The translations under genes were made by a program, and so were the position numbers. Positions 1 to 64,000 of a stretch of 64,000 nt of DNA are shown here, one piece after another; the stretch's first letter is position 1; each line of letters begins with the position of its first letter. The DNA lies in the NCBI RefSeq assembly GCF_030209375.1, contig NZ_JARVSC010000003.1, positions 186,001 through 250,000 on the forward strand, in the 5' to 3' direction. Below the pieces are notes generated by a model that was not told the DNA's origin, ran no database searches, and saw nothing but the letters and a program-made list of their open reading frames with translations. The stretch comes from Plantibacter sp. ME-Dv--P-122b (GTDB lineage Bacteria > Actinomycetota > Actinomycetes > Actinomycetales > Microbacteriaceae).

Positions 1-228
1 GCTCTGCGCACGGCCGGGGACGAGACGCATCTTGCGCGTCGACAACCAGAAGAACAGGAGGAGCGCGATCACCGCGATGAACCGGATCAGGATGACCCGG
101 TTGATCGCGAAGGGCGTGCCCTCGAAGAGGATGATGTCGGGGAAGAACTCGTCGATCGACGGACCGTGGAACTCGCCATCTTCGGCGGCCATCGGTGCGA
201 TCAGGTGCACGGCGTTAGCGAACAGCAC
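1..228 (-). CDS. atpB: ATP synthase F0 subunit a, 5' part (cut by window edge)
   Basis: Only the first 76 codons are in the window; the frame runs off the left edge. The visible protein has a short acidic head (motif EFHGPSIDEFFPDIILFEGT), then a hydrophobic stretch (NRVILIRFIAVIALLLFFWL) that would be the first transmembrane helix of subunit a, the proton-channel subunit of the membrane F0 sector. The most upstream start is GTG at 228 with GGAG four bases before it; internal GTG (210) and ATG (192) are possible alternatives without a ribosome site. The position directly downstream of an atpI homologue on the same strand is the normal order of an atp operon. The identification rests on N-terminal similarity and context; the catalytic Arg region lies outside the window. 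Confidence 0.85.
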   Translation of the reverse strand, partial: MLFANAVHLIAPMAAEDGEFHGPSIDEFFPDIILFEGTPFAINRVILIRFIAVIALLLFFWLSTRKMRLVPGRAQS

Positions 229-466
229 GTATCTCCAGTTTCGGGGGCGTGGAGCAGAGCTCTCGCGGCGACGAACAGGGGGGATGTCTCCTCGCCGCAC
301 GCCGAAGCGGTGCTAGTGGGAGGATTCGTTGACGAGTCTAGCAAGGAAACCCGGCCCCGACGAACCCAGGGGTGGTATTCCACGGCTATATTCCGAGCCG
401 CGACCTCGACTGCGGCCCGGATACCGGTTCCGGCATGCTGCCGCGCGGCGAGATGCGTTTGCCGCG
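229..466 (-). promoter_or_regulatory. atpI-atpB intergenic region, probable atp operon promoter
   Basis: This 238-base gap holds no open frame with coding character on either strand. On the minus strand a TAGACT hexamer at 340-335 is a good actinobacterial -10 element, about 107 bases upstream of the atpB start; no convincing -35 is seen at the matching distance. The gap is long compared with the 4-base overlaps of sua5, wecA and atpI upstream, so a separate promoter for the main atp operon is likely. This is inference from sequence spacing only. Confidence 0.4.
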
Positions 467-952
467 TCAGCCTTGGTCGGAGTCCTGCGGCGATGCCTTC
501 GGGAGGATGTCGTCCGAGACGTAGGGCACCCGCACCTTCGCCGCCACGACGGCGTCGATCACGAGCGAACCGACGACACCGACGATGACGCTCCCGAACA
601 GGATCGGTGCGTTGACCCAGGGTTGGTCCTTCAGGATGAAGCCCAGGACGAGGAAGATGACGAACTTCACGAGCCAGCTGCCCATCACCACCCCGAACAG
701 GATGCCGACGAAGAACTCCTGGCCGGACCAGCGGTTGGCGAAGAGGATGCTCACCGAGGTGATGCCGAGGAACACGAGCGCCATCGCGGTGCCGATGAGC
801 GCACTCGTCAGCCCGCGGGAGCCGTCGACGCTCCAACCGACCACTCCCCCGACGACGGCGATCACGAGGGCGAGGAGCGCGCTGTACCGGAGTGCCGTGC
901 GGAAGACCCGGTTGGCACTCGCGTGCGAGCCGGCCTGGGCGGGAGGAGTCAT
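467..952 (-). CDS. atpI: AtpI-like small membrane protein upstream of atp operon
   Basis: A 161-residue protein starting MTPPAQAGS, with four hydrophobic segments (about residues 20-45, 48-68, 75-105, 115-135) and a charged tail. Size, topology and location between wecA and atpB match the poorly conserved AtpI-like proteins of actinobacterial atp loci, thought to help F0 c-ring assembly or ion supply. The start was chosen because its ATG overlaps the wecA stop in an ATGA junction, implying translational coupling; the frame stays open upstream but lies inside wecA. Sequence alone does not prove function, since AtpI proteins diverge widely; position is the strongest evidence. Confidence 0.7.
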   Translation of the reverse strand: MTPPAQAGSHASANRVFRTALRYSALLALVIAVVGGVVGWSVDGSRGLTSALIGTAMALVFLGITSVSILFANRWSGQEFFVGILFGVVMGSWLVKFVIFLVLGFILKDQPWVNAPILFGSVIVGVVGSLVIDAVVAAKVRVPYVSDDILPKASPQDSDQG

Positions 953-2214
953 GGATGCTGGTCCTTCTTGGCGAGAGAGTCGAGGGTGTCGAGGGTGTCG
1001 CCGCTCACGGGCGCCTCGGGGTCGCGCTGCCCGGAGGCCTCGTCGAGCCGATCGTACAGCGCCGACCCGGGAGCCCCCTCCGCGCCGGCAGTCACGCGCT
1101 GCGCGAGCCGGTCGGCCCGCCTCCGGCGACCGATCGGCAGGAGGGTGAACACCGTGCAGGTGACGACGCCCACGGACACGAAGAGCACGGCCACCCACGT
1201 CGGGGCCGCGAAGAACGCCAGGCATCCGACGGAGATGACGACGGTCCAGCCGTAGAAGATGAGGACCGCGTGCACCTGGCTGTGACCGAGGTCGAGCAGC
1301 CGGTGGTGGAGGTGCATCCGGTCGGCGCTGAACGGCGACTTGCCGGCGCGGAGACGACGGAGGACCGCCAGGACGAAGTCGGCGAGCGGCACGACCAGGA
1401 TGGCGAACGGCAGCAGGATGGGGATGAACGCGGGCAACAGTTGCGTGCGGCCGAGGGCGGCCGGGTCGACCTGGCCGGTCACGGCGGCTGCGGAGGTCGC
1501 CATGAGCAGCCCGACGAGCAGGGCACCGGCGTCGCCCATGAACAGCCGGGCGGGGTGCCAGTTGAGCGGGAGGAAGCCGAGGCACGCACCGACGAGGATC
1601 GCGGCGATCAGCGAAGCGAGGTTGAAGTAGTCGCTCGCCCCGGTGGAGGTCACGAGCAGCTGGGTGTAGACGAAGAACACGGTGTTCGCGATGACGGCGA
1701 CACCGGCGACCAGCCCGTCGAGCCCGTCGACGAAGTTGATCGCGTTCATCACGAGCACGATGGCGAAGACCGTCATCGAGAAGGACACCCACGACGAGCC
1801 GACCGTCAGGCCACCGATGGGCAAGGAGTAGATCTGCACACCGAGCCAGGCGACGAGCCCTGCCGCCATGAACTGCGCGGCGAGCTTGATCATCCAGTCG
1901 AGGTCCCAGAGGTCGTCGGCGACGCCGATCCCGACGATGAACAGGGCGGCACCGAGGATCGCCAGCACCGGCTCCGGATCGGCGAACACGAGGTCGAAGA
2001 ACGGCAGCTGCCAGGCCACGCCGAACGCGACCAGGATGCCGATGAACATCGCGACCCCGCCGAGACGCGGCGTCGGCGTCTGATGGACGTCCCGTTCGCG
2101 GATCGGCGGGTGGAGGCCGTACTTCACGCCGACCCGCCGCGCGAGGTGGGCGAAGCCGAAGGTGATGCCCGCGCTCACGACGAGCACGATGAGGTACCCG
2201 GAGAACTGGTTCAT
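949..2214 (-). CDS. wecA: Polyprenyl-phosphate N-acetylglucosamine-1-phosphate transferase (WecA/MraY family)
   Basis: A 421-residue polytopic membrane enzyme of the MraY/WecA superfamily, which moves a sugar-1-phosphate from a UDP-sugar to decaprenyl or undecaprenyl phosphate at the inner membrane face. Visible motifs are the N-terminal TPTPRLGG loop, the magnesium-binding pair in GVADDLWDLDW, NFVDGLDGL, and the HLHH loop (DRMHLHHRL) that is typical of WecA rather than MraY. About ten or eleven hydrophobic helices precede a soluble tail of about 60 residues. Its start overlaps the sua5 stop and its end overlaps atpI, so it sits in a tight operon. In actinobacteria this enzyme starts linker or wall-polymer assembly. 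Acceptor and sugar are inferred from the family. Confidence 0.88.
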   Translation of the reverse strand: MNQFSGYLIVLVVSAGITFGFAHLARRVGVKYGLHPPIRERDVHQTPTPRLGGVAMFIGILVAFGVAWQLPFFDLVFADPEPVLAILGAALFIVGIGVADDLWDLDWMIKLAAQFMAAGLVAWLGVQIYSLPIGGLTVGSSWVSFSMTVFAIVLVMNAINFVDGLDGLVAGVAVIANTVFFVYTQLLVTSTGASDYFNLASLIAAILVGACLGFLPLNWHPARLFMGDAGALLVGLLMATSAAAVTGQVDPAALGRTQLLPAFIPILLPFAILVVPLADFVLAVLRRLRAGKSPFSADRMHLHHRLLDLGHSQVHAVLIFYGWTVVISVGCLAFFAAPTWVAVLFVSVGVVTCTVFTLLPIGRRRRADRLAQRVTAGAEGAPGSALYDRLDEASGQRDPEAPVSGDTLDTLDSLAKKDQHP

Positions 2215-2879
2215 GGTTCGCGCGGCTCGGGGAGCAGATCGCCCACCACGTCGCGGATCGCCTCCCGGGAGACGGCTCCGTCGCGCAGGACGACGATCCG
2301 TTCGTCGGCCGTGCCGAGTCGGGTCGCGTCGATGATCGTCGACGACTGCTCGCCGCTCTCGCCGCCGTCGAGGTAGACCGCGACCGAATCGCCGAGCATC
2401 TCGAGCGCGGCAGCGGCGGACGTGGCGGCCGGTCGGCCGGTGAGGTTCGCCGAGGAGACCGCGAGCGGGCCGGTGTCCTGCAGGAGTTCGAGGGTCACCG
2501 GGTTCGACGGCATCCGGAGCGCGACCGTGCCCGCGGTCTCGCCGAGGTCCCAGGCGAGCGAGGGCTGGGCCTCGAGCACGATGGTCAGGCCCCCGGGCCA
2601 GAACGCCTCGACCAGCCGGTGCACGGCATCGGGGACGGACGCCGCCAAGGCCTCGAGCGTGTTCACACCGGAGACGAGGACGGGCGGCGGTGACTGCCGG
2701 GTCCGTCCCTTCGCGTCGAGCAGGCGCTGCACCGCGGCCGGCGAGAACGCGTCGGCGGCCACCCCGTAGACCGTGTCGGTCGGGAGTACGACCAGCTCAC
2801 CCCGGGCCAGGGCCGTCCGTGCCAGGCGCATCCCGGCGAGCAGCTGCGCGTGATCCTGGCAATCGAAGGTCTGCGGCAT
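2211..2879 (-). CDS. sua5: L-threonylcarbamoyladenylate synthase (Sua5/YwlC/YrdC)
   Basis: A 222-residue single-domain YrdC-type protein that makes threonylcarbamoyl-AMP from threonine, bicarbonate and ATP for t6A37 tRNA modification. The YrdC signature is visible near residue 35 (LPTDTVYGVAADAFSP) with the basic KGRTRQSPPPVLV segment near residue 77 and SSANLTGRPAATS near residue 140. It lacks the extra C-terminal Sua5 domain, as is usual for actinobacterial forms. ATG at 2879 has an AGGA about 8 bases upstream. It is coupled to wecA by a 4-base overlap. In many relatives it directly follows prmC; here about 5.4 kb, mainly surface-glycan genes, separates the two. Confidence 0.88.
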   Translation of the reverse strand: MPQTFDCQDHAQLLAGMRLARTALARGELVVLPTDTVYGVAADAFSPAAVQRLLDAKGRTRQSPPPVLVSGVNTLEALAASVPDAVHRLVEAFWPGGLTIVLEAQPSLAWDLGETAGTVALRMPSNPVTLELLQDTGPLAVSSANLTGRPAATSAAAALEMLGDSVAVYLDGGESGEQSSTIIDATRLGTADERIVVLRDGAVSREAIRDVVGDLLPEPREP

Positions 2880-2951
2880 GTGGTGGGTCCTGGCTGAACG
2901 GGGCCGCCGATCGGTGATCAGTCGGCCGGATGATCGGGGTGACGACGCTCA

Positions 2952-2957
2952 ATCATA
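2952..2957 (-). promoter_or_regulatory. Candidate -10 element for the sua5-wecA-atpI operon
   Basis: TATGAT on the minus strand, a near-perfect -10 hexamer, lies about 73 bases upstream of the sua5 start and overlaps the last codons of the upstream glycosyltransferase gene. It could free sua5-wecA-atpI from the glycan operon. No strong -35 is visible. Confidence 0.4.
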
Positions 2958-3939
2958 GCCTCGGGCGTCTTCCGAGCAGTCTGGGCAGGCAGAGGTAGAC
3001 AGCGAGGACGATCAGGATGCCGAGGACGGCGAGGGCCTGGAACGGCCAGGCGCCCGTCGCCACGACCACCCCGAGGAGCCCGGTGGCGAGGGTCGCGACG
3101 CTCACGACGGCGGTGGACCCGAGGTGACCGAGTCCGCCGGCGGCGAGACGCTGGTACACGTGGCTGCGATGCGCCTCGTGCAGCGGCTCCCCCCGCCGCC
3201 AGCGCGCGATGATCGTCGTGCCGGTGTCGGCGACGTACACGAGGACCGGGCCGATCAGCGCGACGAAGGAGATGCCGCTGAAGGCCGCGGAGATGGCGAC
3301 CGCGACGAGGGAGCCACCGAGGAGGTAGCTGCCGACGTCGCCCAGGAACATCCGGCGCCGAGCGAGGTTCCACGGCAGGAACCCGAGGAACGCGGCCGCG
3401 ACGACGAGGCCGGCGGCCGTGACGCCCGGGAGTCCGGCCACGGCACCCAGACCGGCGTAGAACCCGCCGACGACCGTGCCGTGCATCGAGGAGATGCCGT
3501 TGACGCCGTCCATGAAGTTCGCGATGTTCGTGTAGGCGACGAGCGCCACGATCCCGAGCGGGATCCACCAGAAACTCGCGGCCATCGAGACGACGAGCAC
3601 CCAGGTCGCCACGAGTCCGAGGACGACCTGCAATCCGAAGCGCACGCGCACGGGGAGTCCGCGGACGTCCTCCACGGCGCCGATGGCCGCGTTCACGACC
3701 GACACGGCGGCGACGATCCAGAGCGGCAGGCTGTGGAGCAGGACCGCGGCTGTTCCGAGACCGACGGCGACCGCGACGGCGACGCCGATCCCGCCCCCGC
3801 GGATCGTCGGCGTGGCGTGCATGGACCGGTGGTTCGGGGTGTCGACGACCGCCCGGCGGATGAGGATCGGGCGGATAGCGAGCTGGGACAGCAGGCTCAC
3901 GACGAGCGCGAGCACGCCCGCCAGGATGGCAGTCGTCAT
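2953..3939 (-). CDS. WbpL-like glycosyl-1-phosphate transferase, MraY/WecA superfamily
   Basis: A 328-residue multi-helix membrane protein and a second MraY/WecA superfamily member in this window. Motifs in order: SMHATPTIRGGGIGV near residue 39, an acidic GAVEDVRGLPVR in place of the usual double Asp, ANFMDGVNGI near residue 137, and HRSHVYQRL near residue 258. The HxSHxYQR loop is characteristic of WbpL/WbcO-type enzymes that transfer N-acetylfucosamine or N-acetylquinovosamine phosphate to undecaprenyl phosphate. It overlaps the CapD-like gene upstream by 4 bases, and CapD-like dehydratases make precursors of such sugars, so both probably start an O-antigen-like or capsule repeat unit. Exact sugar unknown. 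Confidence 0.82.
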   Translation of the reverse strand: MTTAILAGVLALVVSLLSQLAIRPILIRRAVVDTPNHRSMHATPTIRGGGIGVAVAVAVGLGTAAVLLHSLPLWIVAAVSVVNAAIGAVEDVRGLPVRVRFGLQVVLGLVATWVLVVSMAASFWWIPLGIVALVAYTNIANFMDGVNGISSMHGTVVGGFYAGLGAVAGLPGVTAAGLVVAAAFLGFLPWNLARRRMFLGDVGSYLLGGSLVAVAISAAFSGISFVALIGPVLVYVADTGTTIIARWRRGEPLHEAHRSHVYQRLAAGGLGHLGSTAVVSVATLATGLLGVVVATGAWPFQALAVLGILIVLAVYLCLPRLLGRRPRL

Positions 3940-5756
3940 TGCACCAGGTGGTGGGTGCCGGCGCCCTCGTCGGCGATCGTCTCCCGCCAGACGTCGATGT
4001 CGAGCAGTGCCGGGTCGAGCGGCTGGATCCGCGTGTGCGAGACCTTCGGGTGCTTCGAGCGGTCGGCGATCTCGTCGGTGTCGATGAGGACCTCGTGCAG
4101 CTTCTCGCCGTGGCGGAGACCGGTGTACACGATCTCGACATCCTTGCCGGACGCGGCGATCATGCGCTTGGCGACGTCGAGGATGCGGACCGGACGGCCC
4201 ATGTCGAGGATGAGGACCTCGCCCGGGTCGCCGATCGCGCCGGCCTGGATGACGAGCTTCGACGCTTCGGGGATCGTCATGAAGAAGCGGGTGACGTCGG
4301 GGTGCGTGACCGTGACCGGACCGCCGGCCTCGATCTGGGCGGTGAACGCCGGGATGGCGGACCCGCGGCTGCCGATGACGTTGCCGAACCGGACCGAGAG
4401 GTACCGTGCGTCGGTCTCCTGGGCGCTCATCCAGGCGGTGAGCTTCTCGGCGATGCGCTTGCTGTAACCGAGGACGGTCGTCGGGTTCGCGGCCTTGTCG
4501 GTCGAGATGTTGACGAAGGTGCCGACACCCACGGCCCGCGCCGCGTTGAGGACGTTCAGGGTGCCGAGGACGTTGTTCTTCCAGGCTTCGTCGGGGTACT
4601 GCTCGAGCATCGGAGCGTGCTTCAGCGCTGCCGCGTGGAACACGACGTCGGGGCGTCGGTCCTCGAAGATCTCCATGAGCGAGGGGAGGTCGCGGATGTC
4701 GGCGAGCACGACCTCCTTGGTGTCGAGCAGACCGTGTCCCGAGATCGAGAGCTGCGTGGTGTGGAGTCCCGTCTCGTCGCGGTCGAGCAGGACGAGCTCA
4801 GCCGGACCGAACTGGTTGACCTGGCGGGCGATCTCGGAGCCGATGGATCCGCCGGCACCGGTGACGAGCACACGCTTGCCGGTGAGGTACCCCGCGATGC
4901 TCTCGACCTGCAGGTCGACGGTGTTGCGGCCGATGAAGTCCTCGACGTTGAGGTCGCGCAGGCTCGGCGCGCTCTCAGCCGTCCCGGGAGCGAGCATCGT
5001 GTCGATGGGAGGGACGACGAGCACCCGAAGCTTCGCCTCGTCGGCTCGCTCGCTGACCTGCCGGATGAAGTCGTTGTCGACGTCCGCGATGCTGATGATG
5101 AGGGCCTGCGCCCCGGTGCGCTTGACGGCCGCCACCAGGTCTGCTCCCGTGCCGACCACGGCGACGGAGGCGATGCGGAAGTTGCGCTTCGAGGGGTCGT
5201 CGTCGATCACGCCCACCGGGAGGTAGGGCGACTGCGGGTCGCGCATGAGCCGAGGGATGATCGACATCCCCAGCGCACCGGCTCCGTAGACGAGGACGCG
5301 CTGCGCCTCGATGGGCCGGCTGCGGCTGTCGACGAAGAGTCGCTTGACGTAGCGCGTGATGCCCATGAAGACGATCGCGAACGGGAACGCGATCACCGTG
5401 GTGGACCGTGGAACCCCCCACGCGACGCCGAAGACGGCGTTGACCGCGATGAGGATCGCGGTGACGATCAGGGCGACGACGATGAGCTGTTTCGCCTCGT
5501 AGAAGCTGCCGAAGCTGTGCAGGCCGTGGTAGTAGCTCCACAGGTAGGCCACGACGAGCTGGGCGACCACGGCGATGACGCACAGGAGGACCGTCCCCAC
5601 GAGGGCCACGCGCTCGTACTCGAGCTCGAACCGGACGAGCTGGGCGACCACGATGGCGAGCACCCAGCACAGTGCGTCGAGGGCGGTCTTCGCGGCGAAA
5701 CGAGGACCGGGCGCCTGCGTCCATCTACGGGGGGCGTCTGGGAGCGTGGAGGTCAT
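3936..5756 (-). CDS. CapD/WbpM-like UDP-GlcNAc 4,6-dehydratase, membrane-anchored
   Basis: A 606-residue protein with about four N-terminal helices (residues 20-130), a CoA-binding-like Rossmann region (VLVYGAGALGMSI near 155) and a C-terminal short-chain dehydrogenase domain with the NAD site TGAGGSIGSE near 295 and the catalytic segment NISTDKAANPTTVLGYSK near 415. This is the full-length WbpM/CapD architecture: NAD-dependent dehydration of UDP-N-acetylglucosamine to 4-keto-6-deoxy sugars. As in WbpM-type enzymes, the usual catalytic Tyr of the YxxxK motif is replaced (TDKAANP region). It lies in the minus-strand glycan operon, 12 bases after the epimerase gene and overlapping the WbpL-like gene. 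Confidence 0.88.
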   Translation of the reverse strand: MTSTLPDAPRRWTQAPGPRFAAKTALDALCWVLAIVVAQLVRFELEYERVALVGTVLLCVIAVVAQLVVAYLWSYYHGLHSFGSFYEAKQLIVVALIVTAILIAVNAVFGVAWGVPRSTTVIAFPFAIVFMGITRYVKRLFVDSRSRPIEAQRVLVYGAGALGMSIIPRLMRDPQSPYLPVGVIDDDPSKRNFRIASVAVVGTGADLVAAVKRTGAQALIISIADVDNDFIRQVSERADEAKLRVLVVPPIDTMLAPGTAESAPSLRDLNVEDFIGRNTVDLQVESIAGYLTGKRVLVTGAGGSIGSEIARQVNQFGPAELVLLDRDETGLHTTQLSISGHGLLDTKEVVLADIRDLPSLMEIFEDRRPDVVFHAAALKHAPMLEQYPDEAWKNNVLGTLNVLNAARAVGVGTFVNISTDKAANPTTVLGYSKRIAEKLTAWMSAQETDARYLSVRFGNVIGSRGSAIPAFTAQIEAGGPVTVTHPDVTRFFMTIPEASKLVIQAGAIGDPGEVLILDMGRPVRILDVAKRMIAASGKDVEIVYTGLRHGEKLHEVLIDTDEIADRSKHPKVSHTRIQPLDPALLDIDVWRETIADEGAGTHHLVQ

Positions 5757-5768
5757 AACGTGTCGATC

Positions 5769-6746
5769 CTACCGATCGCCGGCTTCGCGTTGGCTGCGCA
5801 CGGACTGCGCGTCGGCGTCGGGGCCGGGTGCACCGCGCTCCGCGGCGAGGGCGGCGATCGAGGACCGGAGACCGTCGTCCGTCGCCGTCGGCATGCGCTC
5901 GTGCCCGAGTGCACCGAGCAGTCGGGCACCGGAGACGCGGTAGTCCTCGGTGAGCTTCGCGAGACGCCCGGAGTTGAGCGGCACGGCGGGGACGCGATCG
6001 CCGACGGCTGCCGCCAACCGCACGAGGGCCGGTGGGAGCGCCAGGCGACGGACCCGGCGACCGGTGACCTCGGCGATGAGGGTGACGAGGTGCCCCGTCG
6101 ACACGGGCTCGTCGTCGGCGACGAGGTAGACACCCGTCGTGACGGCGGGCGTGTCGATGATGCTCGTGATCGCCCACGTGAGGTTCTGGATCGACACGAA
6201 GCTGCGCTCGTTGCGGAAGGCGTCGAGCGGGTACGGGATGCCACGGGACAGCAGACCGAACAGGAGGCGCAGGTTGCCCTTGTCCCCCGGCCCGTGCACC
6301 ATCGTCGGACGGAGGACGATCGTCCGGCGACCGGCAGGGGGCTCGACGGCGAGCAGGAGCCGCTCGGCCGCGAGCTTCGACTTCCCGTACGGGGTCACCG
6401 GGTGGGGCTCGGCGGACTCGTCGAGGACGCCGTCGACCGTCGCCTCGTTCACCGCGGCGACGCTGCTCAGCTGGATGAAGGTGGTGGCGTCCGACGCCAG
6501 GAAGGCGACGTACGCGCGTTCGGCGAGGTCGGTGTTGATCCGGCGGTACACCTCGGGAGAAGCGGTGCCGTCGAGGTCGTGCGCCTTCCCGGCGAGGTTC
6601 ACCACGACGTCGAGGTCCGCGGGGAAGGCCTCCCCCGTCCACCCGCGCAACGAGAACGGCACGACCTCGTGGCCGGCCGCCTCGAGGACGGGGACGAGGT
6701 TCGTCCCGATGAAGCCGGTCGCACCGGTCACGAGCACTCGGCTCAT
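5769..6746 (-). CDS. NAD-dependent sugar epimerase/dehydratase (extended SDR)
   Basis: A 325-residue extended SDR protein: TGATGFIGTNL nucleotide site at residue 8, a Ser-rich catalytic strand (IQLSSVAAVNE) and YGKSK (YxxxK) near residue 145. Such proteins act on nucleotide sugars, often reducing the 4-keto product of a WbpM-type dehydratase to a deoxy-amino sugar, which fits the neighbouring genes. The start ATG at 6746 was chosen because it overlaps the GT2 stop in an ATGA junction. The C-terminus (RGAPGPDADAQSVRSQREAG) is hydrophilic and probably disordered. Substrate is inferred from context. Confidence 0.82.
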   Translation of the reverse strand: MSRVLVTGATGFIGTNLVPVLEAAGHEVVPFSLRGWTGEAFPADLDVVVNLAGKAHDLDGTASPEVYRRINTDLAERAYVAFLASDATTFIQLSSVAAVNEATVDGVLDESAEPHPVTPYGKSKLAAERLLLAVEPPAGRRTIVLRPTMVHGPGDKGNLRLLFGLLSRGIPYPLDAFRNERSFVSIQNLTWAITSIIDTPAVTTGVYLVADDEPVSTGHLVTLIAEVTGRRVRRLALPPALVRLAAAVGDRVPAVPLNSGRLAKLTEDYRVSGARLLGALGHERMPTATDDGLRSSIAALAAERGAPGPDADAQSVRSQREAGDR

Positions 6747-7540
6747 CGTCCGAACCATCCCCACGTGCGGAAGTACACGAACGCCCCCTGGATCGAGTAC
6801 CACATCAGCTTCCGGTTGTGGTGCGAGCCCTTCGCGAAGTGATGGTGGATCGTCGCCCCCGGGTAGTACGCGGTCCGGGACACCTGGAGAAAGCGTCGGG
6901 TGAGGTCGGCGTCCTCGATGTACATGAAGATCCGCTCGTCGAAGAAGCCGACGCGGTGCAGGGTCGAGGTCCGGAGGAACATGAAGCAGCCCGAGAGGTA
7001 GGGCACGTCGAACATCGTCTTGCTGTAGTCGTGCGCCGGGTTCTCGTCGATGTCGCGGTATTCGTACCTCGCCATGCGTTTCGCGACGAGCGGTTTCAGC
7101 GGACCGGGCAGGAACCGGCGGGCGAAGAGGTCGAAGACGGAGGGGTTGCGCTTCACCAGGTACTGGAGGGAGCCGTCGGGGTACAGCACCTTCGGCATGA
7201 CGTGTCCGACCTCGGGGTGCTCGAGCATGAACTCGTGGAGCTCCTCGATCGCCTCCGGCTCGAAGTACACGTCCGGGTTGACCACCATGTGGAACTTCGA
7301 GCGCCCGAGGACCTTCGCGATCGCGAGATTGTGTGCGGCACCGAAGCCGGGGTTCGACGGGTTGTGCAGGTATTCGATCCGCGGGTCGTCCGCGAGGTCG
7401 CGGAGCTCGTCCGTCGGCGAGTTGTCGACGAGGTAGAGCGTCTCGACGAGCGGGCTGCCGAGGGTCGAGTCGATGGCCGCACGCAGCTTGTCGCGATCGT
7501 TCCGGTACATGACGATGCAGGCGGTCACAGGACGGTCCAC
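6743..7540 (-). CDS. Family 2 glycosyltransferase, rhamnosyltransferase-like
   Basis: A 265-residue GT-A fold enzyme. The nucleotide-binding start (TACIVMYRNDRDKL), the VDNSPTD strand, NPSNPGFGAAHN, and the metal-binding acidic segment MVVNPDVYF (about residues 87-95) are typical of WbbL/RfbF-like GT2 enzymes; GFFDERIFMYIEDADL near residue 190 supplies the likely catalytic acidic residues. No membrane segment is evident, so it should act in the cytoplasm on lipid-linked glycan. GTG at 7540 follows a GAGAGGG ribosome site. It is the first gene of the glycan operon and is coupled to the epimerase. Confidence 0.85.
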   Translation of the reverse strand: MDRPVTACIVMYRNDRDKLRAAIDSTLGSPLVETLYLVDNSPTDELRDLADDPRIEYLHNPSNPGFGAAHNLAIAKVLGRSKFHMVVNPDVYFEPEAIEELHEFMLEHPEVGHVMPKVLYPDGSLQYLVKRNPSVFDLFARRFLPGPLKPLVAKRMARYEYRDIDENPAHDYSKTMFDVPYLSGCFMFLRTSTLHRVGFFDERIFMYIEDADLTRRFLQVSRTAYYPGATIHHHFAKGSHHNRKLMWYSIQGAFVYFRTWGWFGR

Positions 7541-7653
7541 GGTTCACCCTCTCCGGCGGCGGGGACGGCACCGCCGAGGCACGACGGACGTGGGCCCGAC
7601 GCGCCTGGTCAGTCTACGTGCTGCCCGCGTCCGGTCCTGGGAGCCCGGGGCCG

Positions 7654-7665
7654 CATACTGGAGTG
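7654..7665 (+). promoter_or_regulatory. Leaderless promoter -10 of the HAD phosphatase gene
   Basis: CATACT at 7654-7659 is followed by 6 bases and then GTG at 7666. Transcription should start on or one base before the start codon, giving a leaderless mRNA. No Shine-Dalgarno sequence is suitably placed. Confidence 0.45.
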
Positions 7666-8304
7666 GTGCCAGAGCGTGTGTTCTTCTTCGACTGCGACAA
7701 GACCCTGTACGACTACGACTTCCGGAAACGCCTCCCGGCGCTCTCCCGGTTGACGGGCGTGAGCCAGTACCGGCTCGCGAAGCAGTGGTGGGTCGGCGGC
7801 CACGAGGCCGCGGCCAACATCGGCGAGTACCCGACGAGCGACGACTATCTGGCGGTGTTCGCCGAGGTCACCGGCTACCCGCTGTCCCTCGAGGAGTGGC
7901 GCGAGGCCCGTGCGGCGGCGATGACCCCGGTTCCCGGCGTCCTGGCCACCCTCGCCCGTGCCTCGACGCTCGGGACGGTCTCCCTGCTGTCGAACAATCC
8001 GATCCCGTTCCGGGACTCCTTCGCACAGCTGGCCCCCGAAGCCGCAGCCCTCCTCGGCGAGAATGACCTCGTGTCCGCCGTCCTCGGAGCGGAGAAACCC
8101 GAGCCCCGTGTCTACACCCGGGCGCTCAGCCGGTACGGCGTCGCACCTGGCCGCACCATGCTCATCGACGACTCCGCGGCGAACTGCGCGGGTGCCGAAG
8201 CCGTCGGGATGCACGCGTTCCAGCTGACGAAGGACGCCTCAGGCGCCTTCGACGTCGCGGGACTCGACGCAGCCGTCGACGCCTTCGTGGCGGCCACGCC
8301 CTGA
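7666..8304 (+). CDS. HAD-family hydrolase, pyrimidine 5'-nucleotidase-like
   Basis: A 212-residue HAD phosphatase. Motif I is FDCDKTLYDYD (nucleophile and acid Asp near the N-terminus), motif II is LLSNN, motif III the Lys in AEKPEPRVY, and motif IV LIDDSAAN. The FDCDKTLYDYD form and the helical cap resemble SDT1/PHM8-type pyrimidine nucleotidases. Start: GTG at 7666 (or 7663), placed by a -10 hexamer six bases upstream and by the HAD motif beginning six residues later; the open frame continues upstream without coding character. It stands alone, divergent from the glycan operon and convergent with prmC (6-base gap). Substrate unknown. Confidence 0.8.
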   Translation: MPERVFFFDCDKTLYDYDFRKRLPALSRLTGVSQYRLAKQWWVGGHEAAANIGEYPTSDDYLAVFAEVTGYPLSLEEWREARAAAMTPVPGVLATLARASTLGTVSLLSNNPIPFRDSFAQLAPEAAALLGENDLVSAVLGAEKPEPRVYTRALSRYGVAPGRTMLIDDSAANCAGAEAVGMHAFQLTKDASGAFDVAGLDAAVDAFVAATP

Positions 8305-8310
8305 CACCGG

Positions 8311-9231
8311 TCAGCGGATCGCGATGGTGGTGCGGTCGCGGGTGGTGAGGTCGCGGTGTGTCGCGGCCGCGTGCCAGCCGTCGGCCGTGAGTAGCTCGCG
8401 GATGGCCTGCCCCTGGAGTTCGCCGTGCTCGATGATGAGCGTGCCGCCCCGGTGGAGCAGTCGCTGCGCGGTGACGGACACCTGGCGCACCACGTCGAGA
8501 CCGTCCGGGCCGCCGTACAGCGCGGCCGAGGGGTCGTGGAGACGCACCTCGGGATCGCGCGGGATCGCGTCGTCCGGGACGTACGGGGGGTTGGAGATCA
8601 CGACGTCCACCGAGCCGTCGAGCTCGTGGAAGGCGTCGGCGAGGTGCTCGAAGACGACGGTGGCGTTGTCAGCAAGGGACTCGGCGAAGTTCCGCCTCGC
8701 CCAGATGAACGCCTCGACGGAGTTCTCGGTCGCGTAGATCGCCGCGTTGGGGACCTCGGTCGCCATCGCCAGCGCGATCGCTCCACTGCCGGTGCCGAGG
8801 TCGACCCCGATGGGCCGAGGGATCGGCACGGCTCGGAGCGCGTCGATCGCGAACTGCACGACCGACTCGGTCTCGGGGCGCGGGACGAAGACACCTGGTC
8901 CGACCGCGAGTTCCATCGAACGGAACGCGGCGCGACCCGTGATGTGCTGCAGCGGTTCTCGCGCGGCGCGTCGCTCGACCAGCTCGGCGAACACCGTGCG
9001 CTCCTCGGCGTCGAGCACGCGACCGGTGATCGCCGCGGCCTGTACAGCCCCGCGACCGAGGCCGAGCACGTGTCCGAGGAGGAGCTCCGCGTCGACGTCG
9101 GGTGACGGCACGGCTGCGCGGGTGAGGATCTCCACGGCGTGTTGACGCGCGAGTTCGACCGTCGCAGGGTGGCCGGCGGACGGGTTGTCTGCGGCGGCGG
9201 CGGAAGGGGTGCTGGGCATGAGCGAGGTCAT
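8311..9231 (-). CDS. prmC: Peptide chain release factor N(5)-glutamine methyltransferase
   Basis: A SAM-dependent methyltransferase (306 residues from the chosen start) that methylates the Gln of the GGQ motif in release factors. The N-terminal helical domain holds ELLLGHVLGLGRGAVQAA and REPLQHITGRAAF; the Rossmann domain has FVPRPETE, the SAM site VDLGTGSGAIALAMA and the catalytic NPPY (VVISNPPYVPD). Its target gene prfA is 3.4 kb away on the same strand; in many relatives the two are adjacent. The start is uncertain: ATG codons at 9234, 9231 and 9219 are possible and none has a good ribosome site. Confidence 0.88.
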   Translation of the reverse strand: MTSLMPSTPSAAAADNPSAGHPATVELARQHAVEILTRAAVPSPDVDAELLLGHVLGLGRGAVQAAAITGRVLDAEERTVFAELVERRAAREPLQHITGRAAFRSMELAVGPGVFVPRPETESVVQFAIDALRAVPIPRPIGVDLGTGSGAIALAMATEVPNAAIYATENSVEAFIWARRNFAESLADNATVVFEHLADAFHELDGSVDVVISNPPYVPDDAIPRDPEVRLHDPSAALYGGPDGLDVVRQVSVTAQRLLHRGGTLIIEHGELQGQAIRELLTADGWHAAATHRDLTTRDRTTIAIR

Positions 9232-9382
9232 CATCTGGGGCGGCCGGGTCGGATGGGCCGCACCGAGCCTACCCCACCGCCTCGGTGCGGCCGCGGGCCG
9301 GCAACCCTCGTCGTCACACGGGACACCGTCGTCCGACCAGGTCGTAGGCTGAACCGAGCCCCGTTCGAGGAAGAGGAACACC

Positions 9383-10321
9383 GTGACCGGCACCGTCTAC
9401 ACCGACATCACCCAGGCCTACGGCCGCACCCCGCTCGTCCGCCTGAACCGCATCGCCGAGGGCGTCGGCGCCACCATCCTGGCGAAGCTGGAGTTCTACA
9501 ACCCGGGGTCGAGCGTCAAGGACCGCCTGGGCATCGCGCTCGTCGACGCTGCGGAGGCCTCGGGTCAGCTACAGCCGGGAGGCACCATCGTCGAGTCGAC
9601 GAGCGGGAACACGGGCATCGCGCTCGCCCTCGTGGGCGCCGCGCGTGGCTACCGGGTCATCCTCACCATGCCGGCCTCGATGAGCAAGGAACGTCGCACC
9701 CTGCTCCGTGCCTACGGTGCCGAGCTCGTCCTCACCGACCCGACGAAGGGGATGGCGAACGCCGTGCAGGAGGCCCACCGCATCGTCGCCGAGAACCCCG
9801 GCGCCGTCTGGGTCAGGCAGTTCGAGAACGAGGCGAACCCCGCCATCCACCGGCGGACGACCGCACCCGAGATCTGGGAGGACACCGCCGGCACGGTCGA
9901 CGCGTTCGTCGCGGGCATCGGGACGGGCGGGACGATCACCGGCGTCGGCAGCTGGCTCCGCGAACACAACCCCGACGTGCAGATCATCGCCGTGGAGCCG
10001 GCGGACTCCCCACTGCTCAGCGAGGGTCGCGCCGGCGGACACAAGATCCAGGGCATCGGCCCGAACTTCGTGCCCGACATCCTCGACACGTCCTTGTTCA
10101 GCGAGATCATCCCGGTCGAGACCGACACCGCCTACGCGACCGCACGACGCCTCGCGACCGACGACGGCATCATCGGCGGCATGTCCTCCGGCGCCGCGGT
10201 GTGGGCCGCCCTCGAGGTCGGACGCCGTCCTGAGATGACCGGCAAGACCATCGTCGTCATCATCCCCGACGCGGGCGAGCGCTACCTGTCGACGACGATG
10301 TACGACGACCTGCGCGACTAG
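9383..10321 (+). CDS. cysK: Cysteine synthase A (O-acetylserine sulfhydrylase)
   Basis: A 312-residue PLP enzyme of fold type II that makes cysteine from O-acetylserine and sulfide. The PLP-binding Lys lies in NPGSSVKDRLG near residue 43, the substrate loop is STSGNTG near residue 71, and the phosphate-binding Gly-rich loop is GIGTGGTITG near residue 178. Length is as expected for CysK. GTG at 9383 is preceded by GAGGAAGAGG; a TAGGCT hexamer at 9345-9350 is a likely -10. cysE starts 9 bases after its stop, so the two form an operon and may form the cysteine synthase complex; CysE here ends in Tyr-His-Ile, with the C-terminal Ile needed for CysK binding. Confidence 0.93.
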   Translation: MTGTVYTDITQAYGRTPLVRLNRIAEGVGATILAKLEFYNPGSSVKDRLGIALVDAAEASGQLQPGGTIVESTSGNTGIALALVGAARGYRVILTMPASMSKERRTLLRAYGAELVLTDPTKGMANAVQEAHRIVAENPGAVWVRQFENEANPAIHRRTTAPEIWEDTAGTVDAFVAGIGTGGTITGVGSWLREHNPDVQIIAVEPADSPLLSEGRAGGHKIQGIGPNFVPDILDTSLFSEIIPVETDTAYATARRLATDDGIIGGMSSGAAVWAALEVGRRPEMTGKTIVVIIPDAGERYLSTTMYDDLRD

Positions 10322-10330
10322 GCTCGACGC

Positions 10331-10897
10331 ATGGGAATGCTGTCGCGGGTCCGCGAGGACATCGGTGCCGCACGCGCACACGATCCGGCGGCCCGCGGCA
10401 CCATCGAGATTGCACTCAGTTACTCCGGGCTGCACGCCGTCTGGGCGTACCGGCTGCACCATCGACTGTGGCGGCGCGGCTTCCGCACCCTCGCCCGGTT
10501 CGGCTCGCAGTTCACCCGGTTCCTCACCGGGGTCGAGATCCATCCCGGCGCCCGGATCGGCAGACGGTTCTTCATCGACCACGGCATGGGCGTCGTCATC
10601 GGCGAGACGGCCGAGGTGGGCGACGACGTCATGATCTTCCACGGCGTGACCCTCGGCGGGAAGAGCCGCGGCGTCGGCAAGCGCCACCCGACCATCGGTG
10701 ACGGGGTCGCCGTCGGCGCCGGGGCGAAGATCCTCGGGCCCATCTCGATCGGTCCCGGCACCATCGTCGGTGCGAACGCCGTCGTCACCAAGGCGTGCCC
10801 ACCCCGCAGCCTGCTGCTCGGCGTCCCGGCGGTCGAGCGCCCGCGCGGGAGCGGCACGCACGGACTCGCGTTGCTCGATCCCGAGTACCACATCTGA
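10331..10897 (+). CDS. cysE: Serine O-acetyltransferase
   Basis: A 188-residue hexapeptide-repeat acetyltransferase that makes O-acetylserine from serine and acetyl-CoA. The left-handed beta-helix part runs from [18 protein letters not shown] (about residue 71) through [20 protein letters not shown] and [16 protein letters not shown]. The catalytic His-Asp pair is in the FIDHGMG and FHGVTLGG turns. It is the short form without the long N-terminal domain of enterobacterial CysE, as common in actinobacteria and firmicutes. The C-terminal Ile fits docking into the CysK active site. It is the second gene of the cysK-cysE operon. Confidence 0.92.
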
Positions 10898-10916
10898 TCC
10901 GCGCGAGGTGAGGCGA

Positions 10917-10947
10917 ATCGTCGTCCACGCCTCCCCCGGACGACGAT
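10917..10947 (+). terminator. Hairpin downstream of cysE
   Basis: ATCGTCGTCC (10917-10926) and GGACGACGAT (10938-10947) form a perfect 10-bp stem with an 11-base loop, 20 bases after the cysE stop and before the ABC-F gene. There is no U-run, so it could be a GC-rich terminator or an RNA-processing site. Confidence 0.45.
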
Positions 10948-10988
10948 CCCCGCATCCCACCCGCATCCCCGTTCCTCGAGAGGTCCCC

Positions 10989-12545
10989 ATGAGTCTCATC
11001 CGCCTGCACGACGTCACCGTCCGGTTCGAGGAACGCCCGGTGCTCCGCGACGTCTTCTTCCGGCTCGAGCCAGGCGACCGGGTCGGGCTCATCGGTCGGA
11101 ACGGCTCCGGCAAGTCCACCCTCCTGAAGCTCGCCCTCGACCAGCTCCAGCCGGACTCGGGCACGGTGAGCATCGAGGACGGAACGCGGATCGGGTACTT
11201 CTCCCAGTTCTCTGAGCTCGACGGCAGCGCCACGATCACGGAGGTCCTCGAAGGACTCTTCGGTCACATCCACGCCATCGAGGCCGAACTCGCATCCATC
11301 GACGCCGCGATCGCCGCGGACCCGAACGACCTCGACGGGATGACGAAGCTCATCGAACGGCAGGCCGAGCTCTTCGAGGAGATGGAGCGCCAGGACGGCT
11401 GGGACTACCAGCGCCACATCGACACCGCCCTCACCACGCTCGGCTTCGACGCCGCGCGCCGGGTGCTCCCCATCGACTCGCTCTCCGGTGGTTGGCGCAA
11501 CCGCGCGGCGCTCGCGAAGATCCTCCTCGAGCGCCCGGACGTCCTGCTGCTCGACGAGCCGACGAACTTCCTCGACGTCGCGGGGGTCGAGTGGCTCGAA
11601 TCCTGGTTCGGCTCGTTCCGCGGCGCGGCCATCGTCGTCTCGCACGACCGGACCTTCCTCGACGCCGTGGTCACCCGCATCGTCGAGGTCGAGAACTTCC
11701 ACCTCCACGAGTACCCCGGCAGCTTCGACGAGTACGTCGTCCAGAAGCAGTTCCGGCTCAAGAGCCTCGAGGCGCAGTTCGTCCACGAGTCCGAACTGCT
11801 CGCCTTCGAGGCGGAGGGCATCTCGGACCGTCGCGAGGCGGCGAAGGCCGCCGGGAAGAAGGACCTCTCCTCACAGCTGGCGAAGATCAAGAAGGCCAGG
11901 CCACCACGTCCGGTCGACGACATCATCACCGACATCTACGGCGGTCTGCACATCAAGGACACGCTCTGCCGGATCCAGGGGCTCACGAAGGCCTACGGCG
12001 AGCACACACTGTTCGACGGGCTCGACCTGGAGATCGGCCGCCGGGAACGCATCGTCGTCCACGGGCCGAACGGTGCGGGCAAGTCCACCTTCCTCCGAAT
12101 CCTCGAGGGCGACGAACGCCCCGACGCCGGTCACGTCACCTGGACCGGCGGGGTCCGATACGCGTCCTACAACCAGATGGTCGACGAGCTGGACCTCACC
12201 GACACGGTGGCCCATGCCGTCGGTGCCATGCCCGACAGCCTCGCCTTCGCGGCGACGAAGAAGTCGGTGAACCGCTTCCTCGGCATGTTCCAATTCTCGG
12301 ACGCCGACCTCAAGCAGAAGATCGGCATGCTCTCGGGTGGGCAGCGCGCCCGCGTCGCCATGGCCCAGTGCCTGCTCTCCGGGGCGTCGGTACTCCTCCT
12401 CGACGAGCCGACGAACCACCTGGACCTCGCGAGCACGCAGGTCATGGAGCGCGCACTCGTGCACTTCCCCGGCGCCATCGTCGTGGTCAGCCACGACCGG
12501 TTCTTCGCCGACAAGGTCGCGACGAAGCGACTGCGCATCGGCTGA
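10989..12545 (+). CDS. ABC-F family ATPase (ribosome-associated type)
   Basis: A 518-residue protein with two ABC ATPase domains and no membrane segments. Domain 1: Walker A GRNGSGKST near residue 36, signature LSGGWRNR, Walker B LLLDEPTNFLD. Domain 2: Walker A GPNGAGKST near residue 358, signature LSGGQRAR, Walker B LLLDEPTNHLD. The linker between them (about residues 240-315) is basic and helical, as in ABC-F proteins that act on the ribosomal E site to regulate translation or protect it from antibiotics. ATG at 10989 follows GAGAGG. Subfamily is not decided; resistance is possible but unsupported. Confidence 0.88.
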   Translation: MSLIRLHDVTVRFEERPVLRDVFFRLEPGDRVGLIGRNGSGKSTLLKLALDQLQPDSGTVSIEDGTRIGYFSQFSELDGSATITEVLEGLFGHIHAIEAELASIDAAIAADPNDLDGMTKLIERQAELFEEMERQDGWDYQRHIDTALTTLGFDAARRVLPIDSLSGGWRNRAALAKILLERPDVLLLDEPTNFLDVAGVEWLESWFGSFRGAAIVVSHDRTFLDAVVTRIVEVENFHLHEYPGSFDEYVVQKQFRLKSLEAQFVHESELLAFEAEGISDRREAAKAAGKKDLSSQLAKIKKARPPRPVDDIITDIYGGLHIKDTLCRIQGLTKAYGEHTLFDGLDLEIGRRERIVVHGPNGAGKSTFLRILEGDERPDAGHVTWTGGVRYASYNQMVDELDLTDTVAHAVGAMPDSLAFAATKKSVNRFLGMFQFSDADLKQKIGMLSGGQRARVAMAQCLLSGASVLLLDEPTNHLDLASTQVMERALVHFPGAIVVVSHDRFFADKVATKRLRIG

Positions 12546-12553
12546 ACGACGAA

Positions 12554-12602
12554 AGCGCAGTCGTGGTCGTCATCCGAGCGGGATGACGACCACGACTGCG
12601 CT
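12554..12602. terminator. Bidirectional terminator between ABC-F and prfA
   Basis: A perfect 22-bp inverted repeat (arms 12554-12575 and 12581-12602, loop GAGCG) starts 9 bases after the ABC-F stop and ends 9 bases before the prfA stop on the other strand. Position between convergent genes and stem length point to a two-way terminator, without a U-tract. Confidence 0.75.
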
Positions 12603-12610
12603 CTCGAGTC

Positions 12611-13690
12611 CTAGTCCTGGTCGCCGATGTCGGCCAGGCGAGCCTCCTCGTCGGCGGTGATCGCCGATTCGATGATCGGCCCGAGCGCGCCGTTCATGAC
12701 GCCGTCGAGGTTGTACGCCTTGTATCCGGTCCGGTGATCGGCGATGCGGTTCTCGGGGAAGTTGTACGTGCGGATGCGCTCGGAGCGGTCCATGGTGCGG
12801 ATCTGCGTCTTGCGGGCCGCGCTGTCGAGTGCCGCCTGCTCCTCCTGCTGACGCGCGAGGATGCGGGCGCGGAGCACGCGCATACCGGCCTCACGGTTCT
12901 GCAGCTGGCTCTTCTCGTTCTGCATCGACACCACGATGCCGGTCGGCAGGTGGGTGATACGCACCGCCGAGTCGGTCGTGTTGACCGACTGACCACCGGG
13001 GCCGCTCGACCGGTAGACGTCGATCTTCAGGTCGTTCTGGCTGATCTCGACCTCCTCCGGCTCATCGACCTCGGGGAAGACGAGGACACCCGTGGTGGAG
13101 GTGTGGATGCGGCCCTGGGACTCTGTGGCCGGCACACGCTGCACACGGTGCACGCCGCCCTCGTACTTGAGGTGCGCCCAGACCCCCTGCGACGGGTCGG
13201 TCGCGTTCGACTTGATCGCCACCTGGACGTCCTTGTAGCCGCCGAGGTCGCTCTCGGTGCGTTCGAGGAGCTCGGTCTTCCACCCCTTGGACTCCGCGTA
13301 GTGCAGGTACATCCGGAGCAGGTCGGCGGCGAAGAGGGCGCTCTCCGCGCCGCCCTCGCCACCCTTGATCTCCATGATGACGTCGCGGCCGTCGTCGGGG
13401 TCGCGCGGGATGAGCAGACGGCGGAGTTTCTCCTGGTTGGTCACCAGCAGCTCTTCGAGCACCGGCACCTCCTCGGCGAACGCCTCGTCCTCCTTGGCGA
13501 GTTCCCGAGCGGCGTCGAGGTCCTCCTGCGTCGCCTGCCAGGTGTGGTAGGCCGCGATGATCTTCGACAGCTCGGCGTAGCGGCGGTTGATCTTCTTCGA
13601 CCGTGCGGGGTCGGCGTGGACCGCCGGGTCGGCGAGCTGGTCCTGGAGATCCTTGTGCTCGGCGACGAGCGTCTCAACTGATTCGAACAT
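12611..13690 (-). CDS. prfA: Peptide chain release factor 1
   Basis: A 359-residue class I release factor that reads UAA and UAG. The tripeptide anticodon PAT lies in [14 protein letters not shown] near residue 185, diagnostic for RF1 rather than RF2, and the peptidyl-tRNA hydrolysis motif GGQ is in [16 protein letters not shown] near residue 233. The coiled N-terminal domain is complete. The GGQ Gln is the target of PrmC, encoded about 3.4 kb downstream. The gene follows rho on the same strand with a hairpin between them. There is no rpmE (L31) gene between rho and prfA, unlike in many actinobacteria. Confidence 0.96.
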
Positions 13691-13737
13691 CGTTCTCTTC
13701 CTTCATCACCATCATGCGGCACCGGGGGCGAAACAGG

Positions 13738-13793
13738 ACCGACCCCACCCGTTCCCGACGCCGGTGCGGCGCGGATGCGGATGGGGTCGGTCG
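13738..13793 (-). terminator. Hairpin between rho and prfA
   Basis: GACCGACCCCA (13738-13748) pairs with TGGGGTCGGTC (13783-13793) as a perfect 11-bp outer stem, just downstream of the rho stop codon. The GC-rich interior may fold further. It could end rho transcription or act as attenuator before prfA. Confidence 0.5.
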
Positions 13794-13799
13794 GGACCG

Positions 13800-16028
13800 C
13801 TAGCGGTGGTTGTTCTCGTGTCCGTGGCTGTGCGAGGTCGGTGCGGGCATCGACTTCTGCATCTGGACGAGGAACTCCACGTTGGACGTGGTCTCCTTCA
13901 GCTTGCCGAGGACGACCTCGAGGGCCTGCTGCTGGTCGAGGCCGGCGAGGGCACGACGCAGCTTCCAGGTGACCTTGACCTCGTCGGGGGCGAGCAGCAT
14001 CTCCTCGCGGCGGGTCGAGGACGCGTTGACGTCCACGGCCGGGAAGATCCGCTTGTCGGCGAGCTGGCGCGAGAGCCGGAGCTCCGAGTTGCCGGTGCCC
14101 TTGAACTCCTCGAAGATGACCTCGTCCATCTTGGAACCGGTCTCGACGAGCGCGGTCGCGAGGATCGTGAGCGATCCGCCGTTCTCGATGTTGCGAGCGG
14201 CACCGAAGAAGCGCTTCGGCGGGTAGAGCGCCGCAGCGTCGACACCACCGGAGAGGATCCGACCCGAGGCGGGTGCGGCCAGGTTGTAGGCACGACCGAG
14301 ACGCGTGATCGAGTCGAGCAGCACGACGACGTCGTGGCCGAGCTCGACGAGACGCTTGGCGCGCTCGATCGCGAGTTCGGCGACCGTCGTGTGGTCCTCG
14401 GCCGGACGGTCGAAGGTGGAGGCGATGACCTCACCCTTTACCGTGCGCTGCATGTCGGTGACCTCTTCGGGACGCTCGTCGACCAGCACGACCATGAGGT
14501 GGACCTCAGGGTTGTTGATCGAGATCGCGTTGGCGATCTGCTGCAGGACGATGGTCTTCCCGGCCTTCGGCGGAGCGACGATCAGGCCGCGCTGGCCCTT
14601 GCCGATCGGTGCGACGAGGTCGATGATGCGCTGCGTGAGCTTCGTCTGCTCCGTCTCGAGACGGAGGCGCTCCTGCGGGTACAGCGGAGTCAGCTTGCCG
14701 AACTCGACGCGGGCGCCGGCCTCGTCGACGGACAGGCCGTTGACGGAGTCGACCTTGACGATCGCGTTGTACTTCTGGCGGCTGCTGCTGTCGTTGTCGC
14801 GCGGCTGACGGATGGCGCCGACGACGGCGTCGCCCTTGCGCAGGTGGTACTTCTTCACCTGGCCGAGGGAGACGTAGACGTCGTTGGTGCCCGGGAGGTA
14901 ACCGGAGGTGCGCACGAACGCGTAGTTGTCGAGGACGTCGAGGATGCCGGCGACCGGGATGAGGACGTCGTCCTCGGCGATCTCGGGCTCGACGTCGTCG
15001 TTCTGCACGGATCCGCGACGCTTGCGGTCGCGGTAACGGCTGCGGCCGCCACGACCCTCGGACTCGTCGCCCGGTGCGCCCTGGTTGCCCTGACCGCCCT
15101 GGTTGCCGCGGTTCTGCCCCTGCTGCTCCTGCTTGGCGTCGGCCTTCTGACCGGCGTCGGCGTTCTGGCCGCCGTTGTTCTGGTTGCCGTTGTTCTGGTT
15201 GCCGTTGTTCTGGCCACCGTTGTTCTGGTTGCGGCCTCGGCCACGACCACGACGTCCGCCGGAGGACTGGCCGTCCTGCTGCTCGCCGTCCTGGGTGTCG
15301 TCGGCGTCCGTGTTCGCGGCGTCGTCGTTCGAGTCCTGCTCGGAGGCGTGCTGTGCGGCGCGGTTCTGCTCGCCGCCGGCCTGCTCGCCGGTGCCCTGCT
15401 CAGCCGTGTTCTGCTCGGCGTCGTCGGCGTTGCGGTCGCGATCGCGTCCGCGCCCACGGCGGTTGCCGCGTGAACGCCTCGGCGTCTGCTCGGGGGTCGT
15501 CTCGTCGGCCTGCTGCGGCTCGGCGGTCGCGGCGGCGTCGTCGGACTGCTCGGCGGGAGCCGCGTCGGCCGGAGCGGATGGTTCCTCGACCAGGGCGGGA
15601 GCGGCGGCCGGCGCAGCCGGTGCCTCGACGACGGGGGCGCCGACGATCGGGGTGGCGTTCGGGGCGACGGTGGCCGTCGTGGCCCGGCGGGACTTGCGTC
15701 GCGCCGGCGGGGCCGCCTTCTCGGCACCGAAGGCCTGGTCGAGGGCGAGGTCGAGCTCGGGCAGCTTGGACTGCACCGGTGCCTCCGGCGCGACTTCGAG
15801 CGCGGAGACCGACTCGATGACGTCGGCGGTCTCGGTGGCCGCGGCGTCGGTGTCGGTGTCGGTGCTGTTCTGGATGGTCTGGATGGCTTCGACCAGCTCG
15901 CCCTTGCGGAGCTTCGAGGCTCCGGCCACTCCGAGAGCGGCGGCGAGACGCTGCAGGTCGGCGACCTTGAGCGTCTTCGGGTCGGCATCCAGCGAGACGC
16001 CTGAGGCGCCTTCGTTGACGTCTGTCAC
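13800..16028 (-). CDS. rho: Transcription termination factor Rho with long disordered insertion
   Basis: A 742-residue Rho, about 320 residues longer than the E. coli protein. A SAP-like N-terminal segment ([22 protein letters not shown]) is followed by roughly 270 residues rich in Ala/Glu and then Arg/Asn/Gly/Gln ([18 protein letters not shown]), ending near [14 protein letters not shown]. Then come the RNA-binding cold-shock-like domain ([20 protein letters not shown]) and the RecA-like motor: Walker A APPKAGKT, Walker [12 protein letters not shown], and [19 protein letters not shown]. Such insertions are typical of actinobacterial Rho and add RNA contacts or drive condensation. Start is GTG at 16028 with GGAAGGAAG upstream. 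Confidence 0.95.
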
Positions 16029-16260
16029 GTGTGTCTTCCTTCCCTTGCGTCGAGACAGAGCTGTCTCGCGCAGGCGGCGATCGCACCGGAATCCTGTGCG
16101 GCGGGTGGGTGATGTTCACACGACGCAGAGCCTGTGCGGATAGCCCGGTGCGACGACCCGGCGGAGCGCTGCTCAGCAGGATGGAAACACGGTGGGACCC
16201 GAACAGACGCGATCAATTGGTGCGAAAGCGATGATTGTGCGGAATTGCCCCGGAAGCCGG
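16029..16260 (-). promoter_or_regulatory. rho leader and rho-thrB intergenic region
   Basis: No coding frame is credible here. On the minus strand this is the rho 5' region. An 18-base perfect palindrome, CGAGACAGAGCTGTCTCG, sits at 16051-16068, about 22 bases before the rho start codon, just upstream of its ribosome site. It could be a protein operator or, in RNA, a 6-bp hairpin. Rho autoregulates in other bacteria, so a regulatory leader is plausible but unproven. Confidence 0.35.
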
Positions 16261-17217
16261 TTACGCCGAAGAGGCGGGGTGGGCCGGGTGCCCTCCCACT
16301 GTAGCACCCTTGAAGTCGACCGCGAGCATGAGCGACTGCCACGGGGTGGCGGCGTGCTCGGCGACCAACGCCGTGGCTTCGAGACGGCGTCCGGGATCGT
16401 CAGCGAGGACGAGGATGGACGGACCGGCGCCGGAGACGACGGCGGCGAACCCGTGCTCACGCAGCATCGTGATGAGGGCGTTCGTCTCGGGCATCGCGGC
16501 GGCGCGGTAGCTCTGGTGGAGCCGGTCCTCGGTGGCCGCGAGCAGGAGCTCCGGGCTCTGCGTGAGCGCGGCGACAAGGAGCGCCGAACGCGAGACGTTG
16601 AACGCGGCGTCGGCGTGCGGCACGTTGGCCGGCTGCAGGCTGCGGGCGAGTTCCGTGGACATCGTGTGCTCGGGGACGAGCACGAGCGGCGACACCCCGC
16701 GGTGCACGATGAGCTTCTTGTGCTGCGGCCCGGCGTCGGTGGTCCACGCGATCGTCAGGCCGCCGAAGAGTGCGGGGGCCACGTTGTCGGGGTGTCCCTC
16801 CATCTCCGTCGCGAGCCGGAGGAGGTCGTCGGGTCCGAGTTCGACCTCTCCCTCGAGCAGCCCCTTCGCCGCCATGATGCCGGAGACGATCGCCGCACCC
16901 GAGGAACCGAGGCCGCGGCCGTGCGGGATGACGTTCCGCGCGACGACGTCGAGACCCGGAAGGTCGTGGCCGTAAGCCCGAAGGGCATGGGCGATCGCGG
17001 TGATCACGAGGTTCGACGCATCGGTCGGCACCTCGCCGGCGCCGACACCGATGACCTCGACGAACACCCCGGGCTCCTCGCGGACCGTGACGGTCAGCTC
17101 GTCGTACAGGGCGAGCGCGAGACCGAGCGTGTCGAAGCCGGGGCCGAGGTTGGCGGTGGTCGCCGGCACCTTCACGGTGACGGTGCGTCCGATCGCAAGC
17201 GGTTCGGTGTGACTCAT
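16261..17217 (-). CDS. thrB: Homoserine kinase
   Basis: A 318-residue GHMP kinase that phosphorylates homoserine on the way to threonine. The GHMP motif 1 region is VKVPATTANLGPGFDTLGLAL near residue 15, the ATP-binding glycine-rich loop is PHGRGLGSSGAAIVSGI near residue 98, and motif 3 is GFAAVVSGAGPSILVLAD near the C-terminus. It follows hom by 65 bases on the same strand; this lysA-hom-thrB order channels aspartate semialdehyde products to lysine and threonine and supplies homoserine for metX further along the window. Confidence 0.94.
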   Translation of the reverse strand: MSHTEPLAIGRTVTVKVPATTANLGPGFDTLGLALALYDELTVTVREEPGVFVEVIGVGAGEVPTDASNLVITAIAHALRAYGHDLPGLDVVARNVIPHGRGLGSSGAAIVSGIMAAKGLLEGEVELGPDDLLRLATEMEGHPDNVAPALFGGLTIAWTTDAGPQHKKLIVHRGVSPLVLVPEHTMSTELARSLQPANVPHADAAFNVSRSALLVAALTQSPELLLAATEDRLHQSYRAAAMPETNALITMLREHGFAAVVSGAGPSILVLADDPGRRLEATALVAEHAATPWQSLMLAVDFKGATVGGHPAHPASSA

Positions 17218-17282
17218 AGGGATGCCTGCAATCTGGTGAGAGGTCGGCGAGCGACGCGGTCGGTGGTCGTGCGGTTCGGCAC

Positions 17283-18602
17283 CTACTCGGCTCCTTCGAC
17301 CCGGAGCACGGACACGACCCGCTCGACGTGGGCGTTCGAGGCGAACTGCTCGACGGTGGCCGCGAGGGCCGATTCGAGCGCCCGGTGGGTGCCGATGACC
17401 AGGGTAGCGGTCGACAGCGTCCCGTCCGAGGAGGCCACGGACTGCTGGAACGTCTCGACCGAGACGCCGCCGTCGCTGAGGATCCCCGCGACCGCGGCGA
17501 GCACGCCGGGTTCGTCGGCCACCTCAAGGGTGACCTGGTACCGCGTCGTGACGCGGCCGATCTCGAGGACCGGCAGGTCGGCGTGCGTGGACTCGCCGAC
17601 ACCGGGACCGCCGGCGACGTGGCGGCGGGCCGCCGAGACGAGGTCGCCGAGCACCGCGGAGGCGGTCTCCTTGCCACCGGCGCCGGCGCCGTAGAACATC
17701 AGGCTCCCGGCGTTCTCGGCCTCCACGAAGACGGCGTTGTTGCCGCCGTGCACCGCGGCGAGCGGGTGCTCACGACCGATGAGCGCCGGGTACACGCGGG
17801 CGGACAGGCCCTCCTCGCCGGTGGTCTCGTCGACGATCCGCTCCGCGATCGCGAGCAGCTTGATGACGTAGCCCTCGCTGCGGGCGAGGTCGACCTGCGC
17901 CTTCGTGATCCCGGTGATGCCCTCACGGTGGACGGCCTCGACGGGGACGGTGGTGTGGAAGGCCAGGCTCGCCAGGATGGTCGCCTTCTGCGCCGCGTCG
18001 TAGCCCTCGACGTCGAGGGTGGGGTCGGCCTCGAGGTACCCGAGCTCGCTCGCGACGGCTGCCGCGTCCTCCATCGTGTCGCCGAAACGGTCCATCCGGT
18101 CGAGCATGTAGTTCGTGCTGCCGTTGACGATACCGAGCACCCGGTTGATGCGGTCGCCCGCGAGGCTCTCCCGCAGGGGCCGGATGATCGGGATCGCTGC
18201 AGCGACGGCCGCCTCGTAGTACAGCTGGGCGCCGACCTGCTCAGCGGCGTCGAACAGTTCGGGGCCGTGCGTCGCGAGCAGCGCCTTGTTGGCGGTGACG
18301 ATGTCGGCACCGGCGTTGATGGCCTGCAGGATGTGGCTGCGCGCCGGCTCGATGCCGCCGATGAGCTCGATCACGATGTCGGCGCTCAGGATGAGCTGCT
18401 CGGCATCGGTCGTGTACAGCTCCTTCGGCAGGTCGACGTCGCGAGGCGCGTCGACGTCGCGCACGGCGATGCCGATGAGCTCGAGACTCGCCCCGGCGCG
18501 GGACGCCAGTTCGTCGGCGTGCTCGAGCAGTAGACGCGCCACCTGGGAGCCCACCGAGCCGGCACCCAGCAGGGCGACTTTCAGTCCGCGGTATTCGATC
18601 AT
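17283..18602 (-). CDS. hom: Homoserine dehydrogenase
   Basis: A 439-residue enzyme that reduces aspartate semialdehyde to homoserine. N-terminal NAD(P) site VALLGAGSVGSQVARLL near residue 9, the catalytic centre GSTNYML (near residue 170) and GYLEADPTLDVEGYDAAQK near residue 195, and a C-terminal ACT domain (QVTLEVADEPGVLAAVAGIL, about residue 355 on) for allosteric feedback by threonine. The start ATG at 18602 overlaps the lysA stop in an ATGA junction; the open frame extends upstream inside lysA but is not used. It is the middle gene of lysA-hom-thrB. Confidence 0.94.
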   Translation of the reverse strand: MIEYRGLKVALLGAGSVGSQVARLLLEHADELASRAGASLELIGIAVRDVDAPRDVDLPKELYTTDAEQLILSADIVIELIGGIEPARSHILQAINAGADIVTANKALLATHGPELFDAAEQVGAQLYYEAAVAAAIPIIRPLRESLAGDRINRVLGIVNGSTNYMLDRMDRFGDTMEDAAAVASELGYLEADPTLDVEGYDAAQKATILASLAFHTTVPVEAVHREGITGITKAQVDLARSEGYVIKLLAIAERIVDETTGEEGLSARVYPALIGREHPLAAVHGGNNAVFVEAENAGSLMFYGAGAGGKETASAVLGDLVSAARRHVAGGPGVGESTHADLPVLEIGRVTTRYQVTLEVADEPGVLAAVAGILSDGGVSVETFQQSVASSDGTLSTATLVIGTHRALESALAATVEQFASNAHVERVVSVLRVEGAE

Positions 18603-20005
18603 TCCGTGTCCAATCCCGCATCGCGGCTGAGGAGGTCGTGTTCGGTCTCGCCCCGCACGATGACGCGGGCCGCGCCACCCGACACGGCGACGACGGCCGG
18701 GCGACCGAGGTAGTTGTAGTTGCTCGCGAGGGACCAGCAGTACGCCCCGGTCGCGGGGACGGCCAGGAGGTCGCCGTCGCGGACGTCCGACGGCAGGTAG
18801 TCGGCGTTCACGACGATGTCGCCCGACTCGCAATGCTTGCCGGCGATCCGGACGAGCGCGGGGGACGCGTCGCTCACGCGATCGGCGATCCGGACCGTGT
18901 AGTCCGCGCCGTACAGCGACGGGCGGGCGTTGTCGCTCATCCCGCCGTCGACGCTCACGTAGCGACGGACGGCGGTCTCGCCCTCGTCGTTCCAAGCGAC
19001 CACGACGTCCTTGATCGTGCCGACCTCGTAGAGCGTGATGCCGGCTCCGCCGATGATCGCGCGTCCCGGTTCGAAGGCGAGCTTCGGGATCGGGACGCCG
19101 TGGAGGTCTGCAGCGGCCTGGACTCCTGCGAGGATGTCCGCCGCGAGCTGCTCGATCGGCGTCGGGTCGTCGGCGCTGGTGTAGGCGATGCCGAAGCCAC
19201 CACCGAGGTTGAGCTCGGGCACGGGGCCGCCCTCGAGCAGGCGGGCGTGCACGGCGAGCAGGCGGGCGGCGGATTCGGCGAACCCGTCGGACCCGAAGAT
19301 CTGCGAGCCGATGTGGCAGTGGAGTCCAAGGAAGTCGAGCGAGGCGTTGGCCCGGATGCGCGCGACGGCGTCGACGGCGTCCTCGAGCGGCAGGCCGAAC
19401 TTCTGGTCCTCGTGGGCGGTCGCGAGGTACTCGTGCGTATGGGCGTGGACACCGCTGTTCACGCGCAGGCGCACGGACTGGACCCGCCCGGCACGCTCGG
19501 CCGCCGCGGCGACGCGGTCGATCTCGGAGAGGCTGTCGAGCACGATGGCACCGATCCCGACACCCACGGCTCGCTCGATCTCCGCGACCGACTTGTTGTT
19601 GCCATGGAAGCCCAGTTGGGCCGGATCGGTTCCGGCGGCGAGTGCGACGGCGAGCTCTCCGCCGCTGCAGATGTCGATGCGGAGGCCCTCCGCGGTCATC
19701 CAGCGCGCGACCTCGGCGGAGAGGAACGCCTTCCCCGCGTAGTAGACGGCGACACTCGTACCGCGGGCGGCCGCCTCACGCTCGAACGCCTCTCTCAGCG
19801 TGCGGGCGCGGGCACGGGCGTCGTCCTCGTCGACGACGTAGAGCGGCGTGCCGAAGCGTTCCCGGAGCGTGCGGACGTCGACGCCGCCGAGCTGCAGGAG
19901 GCCGTCGGTGTCGCGGGCGGCCGAGGCGGGCCACACGGCCGGATCGAGCGCGTTCGGATCGACGGGCTCGGCGAGCCAGTCGGGGGCGAGGGGGTTTCTG
20001 GCCAC
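18599..20005 (-). CDS. lysA: Diaminopimelate decarboxylase
   Basis: A 468-residue PLP enzyme of the alanine racemase fold that decarboxylates meso-diaminopimelate to lysine. PLP Lys is in VAVYYAGKAFLS near residue 72; HCHIGSQIF lies near residue 222, EPGRAIIGGAG near residue 318, and the active-site CESGD near residue 385. The chosen start, GTG at 20005, gives VARNPLAPDWLAEP and has an AGGA seven bases upstream; an in-frame extension of 68 residues further upstream has no family similarity. It heads the lysA-hom-thrB operon. Lysine from here could feed the poly-lysine-type synthetase encoded at 26626-30630 (inference). Confidence 0.93.
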   Translation of the reverse strand: MARNPLAPDWLAEPVDPNALDPAVWPASAARDTDGLLQLGGVDVRTLRERFGTPLYVVDEDDARARARTLREAFEREAAARGTSVAVYYAGKAFLSAEVARWMTAEGLRIDICSGGELAVALAAGTDPAQLGFHGNNKSVAEIERAVGVGIGAIVLDSLSEIDRVAAAAERAGRVQSVRLRVNSGVHAHTHEYLATAHEDQKFGLPLEDAVDAVARIRANASLDFLGLHCHIGSQIFGSDGFAESAARLLAVHARLLEGGPVPELNLGGGFGIAYTSADDPTPIEQLAADILAGVQAAADLHGVPIPKLAFEPGRAIIGGAGITLYEVGTIKDVVVAWNDEGETAVRRYVSVDGGMSDNARPSLYGADYTVRIADRVSDASPALVRIAGKHCESGDIVVNADYLPSDVRDGDLLAVPATGAYCWSLASNYNYLGRPAVVAVSGGAARVIVRGETEHDLLSRDAGLDTE

Positions 20006-20327
20006 GGGGGTGTCCTGAGTCCTGTTGAGCGGAAAAGGAGGTTCTCGTTGGGCGAGCGGACCCGGTTTGGCCCCTGAAGCACCGATTTGCAGAGCACCGA
20101 TGAAGGTGGATGCGCACGACCCGGTGGTTGGTGATCCCGGTCGTCCGCACCCATCGTCGCTCGGTTGGAACGACTGTGGTGGAACACGGGCCGGAGGGCC
20201 CGACGGCACACCTCACCGCCCGGTCGGAGCAGTGGGTGTGTGGAAAGTCTAGCGAGACGCGCGTGCCCGTGCAGCATCGTGACGCCGGGTGGGCCGCTCC
20301 CCTACCCACCGGGTGGAGGGACGAGGG
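20006..20327 (-). promoter_or_regulatory. Long leader region of lysA
   Basis: A 322-base non-coding stretch. On the minus strand a TAGACT -10 candidate lies at 20251-20246, so the lysA mRNA would have a leader of about 235 bases. A GC hairpin (CGGGCC at 20187-20192, GGCCCG at 20197-20202) lies inside it. No lysine-riboswitch core was recognised and no leader peptide rich in Lys or Thr codons is seen. Regulation by this leader is possible but only inferred from its length. Confidence 0.35.
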
Positions 20328-21095
20328 TCAGTCGCAGCTGCCGAGCGTCTGCAGCGACGCCTCGTCGAGGCGGAGCGTCGTCGACGTCAGGGTGGCGGTC
20401 GCGGCCTCCGGCGTCACCGCGAGTCCATCGAGGTCGACCCCCTCCGGCAGGTACTGCGCGACGCAGATGCTCGGCGGGTCGCCCTGCAGGAACCCGGTCA
20501 CGAGGGCTCGCAGGTCGATCACGCCGAGGAGGCCGGTGTCGACGTTCACGGACGTCGGCATGAGGTTCACGCGGTCGGCCGTGGTGGTCGGCGCCACGGA
20601 GAAGTCGTACGGGATGGTGAACCCGAGGACGGTCGCCTCACCCGCGTACCCGATCTCGTCGTCGCCGAGGGTGAGCGTGCCCGGGAGCCTGGCCGTCTTG
20701 GCGAGGTCCGCCGCGCCGGCAGCATCGATCCTGATGGTCGCCACCACCCGACCGATGGTCTGCTCCGGGTCGAGGGGCACCCGGTCCGCGCTGACCCGGA
20801 GGTCCAGCGGGACGCCGTCGACGCTCGCATCCGGTGCACGCAGGTCGACGTGCTCGAACGTTCCGGTGAGGTACTGGGCGATGACCGAGGCACCGCCGAT
20901 CGACACGGCGACGTCCGCGTCGACGTTGTCCGGCAGGCTCTGCTCGATCTGCGTCGCGACGCGCTCCTCGGCGACGCCGCGCACGATCGTGTCGGCGATC
21001 AGGAACGCGCCGACGAGGACGATGAGTACCCCGACGACGATGACGATCGGAAGCCACGGACGCCTGCGCTTACCCGACGGTTGCTGCTCACTCAT
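20328..21095 (-). CDS. LmeA-like (DUF2993) membrane-anchored protein
   Basis: A 255-residue protein with a basic N-terminus (SGKRRRPW) and one signal-anchor helix (LPIVIVVGVLIVLVGAFLIA), followed by an extracytoplasmic domain of about 210 residues. The pattern RVATQIEQSLP, then repeated weak beta strands with LRVSADRVPLD and a C-terminal ICVAQYLPEGVDLDGL, is that of the DUF2993 family, whose mycobacterial member LmeA binds phosphoinositides and helps lipomannan elongation. The gene has a TACCCT hexamer six bases before its ATG, so it is probably leaderless. It lies between argS and lysA, which are adjacent in many relatives. Confidence 0.7.
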   Translation of the reverse strand: MSEQQPSGKRRRPWLPIVIVVGVLIVLVGAFLIADTIVRGVAEERVATQIEQSLPDNVDADVAVSIGGASVIAQYLTGTFEHVDLRAPDASVDGVPLDLRVSADRVPLDPEQTIGRVVATIRIDAAGAADLAKTARLPGTLTLGDDEIGYAGEATVLGFTIPYDFSVAPTTTADRVNLMPTSVNVDTGLLGVIDLRALVTGFLQGDPPSICVAQYLPEGVDLDGLAVTPEAATATLTSTTLRLDEASLQTLGSCD

Positions 21096-21132
21096 GTTCC
21101 GAGGGTAGCGAACCGTCGTCTCCTTGGACCTG

Positions 21133-21714
21133 TCAGCAGGCCTGGTCGAGCTCGACCTCCGGCATGTCGAGCACCCTGCCGCTGAATCGCTCCCAGTCGG
21201 CAGCCGAGGTGGGGTACAAGGCCGCCAGCGTGAACCCTTCCAGCTCGGTGAGGTTCGAGTCCTCCAGGGAACTCTTCGTCAGGACGTCCGGAGAGGTGAA
21301 CGCCGCACGAACCGGGTCACCGGGGATGACGAACGCCGGCGCGACCGCCTTCCCGCCCTCGCCCCGGACGACGACGGAGAGTGCCCCGTCGATCTGCAGC
21401 GTGCTCGTGCCCACCTCCTCGAGCTCGATCTCGAACGGCGCGCACTGCACCGGAGGCGAGACGATGTTCTGGAGGTAGTCCATGGTGCCGACGCTGCCGG
21501 CGTGCAGGCCGTCGGGGAACTGCAGGCGGATCGAGACGCCGGACCCTTCCGTCCCGAATGGTGCGAATGCTCGGAGGTCTACGGCCGACGCGGAGGTCGT
21601 GCTCGGCGTCGCGGTGCCGGGAACGCCCGAGCCCTGGCCGACACAGCCGGAGAGCGACAGGGCCGCCGCGATCACGACGACGACGAGGGACGGGCGGGAC
21701 GTGAGGCTGCGCAT
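21133..21714 (-). CDS. Secreted lipoprotein of unknown function
   Basis: A 193-residue protein with a clear lipoprotein signal peptide: basic start MRSLTSRP, hydrophobic core VVVVIAAALSLSG and lipobox LSGC with the lipidated Cys near residue 24. A Ser/Thr/Pro-rich linker follows. The remaining 140 residues contain two further Cys (VQCAPFE and the C-terminal Ala-Cys) that may form a disulfide. I do not recognise the fold. TAGCGT lies six bases before the ATG, so the gene is probably leaderless. It lies between the argS and LmeA-like genes, all minus strand. Confidence 0.75.
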   Translation of the reverse strand: MRSLTSRPSLVVVVIAAALSLSGCVGQGSGVPGTATPSTTSASAVDLRAFAPFGTEGSGVSIRLQFPDGLHAGSVGTMDYLQNIVSPPVQCAPFEIELEEVGTSTLQIDGALSVVVRGEGGKAVAPAFVIPGDPVRAAFTSPDVLTKSSLEDSNLTELEGFTLAALYPTSAADWERFSGRVLDMPEVELDQAC

Positions 21715-21832
21715 CCTGTCACGCTACCGAAGGACTCGCCGCTCGGACAGCGCACACCGGAGATCGCCGCGAGCACAGGACCGCTCCCGAGGAACCGTCC
21801 CGCGCCCGCGCGGATCTTTTGCTGCGGCGGAG

Positions 21833-23503
21833 CTACATGCGCTCCGGCGCGGAGACGCCGAGGAGCGCCAAGCCGTTGCGGATGACGGTGCCGGTCGCGT
21901 CGTTCAGCCAGAGGCGCGTGCGGTGCAGGTCGGTGACCGGCTCCTCCCCCATCGGGACGACCCGGCAGCTGTCGTACCACTTGTGGTACAGGCTCGCGGT
22001 CTCCTCCAGGTGCCGGGCGACGCGGTGCGGCTCGCGCAGCTGCGCGGCCTGCGCGACGATCCGGGGGAACTCCTGGAGGACGCCGAGGAGCGCCGACTCC
22101 GTCTCGTGGACGAGCAGCTCCGGTGCGAAGGCGCTGCGGTCGACACCGGCCGAGGCGGCGTTGCGGGCCACCGAGTTCGTGCGGGCGTGCGCGTACTGGA
22201 CGTAGAAGACGGGGTTGTCGTTCGTCCGGCTGCGGAGCTGCTCGGGGTCGAGGGCCAACGGCGAATCGGCCGGGTAGCGTCCGAGCGAGTACCGCAGGGC
22301 ATCCGTCCCGATCCAGGCCTGCAGGTCGTCCAGCTCGATGATGTTGCCGGCCCGCTTGGAGAGTCGGGCGCCGTTCACGCTCACCAGCTGCCCGATGAGC
22401 ACCTCGATGTCGCGGTCCGGGTCGTCTCCGGCCGCACCCGCGAGCGCCTTCAACCGGTGGACGTACCCGTGGTGGTCGGCGCCGAGCAGGTAGATCTTGT
22501 GCTGGAAGCCGCGGTCGCCCTTGTTCAGGTAGTACGCGGCGTCGGCGGCGAAGTAGGTGTAGACCCCGTTGGAGCGACGGATGACGCGGTTCTTGTCGTC
22601 GCCGAAGTCCGTCGTGCGCACCCAGACGGCGCCCTCCTCGTCGAACACGTGCCCCTGCTCGCGCAACCGGTCCACGGCCTGGTCGATGAGGCTCGTGCCG
22701 TCCTCCCCCGTCGCGTGCAGGGTGCGCTCGCTGAACCAGACGTCGAAGTGCACGTTGAAGCGCTCGAGGGACGCGCGGATCTCACCGAGCTGCAGGGCGT
22801 AGGCGCGTTCGCGCGCGACCTCACGGGCGTCCGGGCGCTCGAGGAGGTCGGGGATCTCGGCCAGCACGGTCTTCGCGAGGTCACCGATGTACGCCCCGGG
22901 GTAGCCACCCTCGGGCGTCGGCTCCCCCTTGGCCGCGGCGAGGATGGAGTCCGCGAAGGTGTCCATCTGGTTGCCGGCGTCGTTGATGTAGTACTCGCTG
23001 ACGAGCGTCGCGCCGGACGCGCTCAGCACGCGGGCCAGCGAGTCGCCGAGCGCGGCCCAACGCGTGTGGCCGATGTGGAGCGGTCCGGTCGGGTTGGCCG
23101 AGACGAACTCGATGTTGATGGTCTGACCGGCGAGGCTGTCGTTGCGGCCGAACGCGTCGCCGGCGTCGACGATCACCTTCGCGAGCGCACCCGCGGCAGC
23201 CGCGTCGAGACGCACGTTGATGAACCCGGGACCGGCGACCTCGACCGAGGCGACACCGTCGACCTGCACGAGCGCATCGGCGAACTCCTGCGCGAGCTCG
23301 CGCGGGTTCGACCCCACCCGCTTCGCGAGCTTCATCGCGATGTTGCAGGCCCAGTCGCCGTGATCGCGGTTCTTCGGACGCTCCAGCACCACGTCGTCGA
23401 CCGACACCGCGACCTCGTCGGTGATGCCCGCCGCCTCGCGTCGTCGTTCGACGATCGGAACGACGATGGCGTGCAGGGCGGAGGCGAGGTCTTCAGGAGT
23501 CAC
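21833..23503 (-). CDS. argS: Arginyl-tRNA synthetase
   Basis: A 556-residue class I synthetase. The HIGH signature appears as [10 protein letters not shown] near residue 125 following SANPT; the N-terminal Add1 domain holds [31 protein letters not shown] is in the catalytic core, and the KMSKS-loop region is SKRAGN near residue 370, the variant common in ArgRS. The C-terminal helical anticodon-binding domain ends SAPERM. The start is GTG at 23503, with TAGAAT 8 bases upstream, so the mRNA is probably leaderless; the frame is open upstream but lacks coding sense. A tRNA-Arg lies 1 kb away. Confidence 0.95.
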
Positions 23504-23562
23504 GAGGAGCGATTCTACCCGGGCGCGTCGCACCGGCGACACGGTGGTCCTCGGGGCGACCG

Positions 23563-24396
23563 TCAGGCGAGCACGACCGCCTGCGCCGGGTCGTCGGCGG
23601 GCAGGACGTCGATCAGTGCGTCGATCCGCATGTCCTCGACGGTCACGTTGCCGTGGTGGTTGCTCAACCAGGCCACGTCCGCGGCATCGCGTCCGGTGGC
23701 GATGCGGACGAGCGACTGACGCGGCGCCAAGCCCGTCGCGTCGACCACGTGCCAGGCGCCGTCGACGAACCCCTCGGCCACCGCGTGGAAGTCCATGGGG
23801 ACGAGACCCGGGGCGTAGACGGCGGCGTACCGGGCCGGGATGTCGAGCGCCCGCAGCATCGCGATGGTCAGGTGCGCGAAGTCCCGGCACACGCCACGGC
23901 CAGCGGCCAGGGTCGACACCGCACTGTCGGACACAGTCGTGGAGCCGGAGACGTAGGAGAGGTGGCGTCCGACCCAGGCCGCCACCCACGGCAGCACCTG
24001 CAGACCGCCGGACACCGTGCCGTCCTCGTGCAGGCGACGGTGCTCGAGCAGGTAGCCGAGCTCGGAACGGGCGAGCGAGAACAGCGCGTCCGACTCGCAG
24101 TAGCGGCTGGGACGGAGGTAGGTCACGGTCTCCAGGGCGTCCACAGGACGCGGCACGGCCTGCCCGACGACCACCGCCTCGTAGTCGACCTGCAAGCGGC
24201 CCGGCTCGGCGATGACCCGGTGGAGTCGCGTGTCGTCGGGCCCGACGATCTCGGTGACCGCGCACGGTCCGTCCGAGGACTGCACCTGCAGTCGCTCGCT
24301 CGCCAGCGGGGTGCCGCCGGCTGCAGCGATCGAGAAGATGAGGTCGGCTCGATCGTGCACCCGCAGATCGAGCGACGCGGTCAGGGTGCGCTGCAT
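23563..24396 (-). CDS. Transglutaminase-like cysteine peptidase family protein
   Basis: A 277-residue cytoplasmic protein with an N-terminal beta domain and a transglutaminase core. The catalytic triad is visible: Cys in [11 protein letters not shown] near residue 170, His in [13 protein letters not shown] near 206, and Asp in [11 protein letters not shown] near 221. Such bacterial proteins are usually peptidases or amidases rather than crosslinking enzymes. ATG at 24396 has an AACAAT hexamer six bases upstream, so it is likely leaderless. Single gene between argS and the tRNA. Natural substrate unknown. Confidence 0.8.
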
Positions 24397-24469
24397 GGAC
24401 TCATTGTTCCACGCGTCGGGCGGCGCGGATCCCGCACACCTCCGGTACCGGCGTGGGCTCCGACTCTGG

Positions 24470-24475
24470 TAGCTT
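24470..24475 (+). promoter_or_regulatory. Candidate -10 for tRNA-Arg
   Basis: TAGCTT lies 11 bases before the first base of the mature tRNA, a fitting place for its -10 hexamer. A matching -35 is weak. Confidence 0.35.
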
Positions 24476-24486
24476 GGAGACGTTCC

Positions 24487-24561
24487 GCCTTCGTAGCTCA
24501 GCGGAAGAGCGCTTCCCTCCGGAGGAAGAAGTCGCTGGTTCGAATCCAGTCGAGGGCACCA
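24487..24561 (+). tRNA. tRNA-Arg (CCG anticodon)
   Basis: A full cloverleaf of 75 bases with encoded CCA. The acceptor stem pairs GCCTTCG with CGAGGGC including one G-U pair; the D arm contains TAGCTCAGCGGAAGAGC; the anticodon stem pairs CTTCC with GGAAG around loop CTCCGGA, giving anticodon CCG; the T arm has CTGG, TTCGAAT and CCAG. The discriminator is A. CGG is a frequent Arg codon in this G+C-rich genome. Confidence 0.95.
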
Positions 24562-24616
24562 TCACCATCTCGCGAGGTCCTGCTTCGCATCGCTCCGACT
24601 CCGGGACGCGGGGGCC

Positions 24617-25285
24617 ATGCACCGAGCCGATCCCCTCCCGCAGCCGACGGTCCGCCTCCTGCGCTGGGCCAGCGCCGCTGAGCTCGACCTCGCCGGCACG
24701 GCCGCCCGGCTGGACCCGTCCGCCCGTGACCGCCTCGACACCTTCTCCGCGTCGGCGGCGCACCGGTTCCTGTTCGGTCGCGCACTGCTCGTGCGCACCG
24801 TCGCGGAGACGATCGGCACCGACCCCGAGCGGATCGAGGTCACGGCGGTCTGCCCGGACTGCGGTCTCGCGCACGGACGACCACGGGTGCGCACGGGTGA
24901 CCGGACCGTCCACGCGAGTGTCTCCCACACCGCGGACGCCTCCGCGGTGGCGGTGTCCATCGAGCATCCCGTCGGTGTCGACGTCGAACGGCTCGACGCT
25001 GCCCGGTTCGCCGGAGTCGAGGACGTCGCCCTCACCCCCACGGAACGGGAGGAATGGCGACGGCTCCCCGACCGTCGACGCCTGCGGGCGCTCGCCGAAC
25101 GCTGGACGGCGAAGGAGGCCGTGACGAAGGCCCTAGGCACCGGCCTCACCACCGATCCCGCGACGATCGACCTCGGATCGGGTGCCGCGCGACACGTCAT
25201 CGAGACCGCCGGCCACCGCTTCGTCATCGACCGCCCGGAGCCCGCGCCGGGATTCGTCGTCGCGACGGCCCTCCTGCTCCCCTGA
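24617..25285 (+). CDS. 4'-Phosphopantetheinyl transferase (Sfp type)
   Basis: A 222-residue PPTase that moves phosphopantetheine from CoA to the carrier-protein Ser. Both diagnostic motifs are present: VGVDVERLD near residue 119 and RWTAKEAVTKALGTG near residue 160, with the earlier HASVSHTADASAVAV; length matches Sfp-type enzymes. A CPDCG pair of Cys near residue 76 (AVCPDCGLAHGRPR) may stabilise the fold. It converges with the M1 peptidase gene and lies 1.3 kb from the pls-like NRPS, whose single T-domain Ser569 needs this modification, so it is the probable dedicated partner. ATG at 24617 has a G-rich but close ribosome site. Confidence 0.87.
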   Translation: MHRADPLPQPTVRLLRWASAAELDLAGTAARLDPSARDRLDTFSASAAHRFLFGRALLVRTVAETIGTDPERIEVTAVCPDCGLAHGRPRVRTGDRTVHASVSHTADASAVAVSIEHPVGVDVERLDAARFAGVEDVALTPTEREEWRRLPDRRRLRALAERWTAKEAVTKALGTGLTTDPATIDLGSGAARHVIETAGHRFVIDRPEPAPGFVVATALLLP

Positions 25286-25291
25286 TGCGGT

Positions 25292-26626
25292 TCAGTCGAC
25301 GGGGAACGGCGGGAGCGCCTCCTGGAAGAGCCACGCATCGAGGAGCGGCTCGACCGGTGCCGGTGCATGTCGATCGGCCGTCCGGATGAAGTCGTCCGTC
25401 GACACGCTCGCGTGTCGGAAGGACGCCGCCCAGTCACGCAGGAGGTCGAAGAACGCCTCGTCGCCGAGCAGTCGGCGCACGGCGTGCAGGGCGATCGCGC
25501 CCCGCTTGTAGACCCGGTCGTCGAACATGTCCGCAGGTCCCGGGTCGCCGACGACGATGTCCTGCGGCGCCCGTCGGAGCGCCGCGTAGTGCGCGCGAGC
25601 ACAGGCGTCGGCGGTCTCGGCCCCCGACTCCTCCGACCACAGCCACTCGGCGTAGCAGGCGAAGCCCTCGTGCAACCAGATGTCCCGCCAGGTGGCGATC
25701 GTCAGGCTGTTCCCGAACCACTGGTGGGCGAGCTCGTGCGCGATCAACCGCTCCGAACCGCCGACGCCGTCGACGTGGTTGCGGCCGAACACGCTCACGC
25801 CCTGCGCCTCGAGTGGGATCTCCAGCACGTCGTCGGTGACGACGACGCCGTAGCTACCGAAGGGGTAGGGCCCGAAGGCGCGCTCGAAGCACGCCAACAT
25901 GTCGACCTGGTCGGCGAAGTCGTGTCGGAACCGCGCGGTGAGGTCGCGCGGCAGGTGTGCGACCACCGGCACCGTGGTCGTCGCGACCCGAGCGCTGACG
26001 GCGAGCCGCTGGTACCGGCCGATCTGCACCGTCGCGAGGTAGGCGGCCATCGGTTCGGGCTGCTCGTAGACCCAGGTGGTCCGGCTCGCGCGTGCGACCC
26101 GCGACATCAGCTCCCCGGGGGCGACGACCGTGTACGCCGACGAGGCCGTGACACTGATCCGATAGGACGACTTGTCCGAGGGGTGGTCGTTGCAGGGGAA
26201 CCAACTCGATGCGCCGCACGGCTGGGACGCCACGATGACGCCGTCCTCGAGTTCCTCCCAGCCGATCTCGCCCCACGGGCTGCGCACGGGACGGGGCGCA
26301 CCCGAGTAGCGGACGAGCACGGAGAACTCGGCGCCGTCCGCGATGGTGCTCCGCGGCGTCAACGTGAGCTTGCCCGAGCCGTGCGTCCGCTTCGCCTCGG
26401 CCCCGTCGACCTGGACCCGGGTGACGCGCAGCGCAGCGAGGTCGAGCGAGAACCGCGTGAGCTCCTCCGTCGCGACAGCGGTGAGCCGAGCCGTCCCGGA
26501 CAGGGCGTTCCGGTCGACGTCGTAGTCGAGCTCCAGCTCGTACCGCACGACGCGGTAGCCACGATTCCCGCTGGAGGGCGTGTAGGGGTCGCCTGCGCTC
26601 CGCAGACGGGCGAGAGCCTCCCCCAT
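25292..26626 (-). CDS. M1 family zinc metallopeptidase (short form)
   Basis: A 444-residue M1-type peptidase made of the N-terminal beta domain and the thermolysin-like catalytic domain only; the C-terminal helical domains of larger aminopeptidases are missing. The zinc site is HELAH at 297-301 with the third ligand Glu320 in LHEGFACYAEW. The exopeptidase motif GAMEN is replaced by LEAQG near residues 272-276. A TGATG overlap couples it to the pls-like gene, which fixes the start at 26626. No signal peptide is seen, so it should act in the cytoplasm. Aminopeptidases able to cut epsilon-poly-lysine accompany some producers, so trimming or self-protection is plausible but inferred. Confidence 0.85.
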   Translation of the reverse strand: MGEALARLRSAGDPYTPSSGNRGYRVVRYELELDYDVDRNALSGTARLTAVATEELTRFSLDLAALRVTRVQVDGAEAKRTHGSGKLTLTPRSTIADGAEFSVLVRYSGAPRPVRSPWGEIGWEELEDGVIVASQPCGASSWFPCNDHPSDKSSYRISVTASSAYTVVAPGELMSRVARASRTTWVYEQPEPMAAYLATVQIGRYQRLAVSARVATTTVPVVAHLPRDLTARFRHDFADQVDMLACFERAFGPYPFGSYGVVVTDDVLEIPLEAQGVSVFGRNHVDGVGGSERLIAHELAHQWFGNSLTIATWRDIWLHEGFACYAEWLWSEESGAETADACARAHYAALRRAPQDIVVGDPGPADMFDDRVYKRGAIALHAVRRLLGDEAFFDLLRDWAASFRHASVSTDDFIRTADRHAPAPVEPLLDAWLFQEALPPFPVD

Positions 26627-29600
26627 CAGGACGCGACCTGGGGCTCCCGGTACTCCGCCGTCGTCACCTCGCGCCACGGGCCGATCGGGTTGCCGCTCCA
26701 TCGGGTGCCGGCCGGAACGCGTTCGCCGCGCATGACGAGCGAGGCCGGTCCGACCGTCGCGTCGTCGTCGATCCGCGCTCCGGGGAGGATGACGCTGTGC
26801 GGCCCGAGCGTGGCACCCGATGCGAGTTCGACCTGATCCATACTCATGATTCGATCATGGAACAGGTGCGTTTGCACAACGCAGCCCCGGTTGACGGTCG
26901 CGCCGTCGCCGAGTTCGACGAGGTCGGCCTCCGGAAGCCAGTAGCTCTCGCACCAGACCCCGCGGCCGATGCGGGCTCCGAGCGAGCGCAACCACCAGGT
27001 GAGGGCGGGGGTGCCGGTGGCGGGAGCCGCGAACCAGGGTGCCGCGACCATCTCGACGAAGGTGTCGGACACCTCGTTGCGCCAGATGAACGAGGACCAG
27101 AGCGGGTGCTCCCCCGCGCGGATCGGGCCGACGATCACCCATTTGGCGACGGTCGTGATCCCCGCCGCGACCGCGCCGGCGGCCAACAGCACGGCTCCGC
27201 TGACGGCGATCGCCACGCCGAGACCCCAGGTGTCGGCGAACCAGGCGAGCGTGAGGAGCACCAGGAGTGCGATGCCGGTCGTCACCATGACCGGGACGAT
27301 GCGACAGAGCTCCCACAGCGCGCGGGCGATCCGGAGCCGGAGCGGCGGGTCGTAGGTCCGGTCGAGATCGGCGTCGGACACCTGCCGCCGGAGTCGCATC
27401 GGGGGGCTCCCGAGCCAGGACGAGCCGGACTTGGCCTTGCGCGGTGCGGCCGACAACACGGCGACGAGCCCGTTCTTCGGGACGTGCATGCCGGGCCCCG
27501 CCATGCCCGAGTTGCCGAGGAAGGCGCGCTTGCCGACGGACGCTCCGGCGATCCGCATCCACCCGCCGCCGAGCTCGTAGGACGCCACCATCGTGTCGTC
27601 CGCGAGGAAGGCACCGTCACCGACGGTCGTCATCCGCGGGAGGAGGAGCACCGTGGACGCTTCAACGTTGCGCCCGACCTTCGCCCCGAGCAGGCGGAGC
27701 CAGACGGGTGTGAAGAGGCTCGCGTACAGCGGGAAGAGGAGGGTGCGCGCGGCGTCGAGGAGCCGCTCTGTGGCCCACACCTGCCAGCCGACCCGACTGC
27801 GCACCGGGAAGTAACCCTCGCTGAGACCGAGGCCGAGCAGCCGGACCAGACCGATCGTGCTGATCGCCAGGACGACGAACCACACGAGGGTGGCGACGGG
27901 CACCCAGAGGAGCGCGCGCCAGGAGAACTCGAGCAGACTCGTCGCGCCCGAGGCACCGGCCGCCACGACCACCGCTGCGAGGACGAAGGCGAGGAACGGC
28001 AGCACCGACAGCAGCGCCGATCCCGCGCCGTACGCGAACAGCCAGCGTCGACGCCGCGGGGGGCGTTCGGTCGGCCAGACCGGTTTCGCCTTGCCGACGC
28101 GGACGGCGGGCGACCCGGACCACAGGTGTCCGGAGGGGACGCGGCCGAAGACGGACGATCCTGGCGCGATCTCCGCACGCTTGCCGATCCGGGTTCCGGC
28201 GAGCAGGGTGCTGCGAGCGCCGACCGTGCTCTCGGCGCCGATGTGGACGTGGCCGAGCCGGAGCGTGTCGCCGTCGACCCAGTAGCCGCGGAGGTCGACC
28301 TCGGGCTCGATCGATGCGCGCGCCCCGACGGTGAGGAACCCGGTGACGGGCGGCACGCTGTGGAGGTCCGCGTCGGCACCGATCTTCGCGCCGAGCGCCC
28401 TGGCGTAGCCCGAGATCCACGGGGCACCGGCGAGACTCACCGCGCCGACCGTGTCGGCGACGCGTTCGGCGAGCCAGAGTCGCACGTGGACCGAGCCACC
28501 GCGGGGGTAGTCGCCCGGGCGGACGCCGATGAGGAGGAGCTTCGCGGCGACGACGGAGATCGCCATGCGCCCGATCGGGGTGATGACCACGAGGAACCCG
28601 AGGGCGATCCACCACCAGGAGACCATCGGCAGGTACGGTACGTCGGCGACGTGGCCGAGCACCCGGCTGCCGGCGAGGAGGTACACGAGCCACCGGAGGC
28701 CGACGAGGATGAGGAGCGGGACACCCAGGAGGGTCTGCGCCCACTGGGTCCCGAGCGGCGTCGGGAGCACGGGGTCCGCGACGGCCGCTCGGCTGCGCCG
28801 CTCGGGGCGTCGTCCGTCGAGTTCGGCTGCCATCGCGCCGAGTCGGGGGTGTCCGTAGATGTCGGCGACCGTGAACTCGGCGTCTCGGGTGCGGATGAGC
28901 GAGACGAGCTGTGCGGCCGCCAGGCTCCCGCCGCCCAGGCTGAAGAAGTTGTCGCTCTCGGCCGTGACCCGGACACCGAGGACGGCCGTCCACTGCTCGG
29001 CGAGCCATGCGGCGGTGCCCGACAGGGTCGAGGCGTCCTCGCCGTCGGCGGTGTCGAGCGGCCACGGCAGCGCGGCCCGGTCGACCTTGCCGGAGGTGCG
29101 GGTGGGCAGCTCTCCGACGACCGCGAGGAGCGGGACGAGCGGTGCCGGGAGCTGCTCGCGGAGGGTGCCGAGGGCGCTCTCGACGGAGAACCCGTCGCGG
29201 TCGGGCACCGCGAGGTACCCGACGAGGACGGCGTTCCCGGCGGCGGTGCGCTGGACGGCTGCTGCCGCACCCGAGACGCCCGGCAGCGCCTGCAGGGCGG
29301 CCTCGATCTCGCCGAGTTCCACGCGCCGACCGCCGATCTTCACCTGATCGTCCGCGCGCCCCTGGAACACGAGTCCTGCGGCCTCGTAGCGGACGAGGTC
29401 GCCGCTCCGGTACGCCCGCGACCACCCGATGCTCGGCATGGACGCATACCGTTCGGCGTCCTTGGCGGGGTCGAGGTACCGGGCGAGTCCGACGCCGCCG
29501 ATGATGAGCTCGCCGACGCCGCCCTCCTCGACCGGGACGCCCTCGGCGTCGACCACGGCGAGGTCCCAGCCGTCGAGCGGCAGTCCGATGCGCACGGGCT

Positions 29601-30630
29601 GTTCGCCGGTCAGCAGCGCAGCACAGGCCACGACGGTGGCCTCGGTGGGTCCGTAGGTGTTCCAGACCTCGCGGCCGTCCACGGCCAGCCGGGCTGCGAG
29701 CTCCGGCGGGCAGGCCTCGCCGCCGAAGATGAGCATGCGGATGTTCTCGAGGGACTCGGCGGGCCACATCGCCGCCAGCGTGGGCACCGTCGAGACCACG
29801 GTGATGCCCTTCGCGGTGAGCCATGGGCCGAGGTCCATGCCACTGCGGACGAGCGAGCGCGGCGCCGGGACCAGACACGCGCCGTGTCCCCAGGCGAGCC
29901 ACATCTCCTCGCAGGACGCGTCAAAGGCGACGGACAGCCCGGCCAGCACGCGATCACCGGGTCCGAGCGGTTCCGCCTGAAGGAAGAGCCTCGCCTCGGC
30001 GTCGACGAACGCGGCGGCAGAGCGGTGCGAGACGGCGACGCCCTTCGGCGTGCCCGTCGAGCCGGAGGTGAAGATGATCCAGGAGTCGTCGTCGAGTCGC
30101 GGTGGTTCGAGGACCGGGATCGCCCGGGTGCCCGGGTGGGGTGCGGCGCCCGTCGCGAGCTGCACCCGGTCGGGATCGGCACCGTCCTCGCCCGGGTCCG
30201 CCACACCGTGGCGGGAGCGCTCGAAGACACCGCCGTCGACCAGGACGCCCACGACGGCCGCCTCGCCGAACACGAGTCGTGCCCGCTCCTCCGGGTCGTC
30301 GGCGTCGACGGGCACGTAGGCCGCTCCGGTGAACAGGATGCCGAGGATCCCGAGGTAGAGGTCACGGGTGCCCGAGGCGATCCGGACACCGACCCGGTCA
30401 CCGCGGCGGACCCCGGCGGCGAACAGGCCGGCCGCGACCCGCTCAGCGCTGAGGACGAGCTCGCGGTAGCTGAGCGCTCCCTCCGCGTCCTCGATCGCCG
30501 AGGCCTCCGGGTTCGATGCGGCGACGTCACGGAGGACGTCGAGGAGGGTGCGTTCGGCCGGTGCGCGCACGCCGCCGAGCAGCGCGGGCTGCCGCTCGAT
30601 GAGGAGGGCGGTGCTGGTGTCGGCGTCCAT
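26626..30630 (-). CDS. Pls/PosA-type membrane NRPS (A-T-six TM-three tandem C-terminal domains)
   Basis: A 1334-residue protein with the layout of epsilon-poly-L-lysine synthetase. The adenylation domain (about 30-520) has FTSGSTGTPKG at 187-197, FDASCEEM at 236-243, YGPTEAT near 326 and catalytic Lys515. The carrier domain has LGGGS with Ser569. From about 640 to 1334 come six hydrophobic helices in three pairs, each pair followed by a domain with hexapeptide-like turns (VGARASIEPEV, LGAKVGRNVEAST, LGARIGRGVW). This is the Pls/PosA arrangement; no condensation or thioesterase domain of the usual kind is present. Specificity residues give DAESIGTVVK, close to the lysine code. The ATG at 30630 has AGGGGA upstream. 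The M1 peptidase gene is translationally coupled. Confidence 0.9.
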   Translation of the reverse strand: MDADTSTALLIERQPALLGGVRAPAERTLLDVLRDVAASNPEASAIEDAEGALSYRELVLSAERVAAGLFAAGVRRGDRVGVRIASGTRDLYLGILGILFTGAAYVPVDADDPEERARLVFGEAAVVGVLVDGGVFERSRHGVADPGEDGADPDRVQLATGAAPHPGTRAIPVLEPPRLDDDSWIIFTSGSTGTPKGVAVSHRSAAAFVDAEARLFLQAEPLGPGDRVLAGLSVAFDASCEEMWLAWGHGACLVPAPRSLVRSGMDLGPWLTAKGITVVSTVPTLAAMWPAESLENIRMLIFGGEACPPELAARLAVDGREVWNTYGPTEATVVACAALLTGEQPVRIGLPLDGWDLAVVDAEGVPVEEGGVGELIIGGVGLARYLDPAKDAERYASMPSIGWSRAYRSGDLVRYEAAGLVFQGRADDQVKIGGRRVELGEIEAALQALPGVSGAAAAVQRTAAGNAVLVGYLAVPDRDGFSVESALGTLREQLPAPLVPLLAVVGELPTRTSGKVDRAALPWPLDTADGEDASTLSGTAAWLAEQWTAVLGVRVTAESDNFFSLGGGSLAAAQLVSLIRTRDAEFTVADIYGHPRLGAMAAELDGRRPERRSRAAVADPVLPTPLGTQWAQTLLGVPLLILVGLRWLVYLLAGSRVLGHVADVPYLPMVSWWWIALGFLVVITPIGRMAISVVAAKLLLIGVRPGDYPRGGSVHVRLWLAERVADTVGAVSLAGAPWISGYARALGAKIGADADLHSVPPVTGFLTVGARASIEPEVDLRGYWVDGDTLRLGHVHIGAESTVGARSTLLAGTRIGKRAEIAPGSSVFGRVPSGHLWSGSPAVRVGKAKPVWPTERPPRRRRWLFAYGAGSALLSVLPFLAFVLAAVVVAAGASGATSLLEFSWRALLWVPVATLVWFVVLAISTIGLVRLLGLGLSEGYFPVRSRVGWQVWATERLLDAARTLLFPLYASLFTPVWLRLLGAKVGRNVEASTVLLLPRMTTVGDGAFLADDTMVASYELGGGWMRIAGASVGKRAFLGNSGMAGPGMHVPKNGLVAVLSAAPRKAKSGSSWLGSPPMRLRRQVSDADLDRTYDPPLRLRIARALWELCRIVPVMVTTGIALLVLLTLAWFADTWGLGVAIAVSGAVLLAAGAVAAGITTVAKWVIVGPIRAGEHPLWSSFIWRNEVSDTFVEMVAAPWFAAPATGTPALTWWLRSLGARIGRGVWCESYWLPEADLVELGDGATVNRGCVVQTHLFHDRIMSMDQVELASGATLGPHSVILPGARIDDDATVGPASLVMRGERVPAGTRWSGNPIGPWREVTTAEYREPQVAS

Positions 30631-30688
30631 ACGCGATCCCCTGTCGTCCGGCTGTTCAGCGCCGCCAACGGTAGGCAGCGCGCATGGA

Positions 30689-30712
30689 CGGTTGGTGAAC
30701 ACCAGTCAACCG
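30689..30712. promoter_or_regulatory. Dyad in the pls-gabT divergent region, possible operator
   Basis: Nested inverted repeats CGGTTG (30689-30694) / CAACCG (30707-30712) and TGGTG (30693-30697) / CACCA (30700-30704) lie about 60 bases upstream of the pls start codon. Placement fits an operator for the pls operon; no regulator gene is adjacent. Confidence 0.35.
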
Positions 30713-30789
30713 CCAGATGTCGTGGAATCGTCGGCGACGCTCCGTCGGCCCCCGGCATCCTCGGAGGACGCGCGCCTACCATGGCCTGC

Positions 30790-32124
30790 ATGACCATCGA
30801 CTACTCCGTGCCCCAGGAACGCCAGCTCGTGACCGCCATCCCCGGCCCCCGATCGCTCGCCCTCACGGAACGGCGCCGCCGCGCGGTGTCGCGCGGTGCC
30901 GGCAACCTCGCGCCGGTGTGGATGGACCACGGCTCCGGCGGCATCCTCGTCGACGTCGACGGCAACCACATCATCGACCTCGGAACGGGTATCGGCGTGA
31001 CGACCATCGGGCACGCCAACCCCGACGTCGCCGCGGCAGCAGCCGAGCAGGCGACGAAGCTCACGCACACGCTCTTCACCGTGACGCCGTACGAGAACTA
31101 CCTGCGCGTCGCGGAGAAGCTGTCCGAGATCACGCCGGGCGACTTCGAGAAGCGCTCGATCCTCTTGAACTCCGGTGCCGAGGCCGTCGAGAACGCGGTG
31201 AAGATCGCGAAGAAGTACACCGGTCGTCGCGCGATCGTCGCCCTCGACCACGCCTTCCACGGACGCACGAACCTGACGATGGCGATGACCTACCGGCCGG
31301 CACCCGAGCGCCTCGGGTTCGGCCCGTTCCCCGGCGAGATCTACAGCGTCCCGCTCTCCTACCCCTTCCGCGACGGACTCGACGGACCGGCGGCTGCCGA
31401 GGCGACGATCGACTACATCGAGCGGCACATCGGTGCGAGCGAGGTCGCGGCGTTCTTCGCCGAACCGGTCCTCGGCGACGGCGGCATCGTCATCCCCGCG
31501 CCCGGCTACTTCGCGCGCATCAGCGAGTGGTGCACCGAGAACGGGATCGTGTTCGTCGCCGACGAGATCCAGGCCGGCATCGGCCGCACGGGTGCGTGGT
31601 ACTCGATCGAGCACCACGGTGTCGTGCCCGACCTCGTCACGAGCGCCAAGGGTATCGCCGGCGGTTTCCCGCTGTCGGCCGTGACCGGGCGTGCCGAGAT
31701 CATGGACGCCGTCCAGCCGGGTGGCATCGGCGGTACCTTCGGCGGCAACCCCGTGTCGACGGCGGCCGCGCTCGCGACGTTCGAGGTCATCGAGCGCGAG
31801 GACCTGCTGGGCGAGGCCCGTCGGGTGGAGGCGACCCTGCGCTCCCTCATGGGTGACTGGGCCGAGCGCTTCGACATCGTCGGCGAGGTCCGGATCATCG
31901 GTGCGATGGCCGGCGTCGAGTTCGTCGTCCCCGGCACGAAGCAGCCGCACCCCACGGCGCTGCAGACGGTCATCGACGCGGCGATCGCCCAGGGTGTGCT
32001 CGTGCTCGACGCCGGCTCCTGGGACTCGGTGCTGCGACTCCTCCCGAGTGCGGTCATGTCCGACGAGCTCCTCCGCGACGCGGTGTCCGTCCTCGAGGAC
32101 GCCCTGGGTCAGGTCGCCGCCTAG
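30790..32124 (+). CDS. gabT: 4-Aminobutyrate aminotransferase
   Basis: A 444-residue class III PLP aminotransferase. N-terminal motif GSGGILVDVDGNHIIDLGTGIG near residue 50, the PLP-ring segment LLNSGAEAVENAVKIA near 128, VADEIQAGIGRTG near 258 and the PLP Lys in VTSAKGIAGGFPLSAV near 285 place it with GABA aminotransferases, which transfer the amino group of GABA to 2-oxoglutarate. TACCAT lies 7 bases before the ATG at 30790, so the mRNA should be leaderless; an ATG three codons upstream is an alternative. A PuuD-like gene 1.2 kb on could make GABA. It is divergent from the pls-like gene. Confidence 0.87.
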   Translation: MTIDYSVPQERQLVTAIPGPRSLALTERRRRAVSRGAGNLAPVWMDHGSGGILVDVDGNHIIDLGTGIGVTTIGHANPDVAAAAAEQATKLTHTLFTVTPYENYLRVAEKLSEITPGDFEKRSILLNSGAEAVENAVKIAKKYTGRRAIVALDHAFHGRTNLTMAMTYRPAPERLGFGPFPGEIYSVPLSYPFRDGLDGPAAAEATIDYIERHIGASEVAAFFAEPVLGDGGIVIPAPGYFARISEWCTENGIVFVADEIQAGIGRTGAWYSIEHHGVVPDLVTSAKGIAGGFPLSAVTGRAEIMDAVQPGGIGGTFGGNPVSTAAALATFEVIEREDLLGEARRVEATLRSLMGDWAERFDIVGEVRIIGAMAGVEFVVPGTKQPHPTALQTVIDAAIAQGVLVLDAGSWDSVLRLLPSAVMSDELLRDAVSVLEDALGQVAA

Positions 32125-32138
32125 CGGCAGCGGTCGCC

Positions 32139-32320
32139 AGCGCGGTGCGCTGACGCGAGCGCGGGTCTCCGGCCGCCGAACCCTTCCGGCAGCGCGGTGC
32201 GCTGACGCGAACCCACACGAATCGGCGCGGGCGCGGCCCGGGCGCGTGAGCGCGGGTCTCCGGAGGGGCGCGCTCGAGGCTGTGCCCCGCGGTGACGTCA
32301 GCGCACCGCGCTGGCGCAAC
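32139..32320. repeat. Interspersed palindromic repeat, copy 1
   Basis: Two direct copies of GCGCGGTGCGCTGACGCGA (32140-32158 and 32192-32210) and one inverted copy beginning GTCAGCGCACCGCGC (32297-32311) fill most of the gap between gabT and the DUF3097 gene; GAGCGCGGGTCTCC also occurs twice. The same sequences recur at 55036-55216. It has no coding sense. Confidence 0.8.
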
Positions 32321-32331
32321 CGACAAGCGGG

Positions 32332-33162
32332 TCAGTCGACGGTGACGAAGTCGATGAGCTGCTCGACGCGACCGAGGAGCTCCGGCTCGAGGTCGTTGAA
32401 GGTCCGGACCTGACCGAGGATGCGCTTCCAGGCACGGGCGATGTCGGCCTGCGAGTCGTGCGGCCAGCCGAACGCCTGGCAGATGCCCTTCTTCCACTCG
32501 ATGGAGCGAGGGATGGTCGGCCACTCGCGCAGGCCGACCCTGGCCGGCTTCACGGCCTGCCAGACGTCGACGTACGGGTGCCCGACGATGAGGACGTTCC
32601 GGCCGTTCGGTCCGGCCATGACGGCATCGGCGATCCGCTGCTCCTTCGAGCCGGGGACCAGATGGTCGACGAGGACACCGACACGACGGTCGGGGCCCGG
32701 CCGGAACTCGGCGAGCGCGGCGTCGAGGTGGTCGACGCCCGCGAGGTATTCGACGACGACGCCCTCCACGCGGAGGTCGTCGCCCCAGACCCGCTCGACG
32801 AGTTCCGCGTCGTGGCGACCCTCGACGAAGATCCGGCTCGCACGAGCCACCCGAGCGGTCGTCTCCACCGCGAAGGAGCCGGAGGCGGTGCGCGCCCGCC
32901 CGGTCGGTGCACGCTTCGGCACGACGAGGACGACGGGCTCACCCTCGAGGAGGAACCCTGCCCCCATGGGGAACACACGTCGCTTACCGCGGTAGTCCTC
33001 GAGCTCGACCGTCTTCGCCTCCACGCGCGTGATCGCGCCGCAGAAGCCGCCGAGTTCCTCGACCACGAGGTCGGTCACCGCCTCGACCTCACGGGCCACC
33101 ACACGGTTCTTCTTCCGCCAGTCCCCCGCGAGGACGTCCTGACCGTACCTGTCTTCGAACAC
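32332..33162 (-). CDS. DUF3097 family protein
   Basis: A 276-residue cytoplasmic protein starting MFEDRYGQDVLAGDWRKKNR, strongly resembling the actinobacterial DUF3097 family, function unknown. It has an N-terminal segment with GFCGAITRVEAKTVELED, a central basic VVPKRAPTGRARTASGS, then FVEGRHDAELVERVWGDDLR, which resembles a toprim-like acidic strand, and GVLVDHLVPGSKEQRI. Those last motifs suggest a nucleic-acid enzyme fold but no activity can be assigned. GTG at 33162 has TAGCGT six bases upstream and should be leaderless. Confidence 0.8.
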   Translation of the reverse strand: MFEDRYGQDVLAGDWRKKNRVVAREVEAVTDLVVEELGGFCGAITRVEAKTVELEDYRGKRRVFPMGAGFLLEGEPVVLVVPKRAPTGRARTASGSFAVETTARVARASRIFVEGRHDAELVERVWGDDLRVEGVVVEYLAGVDHLDAALAEFRPGPDRRVGVLVDHLVPGSKEQRIADAVMAGPNGRNVLIVGHPYVDVWQAVKPARVGLREWPTIPRSIEWKKGICQAFGWPHDSQADIARAWKRILGQVRTFNDLEPELLGRVEQLIDFVTVD

Positions 33163-33282
33163 CCGTCAACGCTACGACAGCACCGTCCACAACGCAGGAG
33201 CGTCGCGGCGTGGCGACCCCGCCGGCTGTCTGGACGAGCGGACACGCCCGGGGCGTCCTGAGTTGCGAACCGGAGAGCCGGT

Positions 33283-34029
33283 TCAGGCTGCGGCGCGCTC
33301 GGCCTCGCGGGCGAGACCGCCGAGCAGGAGCCCGAGCTGGTCGTCCACGGTGCCCGGGTCCTCCGGGTGCCACTGCACGCCGGTGATCGGCAGGGTGCGG
33401 TGCTCGATCGCCTCGACGGTGCCGTCGGAGGCCCAGGCGACGGCGCGGAGGCCTTCGCCGAGCTCGCCGACCGACTGGTGGTGGGCGCTCTGCACCTGGA
33501 GGTGACGGGCACCGAGTCGGAACGCGAGGGCACTCGAGGGGTCGAGCTCGACCTCGTGCGGGGTCATGCTCTCATCGACCGGGACGCCCTCGTTGCGGTG
33601 GGCGCTGTGCTCACCGAGATCCTGCACGAGCGTCCCGCCGAGGGCGACGTTGATGATCTGGTGACCGCGGCAGATCCCGAGCAGCGGTGTGCCCCGCTCG
33701 GCGGCGCGACGGGCGACCGCCAGCTGGGCGCGGTCGGCCTCGGGGAAGTGCTGACCCTCGGCGCGGTAGCCGGTGGTGCCGCCGTAGTGCGCGGGATCGA
33801 TGTCGGCTCCGCCCATGATGACGACGGCGGAGGCCCCGTCGGTCGAGGCGAGGAGCGCATCGGTGCCGAGATCGTGCGCGGCCAACCGGGTCACGCGCCA
33901 GCCGACCCGTTCGGCGGCGGCGATGGTCCGTCCGACGAGGATCTGCACGTACTCGTGGTACGCCTGGTCGTCCTCACGGAACCTGGTGACCTCGACGAGC
34001 GCCAGCATGGGTGAGACGTGTCCTTGCAT
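33283..34029 (-). CDS. Gamma-glutamyl-gamma-aminobutyrate hydrolase-like class I glutamine amidotransferase
   Basis: A 248-residue stand-alone GATase1 domain of the PuuD type. The nucleophile Cys is in PLLGICRGHQIINVALGGTL near residue 105, the catalytic His-Glu pair in GVQWHPEDPG near residue 220, and MGGADIDPAHYGG near residue 71 is the usual N-terminal motif. PuuD frees GABA from gamma-glutamyl-GABA in putrescine catabolism; the nearby gabT would then use GABA, though the two are on opposite strands. ATG at 34029 follows an AAGGAG site by 4 bases. Confidence 0.83.
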   Translation of the reverse strand: MQGHVSPMLALVEVTRFREDDQAYHEYVQILVGRTIAAAERVGWRVTRLAAHDLGTDALLASTDGASAVVIMGGADIDPAHYGGTTGYRAEGQHFPEADRAQLAVARRAAERGTPLLGICRGHQIINVALGGTLVQDLGEHSAHRNEGVPVDESMTPHEVELDPSSALAFRLGARHLQVQSAHHQSVGELGEGLRAVAWASDGTVEAIEHRTLPITGVQWHPEDPGTVDDQLGLLLGGLAREAERAAA

Positions 34030-34284
34030 GATGCTCCTTCCAGGGGTTCCGTGCCGTGACTCCACCAGTCTCGCCGGGCCCGTCGTCCCGCGCGAGCGCC
34101 CGCGTCATGGTCGGTAACAGAGTCACTGCCGGCGACCGTGAACCTCCGTCACCGCCGTATAGCACAGCTCCGGTTCGGTGCGCTCGCTGGGAGCCCGCTG
34201 TAGAGATGTCGAGGGCCCGGACCTAGACTCGGAACCGAGCCGCGGGTTGGGGCTCCAGGGTCCGAACGAGTGACGAGGTGGCCG

Positions 34285-36357
34285 ATGCGGGTTCGCTGGG
34301 CGGTATCGATCTGGGCGTTCTGTGTGGCTGTACTCCTCGGAGCGGGACCCACCGCCGCCTGGGCTGAGAGCCCGGTGCAGCTCGGGGCCGGGCGCGTGTC
34401 CGACAGCGCGGGGGTCCTCAGCAGCGGCGAGGTCACCGACATCACGACCGCTGTCGACGACCTGGCCGCGGATTACGGCGTCGACCTCTGGGTGGTCTAC
34501 GTGCCGACCTTCACCGACCCGAGCGACGCCGAGTCCTGGGCGAACCAGACCGCGAAGGACAACAACCTCGGACCGAACCAGTACCTGCTGGCCGTGGCGA
34601 CCGAGGACCGCGCCTACTACCTCTCCGGCGACGCCAGCGGACCGGTGAGCGGCGACCAGCTGACCGAGATCGAGCAGCAGCGCATCCTGCCGCAGCTGCG
34701 TGACGAGAACTGGGCCGGGGCCGGGGTCGCCGCCGCCGAAGGCCTGGGTGCCGCCGTCGGCGGCGGATCGATCGGAGGCACCGGTGGCGACTCAGGGGGC
34801 TCAGCCGGGTGGCTGACCATCCTGCTGATCGTGGTCGTCGCCGTCGTGGCCGTCGCACTCCTGGTCGTCTTCCTCCGCCGGCGACGCGCTGCGAACGGCG
34901 ACGGCGCGGTGACCGCGGGCCGGCAGGGGGCACCGGTCGACCCGCTGACCACCGCACCGATCCCCGAGCTCGAACGACTCGCCGGCAGTGCGCTCGTCCA
35001 GACCGACGACGCCGTCCGGACGAGCGAGGAGGAGCTCGGCTTCGCGACCGCCTCCTACGGCGAACCGGCCACGGCCGCGTTCACCGCCGCTCTCGCCGGG
35101 GCGAAGGACGACCTCTCGCAGGCCTTCGCACTCAAGCAGCGGCTCGACGACGCCGAGCCGGACACGGAACAGCAACAGCGGGACTGGAACCTCCAGATCA
35201 TCCGGCTCTGCGAGCATGCGAACCACGTGCTCGACGAACAAGCCGCCTCCTTCGACGAACTCCGCGCGCTCGAGAAGAACGCACCCGCCGCGGTCGAGGA
35301 GCTGCGAGCCAGGGCGACCGCGGCCGGACCGACGGTGACGGCCGCGCAAGACGCGGTACACGCCCTGCAGACGCGCTACAGCCCCGACGCCCTCATCACC
35401 GTGATCGACAACCCGGCACAGGCGACCGAGCGACTCGCCTTCGCCACCGCGGCGATCTCGGACGCAGCTGCACGGCTCGCCACCGGAGACTCGGGCGAGG
35501 CCGCCGTCGGCATCCGCGCCGCGGAGGAAGCGCTCGACCAGGCCACCCAGCTCACCGGGGCCGTGAAGCGGCTGCAGGCGGACCTGACGACCGCCGAGCA
35601 GCACCTCGCTGCCCGACTGGCCGAATTGGACGGGGACGTCGCCGCGGCGGGCGGCCAACCTGACCCGACCGGCACCCTCGCCGCAGCGGTCGCGAGCACC
35701 ACCGCGACGGTCTCCCAGGTGCGCGGCGCGCTCGGCGCACCGAACAACCCGATCACCCTCCTCGCCCGCCTGGACGCGGCGAACACGCAGATCGACGGTG
35801 CTCTCCAGGGGGTGCGCACCGCGGCGGAGCAGCGACAACGCGCCGCAGCCGCCCTCGGGCAGACCCTGCAGACGGCGGGCGCGCAGGTGTCGGCCGCAGA
35901 GGACTTCATCGTCTCGCGGCGCGGAGCCGTCGGCCCGGAGGCCCGGACGCGCCTCGCCGAGGCCGGCCGCACCCTCGTGCAGGCCCAGGGCCTCGCCGCC
36001 ACCGACCCGACGCAGGCGCTCTCCCTCGCACAGCGCGCCAACTCGCTCGCGAGTCAGGCGGTGCAGCTCGCCCAGGCCGACCTCGGGCAGTTCCAGAGCC
36101 GGTCGGCGGGCGGACTCGACGGCATGTTCGGCGGGGGCCAGGGGCAGCAGGGTGGCAACGGGATGCTCGGTGCCGTCCTCGGCGGCATCCTGATCAACTC
36201 CGTCCTCGGCGGCGGCGGGTCCCGTTCCGGCGGCGGCATGTTCGGCGGCGGAGGATCGAGCGGCGGCATGTTCGGCGGCGGCTCCGGTCGCTCACGCAGC
36301 GCCGGCAGCTTCGGTGGCGGCGGCACCCGTTCCCGACGCGGTGGCGGTCGCTTCTGA
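34285..36357 (+). CDS. TPM-domain membrane protein with coiled-coil and Gly-rich tail
   Basis: A 690-residue envelope protein: signal peptide (MRVRWAVSIWAFCVAVLLG, cleavage near AAWAES), an exported TPM/YgcG domain (VSDSAGVLSSGEV to about residue 150), one helix near 170-190 (TILLIVVVAVVAVALLVVFL), then about 400 cytoplasmic residues of alanine-rich coiled coil, and a C-terminal Gly/Ser/Arg-rich region with GGMFGGG repeats. Such TPM proteins often sit beside pspA, as here (pspA starts 75 bases after), suggesting a shared envelope-stress role. ATG at 34285 has GAGG six bases upstream; a TAGACT at 34224-34229 is a likely -10. Confidence 0.8.
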   Translation: MRVRWAVSIWAFCVAVLLGAGPTAAWAESPVQLGAGRVSDSAGVLSSGEVTDITTAVDDLAADYGVDLWVVYVPTFTDPSDAESWANQTAKDNNLGPNQYLLAVATEDRAYYLSGDASGPVSGDQLTEIEQQRILPQLRDENWAGAGVAAAEGLGAAVGGGSIGGTGGDSGGSAGWLTILLIVVVAVVAVALLVVFLRRRRAANGDGAVTAGRQGAPVDPLTTAPIPELERLAGSALVQTDDAVRTSEEELGFATASYGEPATAAFTAALAGAKDDLSQAFALKQRLDDAEPDTEQQQRDWNLQIIRLCEHANHVLDEQAASFDELRALEKNAPAAVEELRARATAAGPTVTAAQDAVHALQTRYSPDALITVIDNPAQATERLAFATAAISDAAARLATGDSGEAAVGIRAAEEALDQATQLTGAVKRLQADLTTAEQHLAARLAELDGDVAAAGGQPDPTGTLAAAVASTTATVSQVRGALGAPNNPITLLARLDAANTQIDGALQGVRTAAEQRQRAAAALGQTLQTAGAQVSAAEDFIVSRRGAVGPEARTRLAEAGRTLVQAQGLAATDPTQALSLAQRANSLASQAVQLAQADLGQFQSRSAGGLDGMFGGGQGQQGGNGMLGAVLGGILINSVLGGGGSRSGGGMFGGGGSSGGMFGGGSGRSRSAGSFGGGGTRSRRGGGRF

Positions 36358-36431
36358 TCCGCTTCACCACCCACATCATCACCGGACACCGACCGACACG
36401 ACCTAGCAGGACACGAGAGAGGAACCACACC

Positions 36432-37205
36432 ATGGCAGAGAAGCAGTCCATCTTCGGACGCATCGCCCAGCTGACCAAGGCCAACATCAACGCGCTGCTC
36501 GACTCCGCCGAGGACCCGCAGAAGATGCTCGACCAGATGGTCCGGGACTACACGAACTCGATCGCCGACGCCGAGAGCGCGATCGCCGAGACGATCGGCA
36601 ACCTCCGGCTCCTCGAGCAGGACCACGAGCAGGACGTCGAGGCGGCCTCCGAGTGGGGCACCAAGGCGCTGGCCGCGAGTCGCAAGGCCGACGAATACCG
36701 TCAGGCGGGCAACGCCGCGGACGCCGACAAGTTCGACAACCTCGCGAAGATCGCGCTCCAGCGCCAGATCGGCGCCGAGAACGAGGCCAAGCAGGCCGAG
36801 CCGCAGCTGGCGTCGCAGACGAAGGTGGTCGAGCAGCTGAAGAACGGCCTCAACGGCATGAAGGCGAAGCTCGAGCAGCTGAAGACGAAGCGCAGCGAGC
36901 TCGTCGCCCGTGCCAAGACCGCCGAGGCCCAGCGCAAGGTCGCGGATGCGGTCGGCAGCATCGACATCATGGACCCGACGAGCGACCTGAGCCGCTACGA
37001 GGACAAGATCCGCCGCGAGGAGGCGAAGGTGCTCGGTCAGCAGGAGCTCGCCGCCTCGAGTCTCGACGCGCAGTTCAACGACCTCGAGGACCTCGGCGAG
37101 CTGACCGAGGTCGAGGCCCGCCTCGCCGCGCTGAAGGGCGGCGGCTCCACGTCACCCGCGATCGAGTCCTCCGGCCCCGAGTACACGCCGAACGCCGGCC
37201 AGTAG
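36432..37205 (+). CDS. pspA: PspA/IM30 family membrane-stress protein
   Basis: A 257-residue helical ESCRT-III-like protein. The N-terminal amphipathic segment MAEKQSIFGRIAQLTKANIN and LLDSAEDPQKMLDQMVRDY are PspA signatures; the long coiled coil (about 25-190) holds LRLLEQDHEQDVE and KMKAKLEQLK-type heptads. A flexible Gly/Ser/Pro tail of about 25 residues ends the protein, beyond the core. PspA oligomers bind and repair the inner membrane leaflet. It follows the TPM-domain gene and is closed by a strong terminator. Confidence 0.92.
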   Translation: MAEKQSIFGRIAQLTKANINALLDSAEDPQKMLDQMVRDYTNSIADAESAIAETIGNLRLLEQDHEQDVEAASEWGTKALAASRKADEYRQAGNAADADKFDNLAKIALQRQIGAENEAKQAEPQLASQTKVVEQLKNGLNGMKAKLEQLKTKRSELVARAKTAEAQRKVADAVGSIDIMDPTSDLSRYEDKIRREEAKVLGQQELAASSLDAQFNDLEDLGELTEVEARLAALKGGGSTSPAIESSGPEYTPNAGQ

Positions 37206-37214
37206 TGCCGATCC

Positions 37215-37246
37215 GACGGGCCCTCGGGACCTCCCGAGGGCCCGTC
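37215..37246 (+). terminator. Terminator after pspA
   Basis: GACGGGCCCTCGGG (37215-37228) pairs perfectly with CCCGAGGGCCCGTC (37233-37246) around ACCT, a 14-bp stem just after the pspA stop. No U-run follows. Confidence 0.8.
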
Positions 37247-37284
37247 GCCCTCGCCCCCTCGCACCGTCTCCAGGAAGGCACCGC

Positions 37285-38145
37285 ATGACGAAGTTCGTCG
37301 TCGTCCCCCAATGGCAGGGCTCCGGCTCGTCCAGGGCCATGCAGTTGATCGATGGAGCCGAGGCGATCCGTGGCGACCTGCCGACGGCGGCCACGACACT
37401 CGTCCACGTGCCGACCGAGGCCGGCGAGGCTCTCGATACCGACATCCGGCGCGCGAGTTCCCTCGTGACGACCGCGGAACTCCAACGTCAGGCGCTCGTC
37501 GGGATCGACGAGCCCGTCATCACCATCGGTGGGGACTGCGGCGTCGAACTCGCGTCGGTCGGTGAGGCCCTCCGACGCGACCCCGGCATCGCCGTCGTCT
37601 GGTTCGACGCGCACGGCGACCTCAACACCCCGCTCAGCTCGCCGTCCGGGTCGTTCAGCGGCATGGTCGCCCGGGCGCTGACCGGCGAAGGCGCCGCGAT
37701 GCTGCTGCCCGAGGCCCCACTCGATCCCGCCCGGCTCGTCCTCGTGGGGGTGCGCGACCTCGACGACGGCGAACTCGCGCATATCGACGAGCGAGGCATC
37801 CCCATGGTCTCCTCGGTGATGACGAGCGCCGCCGAGGTGGTCGCTGCCGTCGAGGCGACGGGCGCCGACCGCGTCTACCTGCACGTGGACGTCGACGTCC
37901 TCGACCCCGCCGTCATCGCCGGCGTCAGCTCGGCCGTCCCCTTCGGTCTCGAACTCGGCACCCTGCTCGACTGCATCACCGCCCTCCGCGCCCGATTCGG
38001 CTTCGCCGGAGCCGGGGTCACGGGCTTCTCGCCCGGCTCCCCCGACGCCGCAGCCGACGACCTCGGCACCATCCTCCGCATCATCGGCGCGATCAGTCGC
38101 GAACCGAAACCCGACAGCACCAACCCGACAGGAGTCACCCCATGA
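37285..38145 (+). CDS. Arginase/agmatinase/formiminoglutamase superfamily protein
   Basis: A 286-residue ureohydrolase-fold protein. Metal-binding motifs: GGDCGVELA near residue 76 (the usual His of GGDHS is Cys), WFDAHGDLNTP near residue 107, and HVDVDVLDP near residue 199. The His-to-Cys change at the first motif is found in some ureohydrolase-like enzymes and makes true arginase activity uncertain. It overlaps the next gene by an ATGA junction, so it is the first gene of a three-gene operon. ATG at 37285 follows AGGAAGGCACCGC. Substrate unknown; guanidino or formimino compounds are candidates. Confidence 0.82.
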   Translation: MTKFVVVPQWQGSGSSRAMQLIDGAEAIRGDLPTAATTLVHVPTEAGEALDTDIRRASSLVTTAELQRQALVGIDEPVITIGGDCGVELASVGEALRRDPGIAVVWFDAHGDLNTPLSSPSGSFSGMVARALTGEGAAMLLPEAPLDPARLVLVGVRDLDDGELAHIDERGIPMVSSVMTSAAEVVAAVEATGADRVYLHVDVDVLDPAVIAGVSSAVPFGLELGTLLDCITALRARFGFAGAGVTGFSPGSPDAAADDLGTILRIIGAISREPKPDSTNPTGVTP

Positions 38146-39557
38146 GCCGTACCGTCGATCTCGTCGTCATCGGAGCCGGACCCGTCGGCGAGAACGTCGC
38201 CGACTACGCCCACAAGAGCGGCCTGAGCGTCGTCATCGTCGAGAGCGAACTGGTCGGCGGCGAGTGCTCCTACTGGGCCTGCATGCCGTCCAAGGCCCTC
38301 ATCCGCTCGGGCGCCGCGCTGCGGGCCGCGAAGCGCACGGGCGGAGCCATCCCCGAGGACACCGCGCTCGACCCGCTCAAGGTCCTCGCGCGACGGGACT
38401 CGTTCACGAGTGACTGGTCGGACGACGGCCAGGTCGAGTGGCTCGAGGGCGCCGGCATCGAGCTGGTGCGCGGGCACGGTCGTCTGACCGGTGAGCGTGA
38501 GGTCACCGTGACGGCCGCCGACGGCTCGACGACCGTGCTCACGGCGACGCACGCCGTCGCGGTCTGCACCGGCTCCGCCGCACTCCTGCCCGACATCCCC
38601 GGGCTGGCGGCGGTGGAGCCGTGGACGAGCCGCGAGGCCACGAGTGTCCAGTCCCTGCCAGCGTCCGTCGCGTTCCTCGGTGGCGGTGTCGTCGCCGTCG
38701 AGCTCGCGACCGCTTACCGCTCACTCGGGGTCGACGTCACGCTCGTCGCCCGCAGTGGCCTGCTCGGCAACACCGAGCCGTTCGCCGGCGAGCTCGTCGA
38801 GTCCTCCCTGCGTGAACTCGGCGTGACGATCGTGCACGCCTCCCCCACCGCCGTCTCCCGGGCTGCCGACGGTGCCGTCACGCTCGAGTTCGACGACCGG
38901 GACGCGGTGACGACGGCGGAACTCGTCGTGGCCACCGGACGGACGCCACGGACGGACGACCTCGGGCTCGAGACCGTCGGCCTGGAACCGGGTACCTGGA
39001 TCGAGGTCGACGATCAGCTCCTCGCTCACGGCAGCGACTGGCTGTACGCCGTCGGCGACGTCAACCACCGGGCGCTCCTGACACACCAGGGCAAGTACCA
39101 GGCACGCGCCGCGGGTGCGGTCATCGCGGCACGGGCGAACGGCGAGGACGTCGACACCAGCCCGTGGAGCGACCACGCGGCGACCGCCGACCATCGTGCC
39201 GTGCCGCAGGTCGTCTTCTCCGAACCGGAGGTCGCCGCCGTCGGACTCACGGCCGCGCAGGCCGAGGCGGCGGGGATCGACCACCGGGTCGTCGACTACG
39301 ACCTCGGTGGCATCGCGGGCTCCAGCCTCCACGCCGACGGCTACACCGGGCAGGCGAGGATGGTCGTCGACGAGGAGCGCGGGGTGATCATCGGGATGAC
39401 CTTCGTCGGTCAGGACGTCGCCGAACTCGTCCATGCTGCGACGATCGCCGTCGTGGGTGAGGTGCCGCTGCACCGTCTCTGGCACGCGGTTCCGTCCTAC
39501 CCGACGATGAGCGAGATCTGGCTGCGACTCCTCGAGACCTACCGGAGCGGTGCGTGA
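38142..39557 (+). CDS. Pyridine nucleotide-disulfide oxidoreductase (class I)
   Basis: A 471-residue flavoprotein of the dihydrolipoamide dehydrogenase/mercuric reductase group. FAD site VIGAGPVGENVADYA near residue 10, redox disulfide GGECSYWACMPSKA near residue 41 (C-x4-C), NAD(P) site VAFLGGGVVAVELATA near residue 176, second FAD motif LYAVGDVNHRALL near residue 302, and the dimer-interface HAVPSYPTMSEIW near the C-terminus with the active His. All catalytic parts are present. It lacks the extra domains of MerA, and the E3 substrate is not implied by neighbours. It is coupled by ATGA overlaps to genes on both sides. Confidence 0.87.
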   Translation: MSRTVDLVVIGAGPVGENVADYAHKSGLSVVIVESELVGGECSYWACMPSKALIRSGAALRAAKRTGGAIPEDTALDPLKVLARRDSFTSDWSDDGQVEWLEGAGIELVRGHGRLTGEREVTVTAADGSTTVLTATHAVAVCTGSAALLPDIPGLAAVEPWTSREATSVQSLPASVAFLGGGVVAVELATAYRSLGVDVTLVARSGLLGNTEPFAGELVESSLRELGVTIVHASPTAVSRAADGAVTLEFDDRDAVTTAELVVATGRTPRTDDLGLETVGLEPGTWIEVDDQLLAHGSDWLYAVGDVNHRALLTHQGKYQARAAGAVIAARANGEDVDTSPWSDHAATADHRAVPQVVFSEPEVAAVGLTAAQAEAAGIDHRVVDYDLGGIAGSSLHADGYTGQARMVVDEERGVIIGMTFVGQDVAELVHAATIAVVGEVPLHRLWHAVPSYPTMSEIWLRLLETYRSGA

Positions 39558-39964
39558 CCCGTCCCGGCGACGTCGACGAGGCGCGGAGCCGTCGTTCCGG
39601 CGGCCCGTGGCTCGACTCGCCCCTCAGCCGGATCGGGTATTGGTACGCCACGCTCACCGGGCTCGTCTGGGGCGCGCTCTGGAGCACCGGTCCGGTCGAA
39701 CGGCGGGGCGGGATGATCGTCTTCCGCGGGATGCCGTCGTGGACGTTCGGCCGAGGTGGCTCATGCGTCGGTGGCGTGTATCTCACCGACCGGAACGTGT
39801 CGACCCGCGTGCTCGAACACGAGGCGGTGCACAAGCGGCAGTGGCAGCGGTACGGCATGCTCTTCCCGCTGATGTACGCCATCGCCGGTCGTGATCCGCT
39901 CCGGAACCGGTTCGAGATCGAAGCCGGTCTCGAAGCGGGCGGCTACCTGCCGAAACGCCGCTGA
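39554..39964 (+). CDS. Small conserved protein with HExxH motif
   Basis: A 136-residue protein with one weak hydrophobic segment (IGYWYATLTGLVWGALW) and HEAVHKRQWQRYG near residue 95, an HExxH pattern, followed by an acidic FEIEAGLEAGGY where a third metal ligand could lie. Related short proteins are common in Actinobacteria and are sometimes misnamed Fe-S oxidoreductase, although there is no Cys cluster (only one Cys here). A zinc peptidase-like role is possible but unproven. ATGA overlap with the flavoprotein gene shows it is part of the operon. Confidence 0.72.
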   Translation: MTRPGDVDEARSRRSGGPWLDSPLSRIGYWYATLTGLVWGALWSTGPVERRGGMIVFRGMPSWTFGRGGSCVGGVYLTDRNVSTRVLEHEAVHKRQWQRYGMLFPLMYAIAGRDPLRNRFEIEAGLEAGGYLPKRR

Positions 39965-40010
39965 CGAGCGTCGCGGCGTCCTCGCGACGGCGCTTCGGAG
40001 TGAAACCGCG

Positions 40011-40466
40011 TCAGTGCGATGCGCGCTCGACCGAACGCGAGCGCTGACGCGCACCGATGCTCGCGAGGGTCATCCTGAGGTCGTTCCGGAGGCCCGAGAG
40101 GTGCTCCGTCTCGCCGCCGATCCACACGTGGTAGTCGGCCGCGTCGTGTCCGTCGACGTCGAGCATCTCGCTCGCCCAGGCCCGGGTCGCTCGCGCGACG
40201 GCCTGACCGCGGGCGCACCGGCTGCCCGTTCCGGGTTCCCCCGAACGCGCTGCGCGGACGAGCCACGTCACGACGACGCGTCCCGGCGAGTCGAGCGTGG
40301 TGATGGAGGCGGCGTCGTCGACCTCGACGAACACCTGGCCGCGGGCGCAGATGGGGAGGAGCGCGAGCACGTCAGCCAACTCGCTGATCGACGATTCGTC
40401 ACCCGCGAGCAGCACGTGCCGTGCGTCCGCGACGGCGAACTCCGCCGGATCCTCGAAATAGCTCAC
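40011..40466 (-). CDS. SIP domain protein (siderophore-interacting reductase C-terminal domain)
   Basis: A 151-residue protein equal to the NAD(P)H-binding SIP domain alone: ARHVLLAGDESSISELADVLALLP at the start, GQVFVEVDD, and the C-terminal YHVWIGGETEHLSGLRNDLR, where full siderophore-interacting proteins have W-x-A-G-E and R-x-x-L-R. The FAD-binding half is absent, so it must work with another subunit or bind nucleotide otherwise. GTG at 40466 has TATACT exactly six bases upstream and should be leaderless. An iron-box-like sequence overlaps that hexamer, so expression is probably iron-repressed. Confidence 0.78.
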   Translation of the reverse strand: MSYFEDPAEFAVADARHVLLAGDESSISELADVLALLPICARGQVFVEVDDAASITTLDSPGRVVVTWLVRAARSGEPGTGSRCARGQAVARATRAWASEMLDVDGHDAADYHVWIGGETEHLSGLRNDLRMTLASIGARQRSRSVERASH

Positions 40467-40472
40467 GCAATC

Positions 40473-40494
40473 AGTATAGGCGAGCCTAAGCTCA
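40473..40494 (-). promoter_or_regulatory. IdeR/DtxR-type iron box overlapping -10 of the SIP gene
   Basis: The minus-strand 19-mer at 40494-40476 matches the DtxR/IdeR consensus TTAGGTTAGGCTAACCTAA at 14 of 19 bases and contains the perfect dyad TAGGC-TC-GCCTA. It overlaps the -10 element TATACT (40478-40473). Iron-loaded repressor bound here would block the promoter. Confidence 0.65.
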
Positions 40495-40739
40495 CTTCGA
40501 TCCCCTGCGCAGGGTCTTCCAAGGCGGTGGAGCACATCACGATCCGATCACTCTGTGACGCCCCCAGACACCCTGGCTGGCACCACACACGTCAACTGGG
40601 TACGCTCGCTGGAGCCCCAGCGATGCGGCTTTCCGGACGCGGTCCAGTATTGACGCGACCCACGCGGGAATGCCCGCTGCCCGGAACCGGTTGTGCGTCT
40701 CCAGATGCCGGCCACTCCAGCATCCCCGAAAGGACCTCC

Positions 40740-42248
40740 ATGCGTCATCGTCAGCTGCGTCGTCAGCTCCTCACCGCCGCGATCGCGGTCACCGGCGCCG
40801 CCCTCGTCCTCACCGGCTGCGCAGGCCCGGCCGCGACGCCGACGCCCGACGCCGACGCGACCCTTCGGGTCGGCCTCGTCCTGGAGCCCTCCGACCTCAA
40901 CATCCGCACCACCTCGGGTGCCGCGCTCGATCAGATCCTCATCGACAACGTCTACCAGGGGCTCGTGTCCCGCACCGAGGACAACCAGATCGTCGACACG
41001 CTCGCGAAGAGCCACGAGATCAGCCCCGATGGCCTCACCTACACCTTCGTCCTCCGCGACGGCGTGACCTTCCACGACGGCGCCGCACTGACCGCGGCCG
41101 ACGTGGTCGACTCCATCACGCAGGTGCAGCAGGACCCGACGTTCGTCGACAACGTGGCGCTCCAGAAGGTCGCCTCGATCACGGCCGTCGACGACTCGAC
41201 CGTGCAGTTGCAGCTCACCTCGCCCGACTCCAACCTGTTGTGGACCCTGACCGGTCGCGCAGGAATCGTGCTGGAGTCGGGTGCCACCAACGACCTGTCG
41301 ACGACCGCCAACGGCACCGGCCCGTTCACCCTGAAGACCTGGAAGCAGGGCGACAGCATCACCTTCGATCGGAACGCGAAGTACTGGGGCGACGCTCCGA
41401 AGGTCAAGGAGGTCGTCTTCAGCTACATCCCCGACGCCTCCTCCGCCGTCAACGCCACCCTCGCCGGCGAACTCGACGTGCAGACGGCGCTCGACGCGAA
41501 CCTCAAGGACCAGATCACGCGCGCCGACGGGTTCAGCATCACCGAAGGCAAGACGACCGACAAGTACACCCTCGCGTTCAACAACCAGCGCGCTCCCCTG
41601 AACGATCCTCTCGTCCGGCAGGCGCTCCGCTCCGCCATCGACCACGCCGCGATCGTCGAGGCCGTCGGCGGCGCCGCGGTCGAGCAGTACGGACCGATCC
41701 CCGAGCTCGACCCGGGCTACGAGAACCTCAGCGAGCTCGTCACGTACGACCCTGACCAGGCGAAGGCGCTGCTCGCCCAGGCCGGCCAGGAGAACCTGTC
41801 GCTGACGCTCACGATCCCGAGCTTCTACGGCACCTCGGTGGCCAACGTCCTGGTGTCCGAGTTCAAGGCCATCGGCGTCACCCTCACGGTCAAGAGCGTC
41901 GAGTTCCCGACCTGGCTGAACGACGTCTACACCAACAAGGACTACGACCTCAGCTACGTGAACCACGTCGAGGCACGCGACTTCCAGAACTGGGCGAACC
42001 CGAACTACTACTTCGGCTACGACAACGCGCAGGTCCAGTCGCTCTATGCTGAATCCGTAGCGGCGACCGACCCGGCCGTCGCAGCCCAGAAGCTCAAGGA
42101 GGCGGCGTACCTCGTGTCGAAGGACAACGCCGCCGACTGGCTCTACACCGCGATCACCCTCACGGTGGTGCGCGACGGCGTGACCGGCTTCCCCGTGGAC
42201 TCGGTCAACTCGCGCATCAACCTGGCGAAGGTCGCCGTGACCGGGTGA
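40740..42248 (+). CDS. Peptide-type ABC transporter substrate-binding lipoprotein
   Basis: A 502-residue SBP family 5 protein with a lipoprotein signal (core AAIAVTGAALVLTGC, Cys near residue 23) and a Thr/Pro linker. Family marks: TFVLRDGVTFHDGAALTAADVV near residue 100, GTGPFTLKTWKQGDSITFDRN near residue 182, and ALRSAIDHAAIV near residue 299. It binds oligopeptides, dipeptides, nickel or opine-like ligands; the ligand cannot be read from sequence. ATG at 40740 follows AAAGGACC. It is first in a five-gene operon with both permeases and both ATPases. Location next to an iron-regulated gene raises metal-chelate uptake as one option. Confidence 0.88.
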   Translation: MRHRQLRRQLLTAAIAVTGAALVLTGCAGPAATPTPDADATLRVGLVLEPSDLNIRTTSGAALDQILIDNVYQGLVSRTEDNQIVDTLAKSHEISPDGLTYTFVLRDGVTFHDGAALTAADVVDSITQVQQDPTFVDNVALQKVASITAVDDSTVQLQLTSPDSNLLWTLTGRAGIVLESGATNDLSTTANGTGPFTLKTWKQGDSITFDRNAKYWGDAPKVKEVVFSYIPDASSAVNATLAGELDVQTALDANLKDQITRADGFSITEGKTTDKYTLAFNNQRAPLNDPLVRQALRSAIDHAAIVEAVGGAAVEQYGPIPELDPGYENLSELVTYDPDQAKALLAQAGQENLSLTLTIPSFYGTSVANVLVSEFKAIGVTLTVKSVEFPTWLNDVYTNKDYDLSYVNHVEARDFQNWANPNYYFGYDNAQVQSLYAESVAATDPAVAAQKLKEAAYLVSKDNAADWLYTAITLTVVRDGVTGFPVDSVNSRINLAKVAVTG

Positions 42249-43204
42249 CCCGGTTCATCCTGACGAGGCTGGTACTCCTCCTCGTCGGGCTCCTCGCCGC
42301 GAGCGCCCTGATCTTCTTCACCATCAGGGTGCTTCCGGGCGACGTCGCCCAGGTCATCGCCGGAACGGACGCGACGCCGGAAGCGGTCGCCGCGATCCGC
42401 GAACAGTTGGGGCTCGGCCAGCCCGTCCTCCTGCAATACCTGGACTGGATCGGCGGATTGCTCCGCGGCGATCTCGGGAACTCGCTCGTCACAGGCACCC
42501 CCGTGGCGAGCGAACTCGCCCAGAAGGCGCAGGTCACCGTTCCGCTCGGCATCATGGCGCTCGTGATCGCCCTCGCGTTCAGCGTGCCGCTCGGGGTGTT
42601 GGCGGCCGTCCGCCGCACCCGCGCGACAGGCGTCGTCATCTCCTTCGCGTCGCAGGGACTCGCCGCCATCCCGGTCGTCTGGGCCGGCATGATGCTCGTG
42701 CTCCTCTTCGCCGTCGTGCTCGGTTGGCTCCCCGCGCAGGGCTTCCCGCGCGCGGGCTGGAACGATCCGCTGGTGGCGATCCGCGCCCTCCTCCTCCCGG
42801 CGATCACGATCGGCGTCGTCGAGGGTGCGGTCCTGCTGCGCTTCGTCCGTTCCGCGGCCCTCGACGCGATCGGCCAGGACTACGTGCGGACCGCGGCGGC
42901 GAAGGGGCTGACCCGTTCGCAGGCACTCATCCGCCACGGGCTGCCGAACGTGGCGCTCTCGGTCGTCACCGTGCTCGGGCTCCAGGTCGCCGGGCTCATC
43001 GTCGGCAGCGTCATCATCGAACAGCTCTTCACCCTGCCCGGCATCGGGCGCATGCTCGTCGCCGACGTCGGCAACCGCGACCTCGTGAAGGTGCAGGGGG
43101 AGCTCCTCGTCCTCACCGGGGTCGTCCTCGTGATCGGCGCCGTCGTCGACGTCGTCCACCGTCTCGCGGACCCCCGCCTCCGAGAGCGGGAGCGGACCAC
43201 ATGA
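42245..43204 (+). CDS. ABC transporter permease, DppB/OppB type
   Basis: A 319-residue membrane permease with about six helices. The N-terminal RLVLLLVGLLAASALIFF and FFTIRVLPGDVAQVIAG, the central GASLLRGDLGNS-like segment (LLRGDLGNSLVTGTPV) and the EAA-loop QDYVRTAAAKGLTRSQALIRHGLPN near residue 215 are typical for the B subunit of peptide/nickel transporters. GTG at 42245 overlaps the SBP stop (GTGA), so translation is coupled. It pairs with the following C-type permease. Confidence 0.9.
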   Translation: MTRFILTRLVLLLVGLLAASALIFFTIRVLPGDVAQVIAGTDATPEAVAAIREQLGLGQPVLLQYLDWIGGLLRGDLGNSLVTGTPVASELAQKAQVTVPLGIMALVIALAFSVPLGVLAAVRRTRATGVVISFASQGLAAIPVVWAGMMLVLLFAVVLGWLPAQGFPRAGWNDPLVAIRALLLPAITIGVVEGAVLLRFVRSAALDAIGQDYVRTAAAKGLTRSQALIRHGLPNVALSVVTVLGLQVAGLIVGSVIIEQLFTLPGIGRMLVADVGNRDLVKVQGELLVLTGVVLVIGAVVDVVHRLADPRLRERERTT

Positions 43205-44112
43205 CCGCCCGTCGGGATCACCCGCGTCGGCGCGCGGGATCAGGCGGACTCCGCACGCTCGTGTCCAGCCCGGCCGGCGTGTTCGGGATCGTCGTGGTCA
43301 CCCTGCTCCTCCTGAGCGCAGGCGTCTCCTTCCTCTGGACGCCGTACGACCCCCAGCTCACCGATCCGTTCGCGAAATGGCTGGCTCCGTCGCCGGCCCA
43401 TCTGCTCGGCACGGACGAGGTCGGACGCGACATCTTGAGCCTGCTGCTCGTCGGTGCGCGGGTGACCGTGGCCGTCGCGATCGGTTCCGCAGTGGTCTCG
43501 ACGGTCATCGGAGTCGCCCTCGCCGCCCTCGGTTCGCTCACGCGGCGCTGGGTCCGGGAGACGGTCGCGGTCGTGATCGACATCCTCATCGCGTTCCCGA
43601 CGCTGCTCATCGCCATGATGATCGCCTCGGTCTTCGGGGGCTCGCTGTGGGTCGTCATCTGGGCGGTGGGCATCAGCTTCGGCGTGAACATCGCCCGGGT
43701 GACCCGCCCCGAGATCCGCCGGGTCTCGCACAGCGAGTACGTGCTCGCCGGCAAGGCCGCCGGTCTCGGACCGGTGAGGAACCTGACGCGGCATCTGCTG
43801 CCAAACGTCGCACCGGTGTTCATCGTCCAGCTGTCGTGGTCGATGGCGGTCGCGGTCCTCGCCGAGGCGGGCCTGTCGTACCTCGGCTACGGCGCCCCCT
43901 CCAGTGTCCCGTCGTGGGGTCGGATGCTGAGCGAGCTGCAGACCTACCTCGCCGTGCACCCGCTGTCGGTGCTGTGGCCGGGACTCGCCATCACCATCAC
44001 GGTGCTCGCCCTCAACCTGCTGGGAGACGCCCTGCGGGACGCGACCGATCCGACCCTCGGTCGCCGAGGTCCCGCCTCGACCCCCACCTCGCCCCAGGGG
44101 GTGACCGCATGA
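43201..44112 (+). CDS. ABC transporter permease, DppC/OppC type
   Basis: A 303-residue permease of the C type: basic cytoplasmic head (RRDHPRRRAGSGG), first helix GVFGIVVVTLLLLSAGV, the conserved AHLLGTDEVGRDILS near residue 69 and the EAA loop SEYVLAGKAAGLGPVRNLTRHLLPN near residue 180. Five or six further helices follow, with GLSYLGYGAPSSVPSWGRML near residue 222. ATGA overlaps link it to both neighbours. Confidence 0.9.
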   Translation: MTARRDHPRRRAGSGGLRTLVSSPAGVFGIVVVTLLLLSAGVSFLWTPYDPQLTDPFAKWLAPSPAHLLGTDEVGRDILSLLLVGARVTVAVAIGSAVVSTVIGVALAALGSLTRRWVRETVAVVIDILIAFPTLLIAMMIASVFGGSLWVVIWAVGISFGVNIARVTRPEIRRVSHSEYVLAGKAAGLGPVRNLTRHLLPNVAPVFIVQLSWSMAVAVLAEAGLSYLGYGAPSSVPSWGRMLSELQTYLAVHPLSVLWPGLAITITVLALNLLGDALRDATDPTLGRRGPASTPTSPQGVTA

Positions 44113-44897
44113 GTCTCGACGTCCAGGACCTCGTCGTCACGCTCGGTGGTCGCCGGGTCGTCGACGGCGTCAGCTTCAGCGTGCCCACGGGCGCACGGTT
44201 CGGCCTCATCGGCGAGTCCGGATCCGGGAAGTCGCTGACGGCGCTGGCGATCCTCGGACTGCTCCCGGACGGCGCCTCGGTCAGCGGGAGCATCCGCTGG
44301 CAGGGCGAGGAACTCCTCGGACGCGACGACCGCGAACTCGCACGGATCCGCGGCCGTGAGATCGGGATCGTGTTCCAGGAACCTCGGACGGCCCTCAACC
44401 CGATCCGCACCATCGGACGTCAGATCGGCGAGCCGCTCCGCATCCACGAGGGGCTGTCGAAACGGGAGGCGCTCGACCGGGCCGTCGAACTCGCCGCGCG
44501 GGTCCGTCTGCCCGACCCCGAGCGCATCGTCCGGCGGTACCCGCACCAGCTGTCGGGCGGGCAACGTCAGCGGGTCGCGGCCGCCATCGCCCTCGCCTGT
44601 GGGCCGGCCCTCCTCATCGCGGACGAACCGACGACGGCGCTCGACGTCACCATCCAGTCGGAGATCCTCGGCCTCTTCGAACGCCTCGTGAGCGAGACCG
44701 GGGCGTCCCTCGTCTTCATCACCCACGACCTCGCGGTCCTCTCCCGGATCGCCAGCGACGCCGTGGTGCTCGCGCAGGGGAAGGTCGTCGAGGCCGGGCC
44801 CGTGGCGCAGCTGCTCTCGACGCCGGTGTCGCCCGTGACGCAGCGGCTGTTGGCCGCCGCCAAGACCATGAGCTGGAAGGGCGAGGACGATGACTGA
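44109..44897 (+). CDS. ABC transporter ATP-binding protein, DppD/OppD type
   Basis: A 262-residue ATPase: Walker A GESGSGKSLTAL near residue 36, Q-loop VFQEPRTALNPIRT, signature LSGGQRQRVAAA near residue 146, Walker B LLIADEPTTALD, H-loop FITHDLAVL. The C-terminal iron-sulfur-like Cys cluster of classical OppD is missing; the protein ends shortly after QRLLAAAKT. It overlaps the permease (ATGA) and the next ATPase (8 bases). Confidence 0.9.
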   Translation: MSLDVQDLVVTLGGRRVVDGVSFSVPTGARFGLIGESGSGKSLTALAILGLLPDGASVSGSIRWQGEELLGRDDRELARIRGREIGIVFQEPRTALNPIRTIGRQIGEPLRIHEGLSKREALDRAVELAARVRLPDPERIVRRYPHQLSGGQRQRVAAAIALACGPALLIADEPTTALDVTIQSEILGLFERLVSETGASLVFITHDLAVLSRIASDAVVLAQGKVVEAGPVAQLLSTPVSPVTQRLLAAAKTMSWKGEDDD

Positions 44898-45675
44898 GCC
44901 GCTGCTCCGCGCCCAGGGCCTCGGGCGGGTCTACACCACCCCGCGGGAGTCGCTCTTCCAGCGCCCGAGCCGCACCGTCGCGCTCCACCCCAGCGACCTC
45001 GTCGTCGCCCCGGGTGAGGCGGTCGGGATCATCGGCGAGTCCGGTTCCGGCAAGTCGACGCTCGTCCGCCTCCTGCTCGCACTCGACACCCCGAGCTCCG
45101 GCACGGTCGAGTTCGACGGCCGTCCCGTCAGCGCCACGGCGAGCGCCAGGAGTCTGCACTGGTTCCGTCGACAGACGGGCGTGGTGTTCCAGGACCCGTA
45201 CGCGTCGCTCGACCCGCGCATGAGCGTCGGGCGGATCGTCGCCGAGCCGCTCTCGGCGCTCGGGATCGAGGGCGACCACCGTTCCAAGGTCCGCGCGGTC
45301 CTCCGGCTCGTCGGGCTCGACGCCGACGCAGCCGACCGCTTCCCGCACGAGTTCTCCGGTGGTCAGCGCCAGCGCATCGCCCTGTCGCGCGCGATCGTCC
45401 ACCGCCCGCGCCTCCTCGTCGGCGACGAACCGCTCAGCGCGCTCGACGTCACCGTCCGCGCACAGATCCTCGAGCTGCTCGGCGGGCTGCGGCAGGAGCT
45501 CGGGCTGGCGATCGTGCTCGTCTCGCACGACATCGGCGTGGTCCAGCATCTCTGCGACCGGGTCGTCGTCATGCGCGACGGGGCGATCGTCGAGGAGGGC
45601 CCGGTCGCCAAGGTCCTCAGTCGGCCCTCGCACCCGTACACGACCCAGCTGCTCGCCTCGGTCCCCCGCCTCTGA
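44890..45675 (+). CDS. ABC transporter ATP-binding protein, DppF/OppF type
   Basis: A 261-residue ATPase: Walker A GESGSGKSTLVRL near residue 47, Q-loop VVFQDPYASLDPRMSV, signature FSGGQRQRIALS near residue 158, Walker B LLVGDEPLSALD and H-loop LVSHDIGVV. As in other F subunits it opens with a gene-specific segment (TTPRESLFQRPSRTV). It completes the transporter operon. The terminal repeat at 45685-45710 follows at once. Confidence 0.9.
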   Translation: MTEPLLRAQGLGRVYTTPRESLFQRPSRTVALHPSDLVVAPGEAVGIIGESGSGKSTLVRLLLALDTPSSGTVEFDGRPVSATASARSLHWFRRQTGVVFQDPYASLDPRMSVGRIVAEPLSALGIEGDHRSKVRAVLRLVGLDADAADRFPHEFSGGQRQRIALSRAIVHRPRLLVGDEPLSALDVTVRAQILELLGGLRQELGLAIVLVSHDIGVVQHLCDRVVVMRDGAIVEEGPVAKVLSRPSHPYTTQLLASVPRL

Positions 45676-45684
45676 CGCCGTCCC

Positions 45685-45710
45685 GGTCTCTGAGCCTGTC
45701 GAAGGGCCTC
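45685..45710. repeat. Short interspersed repeat with hairpin potential, copy 1
   Basis: CTGAGCCTGTCGAAGGGCCT at 45690-45709, shared exactly with 52676-52695. It lies between convergent genes, and its right end runs into the stop codon of the minus-strand gene. GGTCTCT and AGGGCCT can pair imperfectly, so it may act as a two-way terminator. Confidence 0.65.
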
Positions 45711-46665
45711 AGGCCGGCGGGTCCGCCAGCCGCCGGTGGCGGCGCAGGGCCGCGCGCTGGCTCGGTGACTCACCGTGCAGGACGAGCCCCACGATCCACA
45801 GGACGACCCGGGTCGCCGTCACGACCGGCAACGGGATCGGGCCGAGGTGCGCGGTGCGGAGCCCGAGGATGCGGCGGTACTCGGGTGGGATCGTCGCGAC
45901 GGCTCCCGCGAAGAGGATCCCGTAGGCGGGGAGCAGCGAGCGGTCGAGCGGCGGTCGACGGAGGAACGCCAGAGTCTCGTCCACCCGCGGGCCGCCGGTC
46001 AGGTCGCCGGCGTCGAGGTACCCGCGCAGCTGCCTTGCCAGTTCGGCCTCCGAGCGGGGCGGGTCGACGACGCCCATGAGCTCGCCCGCGAGCGCCCAGT
46101 CGGCCACATAGGCGTCCGCACCACCGGGGATCCGGCCGCCCCAGGTCTGTCGCACGCTCAGGAAGGCGTCGGTGAACGCCAGGTGCACCCAGCGCAGAAG
46201 GTCCGGGTCGTTGGCCGCGTACGGGCGCACCACGCCATGGGCGTCGAGGTACTCCCCGACGACGCGTTCGTGGAGTTTGAGCACGTGGTCGCTCGTCCGG
46301 CGCGCCGTGTCACGGTCGCCGTAGGTGACGGTGAAGATCCAACGGATGGTGCCGTCGAGCCGTCCGAGGGGGTCCTCCCGGTACCGGGACCAGTCGTGCA
46401 CGCCGGCGAGCGCCCCGGGATGGGCCGCCTGGAGGAGGAGCGCCCGGATGCCGGCGACCATGGTCTCGACACCGCCGTGCACCGTCCAAGCCGCGGAGTC
46501 CGGCGTGAAGAACCCCGTGTCGGTGCCGTCCTCGAGATCGAGCGTCCACTGCGGCGGACGGTCCTGCTCCACCGCGAAGACCGCGAGGATGCGTGAGCGG
46601 AGCCCGGCGAGCAGGCGAGTGCGCAGGCGGGAGACCGGTCGCCGTCCAGTGCCGACATCCACCAC
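45709..46665 (-). CDS. Oxygenase MpaB family protein (DUF2236)
   Basis: A 318-residue protein of the DUF2236/MpaB family, which includes the heme-dependent rubber oxygenase Lcp and fungal MpaB. Seen here: WTVHGGVETMVAGIRALLLQAAHPGALAGV near residue 60 with the family His, then a helical body (LHERVVGEY) and AFTDAFLSVRQTW. The C-terminal VVLWIVGLVLHG is hydrophobic. The start GTG at 46665 has GGAGGA seven bases before it; a GTG at 46680 is possible. Substrate unknown. It stands between the transporter operon (convergent) and the amidase gene. Confidence 0.8.
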   Translation of the reverse strand: MVDVGTGRRPVSRLRTRLLAGLRSRILAVFAVEQDRPPQWTLDLEDGTDTGFFTPDSAAWTVHGGVETMVAGIRALLLQAAHPGALAGVHDWSRYREDPLGRLDGTIRWIFTVTYGDRDTARRTSDHVLKLHERVVGEYLDAHGVVRPYAANDPDLLRWVHLAFTDAFLSVRQTWGGRIPGGADAYVADWALAGELMGVVDPPRSEAELARQLRGYLDAGDLTGGPRVDETLAFLRRPPLDRSLLPAYGILFAGAVATIPPEYRRILGLRTAHLGPIPLPVVTATRVVLWIVGLVLHGESPSQRAALRRHRRLADPPA

Positions 46666-46906
46666 TCGATCGTCCTCCACTCGCCGTCACGACGAGCCTA
46701 CGTCGGGATGCGGGCACCCGGACCCGTAGCACGTCCTGTTCGACGTCGCCGCCGACCCACCGACGAACTCGGCTCCGGGGGCGGTGATCGGTCGGTCCGC
46801 CTGGACCGGGCCGCCTGTGCACCCGAGGCGCACCGGGAGGGACGGGGTCCGGCCGCGACATCACATCCCGTCATACGCCACCCGGCGACGCGAGGGCGAC
46901 GGACGG

Positions 46907-48337
46907 TCAGCGGGCGACGGACGGGACGCGGTCCTGCCAACGCAGTCGCCGCTCCAGTTGCGCACCGAGGGCGAGCAGGGTCGCCTCGCCTCCAGGACGC
47001 CCGATCAGCTGGACGCCCATCGGCAGCCCCTCGGACGTCTCGTGCACCGGGAGCGTGATGGCCGGCAAGCCGGTCGCGTTCACGAAGGAGGTGTGCGGCG
47101 CGTAGCGCACCTGCTGCTCGAAGTTCAGCTCGGGCGAGCCCTGGTCGTACCACCCGATCGGCCGTGGGGTCTGGGCGAGCGCCGGCGTGATGATCGCGTC
47201 GAACGGCGCGAACTGCGCGAGGACGCTGCGCTCGAACCGGTGGAGACTGGCGAGTGTCTCCATGAGCCGGGTCGCAGACAGCGCCCGACCGCGCTCGACG
47301 AGGGACCTCGTGATGGGTTCGAGGAGCGCCAGCTCCGCCTCCGACGATGCCGGGACACCGGCCGCTGAAGCCTGCCAGATCGTCGTGAAGTCGGCCGGGT
47401 ACCGTTCAGCGTCGCGCAGGGTGAGCTCCTCCAAGCCGTGCCCCATCGCGGTGAACGCCCGGGTGGCGACGTCGACGGCGGCGCGGGCCTCCGGGTCGAC
47501 CGCCAGCTCGAAGGCGCTGTCCCAGGGTGAGCCGTCGAGGACTGCCAACTGGAACCGGCCCTCGCCGCGCACGGCGTGCCCGAGCAGGGGTCCGTCATCG
47601 GCGTCGGGTGCTCGCAGCGTGAAGTGATGGTCGATGCGGCCATGGACGCGCTCGATCATCGCGTCGAGCAGGAGCGCCGCGTCGGCGACGGTCCGGGCGA
47701 TCGGCCCGGGGACGACGAGGCCGGCGAGTCGGTCGACACCGGAACCCGCGGGGACGAGCCCCCTCGTGGGCTTCAGGCCGACGAGCCCGCAGGCGGCCGC
47801 CGGGATGCGGACGGAGCCGCCACCGTCGGAGCCGGGGGCGAACGGGAGGAGCCGCGCGGCGACGGCGGCTGCGGCCCCGCCACTCGATCCGGCCGCCCCA
47901 CGGTCGAGGGCCCACGGGTTCCGCGTCGGCACCCCGTCGAGCGGCTCCGTGTAGCCGTAGAGCCCGAACTCCGGAGTCGAGGTCTTCCCGAGGCTCACCG
48001 CACCGGCCCGGTCGAGGACGCCGACCAGCTCGTCGTCGGTGGTGGCGACCACCTCAGCGGTGAGCCGGGACCCGAAGCGGACGGGCTGACCGGCACGGGA
48101 CACGAGGTCCTTGTCGCCGATCGGGAGTCCCCACAGCGGTGCGGTCCGCGGAAGCGCCTCGACCTCCTCCACGCGTTCTGCGAGCGATCCGGCGGCGACC
48201 GAGGTGAAGGCGCCGATCGCGTCGTCGAGGCGCTCGATGCGGTCGAGGTAGTGCCGCGCCAGCTCCGTCGGTGAGACCTCGTCCCGCTGCAACGCCTGCC
48301 ACTGCTCGAGCGCCGTCAGCTCGTGGAGTTCCGCCAT
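46907..48337 (-). CDS. Amidase signature family enzyme
   Basis: A 476-residue amidase. The Ser-cisSer-Lys catalytic triad is visible: Lys in LPIGDKDLVSRAG near residue 74, cis-Ser in APGSDGGGSVRIPAA near residue 170, and nucleophile Ser within that Gly/Ser-rich stretch; GAAGSSGGAAAAVAA precedes it. Since gatB and gatC are not nearby and neighbours are unrelated, it is more likely a free amidase than GatA. ATG at 48337 has TAGGCT six bases upstream: probable leaderless mRNA. Substrate unknown. Confidence 0.85.
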   Translation of the reverse strand: MAELHELTALEQWQALQRDEVSPTELARHYLDRIERLDDAIGAFTSVAAGSLAERVEEVEALPRTAPLWGLPIGDKDLVSRAGQPVRFGSRLTAEVVATTDDELVGVLDRAGAVSLGKTSTPEFGLYGYTEPLDGVPTRNPWALDRGAAGSSGGAAAAVAARLLPFAPGSDGGGSVRIPAAACGLVGLKPTRGLVPAGSGVDRLAGLVVPGPIARTVADAALLLDAMIERVHGRIDHHFTLRAPDADDGPLLGHAVRGEGRFQLAVLDGSPWDSAFELAVDPEARAAVDVATRAFTAMGHGLEELTLRDAERYPADFTTIWQASAAGVPASSEAELALLEPITRSLVERGRALSATRLMETLASLHRFERSVLAQFAPFDAIITPALAQTPRPIGWYDQGSPELNFEQQVRYAPHTSFVNATGLPAITLPVHETSEGLPMGVQLIGRPGGEATLLALGAQLERRLRWQDRVPSVAR

Positions 48338-48392
48338 GCGACCAGCCTAGAGGCGTGTCGGTCCCTGCCCGCGGTGCCGTGACCGCACGGGT

Positions 48393-48974
48393 TCAGCGCT
48401 TCAGGGACTTCTGGAGGAGGACCGTGCCGATCCAGCGGTCGAACTTGAACCCGACTCGGCCCATGCGGCCCACCTCGGTGAACCCGAACTTCTCGTGCAG
48501 GGCGATCGACGACTCGGCGCCCTTGTCGGCGATGACGGCCAGCATCTCCTTGAGCCCGGCGGCCTTCGAACGCTCGATGAGCTCACCGAGCAGATCGGTG
48601 CCGAGGCCTTTGCCGGTCGCCGCGGCTCCGAGGTAGATCGAGCTCTCCACCGTGAAGCGGTAGGCGCGCTTCTGCTTCCACGGCGCGCACAGCGCATACC
48701 CGAGGATCTGTCCGGTCGGGTTGACGGCGACGATGAACGGGAGCTGGAGCCGCTGCAGGTAGGCGAACTTGGAGCGCCACTCGGCGAGGGTCATCGCGTC
48801 CTCGTCGAAGGTGACCATGCTGTTGGCGACGTAGTGGTTGTAGATCGCCCGGATGTCGGGCAGGTCGGCCGCAGTGGCGTCGCGCATCGTGAAGGCGAAC
48901 GGCGTCTCGGGGGTCGGCGGCTTGCGCAGGTGCGGCGGCAGCCGGCGCCTCGGCTCGTACTCCTCTTCCAGCAT
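48393..48974 (-). CDS. GNAT acetyltransferase, phosphinothricin N-acetyltransferase-like
   Basis: A 193-residue GNAT protein. An N-terminal tail (about 25 residues, RRRLPPHLRKPP) precedes MRDATAADLPDIRAIYNHYV, a start typical of PAT/Bar-like enzymes. Motif A (acetyl-CoA loop) is AAATGKGLGTDLL near residue 125, and motif B is IALHEKFGFTEVGRMGRVGFKFDRW. The ATG at 48974 has TAGGCT six bases before it (leaderless); a start at the internal Met near residue 30 is also possible. Acceptor amine not known. Confidence 0.82.
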   Translation of the reverse strand: MLEEEYEPRRRLPPHLRKPPTPETPFAFTMRDATAADLPDIRAIYNHYVANSMVTFDEDAMTLAEWRSKFAYLQRLQLPFIVAVNPTGQILGYALCAPWKQKRAYRFTVESSIYLGAAATGKGLGTDLLGELIERSKAAGLKEMLAVIADKGAESSIALHEKFGFTEVGRMGRVGFKFDRWIGTVLLQKSLKR

Positions 48975-49039
48975 CCCCCAAGCCTAACGAGGGGGTGGGT
49001 CGGCGGACAGCCCTTGCGGCCGACGCCGCGAGCCGGTCG

Positions 49040-49759
49040 TCAGCCGAGCGACCAGTCGATCGGGTCCGCGCCACGGGAGACGAGGAAGTCGTTCGTGCGG
49101 CTGAACGGCTTCGAGCCGAAGAAGCCCCGTGAGGCGGAGAGCGGACTCGGGTGCGCCGAGACGATGACGTGGCGGTCGGGGTCGCTCGATGATTCGAGCA
49201 GCGGCGCCAGTCGTTCTGCGTCCTTGCCCCAGAGGATCGACACGAGCGGTGCGGGGCGTGCGGCGAGCGCGCGGATCGCCTGTTCCGTGACCGCCTCCCA
49301 GCCGTGTCGGCGGTGCGACCCGGCGGAACCCGCCTCGACCGTGAGGACGCGGTTGAGGAGCAGCACGCCCTGTCGGGTCCACGAACTGAGATCGCCGTGT
49401 TCCGGCGTCGGGACGCCGAGGTCCTCGCGGAGTTCCCGGTGGATGTTCGCGAGGCTGCGCGGCAGCGGGCGCACGTCCCGGTCCGCGGCGAACGACAGGC
49501 CGATCGGATGACCCGGCGTCGGGTACGGGTCCTGCCCGACGATGAGGACGCGGACCGCGCTGAACGGCGTACGGAAGGCCCGCAGGACGAGCTCGGGTGC
49601 CGGCAACCATCGGGCACCGGCCGCCGACTGCGCCGCGAGCCAGTGGTCGATCGCAGCGAGACGGTCGGCGACGGGTGCGAGTGCGTCGGCCCAGCCGGCG
49701 TCCATCGACCCCGCCGCGGCGAGCTGTGCGGGGCTGCCACCGAGGATCCCGTTCGTCAT
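49040..49759 (-). CDS. ung: Uracil-DNA glycosylase, family 1
   Basis: A 239-residue UDG: water-activating motif [16 protein letters not shown] near residue 83 with catalytic Asp, [22 protein letters not shown] near residue 139, and the minor-groove loop [18 protein letters not shown] near residue 207. It cuts uracil from DNA. It starts 3 bases after the stop of the S51-type gene, so the two may be co-transcribed. N-terminal 30 residues are not conserved. Confidence 0.94.
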
Positions 49760-49762
49760 CGA

Positions 49763-50500
49763 CTACTGCTGCTGCGGCTGCTCGGCACCGATCGTGCGGA
49801 CGACGACCCCGTGCTCGGCGGTGAAGACCTGCCAGACACTGCCGCCACCGAGGACGGTGAGCGCCCCCTGCCCGACGACGAGCGCCGTGTTCTCGTCGAT
49901 CGCGACGCCGCCGTCGACGACCCCGGCCTCCGTCGCGGCGACGAGCCGCCCGAGGGTCCCCCACTGTGCGGCATGCGCCTCGACCGCGATGTCGACGAGT
50001 CCGAGACCGTCGCCGATCGTGACCTCGTCGAGCTCCTCGGACGCCGCCTCGGGGCTCACGGGGACCTCGCCGACACGCCATCCGCCGATGATCGCGTGCT
50101 CGGCGGCGATCATCGCGCCGGCCGAGATGCCGAGGTAGGGCAGACCGGACGCCACGAGGCGTCGGATGTCGGTGGCGACCGGCGCGACCGCCTCCGCGTA
50201 GGCCGAGGGCAGCCCGCCGCCGACGACGATCCCGTCGACCTCGGCCAGCTGAGCCTGCGCGACCACACCGCCCTCGCGGACGACCACGCGGATCGCCTCG
50301 ATCTCACCGGAGCGTGCCACGGCGCGTTCCAGGGCAGCGGACTGCTCGAGTCCATCGCCATCGTGCACGACGACGATCGCGATGCGCGGGGCCAACCGAC
50401 CGGCGACGACCGCGAGCGCGGCCGCCTCGGCGATGAACGCTGCGTAGACGGTCGACTCGGTCTCTGGGGCGGCCGGACCGCCGAGGAGGAAAACACTCAC
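49763..50500 (-). CDS. S51-like peptidase E / class I glutamine amidotransferase-like protein
   Basis: A 245-residue protein of the peptidase E/cyanophycinase superfamily. The nucleophile elbow is LPYLGISAGAMIAA near residue 125 with Ser, preceded by VDGIVVGGGLPSAYAEAV. These serine peptidases cut Asp-X dipeptides or cyanophycin; no cyanophycin synthetase is in the window. GTG at 50500 has TAGGGT six bases upstream, so a leaderless start is likely. C-terminal QPQQQ is a low-complexity end. Confidence 0.75.
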   Translation of the reverse strand: MSVFLLGGPAAPETESTVYAAFIAEAAALAVVAGRLAPRIAIVVVHDGDGLEQSAALERAVARSGEIEAIRVVVREGGVVAQAQLAEVDGIVVGGGLPSAYAEAVAPVATDIRRLVASGLPYLGISAGAMIAAEHAIIGGWRVGEVPVSPEAASEELDEVTIGDGLGLVDIAVEAHAAQWGTLGRLVAATEAGVVDGGVAIDENTALVVGQGALTVLGGGSVWQVFTAEHGVVVRTIGAEQPQQQ

Positions 50501-50540
50501 CCTGAGACCCTACCCGGCACCCCGGATCAGGCGGGGACGA

Positions 50541-51038
50541 TCAGGCCGTGATCGTCGGCAGCGTCGACCAGGGGAAGGAGATCCAGCGGTCGACGCGCTT
50601 CCACACGTAGTCGGGACGGAGCACCGTCTGCGGCTTCTCGTACAGCGTCACCGTGCGGACCTCCGCACCGCTCGCCTGCATGAGTTCCAGCACCATCGCG
50701 AGCGTACGACCCGAGTCGGACACGTCATCGACGAGCAGCACCCGACTCCCCGGCAGCCCGGCGACGTCGAGCAACGGCGGGAGCACGACGGGCTCAGGGA
50801 GACGCGCGTCGACCCCGGTGTAGAACTCGACGTTCAGCGCGCCGCACGCCTTGACGTCGAGGGCGTAGGCGATGGCACCCGCGAGCAGGAGCCCACCGCG
50901 CGCGATCGCGACGACGGAGTCGGGCCGGAACCCGCTCGCGACGATCGCACTGGACAGTTCGCGGGCCGCGTCACCGAACGTGGGCCAGTCGAGGACCTCT
51001 CGCTCCGGGGACGCTGCGCTGGGGTTCTCGGTCGACAT
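50541..51038 (-). CDS. Phosphoribosyltransferase, xanthine/hypoxanthine type
   Basis: A 165-residue type I PRTase. The PRPP-binding motif is VLLVDDVSDSGRTLAMVLEL near residue 99 (two acidic then DSGRT), and SVVAIARGGLLLAGAIAYAL near residue 43 is the PPi loop. Length and the C-terminal VWKRVDRWISFPW resemble Gpt-like enzymes and archaeal HGPRTase-like proteins. ATG at 51038 has TAGCGT six bases upstream (leaderless), with GGAGG directly adjoining it. Base specificity cannot be decided. Confidence 0.83.
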   Translation of the reverse strand: MSTENPSAASPEREVLDWPTFGDAARELSSAIVASGFRPDSVVAIARGGLLLAGAIAYALDVKACGALNVEFYTGVDARLPEPVVLPPLLDVAGLPGSRVLLVDDVSDSGRTLAMVLELMQASGAEVRTVTLYEKPQTVLRPDYVWKRVDRWISFPWSTLPTITA

Positions 51039-51071
51039 CCTCCAACGCTATCCTGCCGGCCAGGCCGCCTG

Positions 51072-51083
51072 TACCATCCCCCC
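51072..51083 (+). promoter_or_regulatory. Leaderless promoter -10 of the DHA2-type MFS gene
   Basis: TACCAT at 51072-51077, six C bases, then ATG at 51084. Divergent TAGCGT for the PRTase gene lies only 22 bases away, so the two promoters are almost back to back. Confidence 0.5.
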
Positions 51084-52622
51084 ATGGCGCGAGACAGCAC
51101 GACGACCGACGGAGCCTCGGCGACCGGATGGCGGACGACGATCCGCGGGTCGGAGGCGGGCATCACCGCGGGGCTCATCGGCTGGTTGTTCCTCGTCGAG
51201 ATCACCAGCGGTGTCCTGCAGGGCTACTACGTCCCGCTCATCCCCGACCTCGTCGAGCACCTGGGCATCCATGACGCGGACTTCAACTGGTTCGAAGCCG
51301 CGCAGCTGCTGCTGTCGGCGCTCGTCGTCCCCATCCTCGCGAAGCTCGGCGACATGTTCGGGCACAAACGGATCCTCCTCGTCTCCACCGTGCTGACGGC
51401 CGGCGCCAGCTGGTGGCTCGTCGTCGCGGGCGACTTCTGGTCGTTCCTCGCCGCCTGGGCACTGCAGGGCTTCTATGTCGTGTGGTTGCCACTCGAGATC
51501 GCGCTCATCTTCGAGCGGGGTCGGCGCTCCGGCACCGGAGCCTCGCAGACCCGCCGGGCCGCCGGACTCCTCGTCGTGGCGCTCGAGGCCGGGGCCATCA
51601 TCGGAGCGCTGTCGAGTGGACGCATCCTCACCGCCCTCGGCGGCGACATCCCGCTCACGATGATGCTGCCGGCCGTCGCGGTGACCCTCGTCTTCTTCGC
51701 CATCCTCTTCGGCGTCCCCGAATCCGAACCCCTGCCGGGCAGGACCCTGGACCTCGCGGGCTTCGTGCTCCTCAGCCTCGCGCTCCTCCTCATCACCTCG
51801 GGGCTCACCTTCCTGCGGCTCAACGGACCGCAGACGTGGTGGGTGTGGGGGCTCATCGCGATCGGTGTGCTCGCGTTCCTGCCCTTCGGGCGCCATGAAC
51901 TGCGCCAGCCAGACCCGGCGATCGACCTCCGGGTGCTCCGGCAACCCAACATGTGGCCGGTGCAACTGACCGCGGGGCTCATCGGGATCAGTCTGCTCGG
52001 CGCCCAGGCCCCGCTCAGCACCTATGCGGGGACACCACGGGAGAACGGGTACGGGCTCGGGCTCGACGCCGGCGACATCTCGACGCTCATCGGCGCCTAC
52101 CTGATCTCGATGATCGTCGGCGCCCTCCTGTTCCCGCTCGTGTCGCGCTGGGCGACGCCTCGGATCGCGCTCATCATCGCCGCCTCACTCGTCGCGGTCG
52201 GGTACCTGCTGTTCCTCCCGTTCCACCTCGAGACGTGGCAGGTCTTCCTGAACATGGCGATCGCGGGGCTCGGCTCCGGTGCGCTCGTCGGCGCCATGCC
52301 GGCTGCGGCCGCGGCCGCCGCACCTCGCGGGCAGACGGGCGTCGCGTCCGCGCTGACCAACACGACGAAGACGATCGGTGGCTCGTTCGCCTCGGCCGTC
52401 TTCGGCGTGGTGCTGTTCGCCGGCGCCGCGCAAGCCGTCACGGCCGGGGCGTCGAGCCTCTCCGGCTACCTCACGGTCTGGGCGATCTGCGGGGCGGGCG
52501 CGCTCGTCGCCGCCGTCCTGCTCTGCTTCGTCCCGAGACTCGCCTTCGCGGACGCGGCCCCGGTCGACGCCGGACTCGAGCCGCGCCCCGATCCCGCGAC
52601 TGAGCGCCCGACCGGCCCCTGA
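51084..52622 (+). CDS. MFS transporter, DHA2-like (14 TM)
   Basis: A 512-residue transporter with about 14 hydrophobic helices. MFS motif A is GDMFGHKRIL near residue 90; the antiporter-like helix 5 region is LEAGAIIGALSSGRIL near residue 165. The middle linker (ESEPLPGRTLDLAG) separates helices 6 and 7. DHA2 members export drugs or small metabolites in exchange for protons. The C-terminus (EPRPDPATERPTGP) is disordered. Leaderless promoter; no regulator adjoins. Substrate unknown. Confidence 0.85.
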   Translation: MARDSTTTDGASATGWRTTIRGSEAGITAGLIGWLFLVEITSGVLQGYYVPLIPDLVEHLGIHDADFNWFEAAQLLLSALVVPILAKLGDMFGHKRILLVSTVLTAGASWWLVVAGDFWSFLAAWALQGFYVVWLPLEIALIFERGRRSGTGASQTRRAAGLLVVALEAGAIIGALSSGRILTALGGDIPLTMMLPAVAVTLVFFAILFGVPESEPLPGRTLDLAGFVLLSLALLLITSGLTFLRLNGPQTWWVWGLIAIGVLAFLPFGRHELRQPDPAIDLRVLRQPNMWPVQLTAGLIGISLLGAQAPLSTYAGTPRENGYGLGLDAGDISTLIGAYLISMIVGALLFPLVSRWATPRIALIIAASLVAVGYLLFLPFHLETWQVFLNMAIAGLGSGALVGAMPAAAAAAAPRGQTGVASALTNTTKTIGGSFASAVFGVVLFAGAAQAVTAGASSLSGYLTVWAICGAGALVAAVLLCFVPRLAFADAAPVDAGLEPRPDPATERPTGP

Positions 52623-52632
52623 CTCCCCGACC

Positions 52633-52695
52633 GGTCCCTGAGCTCCAAGCCGGTCCCTGAGCTCCCGATCGGTCCCTGAGCCTGTCGAAGGGCCT
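52633..52695. repeat. Tandem and interspersed repeat between convergent MFS and SDR genes
   Basis: GGTCCCTGAGC occurs three times at exactly 19-base steps (52633, 52652, 52671). The third copy continues as CTGAGCCTGTCGAAGGGCCT (52676-52695), the same 20-mer as at 45690. The element again overlaps the stop codon of the minus-strand gene. Confidence 0.75.
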
Positions 52696-53470
52696 ACTCC
52701 GCGACGCGCAACGGGCCCTTCGCCAGGCGGTACGGGGCGGCCTGCGCGACCGGCTTGATGGTGATGAGGTCGAGGTTGACGTGTGGCGGCAGCGACGTCG
52801 CGTGGACGATCGCCTCGGCGACGTCGTCGGCCGAGAGCGGATCCGGCACGTCCTCGTAGACGGCGTCGGCGCGGTCCTGGTCGCCACCGAAGCGCACGAG
52901 CGAGAACTCCTCCGTGTGCACCATCCCGGGCGCCACCTCGATCACCCGGATGGGTTCGCCGTTGAGCTCGAGCCGCAGCACCTCGAAGAGCGCGCGCTCG
53001 GCGAACTTCGCCGCGTTGTACCCGCCGCCACCCACGTAGGCGACGTGGCCCGCGATCGAGGTGACGCCGACGATGGTGGCGGCACCACCCTCCGGGATGC
53101 TCCGTCGGAGGATCGGGAGGAGCGCCTGGACCACGCGCTTCGTGCCGAGGACGTTGATGTCGAACATGCGCCGCCAGTCCTCGACGTCGCCGTCCTCGAC
53201 GGACGCGAGGCCGAAGGCACCGCCCGCGTTGTTGATGAGCGCGTGGGCGCCGCCGAGCTCCGCCACTCGAGCGGCGAGCGCGTCGACGTCCGCCTGCAGG
53301 GTCAGGTCCGCGACGACCGCGGTACCGCCGATGTCCGCGACGAGCGCCTCGAGCCGCTCCGCGCGGCGGGCCACCGCCACGACGTCCCAGCCGTCGGCGG
53401 CGAATCGCCTCGCGGTCGCCTCCCCGATCCCTGAACTCGCACCGGTCACCACCACACGTCTCGTCGTCAT
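52694..53470 (-). CDS. Short-chain dehydrogenase/reductase
   Basis: A 258-residue classical SDR. NAD(P) site VVVTGASSGIGEAT at residue 6, NNAG at residue 80 (LINNAGGAFG), catalytic Ser in VTSIAGHVAYVG near residue 137 and YNAAK (YxxxK) near residue 150. The VARRAERLEAL segment after strand 2 has Arg residues consistent with NADP preference. TACCCT lies six bases before the ATG at 53470 (leaderless). Resembles YdfG-type 3-hydroxy acid dehydrogenases; substrate not assigned. Confidence 0.87.
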   Translation of the reverse strand: MTTRRVVVTGASSGIGEATARRFAADGWDVVAVARRAERLEALVADIGGTAVVADLTLQADVDALAARVAELGGAHALINNAGGAFGLASVEDGDVEDWRRMFDINVLGTKRVVQALLPILRRSIPEGGAATIVGVTSIAGHVAYVGGGGYNAAKFAERALFEVLRLELNGEPIRVIEVAPGMVHTEEFSLVRFGGDQDRADAVYEDVPDPLSADDVAEAIVHATSLPPHVNLDLITIKPVAQAAPYRLAKGPLRVAE

Positions 53471-53520
53471 GACTCCAGGGTAGCCACCGGGCCGAGGCGT
53501 TACGCCGTGTTTCCGCGCGG

Positions 53521-53549
53521 TTGGCGCGTGCAGGTGGGGCCGGTAGCCT
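53521..53549 (+). promoter_or_regulatory. Promoter of metY
   Basis: TTGGCG (53521-53526), a 17-base spacer and TAGCCT (53544-53549) form a good sigma-A promoter. Transcription would begin near 53556, leaving a leader of about 118 bases before the metY ATG. The leader starts near GGTCACGACGG and contains two CACCCGAGCAG copies. Confidence 0.55.
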
Positions 53550-53673
53550 CGGGGTCACGACGGAGCACCACCCGAAGCCACGCTCGGCGACATCGCTGTC
53601 GGACCGAGCGGCCCACCCGCGGCACCCATCACCCGAGCAGCACCGACCACCCGAGCAGAGGGGACCATCCACC

Positions 53674-54999
53674 ATGAGCGATGCCACGAACGACTGGAAG
53701 TTCGAAACGAAGCAGATCCACTCCGGAGCTGCGCCCGACCCGGTCACGAAGGCTCGGGCCACGCCGATCTACCAGACGACGAGCTACGTGTTCGACAACG
53801 CCGACCACGCCAAGAACCTCTTCGCCCTCGCGGAGTTCGGCAACATCTACACGCGCATCCAGAACCCGACGCAGGCCGTCGTCGAGGAGCGCCTGACCGC
53901 GCTCGAGGGCGGCAGCGGCGCCCTCCTCCTCGCCTCCGGACAGGCGGCGGAGGCCTCGGCCGTCCTCAACATCGCACAGGCCGGCGACCACATCGTGTCG
54001 TCCTCGTCGATCTACGGCGGCACCTACAACCTCTTCAAGTACACGCTCGCGAAGCTCGGCATCGAGACCACCTTCGTGGAGAACCAGGACGACGCCGAGG
54101 AGTGGCGGCGTGCGGTGCGCCCGAACACGAAGCTGTTCTTCGCGGAGACCATCGGCAACCCGAAGATCAACATCCTCGACATCCGCCTCGTCGCCGACGT
54201 CGCGCACGAGGCCGGCGTCCCACTGATCGTCGACAACACGATCGCCACGCCGTACCTCATCCGTCCCTTCGAGCACGGAGCGGACATCATCGTCCACTCG
54301 GCGACGAAGTTCCTCGGCGGTCACGGCACGGTCATCGGTGGCGTCATCGTCGACGGCGGTACCTTCTCCTGGACCGGGCACGCGGACAAGTTCCCGGGCC
54401 TCACGACGCCGGACCCCTCGTACCACGGGGCGGTCTACACGGACGCCGTGGGCGACTCGCTCGCCTACATCATCAAGGCGCGCGTGCAGCTCCTGCGCGA
54501 CCTCGGCGCGGCCATCGCCCCGGCGAGCGCCTGGCAGCTCATCCAGGGCATCGAGACGCTCAGCCTCCGCATCGAGCGCCACGTGCAGAACGCCCAGCAG
54601 GTCGCCGAGTGGCTCGACGCCCACCCCGACATCGCGAGCGTCAACTACTCGGGTCTGCCGTCGAGCCCCTGGTACGCGGCGGCCAACCAGTACGCCCCGA
54701 AGGGTGTCGGAGCGGTCCTGTCGTTCGAGCTGAAGGGCGGGGTCGACGCCGGCCGCGCCTTCGTGAACTCGCTGCAGTTGTTCTCGCACCTCGCGAACAT
54801 CGGCGACGTCCGTTCGCTCGTCATCCACCCGGCGTCGACGACGCACTCGCAGCTCACCCCGGAGCAGCAGCTCACGGCCGGCGTCACGCCCGGCCTCGTG
54901 CGGCTCTCGGTGGGGCTCGAGAACATCGACGACATCACGGCCGACCTCCAGGCCGGTCTGACCGCCGCGAAGCAGGTCGTCGAGGCCGCCCGGGTCTGA
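53674..54999 (+). CDS. metY: O-acetylhomoserine sulfhydrylase
   Basis: A 441-residue Cys/Met-metabolism PLP enzyme. Marks: KFETKQIHSG near residue 9, TPIYQTTSYVF near 30, YTRIQNPT near 63, SSIYGGTYNLF near 110, and the PLP Lys in HSATKFLGGHGTVIGG near 208. The protein is longer than cystathionine gamma-synthases and contains the inserts typical of MetY, which makes homocysteine from O-acetylhomoserine and sulfide. The homoserine acetyltransferase gene follows 285 bases on. ATG at 53674 chosen by the MSDATNDWKFETKQ start and upstream GAGGGG. Confidence 0.92.
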   Translation: MSDATNDWKFETKQIHSGAAPDPVTKARATPIYQTTSYVFDNADHAKNLFALAEFGNIYTRIQNPTQAVVEERLTALEGGSGALLLASGQAAEASAVLNIAQAGDHIVSSSSIYGGTYNLFKYTLAKLGIETTFVENQDDAEEWRRAVRPNTKLFFAETIGNPKINILDIRLVADVAHEAGVPLIVDNTIATPYLIRPFEHGADIIVHSATKFLGGHGTVIGGVIVDGGTFSWTGHADKFPGLTTPDPSYHGAVYTDAVGDSLAYIIKARVQLLRDLGAAIAPASAWQLIQGIETLSLRIERHVQNAQQVAEWLDAHPDIASVNYSGLPSSPWYAAANQYAPKGVGAVLSFELKGGVDAGRAFVNSLQLFSHLANIGDVRSLVIHPASTTHSQLTPEQQLTAGVTPGLVRLSVGLENIDDITADLQAGLTAAKQVVEAARV

Positions 55000-55035
55000 G
55001 TCCGTCCCGCGACGTGTCCCTCCCGGGTTGCGCCA

Positions 55036-55216
55036 GCGCGGTGCGCTGACGCGAGCGCACCCCACAACCGCGAGCGCGGGTCTCCAGAGACCCGCGCTCG
55101 CGTCGTTCGTTGCGCGCTCGGGCCGGTTCCGCGTCGCTCGAGCCCGTTCCCCGTCGCTCGAGCCCGTTCCGGCGCGCCGAGGGCGACGGGAGCACACTCG
55201 CGTCAGCGCACCGCGC
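55036..55216. repeat. Interspersed palindromic repeat, copy 2 (20-bp inverted ends)
   Basis: GCGCGGTGCGCTGACGCGAG (55036-55055) is repeated as a perfect inverted copy at 55197-55216. Inside lies a 16-bp perfect hairpin with loop CA (55069-55102) and direct repeats of CGTCGCTCGAGCCCGTTCC. It fills the metY-metX gap and shares long stretches with 32139-32320. Confidence 0.85.
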
Positions 55217-55284
55217 CGACCACCACCGATCGGGTGACGTAACACGGCCGGTCGACGCCCACGGGCACGCCACAATGGAGACCT

Positions 55285-56490
55285 ATGGACTGGCAGACCC
55301 CGGAAGACAGCGTGCCCTCCCGCTTCGTGACCGAAGCCGAGGTCGGCGCCCTGCTCGCGAACCCGCCCTCGAGCGGCGCCTGGCGCGACGGCGACCGGCC
55401 GGGCGATCGGCTCTTCGCCCCGCTCGGCCGCCTCGACTTCGAGCACGGCGGGAGCATCCCGCACGCCAGACTCGCCTACGAGACCTGGGGCACGCTCGAC
55501 GACGACGGCGGCAACGCGGTCCTCGTCCTCCACGCGCTCACCGGCGACAGCCACGTCCTCGGTGGCGCCGGCAACGGGCACGCGACCGCCGGGTGGTGGG
55601 CCGGCATCGTCGGTCCGGGACTGGCCGTCGACACGGACCGCTGGTTCGTCGTCGCACCGAACATGATCGGCGGCTGCCAGGGCAGCACCGGTCCCTCCTC
55701 CTTCGCGCCCGACGGCGTCGAGTGGGGTTCGCGGTTCCCGTACACCTCGATCCGCGACCAGGTCGAGGCCCAGCACCGGCTGCTCGGCCACCTCGGGCTC
55801 GACCGCTGGGCCGCGGTGATCGGCGGCTCGATGGGCGGCATGCACGCTCTCGAGTGGGCCGCCACCCACCCGGACCTCGTCGACCGACTCGCCGTGATCG
55901 CCGCACCCCCGGTCACGACGGCCGACCAGATCTCCCTGAACTTCGTGCAGCTCGAAGCGGTCCGCACGGATCCACACTTCCAGGGCGGCGACTACTACGA
56001 CGCCCCGGACGGTGAGGGCCCCCACCGCGGCCTCGCCCTCGCCCGGCGGATGGCCCTGCTCAACTACCGCAGCCCGGGTGAGCTGAACGCCCGCTTCGAG
56101 CGCAGCTGGCAGTCGAGCGTGAGCCCGCTCGGGCACGGCGGACGCTTCGCCGTCGAGTCCTACCTCGACTTCCACGGCAACAAGTTCACCCGACGCTTCG
56201 ACGCCGGGAGCTACGTGACCCTCGTCGAGGCGATGAACTCGCACGACGTGGGTCGTGATCGCGGCGGCGTCGGTGCGGCACTGCGGGCCTACGCCGGTCC
56301 GTCCCTCGTGCTCGGGATCGACAGCGACCGGCTCTTCCCCGTCAGCGGGCAGGAGGAGATCGCCCTCCACCTCCCCGGCAATCTCGACGGCACCCGGCCG
56401 GCGGTCCTCCGGTCCGACTTCGGACACGACGGCTTCCTCATCGAGAACGCGCTGGTCGCGCCGCATCTCGGCCGACTCCTCGCCGTCTGA
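55285..56490 (+). CDS. metX: Homoserine O-acetyltransferase
   Basis: A 401-residue alpha/beta-hydrolase-fold enzyme. The nucleophile elbow is VIGGSMGGMHALEW near residue 175 with Ser; GGCQGSTGPSS near residue 130 and ARLAYETWGTL near residue 65 are MetX features; the triad Asp and His are in GIDSDRLFP near residue 345 and DFGHDGFLIEN near residue 375. Together with metY it converts homoserine to homocysteine by direct sulfhydrylation. ATG at 55285 has GGAG four bases before it and a CACAAT hexamer eight bases before it. Confidence 0.93.
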   Translation: MDWQTPEDSVPSRFVTEAEVGALLANPPSSGAWRDGDRPGDRLFAPLGRLDFEHGGSIPHARLAYETWGTLDDDGGNAVLVLHALTGDSHVLGGAGNGHATAGWWAGIVGPGLAVDTDRWFVVAPNMIGGCQGSTGPSSFAPDGVEWGSRFPYTSIRDQVEAQHRLLGHLGLDRWAAVIGGSMGGMHALEWAATHPDLVDRLAVIAAPPVTTADQISLNFVQLEAVRTDPHFQGGDYYDAPDGEGPHRGLALARRMALLNYRSPGELNARFERSWQSSVSPLGHGGRFAVESYLDFHGNKFTRRFDAGSYVTLVEAMNSHDVGRDRGGVGAALRAYAGPSLVLGIDSDRLFPVSGQEEIALHLPGNLDGTRPAVLRSDFGHDGFLIENALVAPHLGRLLAV

Positions 56491-56570
56491 CGGCCGCGCC
56501 CCGTCTGTCCGACACCCGTTCCGTGGCGGTCGTGTCACCCGATAAGGTGACTCCTCAGAGGAGCGTGAGC

Positions 56571-57737
56571 ATGGATCGGGTGGCGAGGACCCAGCGACGT
56601 CTGCTGCTGCGTACGACGCGCCTCTTCGGGCTCGCGGGTTGCGTCACGGCCGCGATGATCCTCAGCGTCCCGGGCGTCGTCTCGGGAGGTCGGTACACCG
56701 TCCTCCTCATCCTCGTCGCCGCCCTCGCGCTCACGCATGTGGCCGCGGAGCAGTACGACGGCCGTCGTTGGCTGGTGCTGGTGTTCCTGGTCGGTGTCGG
56801 GGTCGTCGTCGTCGTCGGTCTGTCCGACGGGAACACCGGCCAAGTCGGCTCCGCGAGCGCGATCGCCGCGATCACCTCTCTCGGCCTGGGCGCTGTCGCG
56901 GCCAGACTCGTGCCGCTCCGGCGCACCTGGCCGCTGCTCCTGACCGCGTTCGTCGTGACGGCGGTCACGATCATCGTCGTCACCGGGCCCACTGCGCTCA
57001 CGATCCCGACCATCGGCCTGACCGCGGTCGTGTGGATCGCGATCGGCGCCTTCGGCGGATGGCTCGACACGAGCATCCCCCGACTCATCCGTCGGGTCGA
57101 CACCATCGGCAGCGCCTACAACGCGGAGCGGCTCGCGAGTCAGGCCGAGTCGCAACGACGACAGGACGCACGACTCCTGCACGACACCGCGCTCGCGACC
57201 CTGACGCTGCTCGCCCACTCCGGACGAGGCGTCGACGCCTCCGCCCTTCGTTCTCAGGCCGGGAACGACGCGCATCTGCTCCGCAGCCTGCGCCTCGGTG
57301 AGGAGCTCAGCCCCGTCTCCTCCGGCTCGTACATCCTGCAGCGGGGTGCCGAGTTCACCCTCGACGAAGGCATCGAGGCCGTGACGGACCGGTTCGCCGG
57401 GCTCGGCCTCACGGTCAACGTCTACGGCGGTGGACAGGCGAACCTCGACCCACGCGTGCGCGAGGCGTTCCTCCTCGCGCTCGGGGAGTGTCTGGAGAAC
57501 GTCCGGCGTCACTCGGGCGTGGATTCGGCCGATGTCACGGTCTCGATCGACGAGCTGACGGCACGACTGCTCATCACCGACACCGGCACCGGGTTCGATC
57601 CCTCGGCCGTGCCGGACGGCCATCTCGGCGTCGCGGAATCGGTCGTCGCGCGCATCCAGGAGGTCGGCGGACAGGCGCGCGTCTTCTCCGCCCCCGGCGC
57701 CGGGACGACCGTCATCCTGGAGGTCCCGCAGGCATGA
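56571..57737 (+). CDS. Sensor histidine kinase (NarL/DesK-like)
   Basis: A 388-residue kinase with about six N-terminal helices (residues 15-180) as membrane sensor, then a coiled linker, a phosphoacceptor segment ARLLHDTALATL near residue 205 (H-D-x-A-x type of HisKA_3-like kinases), and an HATPase domain: N box LGECLENVRRHSG near residue 310 and G1 box ITDTGTGFDP near residue 338. ATG at 56571 follows AGAGGAG. A GTG two codons upstream is also possible. The stop overlaps the next start (ATGA), and the response regulator follows after that gene. Confidence 0.88.
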   Translation: MDRVARTQRRLLLRTTRLFGLAGCVTAAMILSVPGVVSGGRYTVLLILVAALALTHVAAEQYDGRRWLVLVFLVGVGVVVVVGLSDGNTGQVGSASAIAAITSLGLGAVAARLVPLRRTWPLLLTAFVVTAVTIIVVTGPTALTIPTIGLTAVVWIAIGAFGGWLDTSIPRLIRRVDTIGSAYNAERLASQAESQRRQDARLLHDTALATLTLLAHSGRGVDASALRSQAGNDAHLLRSLRLGEELSPVSSGSYILQRGAEFTLDEGIEAVTDRFAGLGLTVNVYGGGQANLDPRVREAFLLALGECLENVRRHSGVDSADVTVSIDELTARLLITDTGTGFDPSAVPDGHLGVAESVVARIQEVGGQARVFSAPGAGTTVILEVPQA

Positions 57738-58966
57738 GTGTCGACGCCCTCGAAGAGACCACCGGACCGACCCGGCGCTATCGCCATCGGCGCGCCATCG
57801 ACCGGCAGCGCTCCTCGCTCGGCACGCGGCAGCTCGGCATCGGCCTCTCGGTGTCCGGCCTCGTGCTCGTCGTCTACGCGGCGATCCGCTTCGTCGGGTC
57901 GGTCCACCACTACCCGCGACCACTGCTCAGCGTCGTCGCCTGGCTGCTGCTCACCGCGGCCATCGCGTCGACCTTCCTCCTGCTCCGTCGTTCCGCCTTC
58001 CACCTCTCGGATCGACTGTTCGTCGCGCTGCTGATCCAGCTGGTGGTGGTCGCCGCGCTCGACCTGGCGAGCGTCTGGAGTCGCGACGCCGTGGGCGTCT
58101 ATCCCACGGCGGCCGCGGCGGTCGGCGGCGTCCTGCTCGCGGTCGTCACCCTCCGACCGGTCCGCGACATCGCCGCCGCGACCGTGGTGCTCGGACTGAT
58201 GCTCGTGGGGTCGATCCTCACGATCACGCGGACCCAGACCGCGACGCTCGGGGCGGAGCTGCTCTTCGCCGCGGTCGCCGTCGTCCCCCCGCTCATCGCC
58301 TGCGCGATCGTCTCCCAGTACCGCCGGATCGTCCGCCTCGAACTCGACCGGGTCATGGTCGCCTCCACGGTCGCGAGCGTCCGGGACGCACTCGGGTTCT
58401 TCGACTCGGAGGAACTCGTCACCCTCGACCTCGAAGCGGAGGAACTGTTCGTCGGTGTCGCCGACGGCTCGGTCGACCTCCCGCTCGGCCCCGAGCTCGC
58501 GGCGCGCGCCTCCCGCCTCGCGACCGAGCTCCGGCGTCATCTCATGTCCGAGGGCAAGGAGTCCTGGCTCGAGCACGCGTTCCAGGAGTCGTCCGTGTTG
58601 TCGGACCGCGCGACCCTGCGCGACCCCGAGCGACTCGCGACGTATCTCGCAACGGATCAGCGGGATGGCCTGCTCTCTGCAGTATGGTTGCTCCTCGGGG
58701 AAGCAGATGCGCAGAGTGCCAGAGCTGTGCTGACGCTCGGACCGGTCGACCGCTCCGAACGACCGGGCCGATCTGGTGCGCTCGTCATCCCGATCGTCCT
58801 CGAAGCGGTCGGAGTGCAACGCGCCAAGGTGGATCCCGCGGTGTGGGAAGCGCTCGGACGAGTGGGCAGCTCTACGGACACGTACCAGAAATCCCGGATC
58901 AGGATCGAGATCGACAGCACCGTCGACAATCCTGCTGCGGGCCAGCGGAAAGGGGAACGTCAATGA
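57734..58966 (+). CDS. Membrane protein of the two-component operon, degenerate sensor-like
   Basis: A 410-residue protein with about six helices (residues 30-205) and a 200-residue cytoplasmic part starting VSQYRRIVRLELDRVMVASTVASVRDAL. The layout copies that of the kinase next to it, but I see no His phosphoacceptor box and no N or G box. The C-terminal part contains DLEAEELFVGVADGSVDLPLGPEL and ends hydrophilic. It is coupled on both sides by ATGA overlaps, so it is made with the kinase and regulator. It may be a co-sensor or an inhibitor that pairs with the kinase; not a recognised family. Confidence 0.75.
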   Translation: MSVDALEETTGPTRRYRHRRAIDRQRSSLGTRQLGIGLSVSGLVLVVYAAIRFVGSVHHYPRPLLSVVAWLLLTAAIASTFLLLRRSAFHLSDRLFVALLIQLVVVAALDLASVWSRDAVGVYPTAAAAVGGVLLAVVTLRPVRDIAAATVVLGLMLVGSILTITRTQTATLGAELLFAAVAVVPPLIACAIVSQYRRIVRLELDRVMVASTVASVRDALGFFDSEELVTLDLEAEELFVGVADGSVDLPLGPELAARASRLATELRRHLMSEGKESWLEHAFQESSVLSDRATLRDPERLATYLATDQRDGLLSAVWLLLGEADAQSARAVLTLGPVDRSERPGRSGALVIPIVLEAVGVQRAKVDPAVWEALGRVGSSTDTYQKSRIRIEIDSTVDNPAAGQRKGERQ

Positions 58967-59613
58967 CGTCACAGGAGTCTCGCATCAGGGTCGGCATCGT
59001 CGATGACCACCGGATGCTGCTCGGTGCGCTCACCGAATGGATCAGGAGCGTGGCCGACGACATCGAACTCGTCGTCGTCACCCCGTCCTGGCCGGAGTTG
59101 CTCACGCATCCCGCGTTCCCCGTCGACGTCCTCCTGCTCGACGTCGACCTCAAGGACAACGTCCCGGTCGCCGTCAAGCTCGCGACGCTCAAGACCACCG
59201 GCGTCACGACCGTCCTCATGAGCACCTACAGCGACCCGGCGGTCGTCCGCGAGGCCCTGGCCGCCGGCGCCTTGGGCTACCTCGCGAAGAGTGAGGACGC
59301 CGAGACCATCGTGCACGCCCTCCGTGCTGCGTCACGCGGTGAGTCCTACATCTCCCCCGAGCTCGATCTCGCCCTCGCGAGCGGCGCCTCGGGCACCGGT
59401 CCGCGGCTCAGCGCGCAGGAGCGTCGCGTCATGGCGCTGTACGCCGCCGGTGAACCCGTGAAGATGGTCGCGGAGAGCCTCGGCATCTCCGACGAGACCG
59501 CGAAGAGCTACCTCAAGCGCATCCGCGAGAAGTACCGCAACGCGGGTATCGACGTCGGCACGAAGGTCGCCCTGCGCAAGCGGGCGATCCTCGACGGCAT
59601 CATCGTCGACTGA
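58963..59613 (+). CDS. Response regulator, NarL/FixJ (LuxR-type HTH)
   Basis: A 216-residue regulator: receiver domain with acidic pair VGIVDDHRMLL near residue 11, phospho-acceptor Asp in VLLLDVDLKD near residue 59, Ser/Thr in LMSTYSD near residue 86 and Lys in GYLAKSED near residue 107. The C-terminal LuxR-type HTH runs from RLSAQERRVMALYAAGEPVK to TAKSYLKRIREKYRNAG. It ends the three-gene operon. Its target is unknown; the convergent Cys-rich precursor locus is a candidate. Confidence 0.9.
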   Translation: MTSQESRIRVGIVDDHRMLLGALTEWIRSVADDIELVVVTPSWPELLTHPAFPVDVLLLDVDLKDNVPVAVKLATLKTTGVTTVLMSTYSDPAVVREALAAGALGYLAKSEDAETIVHALRAASRGESYISPELDLALASGASGTGPRLSAQERRVMALYAAGEPVKMVAESLGISDETAKSYLKRIREKYRNAGIDVGTKVALRKRAILDGIIVD

Positions 59614-59625
59614 CGCGAACCGCTC

Positions 59626-59658
59626 GGTATGGCCGTTCACAACGTGAGCGGCCATACC
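59626..59658. terminator. Bidirectional terminator between response regulator and Cys-rich precursor gene
   Basis: GGTATGGCCGTTCAC (59626-59640) and GTGAGCGGCCATACC (59644-59658) form a 15-bp stem (one G-U pair) with an AAC loop, 12 bases after the regulator stop and between convergent genes. Confidence 0.85.
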
Positions 59659-59700
59659 TGTGTCAGCGCCAGAGGATTGCGAATGCTGTTTCCTCTGGGT

Positions 59701-60417
59701 CTACGCGTGCGCGTTCGCGTACGCAATGCAGGAGATGATCACCCCTTCGGAAATGCCGATCGCTGCAGCGATACACGCGGCGCACGCGATCCCGAACGTG
59801 ACAATGCACGCAGCCGCGCAGAGGGTCGACAATAAAGCGAGCGCCCAAGCAGCCACTCCCTGCTGGCCGAGGCACCAGTTCAATTCGCCCCACCAATCGC
59901 CGCTGCCCGCAACATCCCCGCTTCCCACGACGAATTGCGCCGCCTCCCCGGCAGTAATCGAGTCAGTAAACGTCAGTTCTCCGTCCTGCCAGGCTGTCAA
60001 CGATCCTCCGCCCGCCAGGTCGTCGACGAACTCGAGCTCAACCGTGTGCACAAACGCGCCTTCGGAGTCGAACAACACGGTGAAACTCGACAAGGGAGCG
60101 ATTCCCTGCCCCTCCATCGGGAACCTCACCGCCGAGTTTCCATCGACGAGATCCAGAACACTCTCCTCGCCGAGCGCAGGTGCCCCGTGGCCCCGAATTT
60201 CCATGTGCTCTCGCGCCGTCGAGGTCAGAGAAACGCGCTCGACCTCGTCAGTGACCACGGTCGGCGTCTGCGCCGCTGCACTGTGGAGAAAAGCTGAAAC
60301 ATCCGCCACCGGGGTCGTTTCCGCTGCCGCGGGTGCGGCATTGAGGCCGAGAGAAGAAAGAGCAATCACGACCAGCGTAGCCAACATTGCTGCTCGGTTT
60401 GATCCTTGCCCCTTCAT
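59701..60417 (-). CDS. Secreted precursor with Cys-rich hydrophobic C-terminus (bacteriocin-like candidate)
   Basis: A 238-residue protein with a Sec signal peptide (MKGQGSNRAAMLATLVVIALSS, cleavage near APAAAE), a soluble acidic middle part (about 37-180) without Cys, and a 57-residue tail that holds all six mature Cys: positions 182, 200, 204, 212, 215 and 230. The tail is almost pure Ala/Ile/Leu/Val/Gly with one Glu, near CAAACIVTFGIACAAC. A leader protein plus Cys-rich tail resembles halocin C8-type bacteriocin precursors in layout; family membership is not shown. The ATG at 60417 overlaps the stop of the small membrane protein gene (ATGA). Base composition is poorer in G+C than nearby genes. 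Function is inference. Confidence 0.7.
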   Translation of the reverse strand: MKGQGSNRAAMLATLVVIALSSLGLNAAPAAAETTPVADVSAFLHSAAAQTPTVVTDEVERVSLTSTAREHMEIRGHGAPALGEESVLDLVDGNSAVRFPMEGQGIAPLSSFTVLFDSEGAFVHTVELEFVDDLAGGGSLTAWQDGELTFTDSITAGEAAQFVVGSGDVAGSGDWWGELNWCLGQQGVAAWALALLSTLCAAACIVTFGIACAACIAAAIGISEGVIISCIAYANAHA

Positions 60418-60617
60418 CCTCGTGCTCCTCGAACGCTTCCAACACACGCCGCCGCGACGAAACATCCGAGGGACATTGTCCACAGCACGCTCGCAACCTG
60501 CGGAGCGGTCGTCACTGCGACGAGCGGTAGTCCTCCTCCGATGCACAGCAGCGCGACGACGACGCCGCGACCCATCCGGCCGTTCCCGGCTGCCGCGCGA
60601 GTGCTTTTCTCCACCAT
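60414..60617 (-). CDS. Small two-TM membrane protein, possible immunity or helper protein
   Basis: A 67-residue protein from ATG 60617 (MVEKSTRAAAGNGRMGRG) with two hydrophobic helices, VVVALLCIGGGLPLVAV and SVLWTMSLGCFVAAACVG, and a short basic tail. A longer form from GTG 60689 (91 residues) is possible because a TAAACT hexamer lies 8 bases before that GTG. Its stop overlaps the precursor start by four bases, so both are made together. Small two-helix proteins beside secreted peptide genes often give self-immunity; that is inference only. Confidence 0.6.
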   Translation of the reverse strand: MVEKSTRAAAGNGRMGRGVVVALLCIGGGLPLVAVTTAPQVASVLWTMSLGCFVAAACVGSVRGARG

Positions 60618-60697
60618 GAGCTCAATCCATCCTGTCGATGAGAGGATCTCGCGATGCTCGCACCGTTGCGGACATCGGTTCGACTTCACCAGCGTAG

Positions 60698-60742
60698 AGT
60701 TTATGAGCTTGAAATTCTAGATGTAAGCCTGATACGTAAGCG
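60698..60742 (-). promoter_or_regulatory. Promoter region of the Cys-rich precursor pair
   Basis: On the minus strand CTTACA (-35) is followed after 18 bases by TAAACT (60703-60698). GTAAGC occurs twice on the plus strand (60723-60728 and 60736-60741), 13 bases apart, just upstream of the -35; such spaced direct repeats can bind a response regulator. Confidence 0.4.
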
Positions 60743-60744
60743 AG

Positions 60745-62046
60745 TCACACAGGGATCGGTGCCGTCGGCGGGTTGCGGTCCGCGATCCTCCGCTCCTCGG
60801 CGTCGTTCGCCCGCAGGAGTTCGCGCCGCAGCTGCCGACGCTCGACGGAGAAGCTCGTGACGACGATTCCGAGGCCGATCACGGTCAACACCGCGCCCGT
60901 CCAGACCGGGGCGAGGTAGCCGAGGCCACCGGCGATGACCACGCCGCCGAGGAAGGCACCGAGGGCGTTGCCGATGTTGAGCGCCGAGTGATTGAGCGCG
61001 GCGGCGAGCGACTGGCTGTCGCCCGCGACGTCCATGAGCCTCGTCTGGATGGCCGGCCCGAGACCCTGCGACGCGAAGCCGGTGGCGAAGACGAACAGGA
61101 ACATCGTCGGCGTCCACGTCGCGGTGAGGGCGAGGGCGACCAGGACGACGATCATGAGTCCGAAGAACACCACGAGCGCCCGCTTGACGCCCCGGTCGGC
61201 GAGATGCCCGCCGACGAGGTTGCCGACGGTCATGCCGAGCCCCATGGTCGCGAGCGCCCACGGGACGAGCGACGCCGACTCCCCCGCCACCTCGGTCACG
61301 AGCGGTGCGAGGTAGCTGTAGACGGCGAAGAGCCCTCCGAACCCGATGGACCCGAACCCGAGCACGAACCACACCTGGCTCCGGCGGAAGACCCGGAGCT
61401 CACGGCGCATCGTCTGCTGCGGGTTCCCCGCCTGCACCGGCACGGCGAACCAGATGGTCACCGTCGCGAGCGCGAAGATGCCGGTGACGATGAGGTAGGC
61501 CGAGCGCCAACCGAACTCCTGACCCACCCAGGTCGCGAACGGCACGCCGACGACGTTCGCGATCGTCAACCCGGTCATGACGAGCGCGACGCCCTTGCCG
61601 CGCTTCCCCGGCCCCATGAGACTCGCGGCCACGAGGGCGGCCATGCCGAAGTAGGCCCCGTGGGGCAGGGCGGCGACGAAGCGGGCGAGGAGGACGAGGC
61701 CGAAGCTCGGCAGCACCGCCGAGGCGAGCGTGCCGACCGTGAACGCGACGCCCAGACAGAGCAGGACGGTCTTCCGCCGGTATCGCGCGACGAGCGCGGC
61801 GATCGTCGGCGCACCGACGACGACGCCGAGGGCGTACGCCGTGATCAACCAGGCGGCCTGAGCGTTCGCCTGCTCCTGGCTACGCGCGGCCAGCTCGGGC
61901 AGGAGGTCGGTCGCGATGTTCGGCAGCAGCCCCATCGCCACGAACTCGGTCGTGCCGATGCCGAAGGCCCCGACGGCGAGCGCGAGGATGGCAAGACGAA
62001 CACGGGTCGGCGACAGCTGCGTCGACCCGTCCAGGATGGTGGGCAT
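60745..62046 (-). CDS. MFS transporter, DHA1-like (12 TM)
   Basis: A 433-residue transporter with about twelve helices. Motifs: IGTTEFVAMGLLPNIATDL near residue 25, as in AraJ/YdhP-type exporters; GAPTIAALVARYRRKTVLL (motif A) near residue 77; PHGAYFGMAALVAASLMGPGKRG near residue 128 and GVPFATWVGQEFGWR near residue 165. The ATG at 62046 has TACACT six bases upstream (leaderless). A 16-bp perfect palindrome in the promoter suggests control by a dimeric repressor. Substrates of this subgroup include sugars, arabinose-like compounds and drugs; not assigned. Confidence 0.85.
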   Translation of the reverse strand: MPTILDGSTQLSPTRVRLAILALAVGAFGIGTTEFVAMGLLPNIATDLLPELAARSQEQANAQAAWLITAYALGVVVGAPTIAALVARYRRKTVLLCLGVAFTVGTLASAVLPSFGLVLLARFVAALPHGAYFGMAALVAASLMGPGKRGKGVALVMTGLTIANVVGVPFATWVGQEFGWRSAYLIVTGIFALATVTIWFAVPVQAGNPQQTMRRELRVFRRSQVWFVLGFGSIGFGGLFAVYSYLAPLVTEVAGESASLVPWALATMGLGMTVGNLVGGHLADRGVKRALVVFFGLMIVVLVALALTATWTPTMFLFVFATGFASQGLGPAIQTRLMDVAGDSQSLAAALNHSALNIGNALGAFLGGVVIAGGLGYLAPVWTGAVLTVIGLGIVVTSFSVERRQLRRELLRANDAEERRIADRNPPTAPIPV

Positions 62047-62066
62047 GAATCGAGTGTACGGGAATC

Positions 62067-62082
62067 CTCGAATCGATTCGAG
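62067..62082. promoter_or_regulatory. Perfect palindrome in promoter of the DHA1-type MFS gene
   Basis: CTCGAATCGATTCGAG, a 16-bp perfect palindrome, lies 21-36 bases upstream of the predicted transcript start, over the -35 region. This is a classic place for a TetR/MarR-type repressor; no such gene is next to it. Confidence 0.5.
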
Positions 62083-62122
62083 TCCCCGGCCGGCGAAACC
62101 GGACCACCGCCTCCCGGTGGGC

Positions 62123-62431
62123 TCAGCCGTCGTTCTCGAGCGCGGCGTCGAGGCGGTCGAGCTTGGCGGTCAGCTCACCCGTGTAGCCGGGACGGATGTC
62201 GGCTTTGAGGACGAGCGAGACCCGGCTGCCGTAGGCGCCGACCGCATCGGTGGCGTCCTTGATGACCGCGAACACCTCGTCCCACTCCCCCTCGATGGTC
62301 GTGAACATGGAGTCGGTCCGGTTGGGCAGGCCGGACTCGCGGACGATCCGCACGGCCGCGGCGACCGCGTCGTGGACGGAACCGTCCGAGTTGCCGGTGC
62401 CGCTGGGGGCGACGGAGAAGGCGACGAGCAT
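62123..62431 (-). CDS. Thiamine-binding protein, MTH1187/YkoF family
   Basis: A 102-residue single-domain ferredoxin-like protein. MLVAFSVAPSGTG at the start, AAAVRIVRESGLPNRTDSMFTTIEGEWDEVF in the middle and RVSLVLKADIRPGYTGEL near the end match the MTH1187/thiamine-binding YkoF family, which forms tetramers and binds thiamine or its HMP part. It starts 2 bases after the GT87 stop, so both are co-transcribed, but a role in thiamine transport has no further support here. Confidence 0.82.
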   Translation of the reverse strand: MLVAFSVAPSGTGNSDGSVHDAVAAAVRIVRESGLPNRTDSMFTTIEGEWDEVFAVIKDATDAVGAYGSRVSLVLKADIRPGYTGELTAKLDRLDAALENDG

Positions 62432-62433
62432 GG

Positions 62434-63666
62434 TCACTCCTTGTGGGTTCGAGCGGGGACGGGGATGGATACCGACGAGACGTCCTCGTCGTGGCGGTGC
62501 GGCGAGAACAACGCGTGGACGGCCCAACCGGCGAGGACCAGGTAGGCGAGGTTGCGGACCGTCAGCACCGTCACGAGGACCGGGTCCACATTGAGCAACC
62601 ACAGGTACAGGTAGGGGTAGACGAGCTGCGTGAGCGCGGCGATCATCAGCGCGAGCACGGCCGGCGCGAGGAAGCGCCGACGCTGCAGGACGATCCCGAG
62701 GATCACCGGTGCCGCCAACCACATCGCGAACTGCGGTGACCCGACCTTGTTGAAGATGATGAGCGTGAGGACGAAGAGGAGCGACAACGGTGCGAGCACC
62801 TGCACGAGCGGGCGACCGGACCGCACCGCGAGCACCCCGAGGAGCACCGCGCCGGCGACGGCGAGGCCGAGGAGCGGCGTCATGACCGCGATCGCCGTGT
62901 CGACGCCCGGGCCGGTCACCTGGAAGGTCAGGATGTCGCGGTCGTAGTAGACGAAACTCTGCGGGACGCCCAGGACGGCGAGCCACAGGTAGGCGTTGCC
63001 GATGAGGGACTCGATCTGGAGACCACGTCCGGTCTGCTCCGTCACGAAGCTGACCGCGTTCGCACCGCCGAGCACGAGGCCGACCCCGAGGACCACGACC
63101 GACGTCGCCGCAGCCGCGACCAGGACCTGCCCGCGATGGCGGTGCGCCAGGACGATCGCCCCGATCAGTGCCGCCGGCCAGATCTTCATCCAGGCGGCGA
63201 GCGTCAGCAGGACGGCGGCGACCCGTGGACGGCCGGCGACCCAGAGGAGACCCACGATCGCGATGGGGACGGTCACCGAGTCGATCCGGGCGAGTGCGAT
63301 CGGTCCGAGGAGCACGAGGAACGCGAGCCACCACCACGCCGCGATCAACCGCGGACGCGAGTGGCCGTTGCCGAGCAGGACCGCGAAGGCACCGGCGTTC
63401 ATCGCGGTCACCAGCAGGAGCCAGCCGACGCCGTACCCGGCGCTGCCGAGCAGCAAGGGGATCAGCATGGGCACGATCGCGAGGATCGGGTAGACCCAGG
63501 GGGCGTCGATAGCGGGGATCGGACCGCCGGACGTCGCCTGCTCGACCCACGGCCGGTACACGAGGACGACGTCGCCGAGCGGGAGTCCCTCCGCCACGAG
63601 GCACAGCCACCCGACGACGAGGTGCACGAGGCCGAACCCGCACCAGAGGAGCCAACGCCGCATCAC
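62434..63666 (-). CDS. Polyprenol-phosphate-sugar dependent glycosyltransferase, GT87/DUF2029
   Basis: A 410-residue polytopic protein with about ten helices. Early acidic loop with DVVLVYRPWVE near residue 30 and IALARIDSVTVPIAIVGLLWVAGR near residue 128 match GT87 (PimE-like) enzymes, which use polyprenyl-phosphate mannose or arabinose outside the membrane; the first loop Asp is the usual catalytic candidate. The start is GTG at 63666 with TAGGAT seven bases upstream; ATG at 63663, 63675 and 63744 are alternatives. A role in lipoglycan or wall glycan is likely. Confidence 0.75.
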   Translation of the reverse strand: MMRRWLLWCGFGLVHLVVGWLCLVAEGLPLGDVVLVYRPWVEQATSGGPIPAIDAPWVYPILAIVPMLIPLLLGSAGYGVGWLLLVTAMNAGAFAVLLGNGHSRPRLIAAWWWLAFLVLLGPIALARIDSVTVPIAIVGLLWVAGRPRVAAVLLTLAAWMKIWPAALIGAIVLAHRHRGQVLVAAAATSVVVLGVGLVLGGANAVSFVTEQTGRGLQIESLIGNAYLWLAVLGVPQSFVYYDRDILTFQVTGPGVDTAIAVMTPLLGLAVAGAVLLGVLAVRSGRPLVQVLAPLSLLFVLTLIIFNKVGSPQFAMWLAAPVILGIVLQRRRFLAPAVLALMIAALTQLVYPYLYLWLLNVDPVLVTVLTVRNLAYLVLAGWAVHALFSPHRHDEDVSSVSIPVPARTHKE

Positions 63667-63752
63667 GTGGACCATCCTAGGCTCGTGCCGCCTGGAGAAC
63701 CGGTCCGCCACTCGCTCGATGCCCGACCGGGTCGGGTCCGCCACCGTGCTGA

Positions 63753-64000
63753 TCAGTACCCGCTGAACGCGTCGGTGCGGACGTGTCCGACGCCGATCCC
63801 GCGCAGGGCGGGCTTCAGCGCCTCGATCATCGCGGGCGGACCGGAGATGAAGACCTCCCGCTCGGCCAGGTCGGGGACGGCCTCGGCGAGACGTTCGTGG
63901 TCGAGGCGGCCCGCTCCGAGACCACGCCAGCCGGCCGGCAGCCGGACGTCGTCCGTCGGTCCCGCGACGAGCACCGGCGTCCCCCAGGTCTCGAGCTCGG
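63753..64000 (-). CDS. Ferredoxin reductase-type oxidoreductase, C-terminal part (cut by right edge)
   Basis: The last 81 codons of a gene that runs in from the right edge. The visible part ends EVFISGPPAMIEALKPALRGIGVGHVRTDAFSGY, the NAD(P)-binding end of an FNR-type flavin reductase (GPPxM motif, final aromatic residue stacking on FAD). The N-terminal FAD domain is outside the window. It lies 86 bases upstream of the predicted GT87 start on the same strand. Confidence 0.75.
   Translation of the reverse strand, partial: ELETWGTPVLVAGPTDDVRLPAGWRGLGAGRLDHERLAEAVPDLAEREVFISGPPAMIEALKPALRGIGVGHVRTDAFSGY

What the first reader, a model, noticed from the sequence alone, without database searches (positions are those of the whole stretch)
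24617..30630. A compact Pls/PosA-type poly-amino-acid locus: membrane NRPS, coupled M1 peptidase, PPTase
The 1334-residue protein has one adenylation domain, one carrier domain, six helices and three tandem C-terminal domains, the arrangement of epsilon-poly-L-lysine synthetase. The M1 peptidase gene starts inside its stop codon (TGATG), and an Sfp-type PPTase gene converges 7 bases beyond. All parts for making, activating and possibly trimming an isopeptide homopolymer are within 6 kb.
Basis: partly seen in the sequence, partly recalled or inferred. Interest (0 to 1): 0.8.

Follow-up and report, generated by a model that had tools for sequence, protein, structure and literature searches.

The report
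Polylysine synthetase operon with partner peptidase
This is a bacterial gene set that very probably makes the antimicrobial polymer epsilon-poly-lysine, together with a peptidase that can probably cut it and an enzyme that switches the synthetase on; it is a new example of a known and widespread system, with a peptidase that, unlike the studied Streptomyces one, seems to stay inside the cell.

Summary
Window 26626-30630 (-) encodes a 1334-aa A-T-C1-C2-C3 membrane synthetase; an M1 peptidase overlaps its stop codon by one base (TGATG); an Sfp-type PPTase converges 6 bases beyond. The Pls interpretation holds: the terminal region scores 743.6 bits against the NCBI Pls/PosA model (cut-off 423.1), the best solved relative of the A domain is the epsilon-poly-lysine synthetase A domain 7wew (E 4e-185), and ten pocket positions read by motif are identical to it. 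Lysine is favoured over ornithine or diaminobutyrate. It is not new: pls-pldII operons are published in Streptomyces and Corynebacterium variabile, with Pls homologs in Microbacterium, and relatives occur in 119 of 299 sampled genomes of this family. Two details go beyond the passages I could read. An Sfp-type PPTase lies next to or near pls in 103 of 119 Pls-positive family genomes, so it is probably the dedicated activator. The peptidase here has no export leader; a Tat-like leader was seen in 8 of 69 named loci with the peptidase, all Streptomyces, and in none of 130 loci from 101 genomes of this order. Product and peptidase location are predictions.

The parts
26626..30630 (-). Pls-type epsilon-poly-lysine synthetase, 1334 aa (A-T-C1-C2-C3, six TM)
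   Evidence: TIGR02353 743.6 bits, AMP-binding, PP-binding; 7wew top PDB hit
29047..30561 (-). Adenylation domain, residues 24-528; pocket D237 A238 E241 S280 I301 G303 T325 V333 V334 and the Lys of RTSGKVDR
28822..29007 (-). Carrier (T) domain, residues 542-603; expected phosphopantetheine serine in SLGGGSL (Ser569)
   Evidence: PF00550; position; serine role by general knowledge of carrier domains
26683..28740 (-). Pls/PosA terminal region, residues 631-1316: three TM pairs each followed by a beta-helix-like domain
   Evidence: TIGR02353, AlphaFold2 model, Foldseek to hexapeptide acetyltransferases
25292..26626 (-). M1 metallopeptidase (PldII-like), 444 aa, HELAH-x18-E zinc site, no hydrophobic or Tat-like leader; start overlaps NRPS stop by one base
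   Evidence: PF01433 and PF17900; 45% identity to the gene in pldII position of L065; leader survey; zinc motif
24617..25285 (+). Sfp-type 4'-phosphopantetheinyl transferase, 222 aa, converging on the M1 gene with a 6-base gap
   Evidence: PF01648; conserved GVDVE and WTxKEAxxKA positions; linkage

Best explanation
An epsilon-poly-L-lysine (pls) operon. The A domain activates L-lysine with ATP (inferred from the pocket). The neighbouring Sfp-type PPTase loads phosphopantetheine on Ser569 of the T domain (inferred from order-wide linkage). The lysyl thioester is joined repeatedly through epsilon-amino groups by the three acetyltransferase-like domains held between membrane helix pairs, and the chain leaves through or beside this membrane region (by analogy with Streptomyces Pls). 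The translationally coupled M1 peptidase hydrolyses the polymer (by analogy with PldII). Because it carries no export leader it most likely works in the cytoplasm, as an inner guard or recycler of chains that were not exported, rather than outside as in Streptomyces.
For: A domain vs 7wew E 4e-185. Pocket DAESIGTVVK in the window, in 7wew and in 156 of 157 locus frames of at least 1100 aa (20 of these are repeat fetches and one is the window itself); L105 differs at one place; 3 of 160 loci had no such frame. Terminal domain far over cut-off. 53.8% identity to L065; for scale, C. variabile Pls, proven to make epsilon-PL, is 51% identical to Streptomyces Pls and 31-33% identical to the Dap and Dab polymer synthetases (PMC8117764, parts 1-2 of 4 read). 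M1 in 116 of 119 Pls+ vs 2 of 180 Pls- family genomes. PPTase profile in 117 of 119 Pls+ vs 24 of 180 Pls-. Placement in 119 Pls+ genomes: 92 convergent at 1.2-2.6 kb behind pls, 2 more convergent within 6 kb, 9 upstream within 2.5 kb on the same strand. Own genome: three PPTase and three carrier-domain matches, of which one of each lies here and another pair about 5 kb apart on contig C12.
Against: No biochemistry; pocket reading cannot prove product or chain length. C. variabile made no detectable polymer itself, nor did C. glutamicum expressing its Pls, so the locus may be silent. The window lies in a different clade from the Streptomyces-type synthetases, and I could not place the C. variabile enzyme on that tree. 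Of 119 Pls+ genomes 16 have no listed PPTase near pls: 9 on another contig only, 4 far away, 3 with no listed row. Loss of Pld and PldII had no effect on yield or chain length in S. albulus (PMC8506220, passage), so the peptidase's role is open. Leader absence rests on hydropathy and motif reading, not on a signal-peptide predictor; start codons are unproven.
Confidence: 0.85

Rival explanations
1. The synthetase makes another cationic isopeptide homopolymer (gamma-poly-diaminobutyrate, beta-poly-diaminopropionate or poly-ornithine).
For: Same architecture is published for the Dap and Dab polymer synthetases. A transaminase gene lies divergently at 30790-32124.
Against: Pocket identical to the lysine enzyme 7wew; the other synthetases are 31-33% identical to C. 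variabile Pls and are reported to have substantially different pockets and other gene contexts. The transaminase scores best to GABA transaminase models (just under their cut-offs) and no Dab transaminase model is among the 25 of 49 families shown.
Confidence: 0.08
2. The clade around this window makes a short or intracellular lysine isopeptide rather than a secreted antimicrobial polymer, and the leaderless peptidase turns it over inside the cell.
For: A hydrophobic Tat-like leader was seen only in 8 Streptomyces loci. On the tree the Streptomyces-type side (17 rows) carries the leader form (8) or no M1 in the held DNA (9, two of them cut by a contig end); all 79 rows of the other side carry the leaderless form.
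Against: C. variabile Pls gave 26-35-mers when expressed in S. coelicolor, though its clade is unknown to me. The membrane region is as complete here as in L065. A cytosolic guard does not preclude export.
Confidence: 0.2
3. The M1 gene and PPTase are chance neighbours without a role.
For: In 74 of 80 named loci no PPTase was found in the held DNA; the six with one are Arthrobacter (3), Pseudarthrobacter, Humibacillus and Brachybacterium.
Against: Co-occurrence and placement counts; convergent PPTase within 300 bases of the M1 frame in 50 of 70 loci, 47 of 66 genera.
Confidence: 0.04

Closest known systems
Streptomyces albulus pls-pldII operon (epsilon-poly-L-lysine synthetase and type II degrading enzyme)
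   Same: Domain order, identical pocket (7wew), M1 peptidase directly downstream with overlapping genes (PMC4361855 passage: 4-bp overlap, single operon; PMC9223678 passage: translationally coupled).
   Different: 54% identity to the near-S. albulus L065; overlap is 1 base instead of 4; peptidase has no Tat-like leader (published PldII lies on the exterior of the membrane, PMC9223678 passage); a PPTase gene adjoins.
Corynebacterium variabile pls-peptidase operon (PMC8117764, parts 1-2 of 4 read)
   Same: Non-filamentous actinobacterium with Pls and operonic peptidase; product shown to be epsilon-PL by expression in S. coelicolor.
   Different: Sequence not obtained here, so leader, PPTase and clade could not be compared.
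NAPAA (non-alpha poly-amino acid) clusters called by antiSMASH in Micrococcaceae, Dermatophilaceae, Subtercola and Herbiconiux (PMC11078813, PMC10303725, PMC10011130; passages)
   Same: Same class of cluster in related families or the same family.
   Different: The passages seen do not describe peptidase leader or PPTase linkage.
gamma-PDDAB, gamma-PLDAB and beta-PDAP synthetases (as described in PMC8117764)
   Same: A-T plus three tandem domains and six TM.
   Different: 31-33% identity to C. variabile Pls, different pockets, different gene context without the peptidase operon.

Membership tests
Pls / epsilon-poly-L-lysine synthetase | A and T domains without classical condensation or thioesterase domain | tested here: met
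   Pfam: AMP-binding, PP-binding and hexapeptide repeats are the only matches
Pls / epsilon-poly-L-lysine synthetase | Three tandem acetyltransferase-related domains separated by six TM segments | tested here: met
   TIGR02353, hydropathy, model, fold search (TM-scores low against the whole fragment)
Pls / epsilon-poly-L-lysine synthetase | Lysine-type pocket identical or nearly so to confirmed Pls | tested here: met
   DAESIGTVVK as in 7wew; residues located by motif, not by superposition
Pls / epsilon-poly-L-lysine synthetase | Operon with PldII-type M1 peptidase | tested here: met
   co-transcription itself not tested
Pls / epsilon-poly-L-lysine synthetase | Makes epsilon-poly-L-lysine | not testable with these tools
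   needs expression and mass spectrometry
[quoted passage not shown]
   window and 199 of 199 M1 matches; the 199 include repeat fetches of the same loci
[quoted passage not shown]
   no hydrophobic N-terminus even from the upstream in-frame ATG; so the gene is PldII-like, not filed as PldII itself
[quoted passage not shown]
   enzyme assay needed
Sfp-type PPTase | Acidic and W-KEA-K catalytic motifs | tested here: met
   G120, D122, E124, W163, E167, K171 invariant in 18 aligned PPTases; PF01648

The most novel reading that the evidence does not exclude
Outside the Streptomyces-type clade, pls operons of Actinomycetota, including this one, are a second form of the system: the coupled peptidase is cytosolic rather than exported, and in this window's order it is usually joined by a dedicated PPTase. 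In these bacteria the polymer would be made and turned over from the inside, which the Streptomyces picture of external self-protection does not describe.
Probability: 0.35. Interest if true: 0.5.

Novelty: new member of a known kind. Interest (0 to 1): 0.3.

Why it matters
It predicts epsilon-poly-lysine capacity across many actinobacteria and gives two testable handles: co-express the linked PPTase when the synthetase yields no polymer (C. variabile Pls was expressed in C. glutamicum without product, PMC8117764), and ask what a peptidase for a secreted polymer does inside the cell.

Tried and rejected
Dab-polymer reading because of the divergent transaminase: its best matches are GABA transaminase models, so I gave it low odds. 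A named plasmid relative of known product: 20 plasmid records match, 15 listed, none listed with a characterised product. A solved structure of the tandem domains: by sequence only hexapeptide-type proteins such as gamma-carbonic anhydrases and acetyltransferases match weakly, and Foldseek gives acetyltransferases with low TM-scores to the 735-residue query. Locating the C. variabile synthetase failed, so its clade and peptidase leader stay unknown. Literature on 'PosA' synthetases: nothing relevant in the 2 papers listed. Literature on a PPTase linked to pls: searches listed 10 of 39 and 10 of 639 papers; no title or abstract start reports it, and the one passage opened for it (PMC4361855) concerns gene enrichment, not linkage. 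Literature on a leader of PldII: the 8 of 2,057 papers listed do not hold 'pldII'; one search gave nothing beyond 'exterior of the cell membrane'. Many papers are not held (for instance Yamanaka 2010), so these are not claims of absence from print. Tree labels: if the nine rows without M1 are set against the leader rows, treekit's table needs 4 changes for the leader label (shuffled mean 6.0); with those rows left out it needs 1.

Full report
What is there. The synthetase gene runs 30630..26626 on the minus strand and encodes 1334 residues. It has one adenylation domain, one carrier domain and the Pls/PosA terminal region (TIGR02353, 743.6 bits, cut-off 423.1). Hydrophobic segments form what I read as three pairs. 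A model of residues 600-1334 from an alignment of 40 sequences is confident (pLDDT 83.3, pTM 0.87) and shows three repeats of long helices plus a strand-rich, beta-helix-like block. The best fold matches are hexapeptide acetyltransferases, with low TM-scores against the whole fragment. The M1 gene starts on the last base of the stop codon, TGATG, and the PPTase gene ends 6 bases from the M1 stop on the other strand.

What it activates. [quoted passage not shown] I located the ten classical pocket positions by their motifs (numbering recalled from gramicidin synthetase) and compared them on an alignment: DAESIGTVVK in the window, in 7wew and in 156 of 157 locus frames; L105 has I for V at one place. 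Of the 157 frames, 20 are repeat fetches and one is the window itself; three of the 160 loci given (L087, L111, L114) had no open frame of 1100 aa and were not counted. PMC8117764 (parts 1 and 2 of 4 read) uses the same argument for coryneform homologs, including Microbacterium.

How common it is. Relatives occur in 7 of 7 genomes of the genus, 119 of 299 sampled from the family, 90 of 297 from the order, all at E 1e-100, and 82 of 345 from the class at E 1e-150.

The peptidase. It is 45% identical to the gene in the pldII position of L065, a Streptomyces whose Pls A domain is 92% identical to 7wew. In the family sample the M1 protein (E 1e-80) is present in 116 of 119 Pls-positive genomes and 2 of 180 Pls-negative ones (recounted; positive genomes lacking it: G134, G222, G266; negative genomes having it: G281, with a weak 41% match, and G294). 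In L065 the M1 frame can start with a GTG that overlaps the NRPS stop by 4 bases, as published for S. albulus (PMC4361855, passage), and begins with a twin-arginine-like stretch SRRALLRG followed by a hydrophobic run. I scored the stretch before the conserved part of all 199 M1 matches (recounted): 8 loci, L065, L066, L068, L069, L070, L072, L073 and L082, all Streptomyces, combine such a motif with a 15-residue hydropathy of 1.36 to 1.93; the next highest value is 1.13, in 18 loci the stretch is too short to score, and 20 others have a twin-arginine-like motif without a hydrophobic run. The 8 are of 69 named loci with an M1 (80 fetched, 11 without, four of them cut by a contig end: L067, L111, L113, L114). 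On a FastTree of 96 synthetases, 17 rows (8 with leader, 9 with no M1 in the held DNA) split from 79 rows (all with leaderless M1) at support 100 (midpoint root, for drawing only; L105 is a long branch; the C. variabile sequence is not in it). PldII is stated to lie outside the membrane in S. albulus (PMC9223678, passages), so the leaderless form should behave differently. Against a simple trimming role, a review says that loss of Pld and PldII changed neither yield nor chain length (PMC8506220, passage), whereas the knock-down paper calls PldII pivotal for self-protection. Start codons were not proven and no signal predictor was run.

The PPTase. A profile of 18 PPTases linked to pls matches 141 of 299 family genomes at E 1e-5: 117 of 119 Pls-positive (not G222, G250) and 24 of 180 Pls-negative (recounted). 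The profile also finds Sfp-type PPTases away from pls, and at most ten first-look candidates per genome were scored, so the contrast is approximate. Positions for 119 Pls-positive genomes: 92 convergent at 1.2-2.6 kb behind pls, about room for the M1; 2 convergent a little further; 9 upstream within 2.5 kb on the same strand; 9 on another contig only; 4 far on the same contig; 3 with no listed row (G134's weak match was not listed). In 70 loci read downstream, from 66 genera, 50 (47 genera) have the convergent PPTase within 300 bases of the M1 frame, 4 have it further downstream and 16 have none in the held DNA; in two of those 16, L165 (G010) and L172 (G041), it lies just upstream of pls. Of 80 named loci, 6 have a PPTase match, all in Arthrobacter, Pseudarthrobacter, Humibacillus or Brachybacterium, one of them (L110) on the other side of pls and one (L134) in the same direction as the M1; a divergent PPTase could have been missed. 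In the window's genome one PPTase and one carrier domain lie here, another such pair lies about 5 kb apart on contig C12, and the third PPTase is a 121-aa frame of AcpS size (the AcpS name is inferred). This fits one activator per carrier protein.

Mechanism and verdict. I read it as a pls operon: PPTase primes the T domain, the A domain loads lysine, the tandem domains polymerise through the epsilon-amino group at the membrane, the peptidase degrades. Shown: gene anatomy, family membership, pocket identity, linkage, no visible leader. Inferred: lysine as substrate, epsilon linkage, export, cytosolic peptidase action, PPTase dedication. The finding is a good annotation of a known, common system. 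Its modest extra interest is the leaderless peptidase and the PPTase linkage across the order.

Noticed in passing
window 30790-32124 (+): Divergent GABA-transaminase-like gene beside pls; best to NF004714 and TIGR00700 but just under both cut-offs. It is beside pls in 7 of 7 genus loci (L005-L011) and in none of the other 53 short-flank loci; in L149 and L150 a related gene lies downstream instead.
   Followed up: partly
window 17283-20209 (-): Homoserine dehydrogenase and a PLP decarboxylase of the DAP/ornithine decarboxylase family (probably lysA, the last lysine step) lie about 4.4 kb from the PPTase, with arginyl-tRNA synthetase and three other genes between; likely ordinary synteny, but it puts a lysine biosynthesis gene near a lysine polymer gene.
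   Followed up: no
window 24487-24561 (+): tRNA-Arg (CCG) 55 bases upstream of the PPTase start.
   Followed up: no
window 33283-34065 (-) and 32332-33162 (-): Peptidase C26 (gamma-glutamyl-type hydrolase) and a DUF3097 protein beyond the transaminase.
   Followed up: no
L208 (G331): M1 gene lies about 3.5 kb downstream of pls instead of directly behind it.
   Followed up: no
G076, G138, G190 (genus g71): A second, 31-32% identical synthetase; in each of the three the PPTase match lies about 3 to 6 kb from that paralog instead of beside the pls copy.
   Followed up: no
G265 (genus g46): Six PPTase-profile matches but no Pls match, unlike four Pls-positive members of the same genus.
   Followed up: no
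L074, L075, L081, L093, L127: Four Kitasatospora loci and one Streptomyces locus of one clade with the same pocket but no M1 peptidase in the held DNA.
   Followed up: no

Follow-up and report, generated by a model that had tools for sequence, protein, structure and literature searches.

The closest described counterpart of the locus considered here is halocin C8 of haloarchaea, which, according to the halocin C8 text of PMC11509114, is made as a 283-aa precursor (ProC8) that is exported through the Tat pathway and processed into HalI and a 76-aa peptide. Halocin C8 has been described as a single gene for production and immunity (title of Sun et al., 2005, via PMC11509114), and the halocin C8 text of the latter source does not name a two-TM partner. 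C8-like immunity/bacteriocin precursors are a kind that is already modelled by TIGR04449 (halocin_C8_dom), TIGR04450 (Gpos_C8_like) and NF040679 (halocin_of_epi), with the halocin-8-like N-terminal domain represented by PF22862 (Hac8_like_N). The SdpC/SdpI system likewise consists of a precursor with a signal, a domain and a hydrophobic C-terminal disulfide peptide, together with a membrane immunity protein. In polymorphic toxins it is the C-terminal tip that constitutes the toxin and the next gene that encodes immunity.

The window, i.e. the whole 64,000-nt stretch of DNA that was analysed, contains near its end a horizontally acquired two-gene cassette that is best explained as encoding a halocin-C8-like bacteriocin, in which the C-terminal tail of an exported precursor would be the toxin and a small two-TM protein the immunity factor; we consider this reading probable, the activity itself being predicted. 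The features of the cassette are as follows.

59612..60744 (no strand): inserted cassette, bounded by the stop codon of a response-regulator gene on one side and that of an MFS gene on the other.
59626..59658 (no strand): inverted repeat GGTATGGCCG...CGGCCATACC, in the gap that separates the response-regulator gene from the convergent precursor gene, read directly.
59701..60417 (minus strand): precursor gene, 238 aa, comprising signal, acidic N-domain and six-Cys hydrophobic tail; supported by the ORF, homologues and purifying selection.
60319..60417 (minus strand): Sec-type signal sequence, residues 1-33, with a predicted cut site APAAAE; from sequence reading and a hydrophobic N terminus common to the relatives.
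59875..60318 (minus strand): acidic N-terminal domain, residues 34-181; by hhalign a probable distant relative of the halocin C8 precursor N-domain.
59704..59874 (minus strand): hydrophobic six-Cys tail, putative mature peptide, residues 182-238; from Cys invariance and pN/pS.
60414..60617 (minus strand): two-TM partner, putative immunity protein, 67 aa from ATG; ATGA overlap and two hydrophobic helices.

The precursor reads 238 aa from an ATG in the minus-strand ORF 59701-60417, and this start was chosen over the alternative in the ORF list (GTG at 60546, giving 281 aa) because only the inner ATG places the signal sequence N-terminally. Its N terminus, MKGQGSNRAAMLATLVVIALSSLGLNAAPAAAE, resembles a Sec signal that carries an AxA cleavage motif and shows no twin-Arg motif on sequence reading. 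The protein contains six Cys in total (C182, C200, C204, C212, C215 and C230), all within the final 57 residues and spaced C-17-C-3-C-7-C-2-C-14-C. By direct reading the tail carries one acidic residue and no Lys or Arg, and by direct count residues 34-178 hold 24 Asp/Glu versus 4 Arg and no Lys. The two-TM gene precedes the precursor gene and most likely starts at ATG 60617 (67 aa), with GACAGGATGG upstream, and less likely at GTG 60689 (91 aa); its end overlaps the precursor start in ATGA. The original prediction had reported the Cys spacing, the almost uncharged tail behind an acidic domain and a Sec signal, and a coupled two-TM protein upstream, all of which are borne out. The inverted repeat possibly represents a terminator shared by the convergent genes, although it has no T run and was not scored by a terminator scan.

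Neither protein was matched above cut-off in Pfam or NCBIfam, and a PDB sequence search returned no sequence-related solved structure and nothing meaningful. Single-sequence AlphaFold2 models were poor (mean pLDDT 44.5 and 39.7); the tail was drawn with low confidence as a helical hairpin (block pLDDT about 60-79) and the N-domain was not predicted, and the hairpin was kept out of the evidence for the main reading. The PADLOC anti-phage defence models gave no match for the precursor or the two-TM partner, which bears on whether the pair could be an intracellular toxin-antitoxin or anti-phage module, with the hydrophobic protein harming the membrane of its own cell and the two-TM protein neutralising it. 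Such a module would suit a small, mobile two-gene cassette with tightly coupled genes, but an export signal and an extracellular-type acidic domain are present on the precursor, and six-Cys tails require an oxidising compartment; this explanation is very improbable.

TIGR04449 (cut-off 24 bits) and PF22862 (gathering threshold 27 bits) were without match in the window precursor and its relatives, and TIGR04450 (cut-off 27 bits) was without match in the window precursor, which is not assigned to any of the three models because neither it nor any relative reaches their cut-offs. Haloarchaeal controls were recovered by TIGR04449 (P0001-P0003, 45.7-49.1 bits) and by PF22862 (P0001, 151.8 bits; P0002, 173 bits). 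One TIGR04449 match, in L018, was rejected as lying in a spurious frame. Among the relatives, TIGR04450 was the weak top match for L075, L070 and L008 (10.8-12.5 bits versus a cut-off of 27, reaching into the tail), and NF040679 matched L068 at 10.3 bits versus a cut-off of 200, the match again extending into the tail. Across 246 genomes of the host phylum TIGR04450 had no matches. The window family is best placed as a divergent branch that lacks a model of its own. The candidate 'undescribed' system of the original prediction is too strongly worded, since related kinds are covered by the four models named above.

Searches for the family with the protein or with profiles covered 1,378 genome look-ups in the host phylum (Actinomycetota), partly overlapping. 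Relatives were found in six of 400 genomes of the host family (Microbacteriaceae), and in single genomes from seven other families of the order and from two further families of the class; the sole match in a phylum-wide sample was the window's own genome. A seventh genome of the host family (L011) was dropped, its short match lying at the signal region only. The family totals 17 distinct loci and 18 precursors, the window and its G005 orthologue being taken as one locus. Scans of viral contigs and plasmids yielded no relatives, and two scans of genome contigs yielded no family members and, for halocin C8, one haloarchaeal locus.

Most relatives are 22-40% identical to the window precursor, and all six Cys are invariant in the 16 precursors that can be aligned over the tail, on which the Cys count rests. 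In these, the C-3-C and C-2-C spacings are constant, and the seven-residue loop varies, with one precursor having a shorter and four a longer version. Among 770,221 six-frame residues, the exact pattern C-3-C-7-C-2-C-14-C is confined to this family and a single RHS toxin tail. For the G040/G369 pair, pN/pS was 0.028 in the tail, compared with 0.254 for the N-domain and 0.314 for the two-TM gene, and between the window and its sister species G005 the tail differs by four synonymous and no non-synonymous changes (the pN/pS of the two-TM gene of the latter pair was discarded owing to an indel). The tail is the part of the precursor under the strongest purifying selection.

A two-TM partner is present at all 17 family loci, lying upstream of the precursor in the window, the second copy of G005 and G746, and downstream in G040, G369 (twice), G099, G682, G1331, G1326, G1246 (twice), G1265, G1295 and G1290; in G244 and G1332 it is fused in frame ahead of the signal sequence (L010 1108-2022; L069 1492-2481). 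When the same automatic rule was applied to 109 control ORFs drawn from the window and long loci, 13 had a two-TM neighbour; seven of these 13 were the cassettes themselves or adjoining genes, leaving a background of ~6%. The obligate pairing of a toxin gene with a small membrane gene that characterizes a bacteriocin with dedicated immunity gene is found throughout the family, the immunity role of the partner being putative. The partners are 54-78 aa in length and often Arg/Lys-rich at both ends, and both ends are therefore probably cytoplasmic, which is compatible with the in-frame fusions. G1331 has a tandem pair of diverged precursors with a single downstream partner (L075 1235-3010). Decayed copies are seen in G369, where the second precursor is broken by a stop, and in G1246, where the second precursor is without its tail; in both the two-TM gene is open (L013 1492-2310 / L076 1477-2289). 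Two-TM genes that outlast decayed precursors might be expected if immunity persists longer than the toxin.

A further match of the class-wide search (E 0.009) fell on the C-terminal end of an RHS protein in G580 (L017), which is accompanied by a second ORF.

L017 1396-1776: C-terminal tip of the RHS protein (protein 1-1776, with RHS repeats PF05593).
L017 1883-2092: two-TM ORF downstream of the tip, 69 aa, with GGAGG in front.

The tip, CGAVCVGTLGIGCAPCMGACSIAYGGALTYC, has a five-Cys spacing of C-3-C-7-C-2-C-14-C, identical to that of the window family, in a hydrophobic tail, and it ranks first of 5,001 sequences, the rest being its own shuffles (22.2 bits, next 16.2). It differs from the window family in being carried by RHS repeats rather than by a secreted precursor and in having further Cys and a charged extension, and it is a single example. 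The gap between the RHS gene and the two-TM ORF is about 110 bp, and the two may possibly form a polymorphic toxin/immunity pair. As far as one example goes, this arrangement suggests that the toxin resides in the tail and that immunity comes from the two-TM protein.

For comparison with halocin C8, 28 haloarchaeal TIGR04449 matches were fetched, of which 21 precursors were used. When gappy columns were taken out beforehand, hhalign aligned the 16-member family with the 21 halocin C8 precursors over 207 columns (Prob 93.8, E 1.7e-7, score 55.3), and none of 150 column permutations reached this score (maximum 17.8). The alignment is collinear, with signal on signal, N-domain on N-domain and C-3-C-7-C on C-3-C-7-C. 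A nine-member version of the family gave Prob 90.4 and E 1.4e-6, the run with gappy columns still in gave Prob 26.9 and E 6.8e-4, and comparison with three halocins was null, the diverse set of 21 being required. The N-domain alone gave E 2.4e-4 (score 29.0 versus a maximum of 13.9 in 150 permutations), and the tail alone was not significant against halocin C8. A reversed family profile scored 31.2 through the tail, and tail composition therefore makes up part of the full score. Single-sequence HMM searches were weak, the best being L073 with 10.0 bits versus a shuffle maximum of 6.8. The family and the halocin C8 precursors are probably distant homologues, a relationship carried mainly by the N-domain, with the tail strongly diverged. 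Membership of the halocin C8 superfamily in a broad sense, by homology beyond layout, is supported by hhalign, subject to the results for the tail alone and the reversed profile.

A 52-71-aa two-TM gene lies directly downstream at six of the 21 halocin C8 loci under strict conditions and at two more under slightly laxer ones (L023, L024, L029, L039, L040, L041, L044 and L048 together), and four other halocin C8 loci (L025, L028, L036 and L042) have a 3-4-TM protein downstream. The original prediction had noted the resemblance to halocin C8 in layout and had named a search with halocin C8-like HMMs as a check; the curated models are unmatched, the profile-profile comparison is significant, and the likeness, with its full-length alignment and the two-TM genes at halocin loci, exceeds layout.

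These links also bear on whether the precursor could instead be a membrane-anchored surface protein: its acidic extracellular domain would then be anchored or oligomerised by the tail, a membrane hairpin pinned by disulfides, and the two-TM protein would serve as membrane subunit or assembly factor. The tail is hydrophobic, hairpin-like in the low-confidence AlphaFold2 model and could span a membrane, and two loci encode precursor and two-TM part as a single fused protein. An anchor, however, needs neither six invariant Cys nor a tail so constrained while the exposed domain changes faster, and the patchy, cassette-like spread and the halocin C8 and RHS links suit a weapon better. Anchoring is on balance unlikely.

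The cassette is missing from five of the seven genus genomes, in which the flanks are contiguous to 59611 and from 60744 and the response-regulator and MFS genes are joined by about 60-210 bp of other sequence. Its G+C content is 60-63% versus about 70% in the surroundings, and on this composition and its patchy occurrence in the genus it is a recently and horizontally acquired element. Four other cassettes lie between direct repeats that duplicate the 3′-terminal part of a neighbouring gene or tRNA, and a fifth is flanked by a terminator-like repeat.

L058 6242-6460/7678-7896: direct repeat, 219 bp of a LacI-type gene, 95.5%.
L059 7755-7946/9228-9419: direct repeat, 192 bp of a small gene, 99.5%.
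L060 8301-8352/10253-10304: direct repeat, 52 bp, end of an aminotransferase-like gene, 90%.
L063 81-136/2279-2334: direct repeat, 56 bp of tRNA-Ser, 100%.
L061 8026-8077/9944-9995: terminator-like repeat, fifth cassette.

The LacI site is present as a single copy with contiguous flanks, a clean empty site, in three sister species. The bracketing repeats resemble att sites, and none of this sort was found at the 28 halocin loci of haloarchaea. The repeat-bracketed cassettes showed no integrase gene within them and may move by an integrase acting in trans or by recombination through the homologous gene end.

Beside the cassette, window positions 56523-59613 encode a MacS-like sensor kinase, a LuxR-type response regulator and an unassigned membrane protein. 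We rejected the idea of a two-component system dedicated to the cassette, as all seven genomes of the genus carry these regulators, including those that lack the cassette; the regulators are hence part of the genus background. The adjoining regulators would fit a secreted signalling or cannibalism peptide, functionally like SDP of Bacillus subtilis, whose released tail would act on kin as a signal or lysis factor while the two-TM protein would be its receptor or confer immunity, and the logic of the precursor is the same as that generally known for SdpC/SdpI. With the regulators not dedicated, no match to SdpC or SdpI models, and a rarity and patchiness that would be odd for such a signal, we regard this explanation as improbable.

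In the preferred reading, that of a bacteriocin with its immunity protein, the precursor would be exported by Sec, the acidic N-domain keeping the hydrophobic tail soluble and inactive through export. Outside the cell the tail would be oxidised to three disulfides and probably cleaved off as a ~60-residue helical-hairpin peptide, which would insert in the membranes of competing bacteria, while the translationally coupled two-TM protein, in the producer membrane, would protect the producer. By analogy with what is reported for halocin C8 the N-domain possibly contributes to immunity, as the original prediction implied for a leader domain, but the two-TM partner now appears the better immunity candidate. 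Against this reading stand the failure of all curated halocin C8 models and the count of six Cys versus about ten. The cassette contains no gene for a processing protease or exporter.

If this reading is correct, a new bacterial branch would be added to the halocin C8 type of antimicrobial, archaeal and bacterial weapons would be linked by homology and not by layout alone, and a testable immunity protein would be named that also lies beside many halocin C8 genes. Since halocin C8 is described as combining production and immunity in a single gene, the conserved second membrane gene directly tests that description. The cassettes would also supply disulfide-rich peptides in compact form and exemplify small islands that lie at gene 3′ ends and lack an integrase. 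No curated model or paper among those searched covers this branch, its two-TM partner at every locus, the fused forms, the connection to RHS proteins or the mobility of the cassettes. A wider proposal, which we advance tentatively and with some doubt, is that these loci define a new family of three-disulfide, membrane-inserting bacteriocins of Actinomycetota, that the toxin/two-TM pair is portable between an archaeal halocin, a Gram-positive precursor, an in-frame fusion and an RHS tip, and that cassettes of ~1.2-2.2 kb, carrying no integrase of their own, enter genomes at gene and tRNA 3′ ends.

Compared with the known systems, the window pair shares with SdpC/SdpI a Sec-exported precursor, a disulfide-bearing hydrophobic C-terminal peptide and a (putative) membrane immunity protein, but no sequence relation was found, the SdpC peptide contains a single disulfide, and SdpI is the larger membrane protein. 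TIGR04450, named as a putative immunity/bacteriocin fusion bifunctional protein, describes Gram-positive halocin C8-like precursors, of which the window family would be another case. The window family is of Sec type and bacterial, whereas halocin C8 is exported by Tat (the haloarchaeal set carries RR motifs) and haloarchaeal, and the window tail, with six Cys in 57 residues from the first Cys, does not have the size and Cys content of the mature halocin C8 peptide (about 76 residues and about ten Cys). With halocin C8 and its precursor ProC8 it has in common an exported precursor composed of an N-domain and a Cys-rich hydrophobic C-terminal peptide and, at many of the halocin loci, a small two-TM gene downstream.
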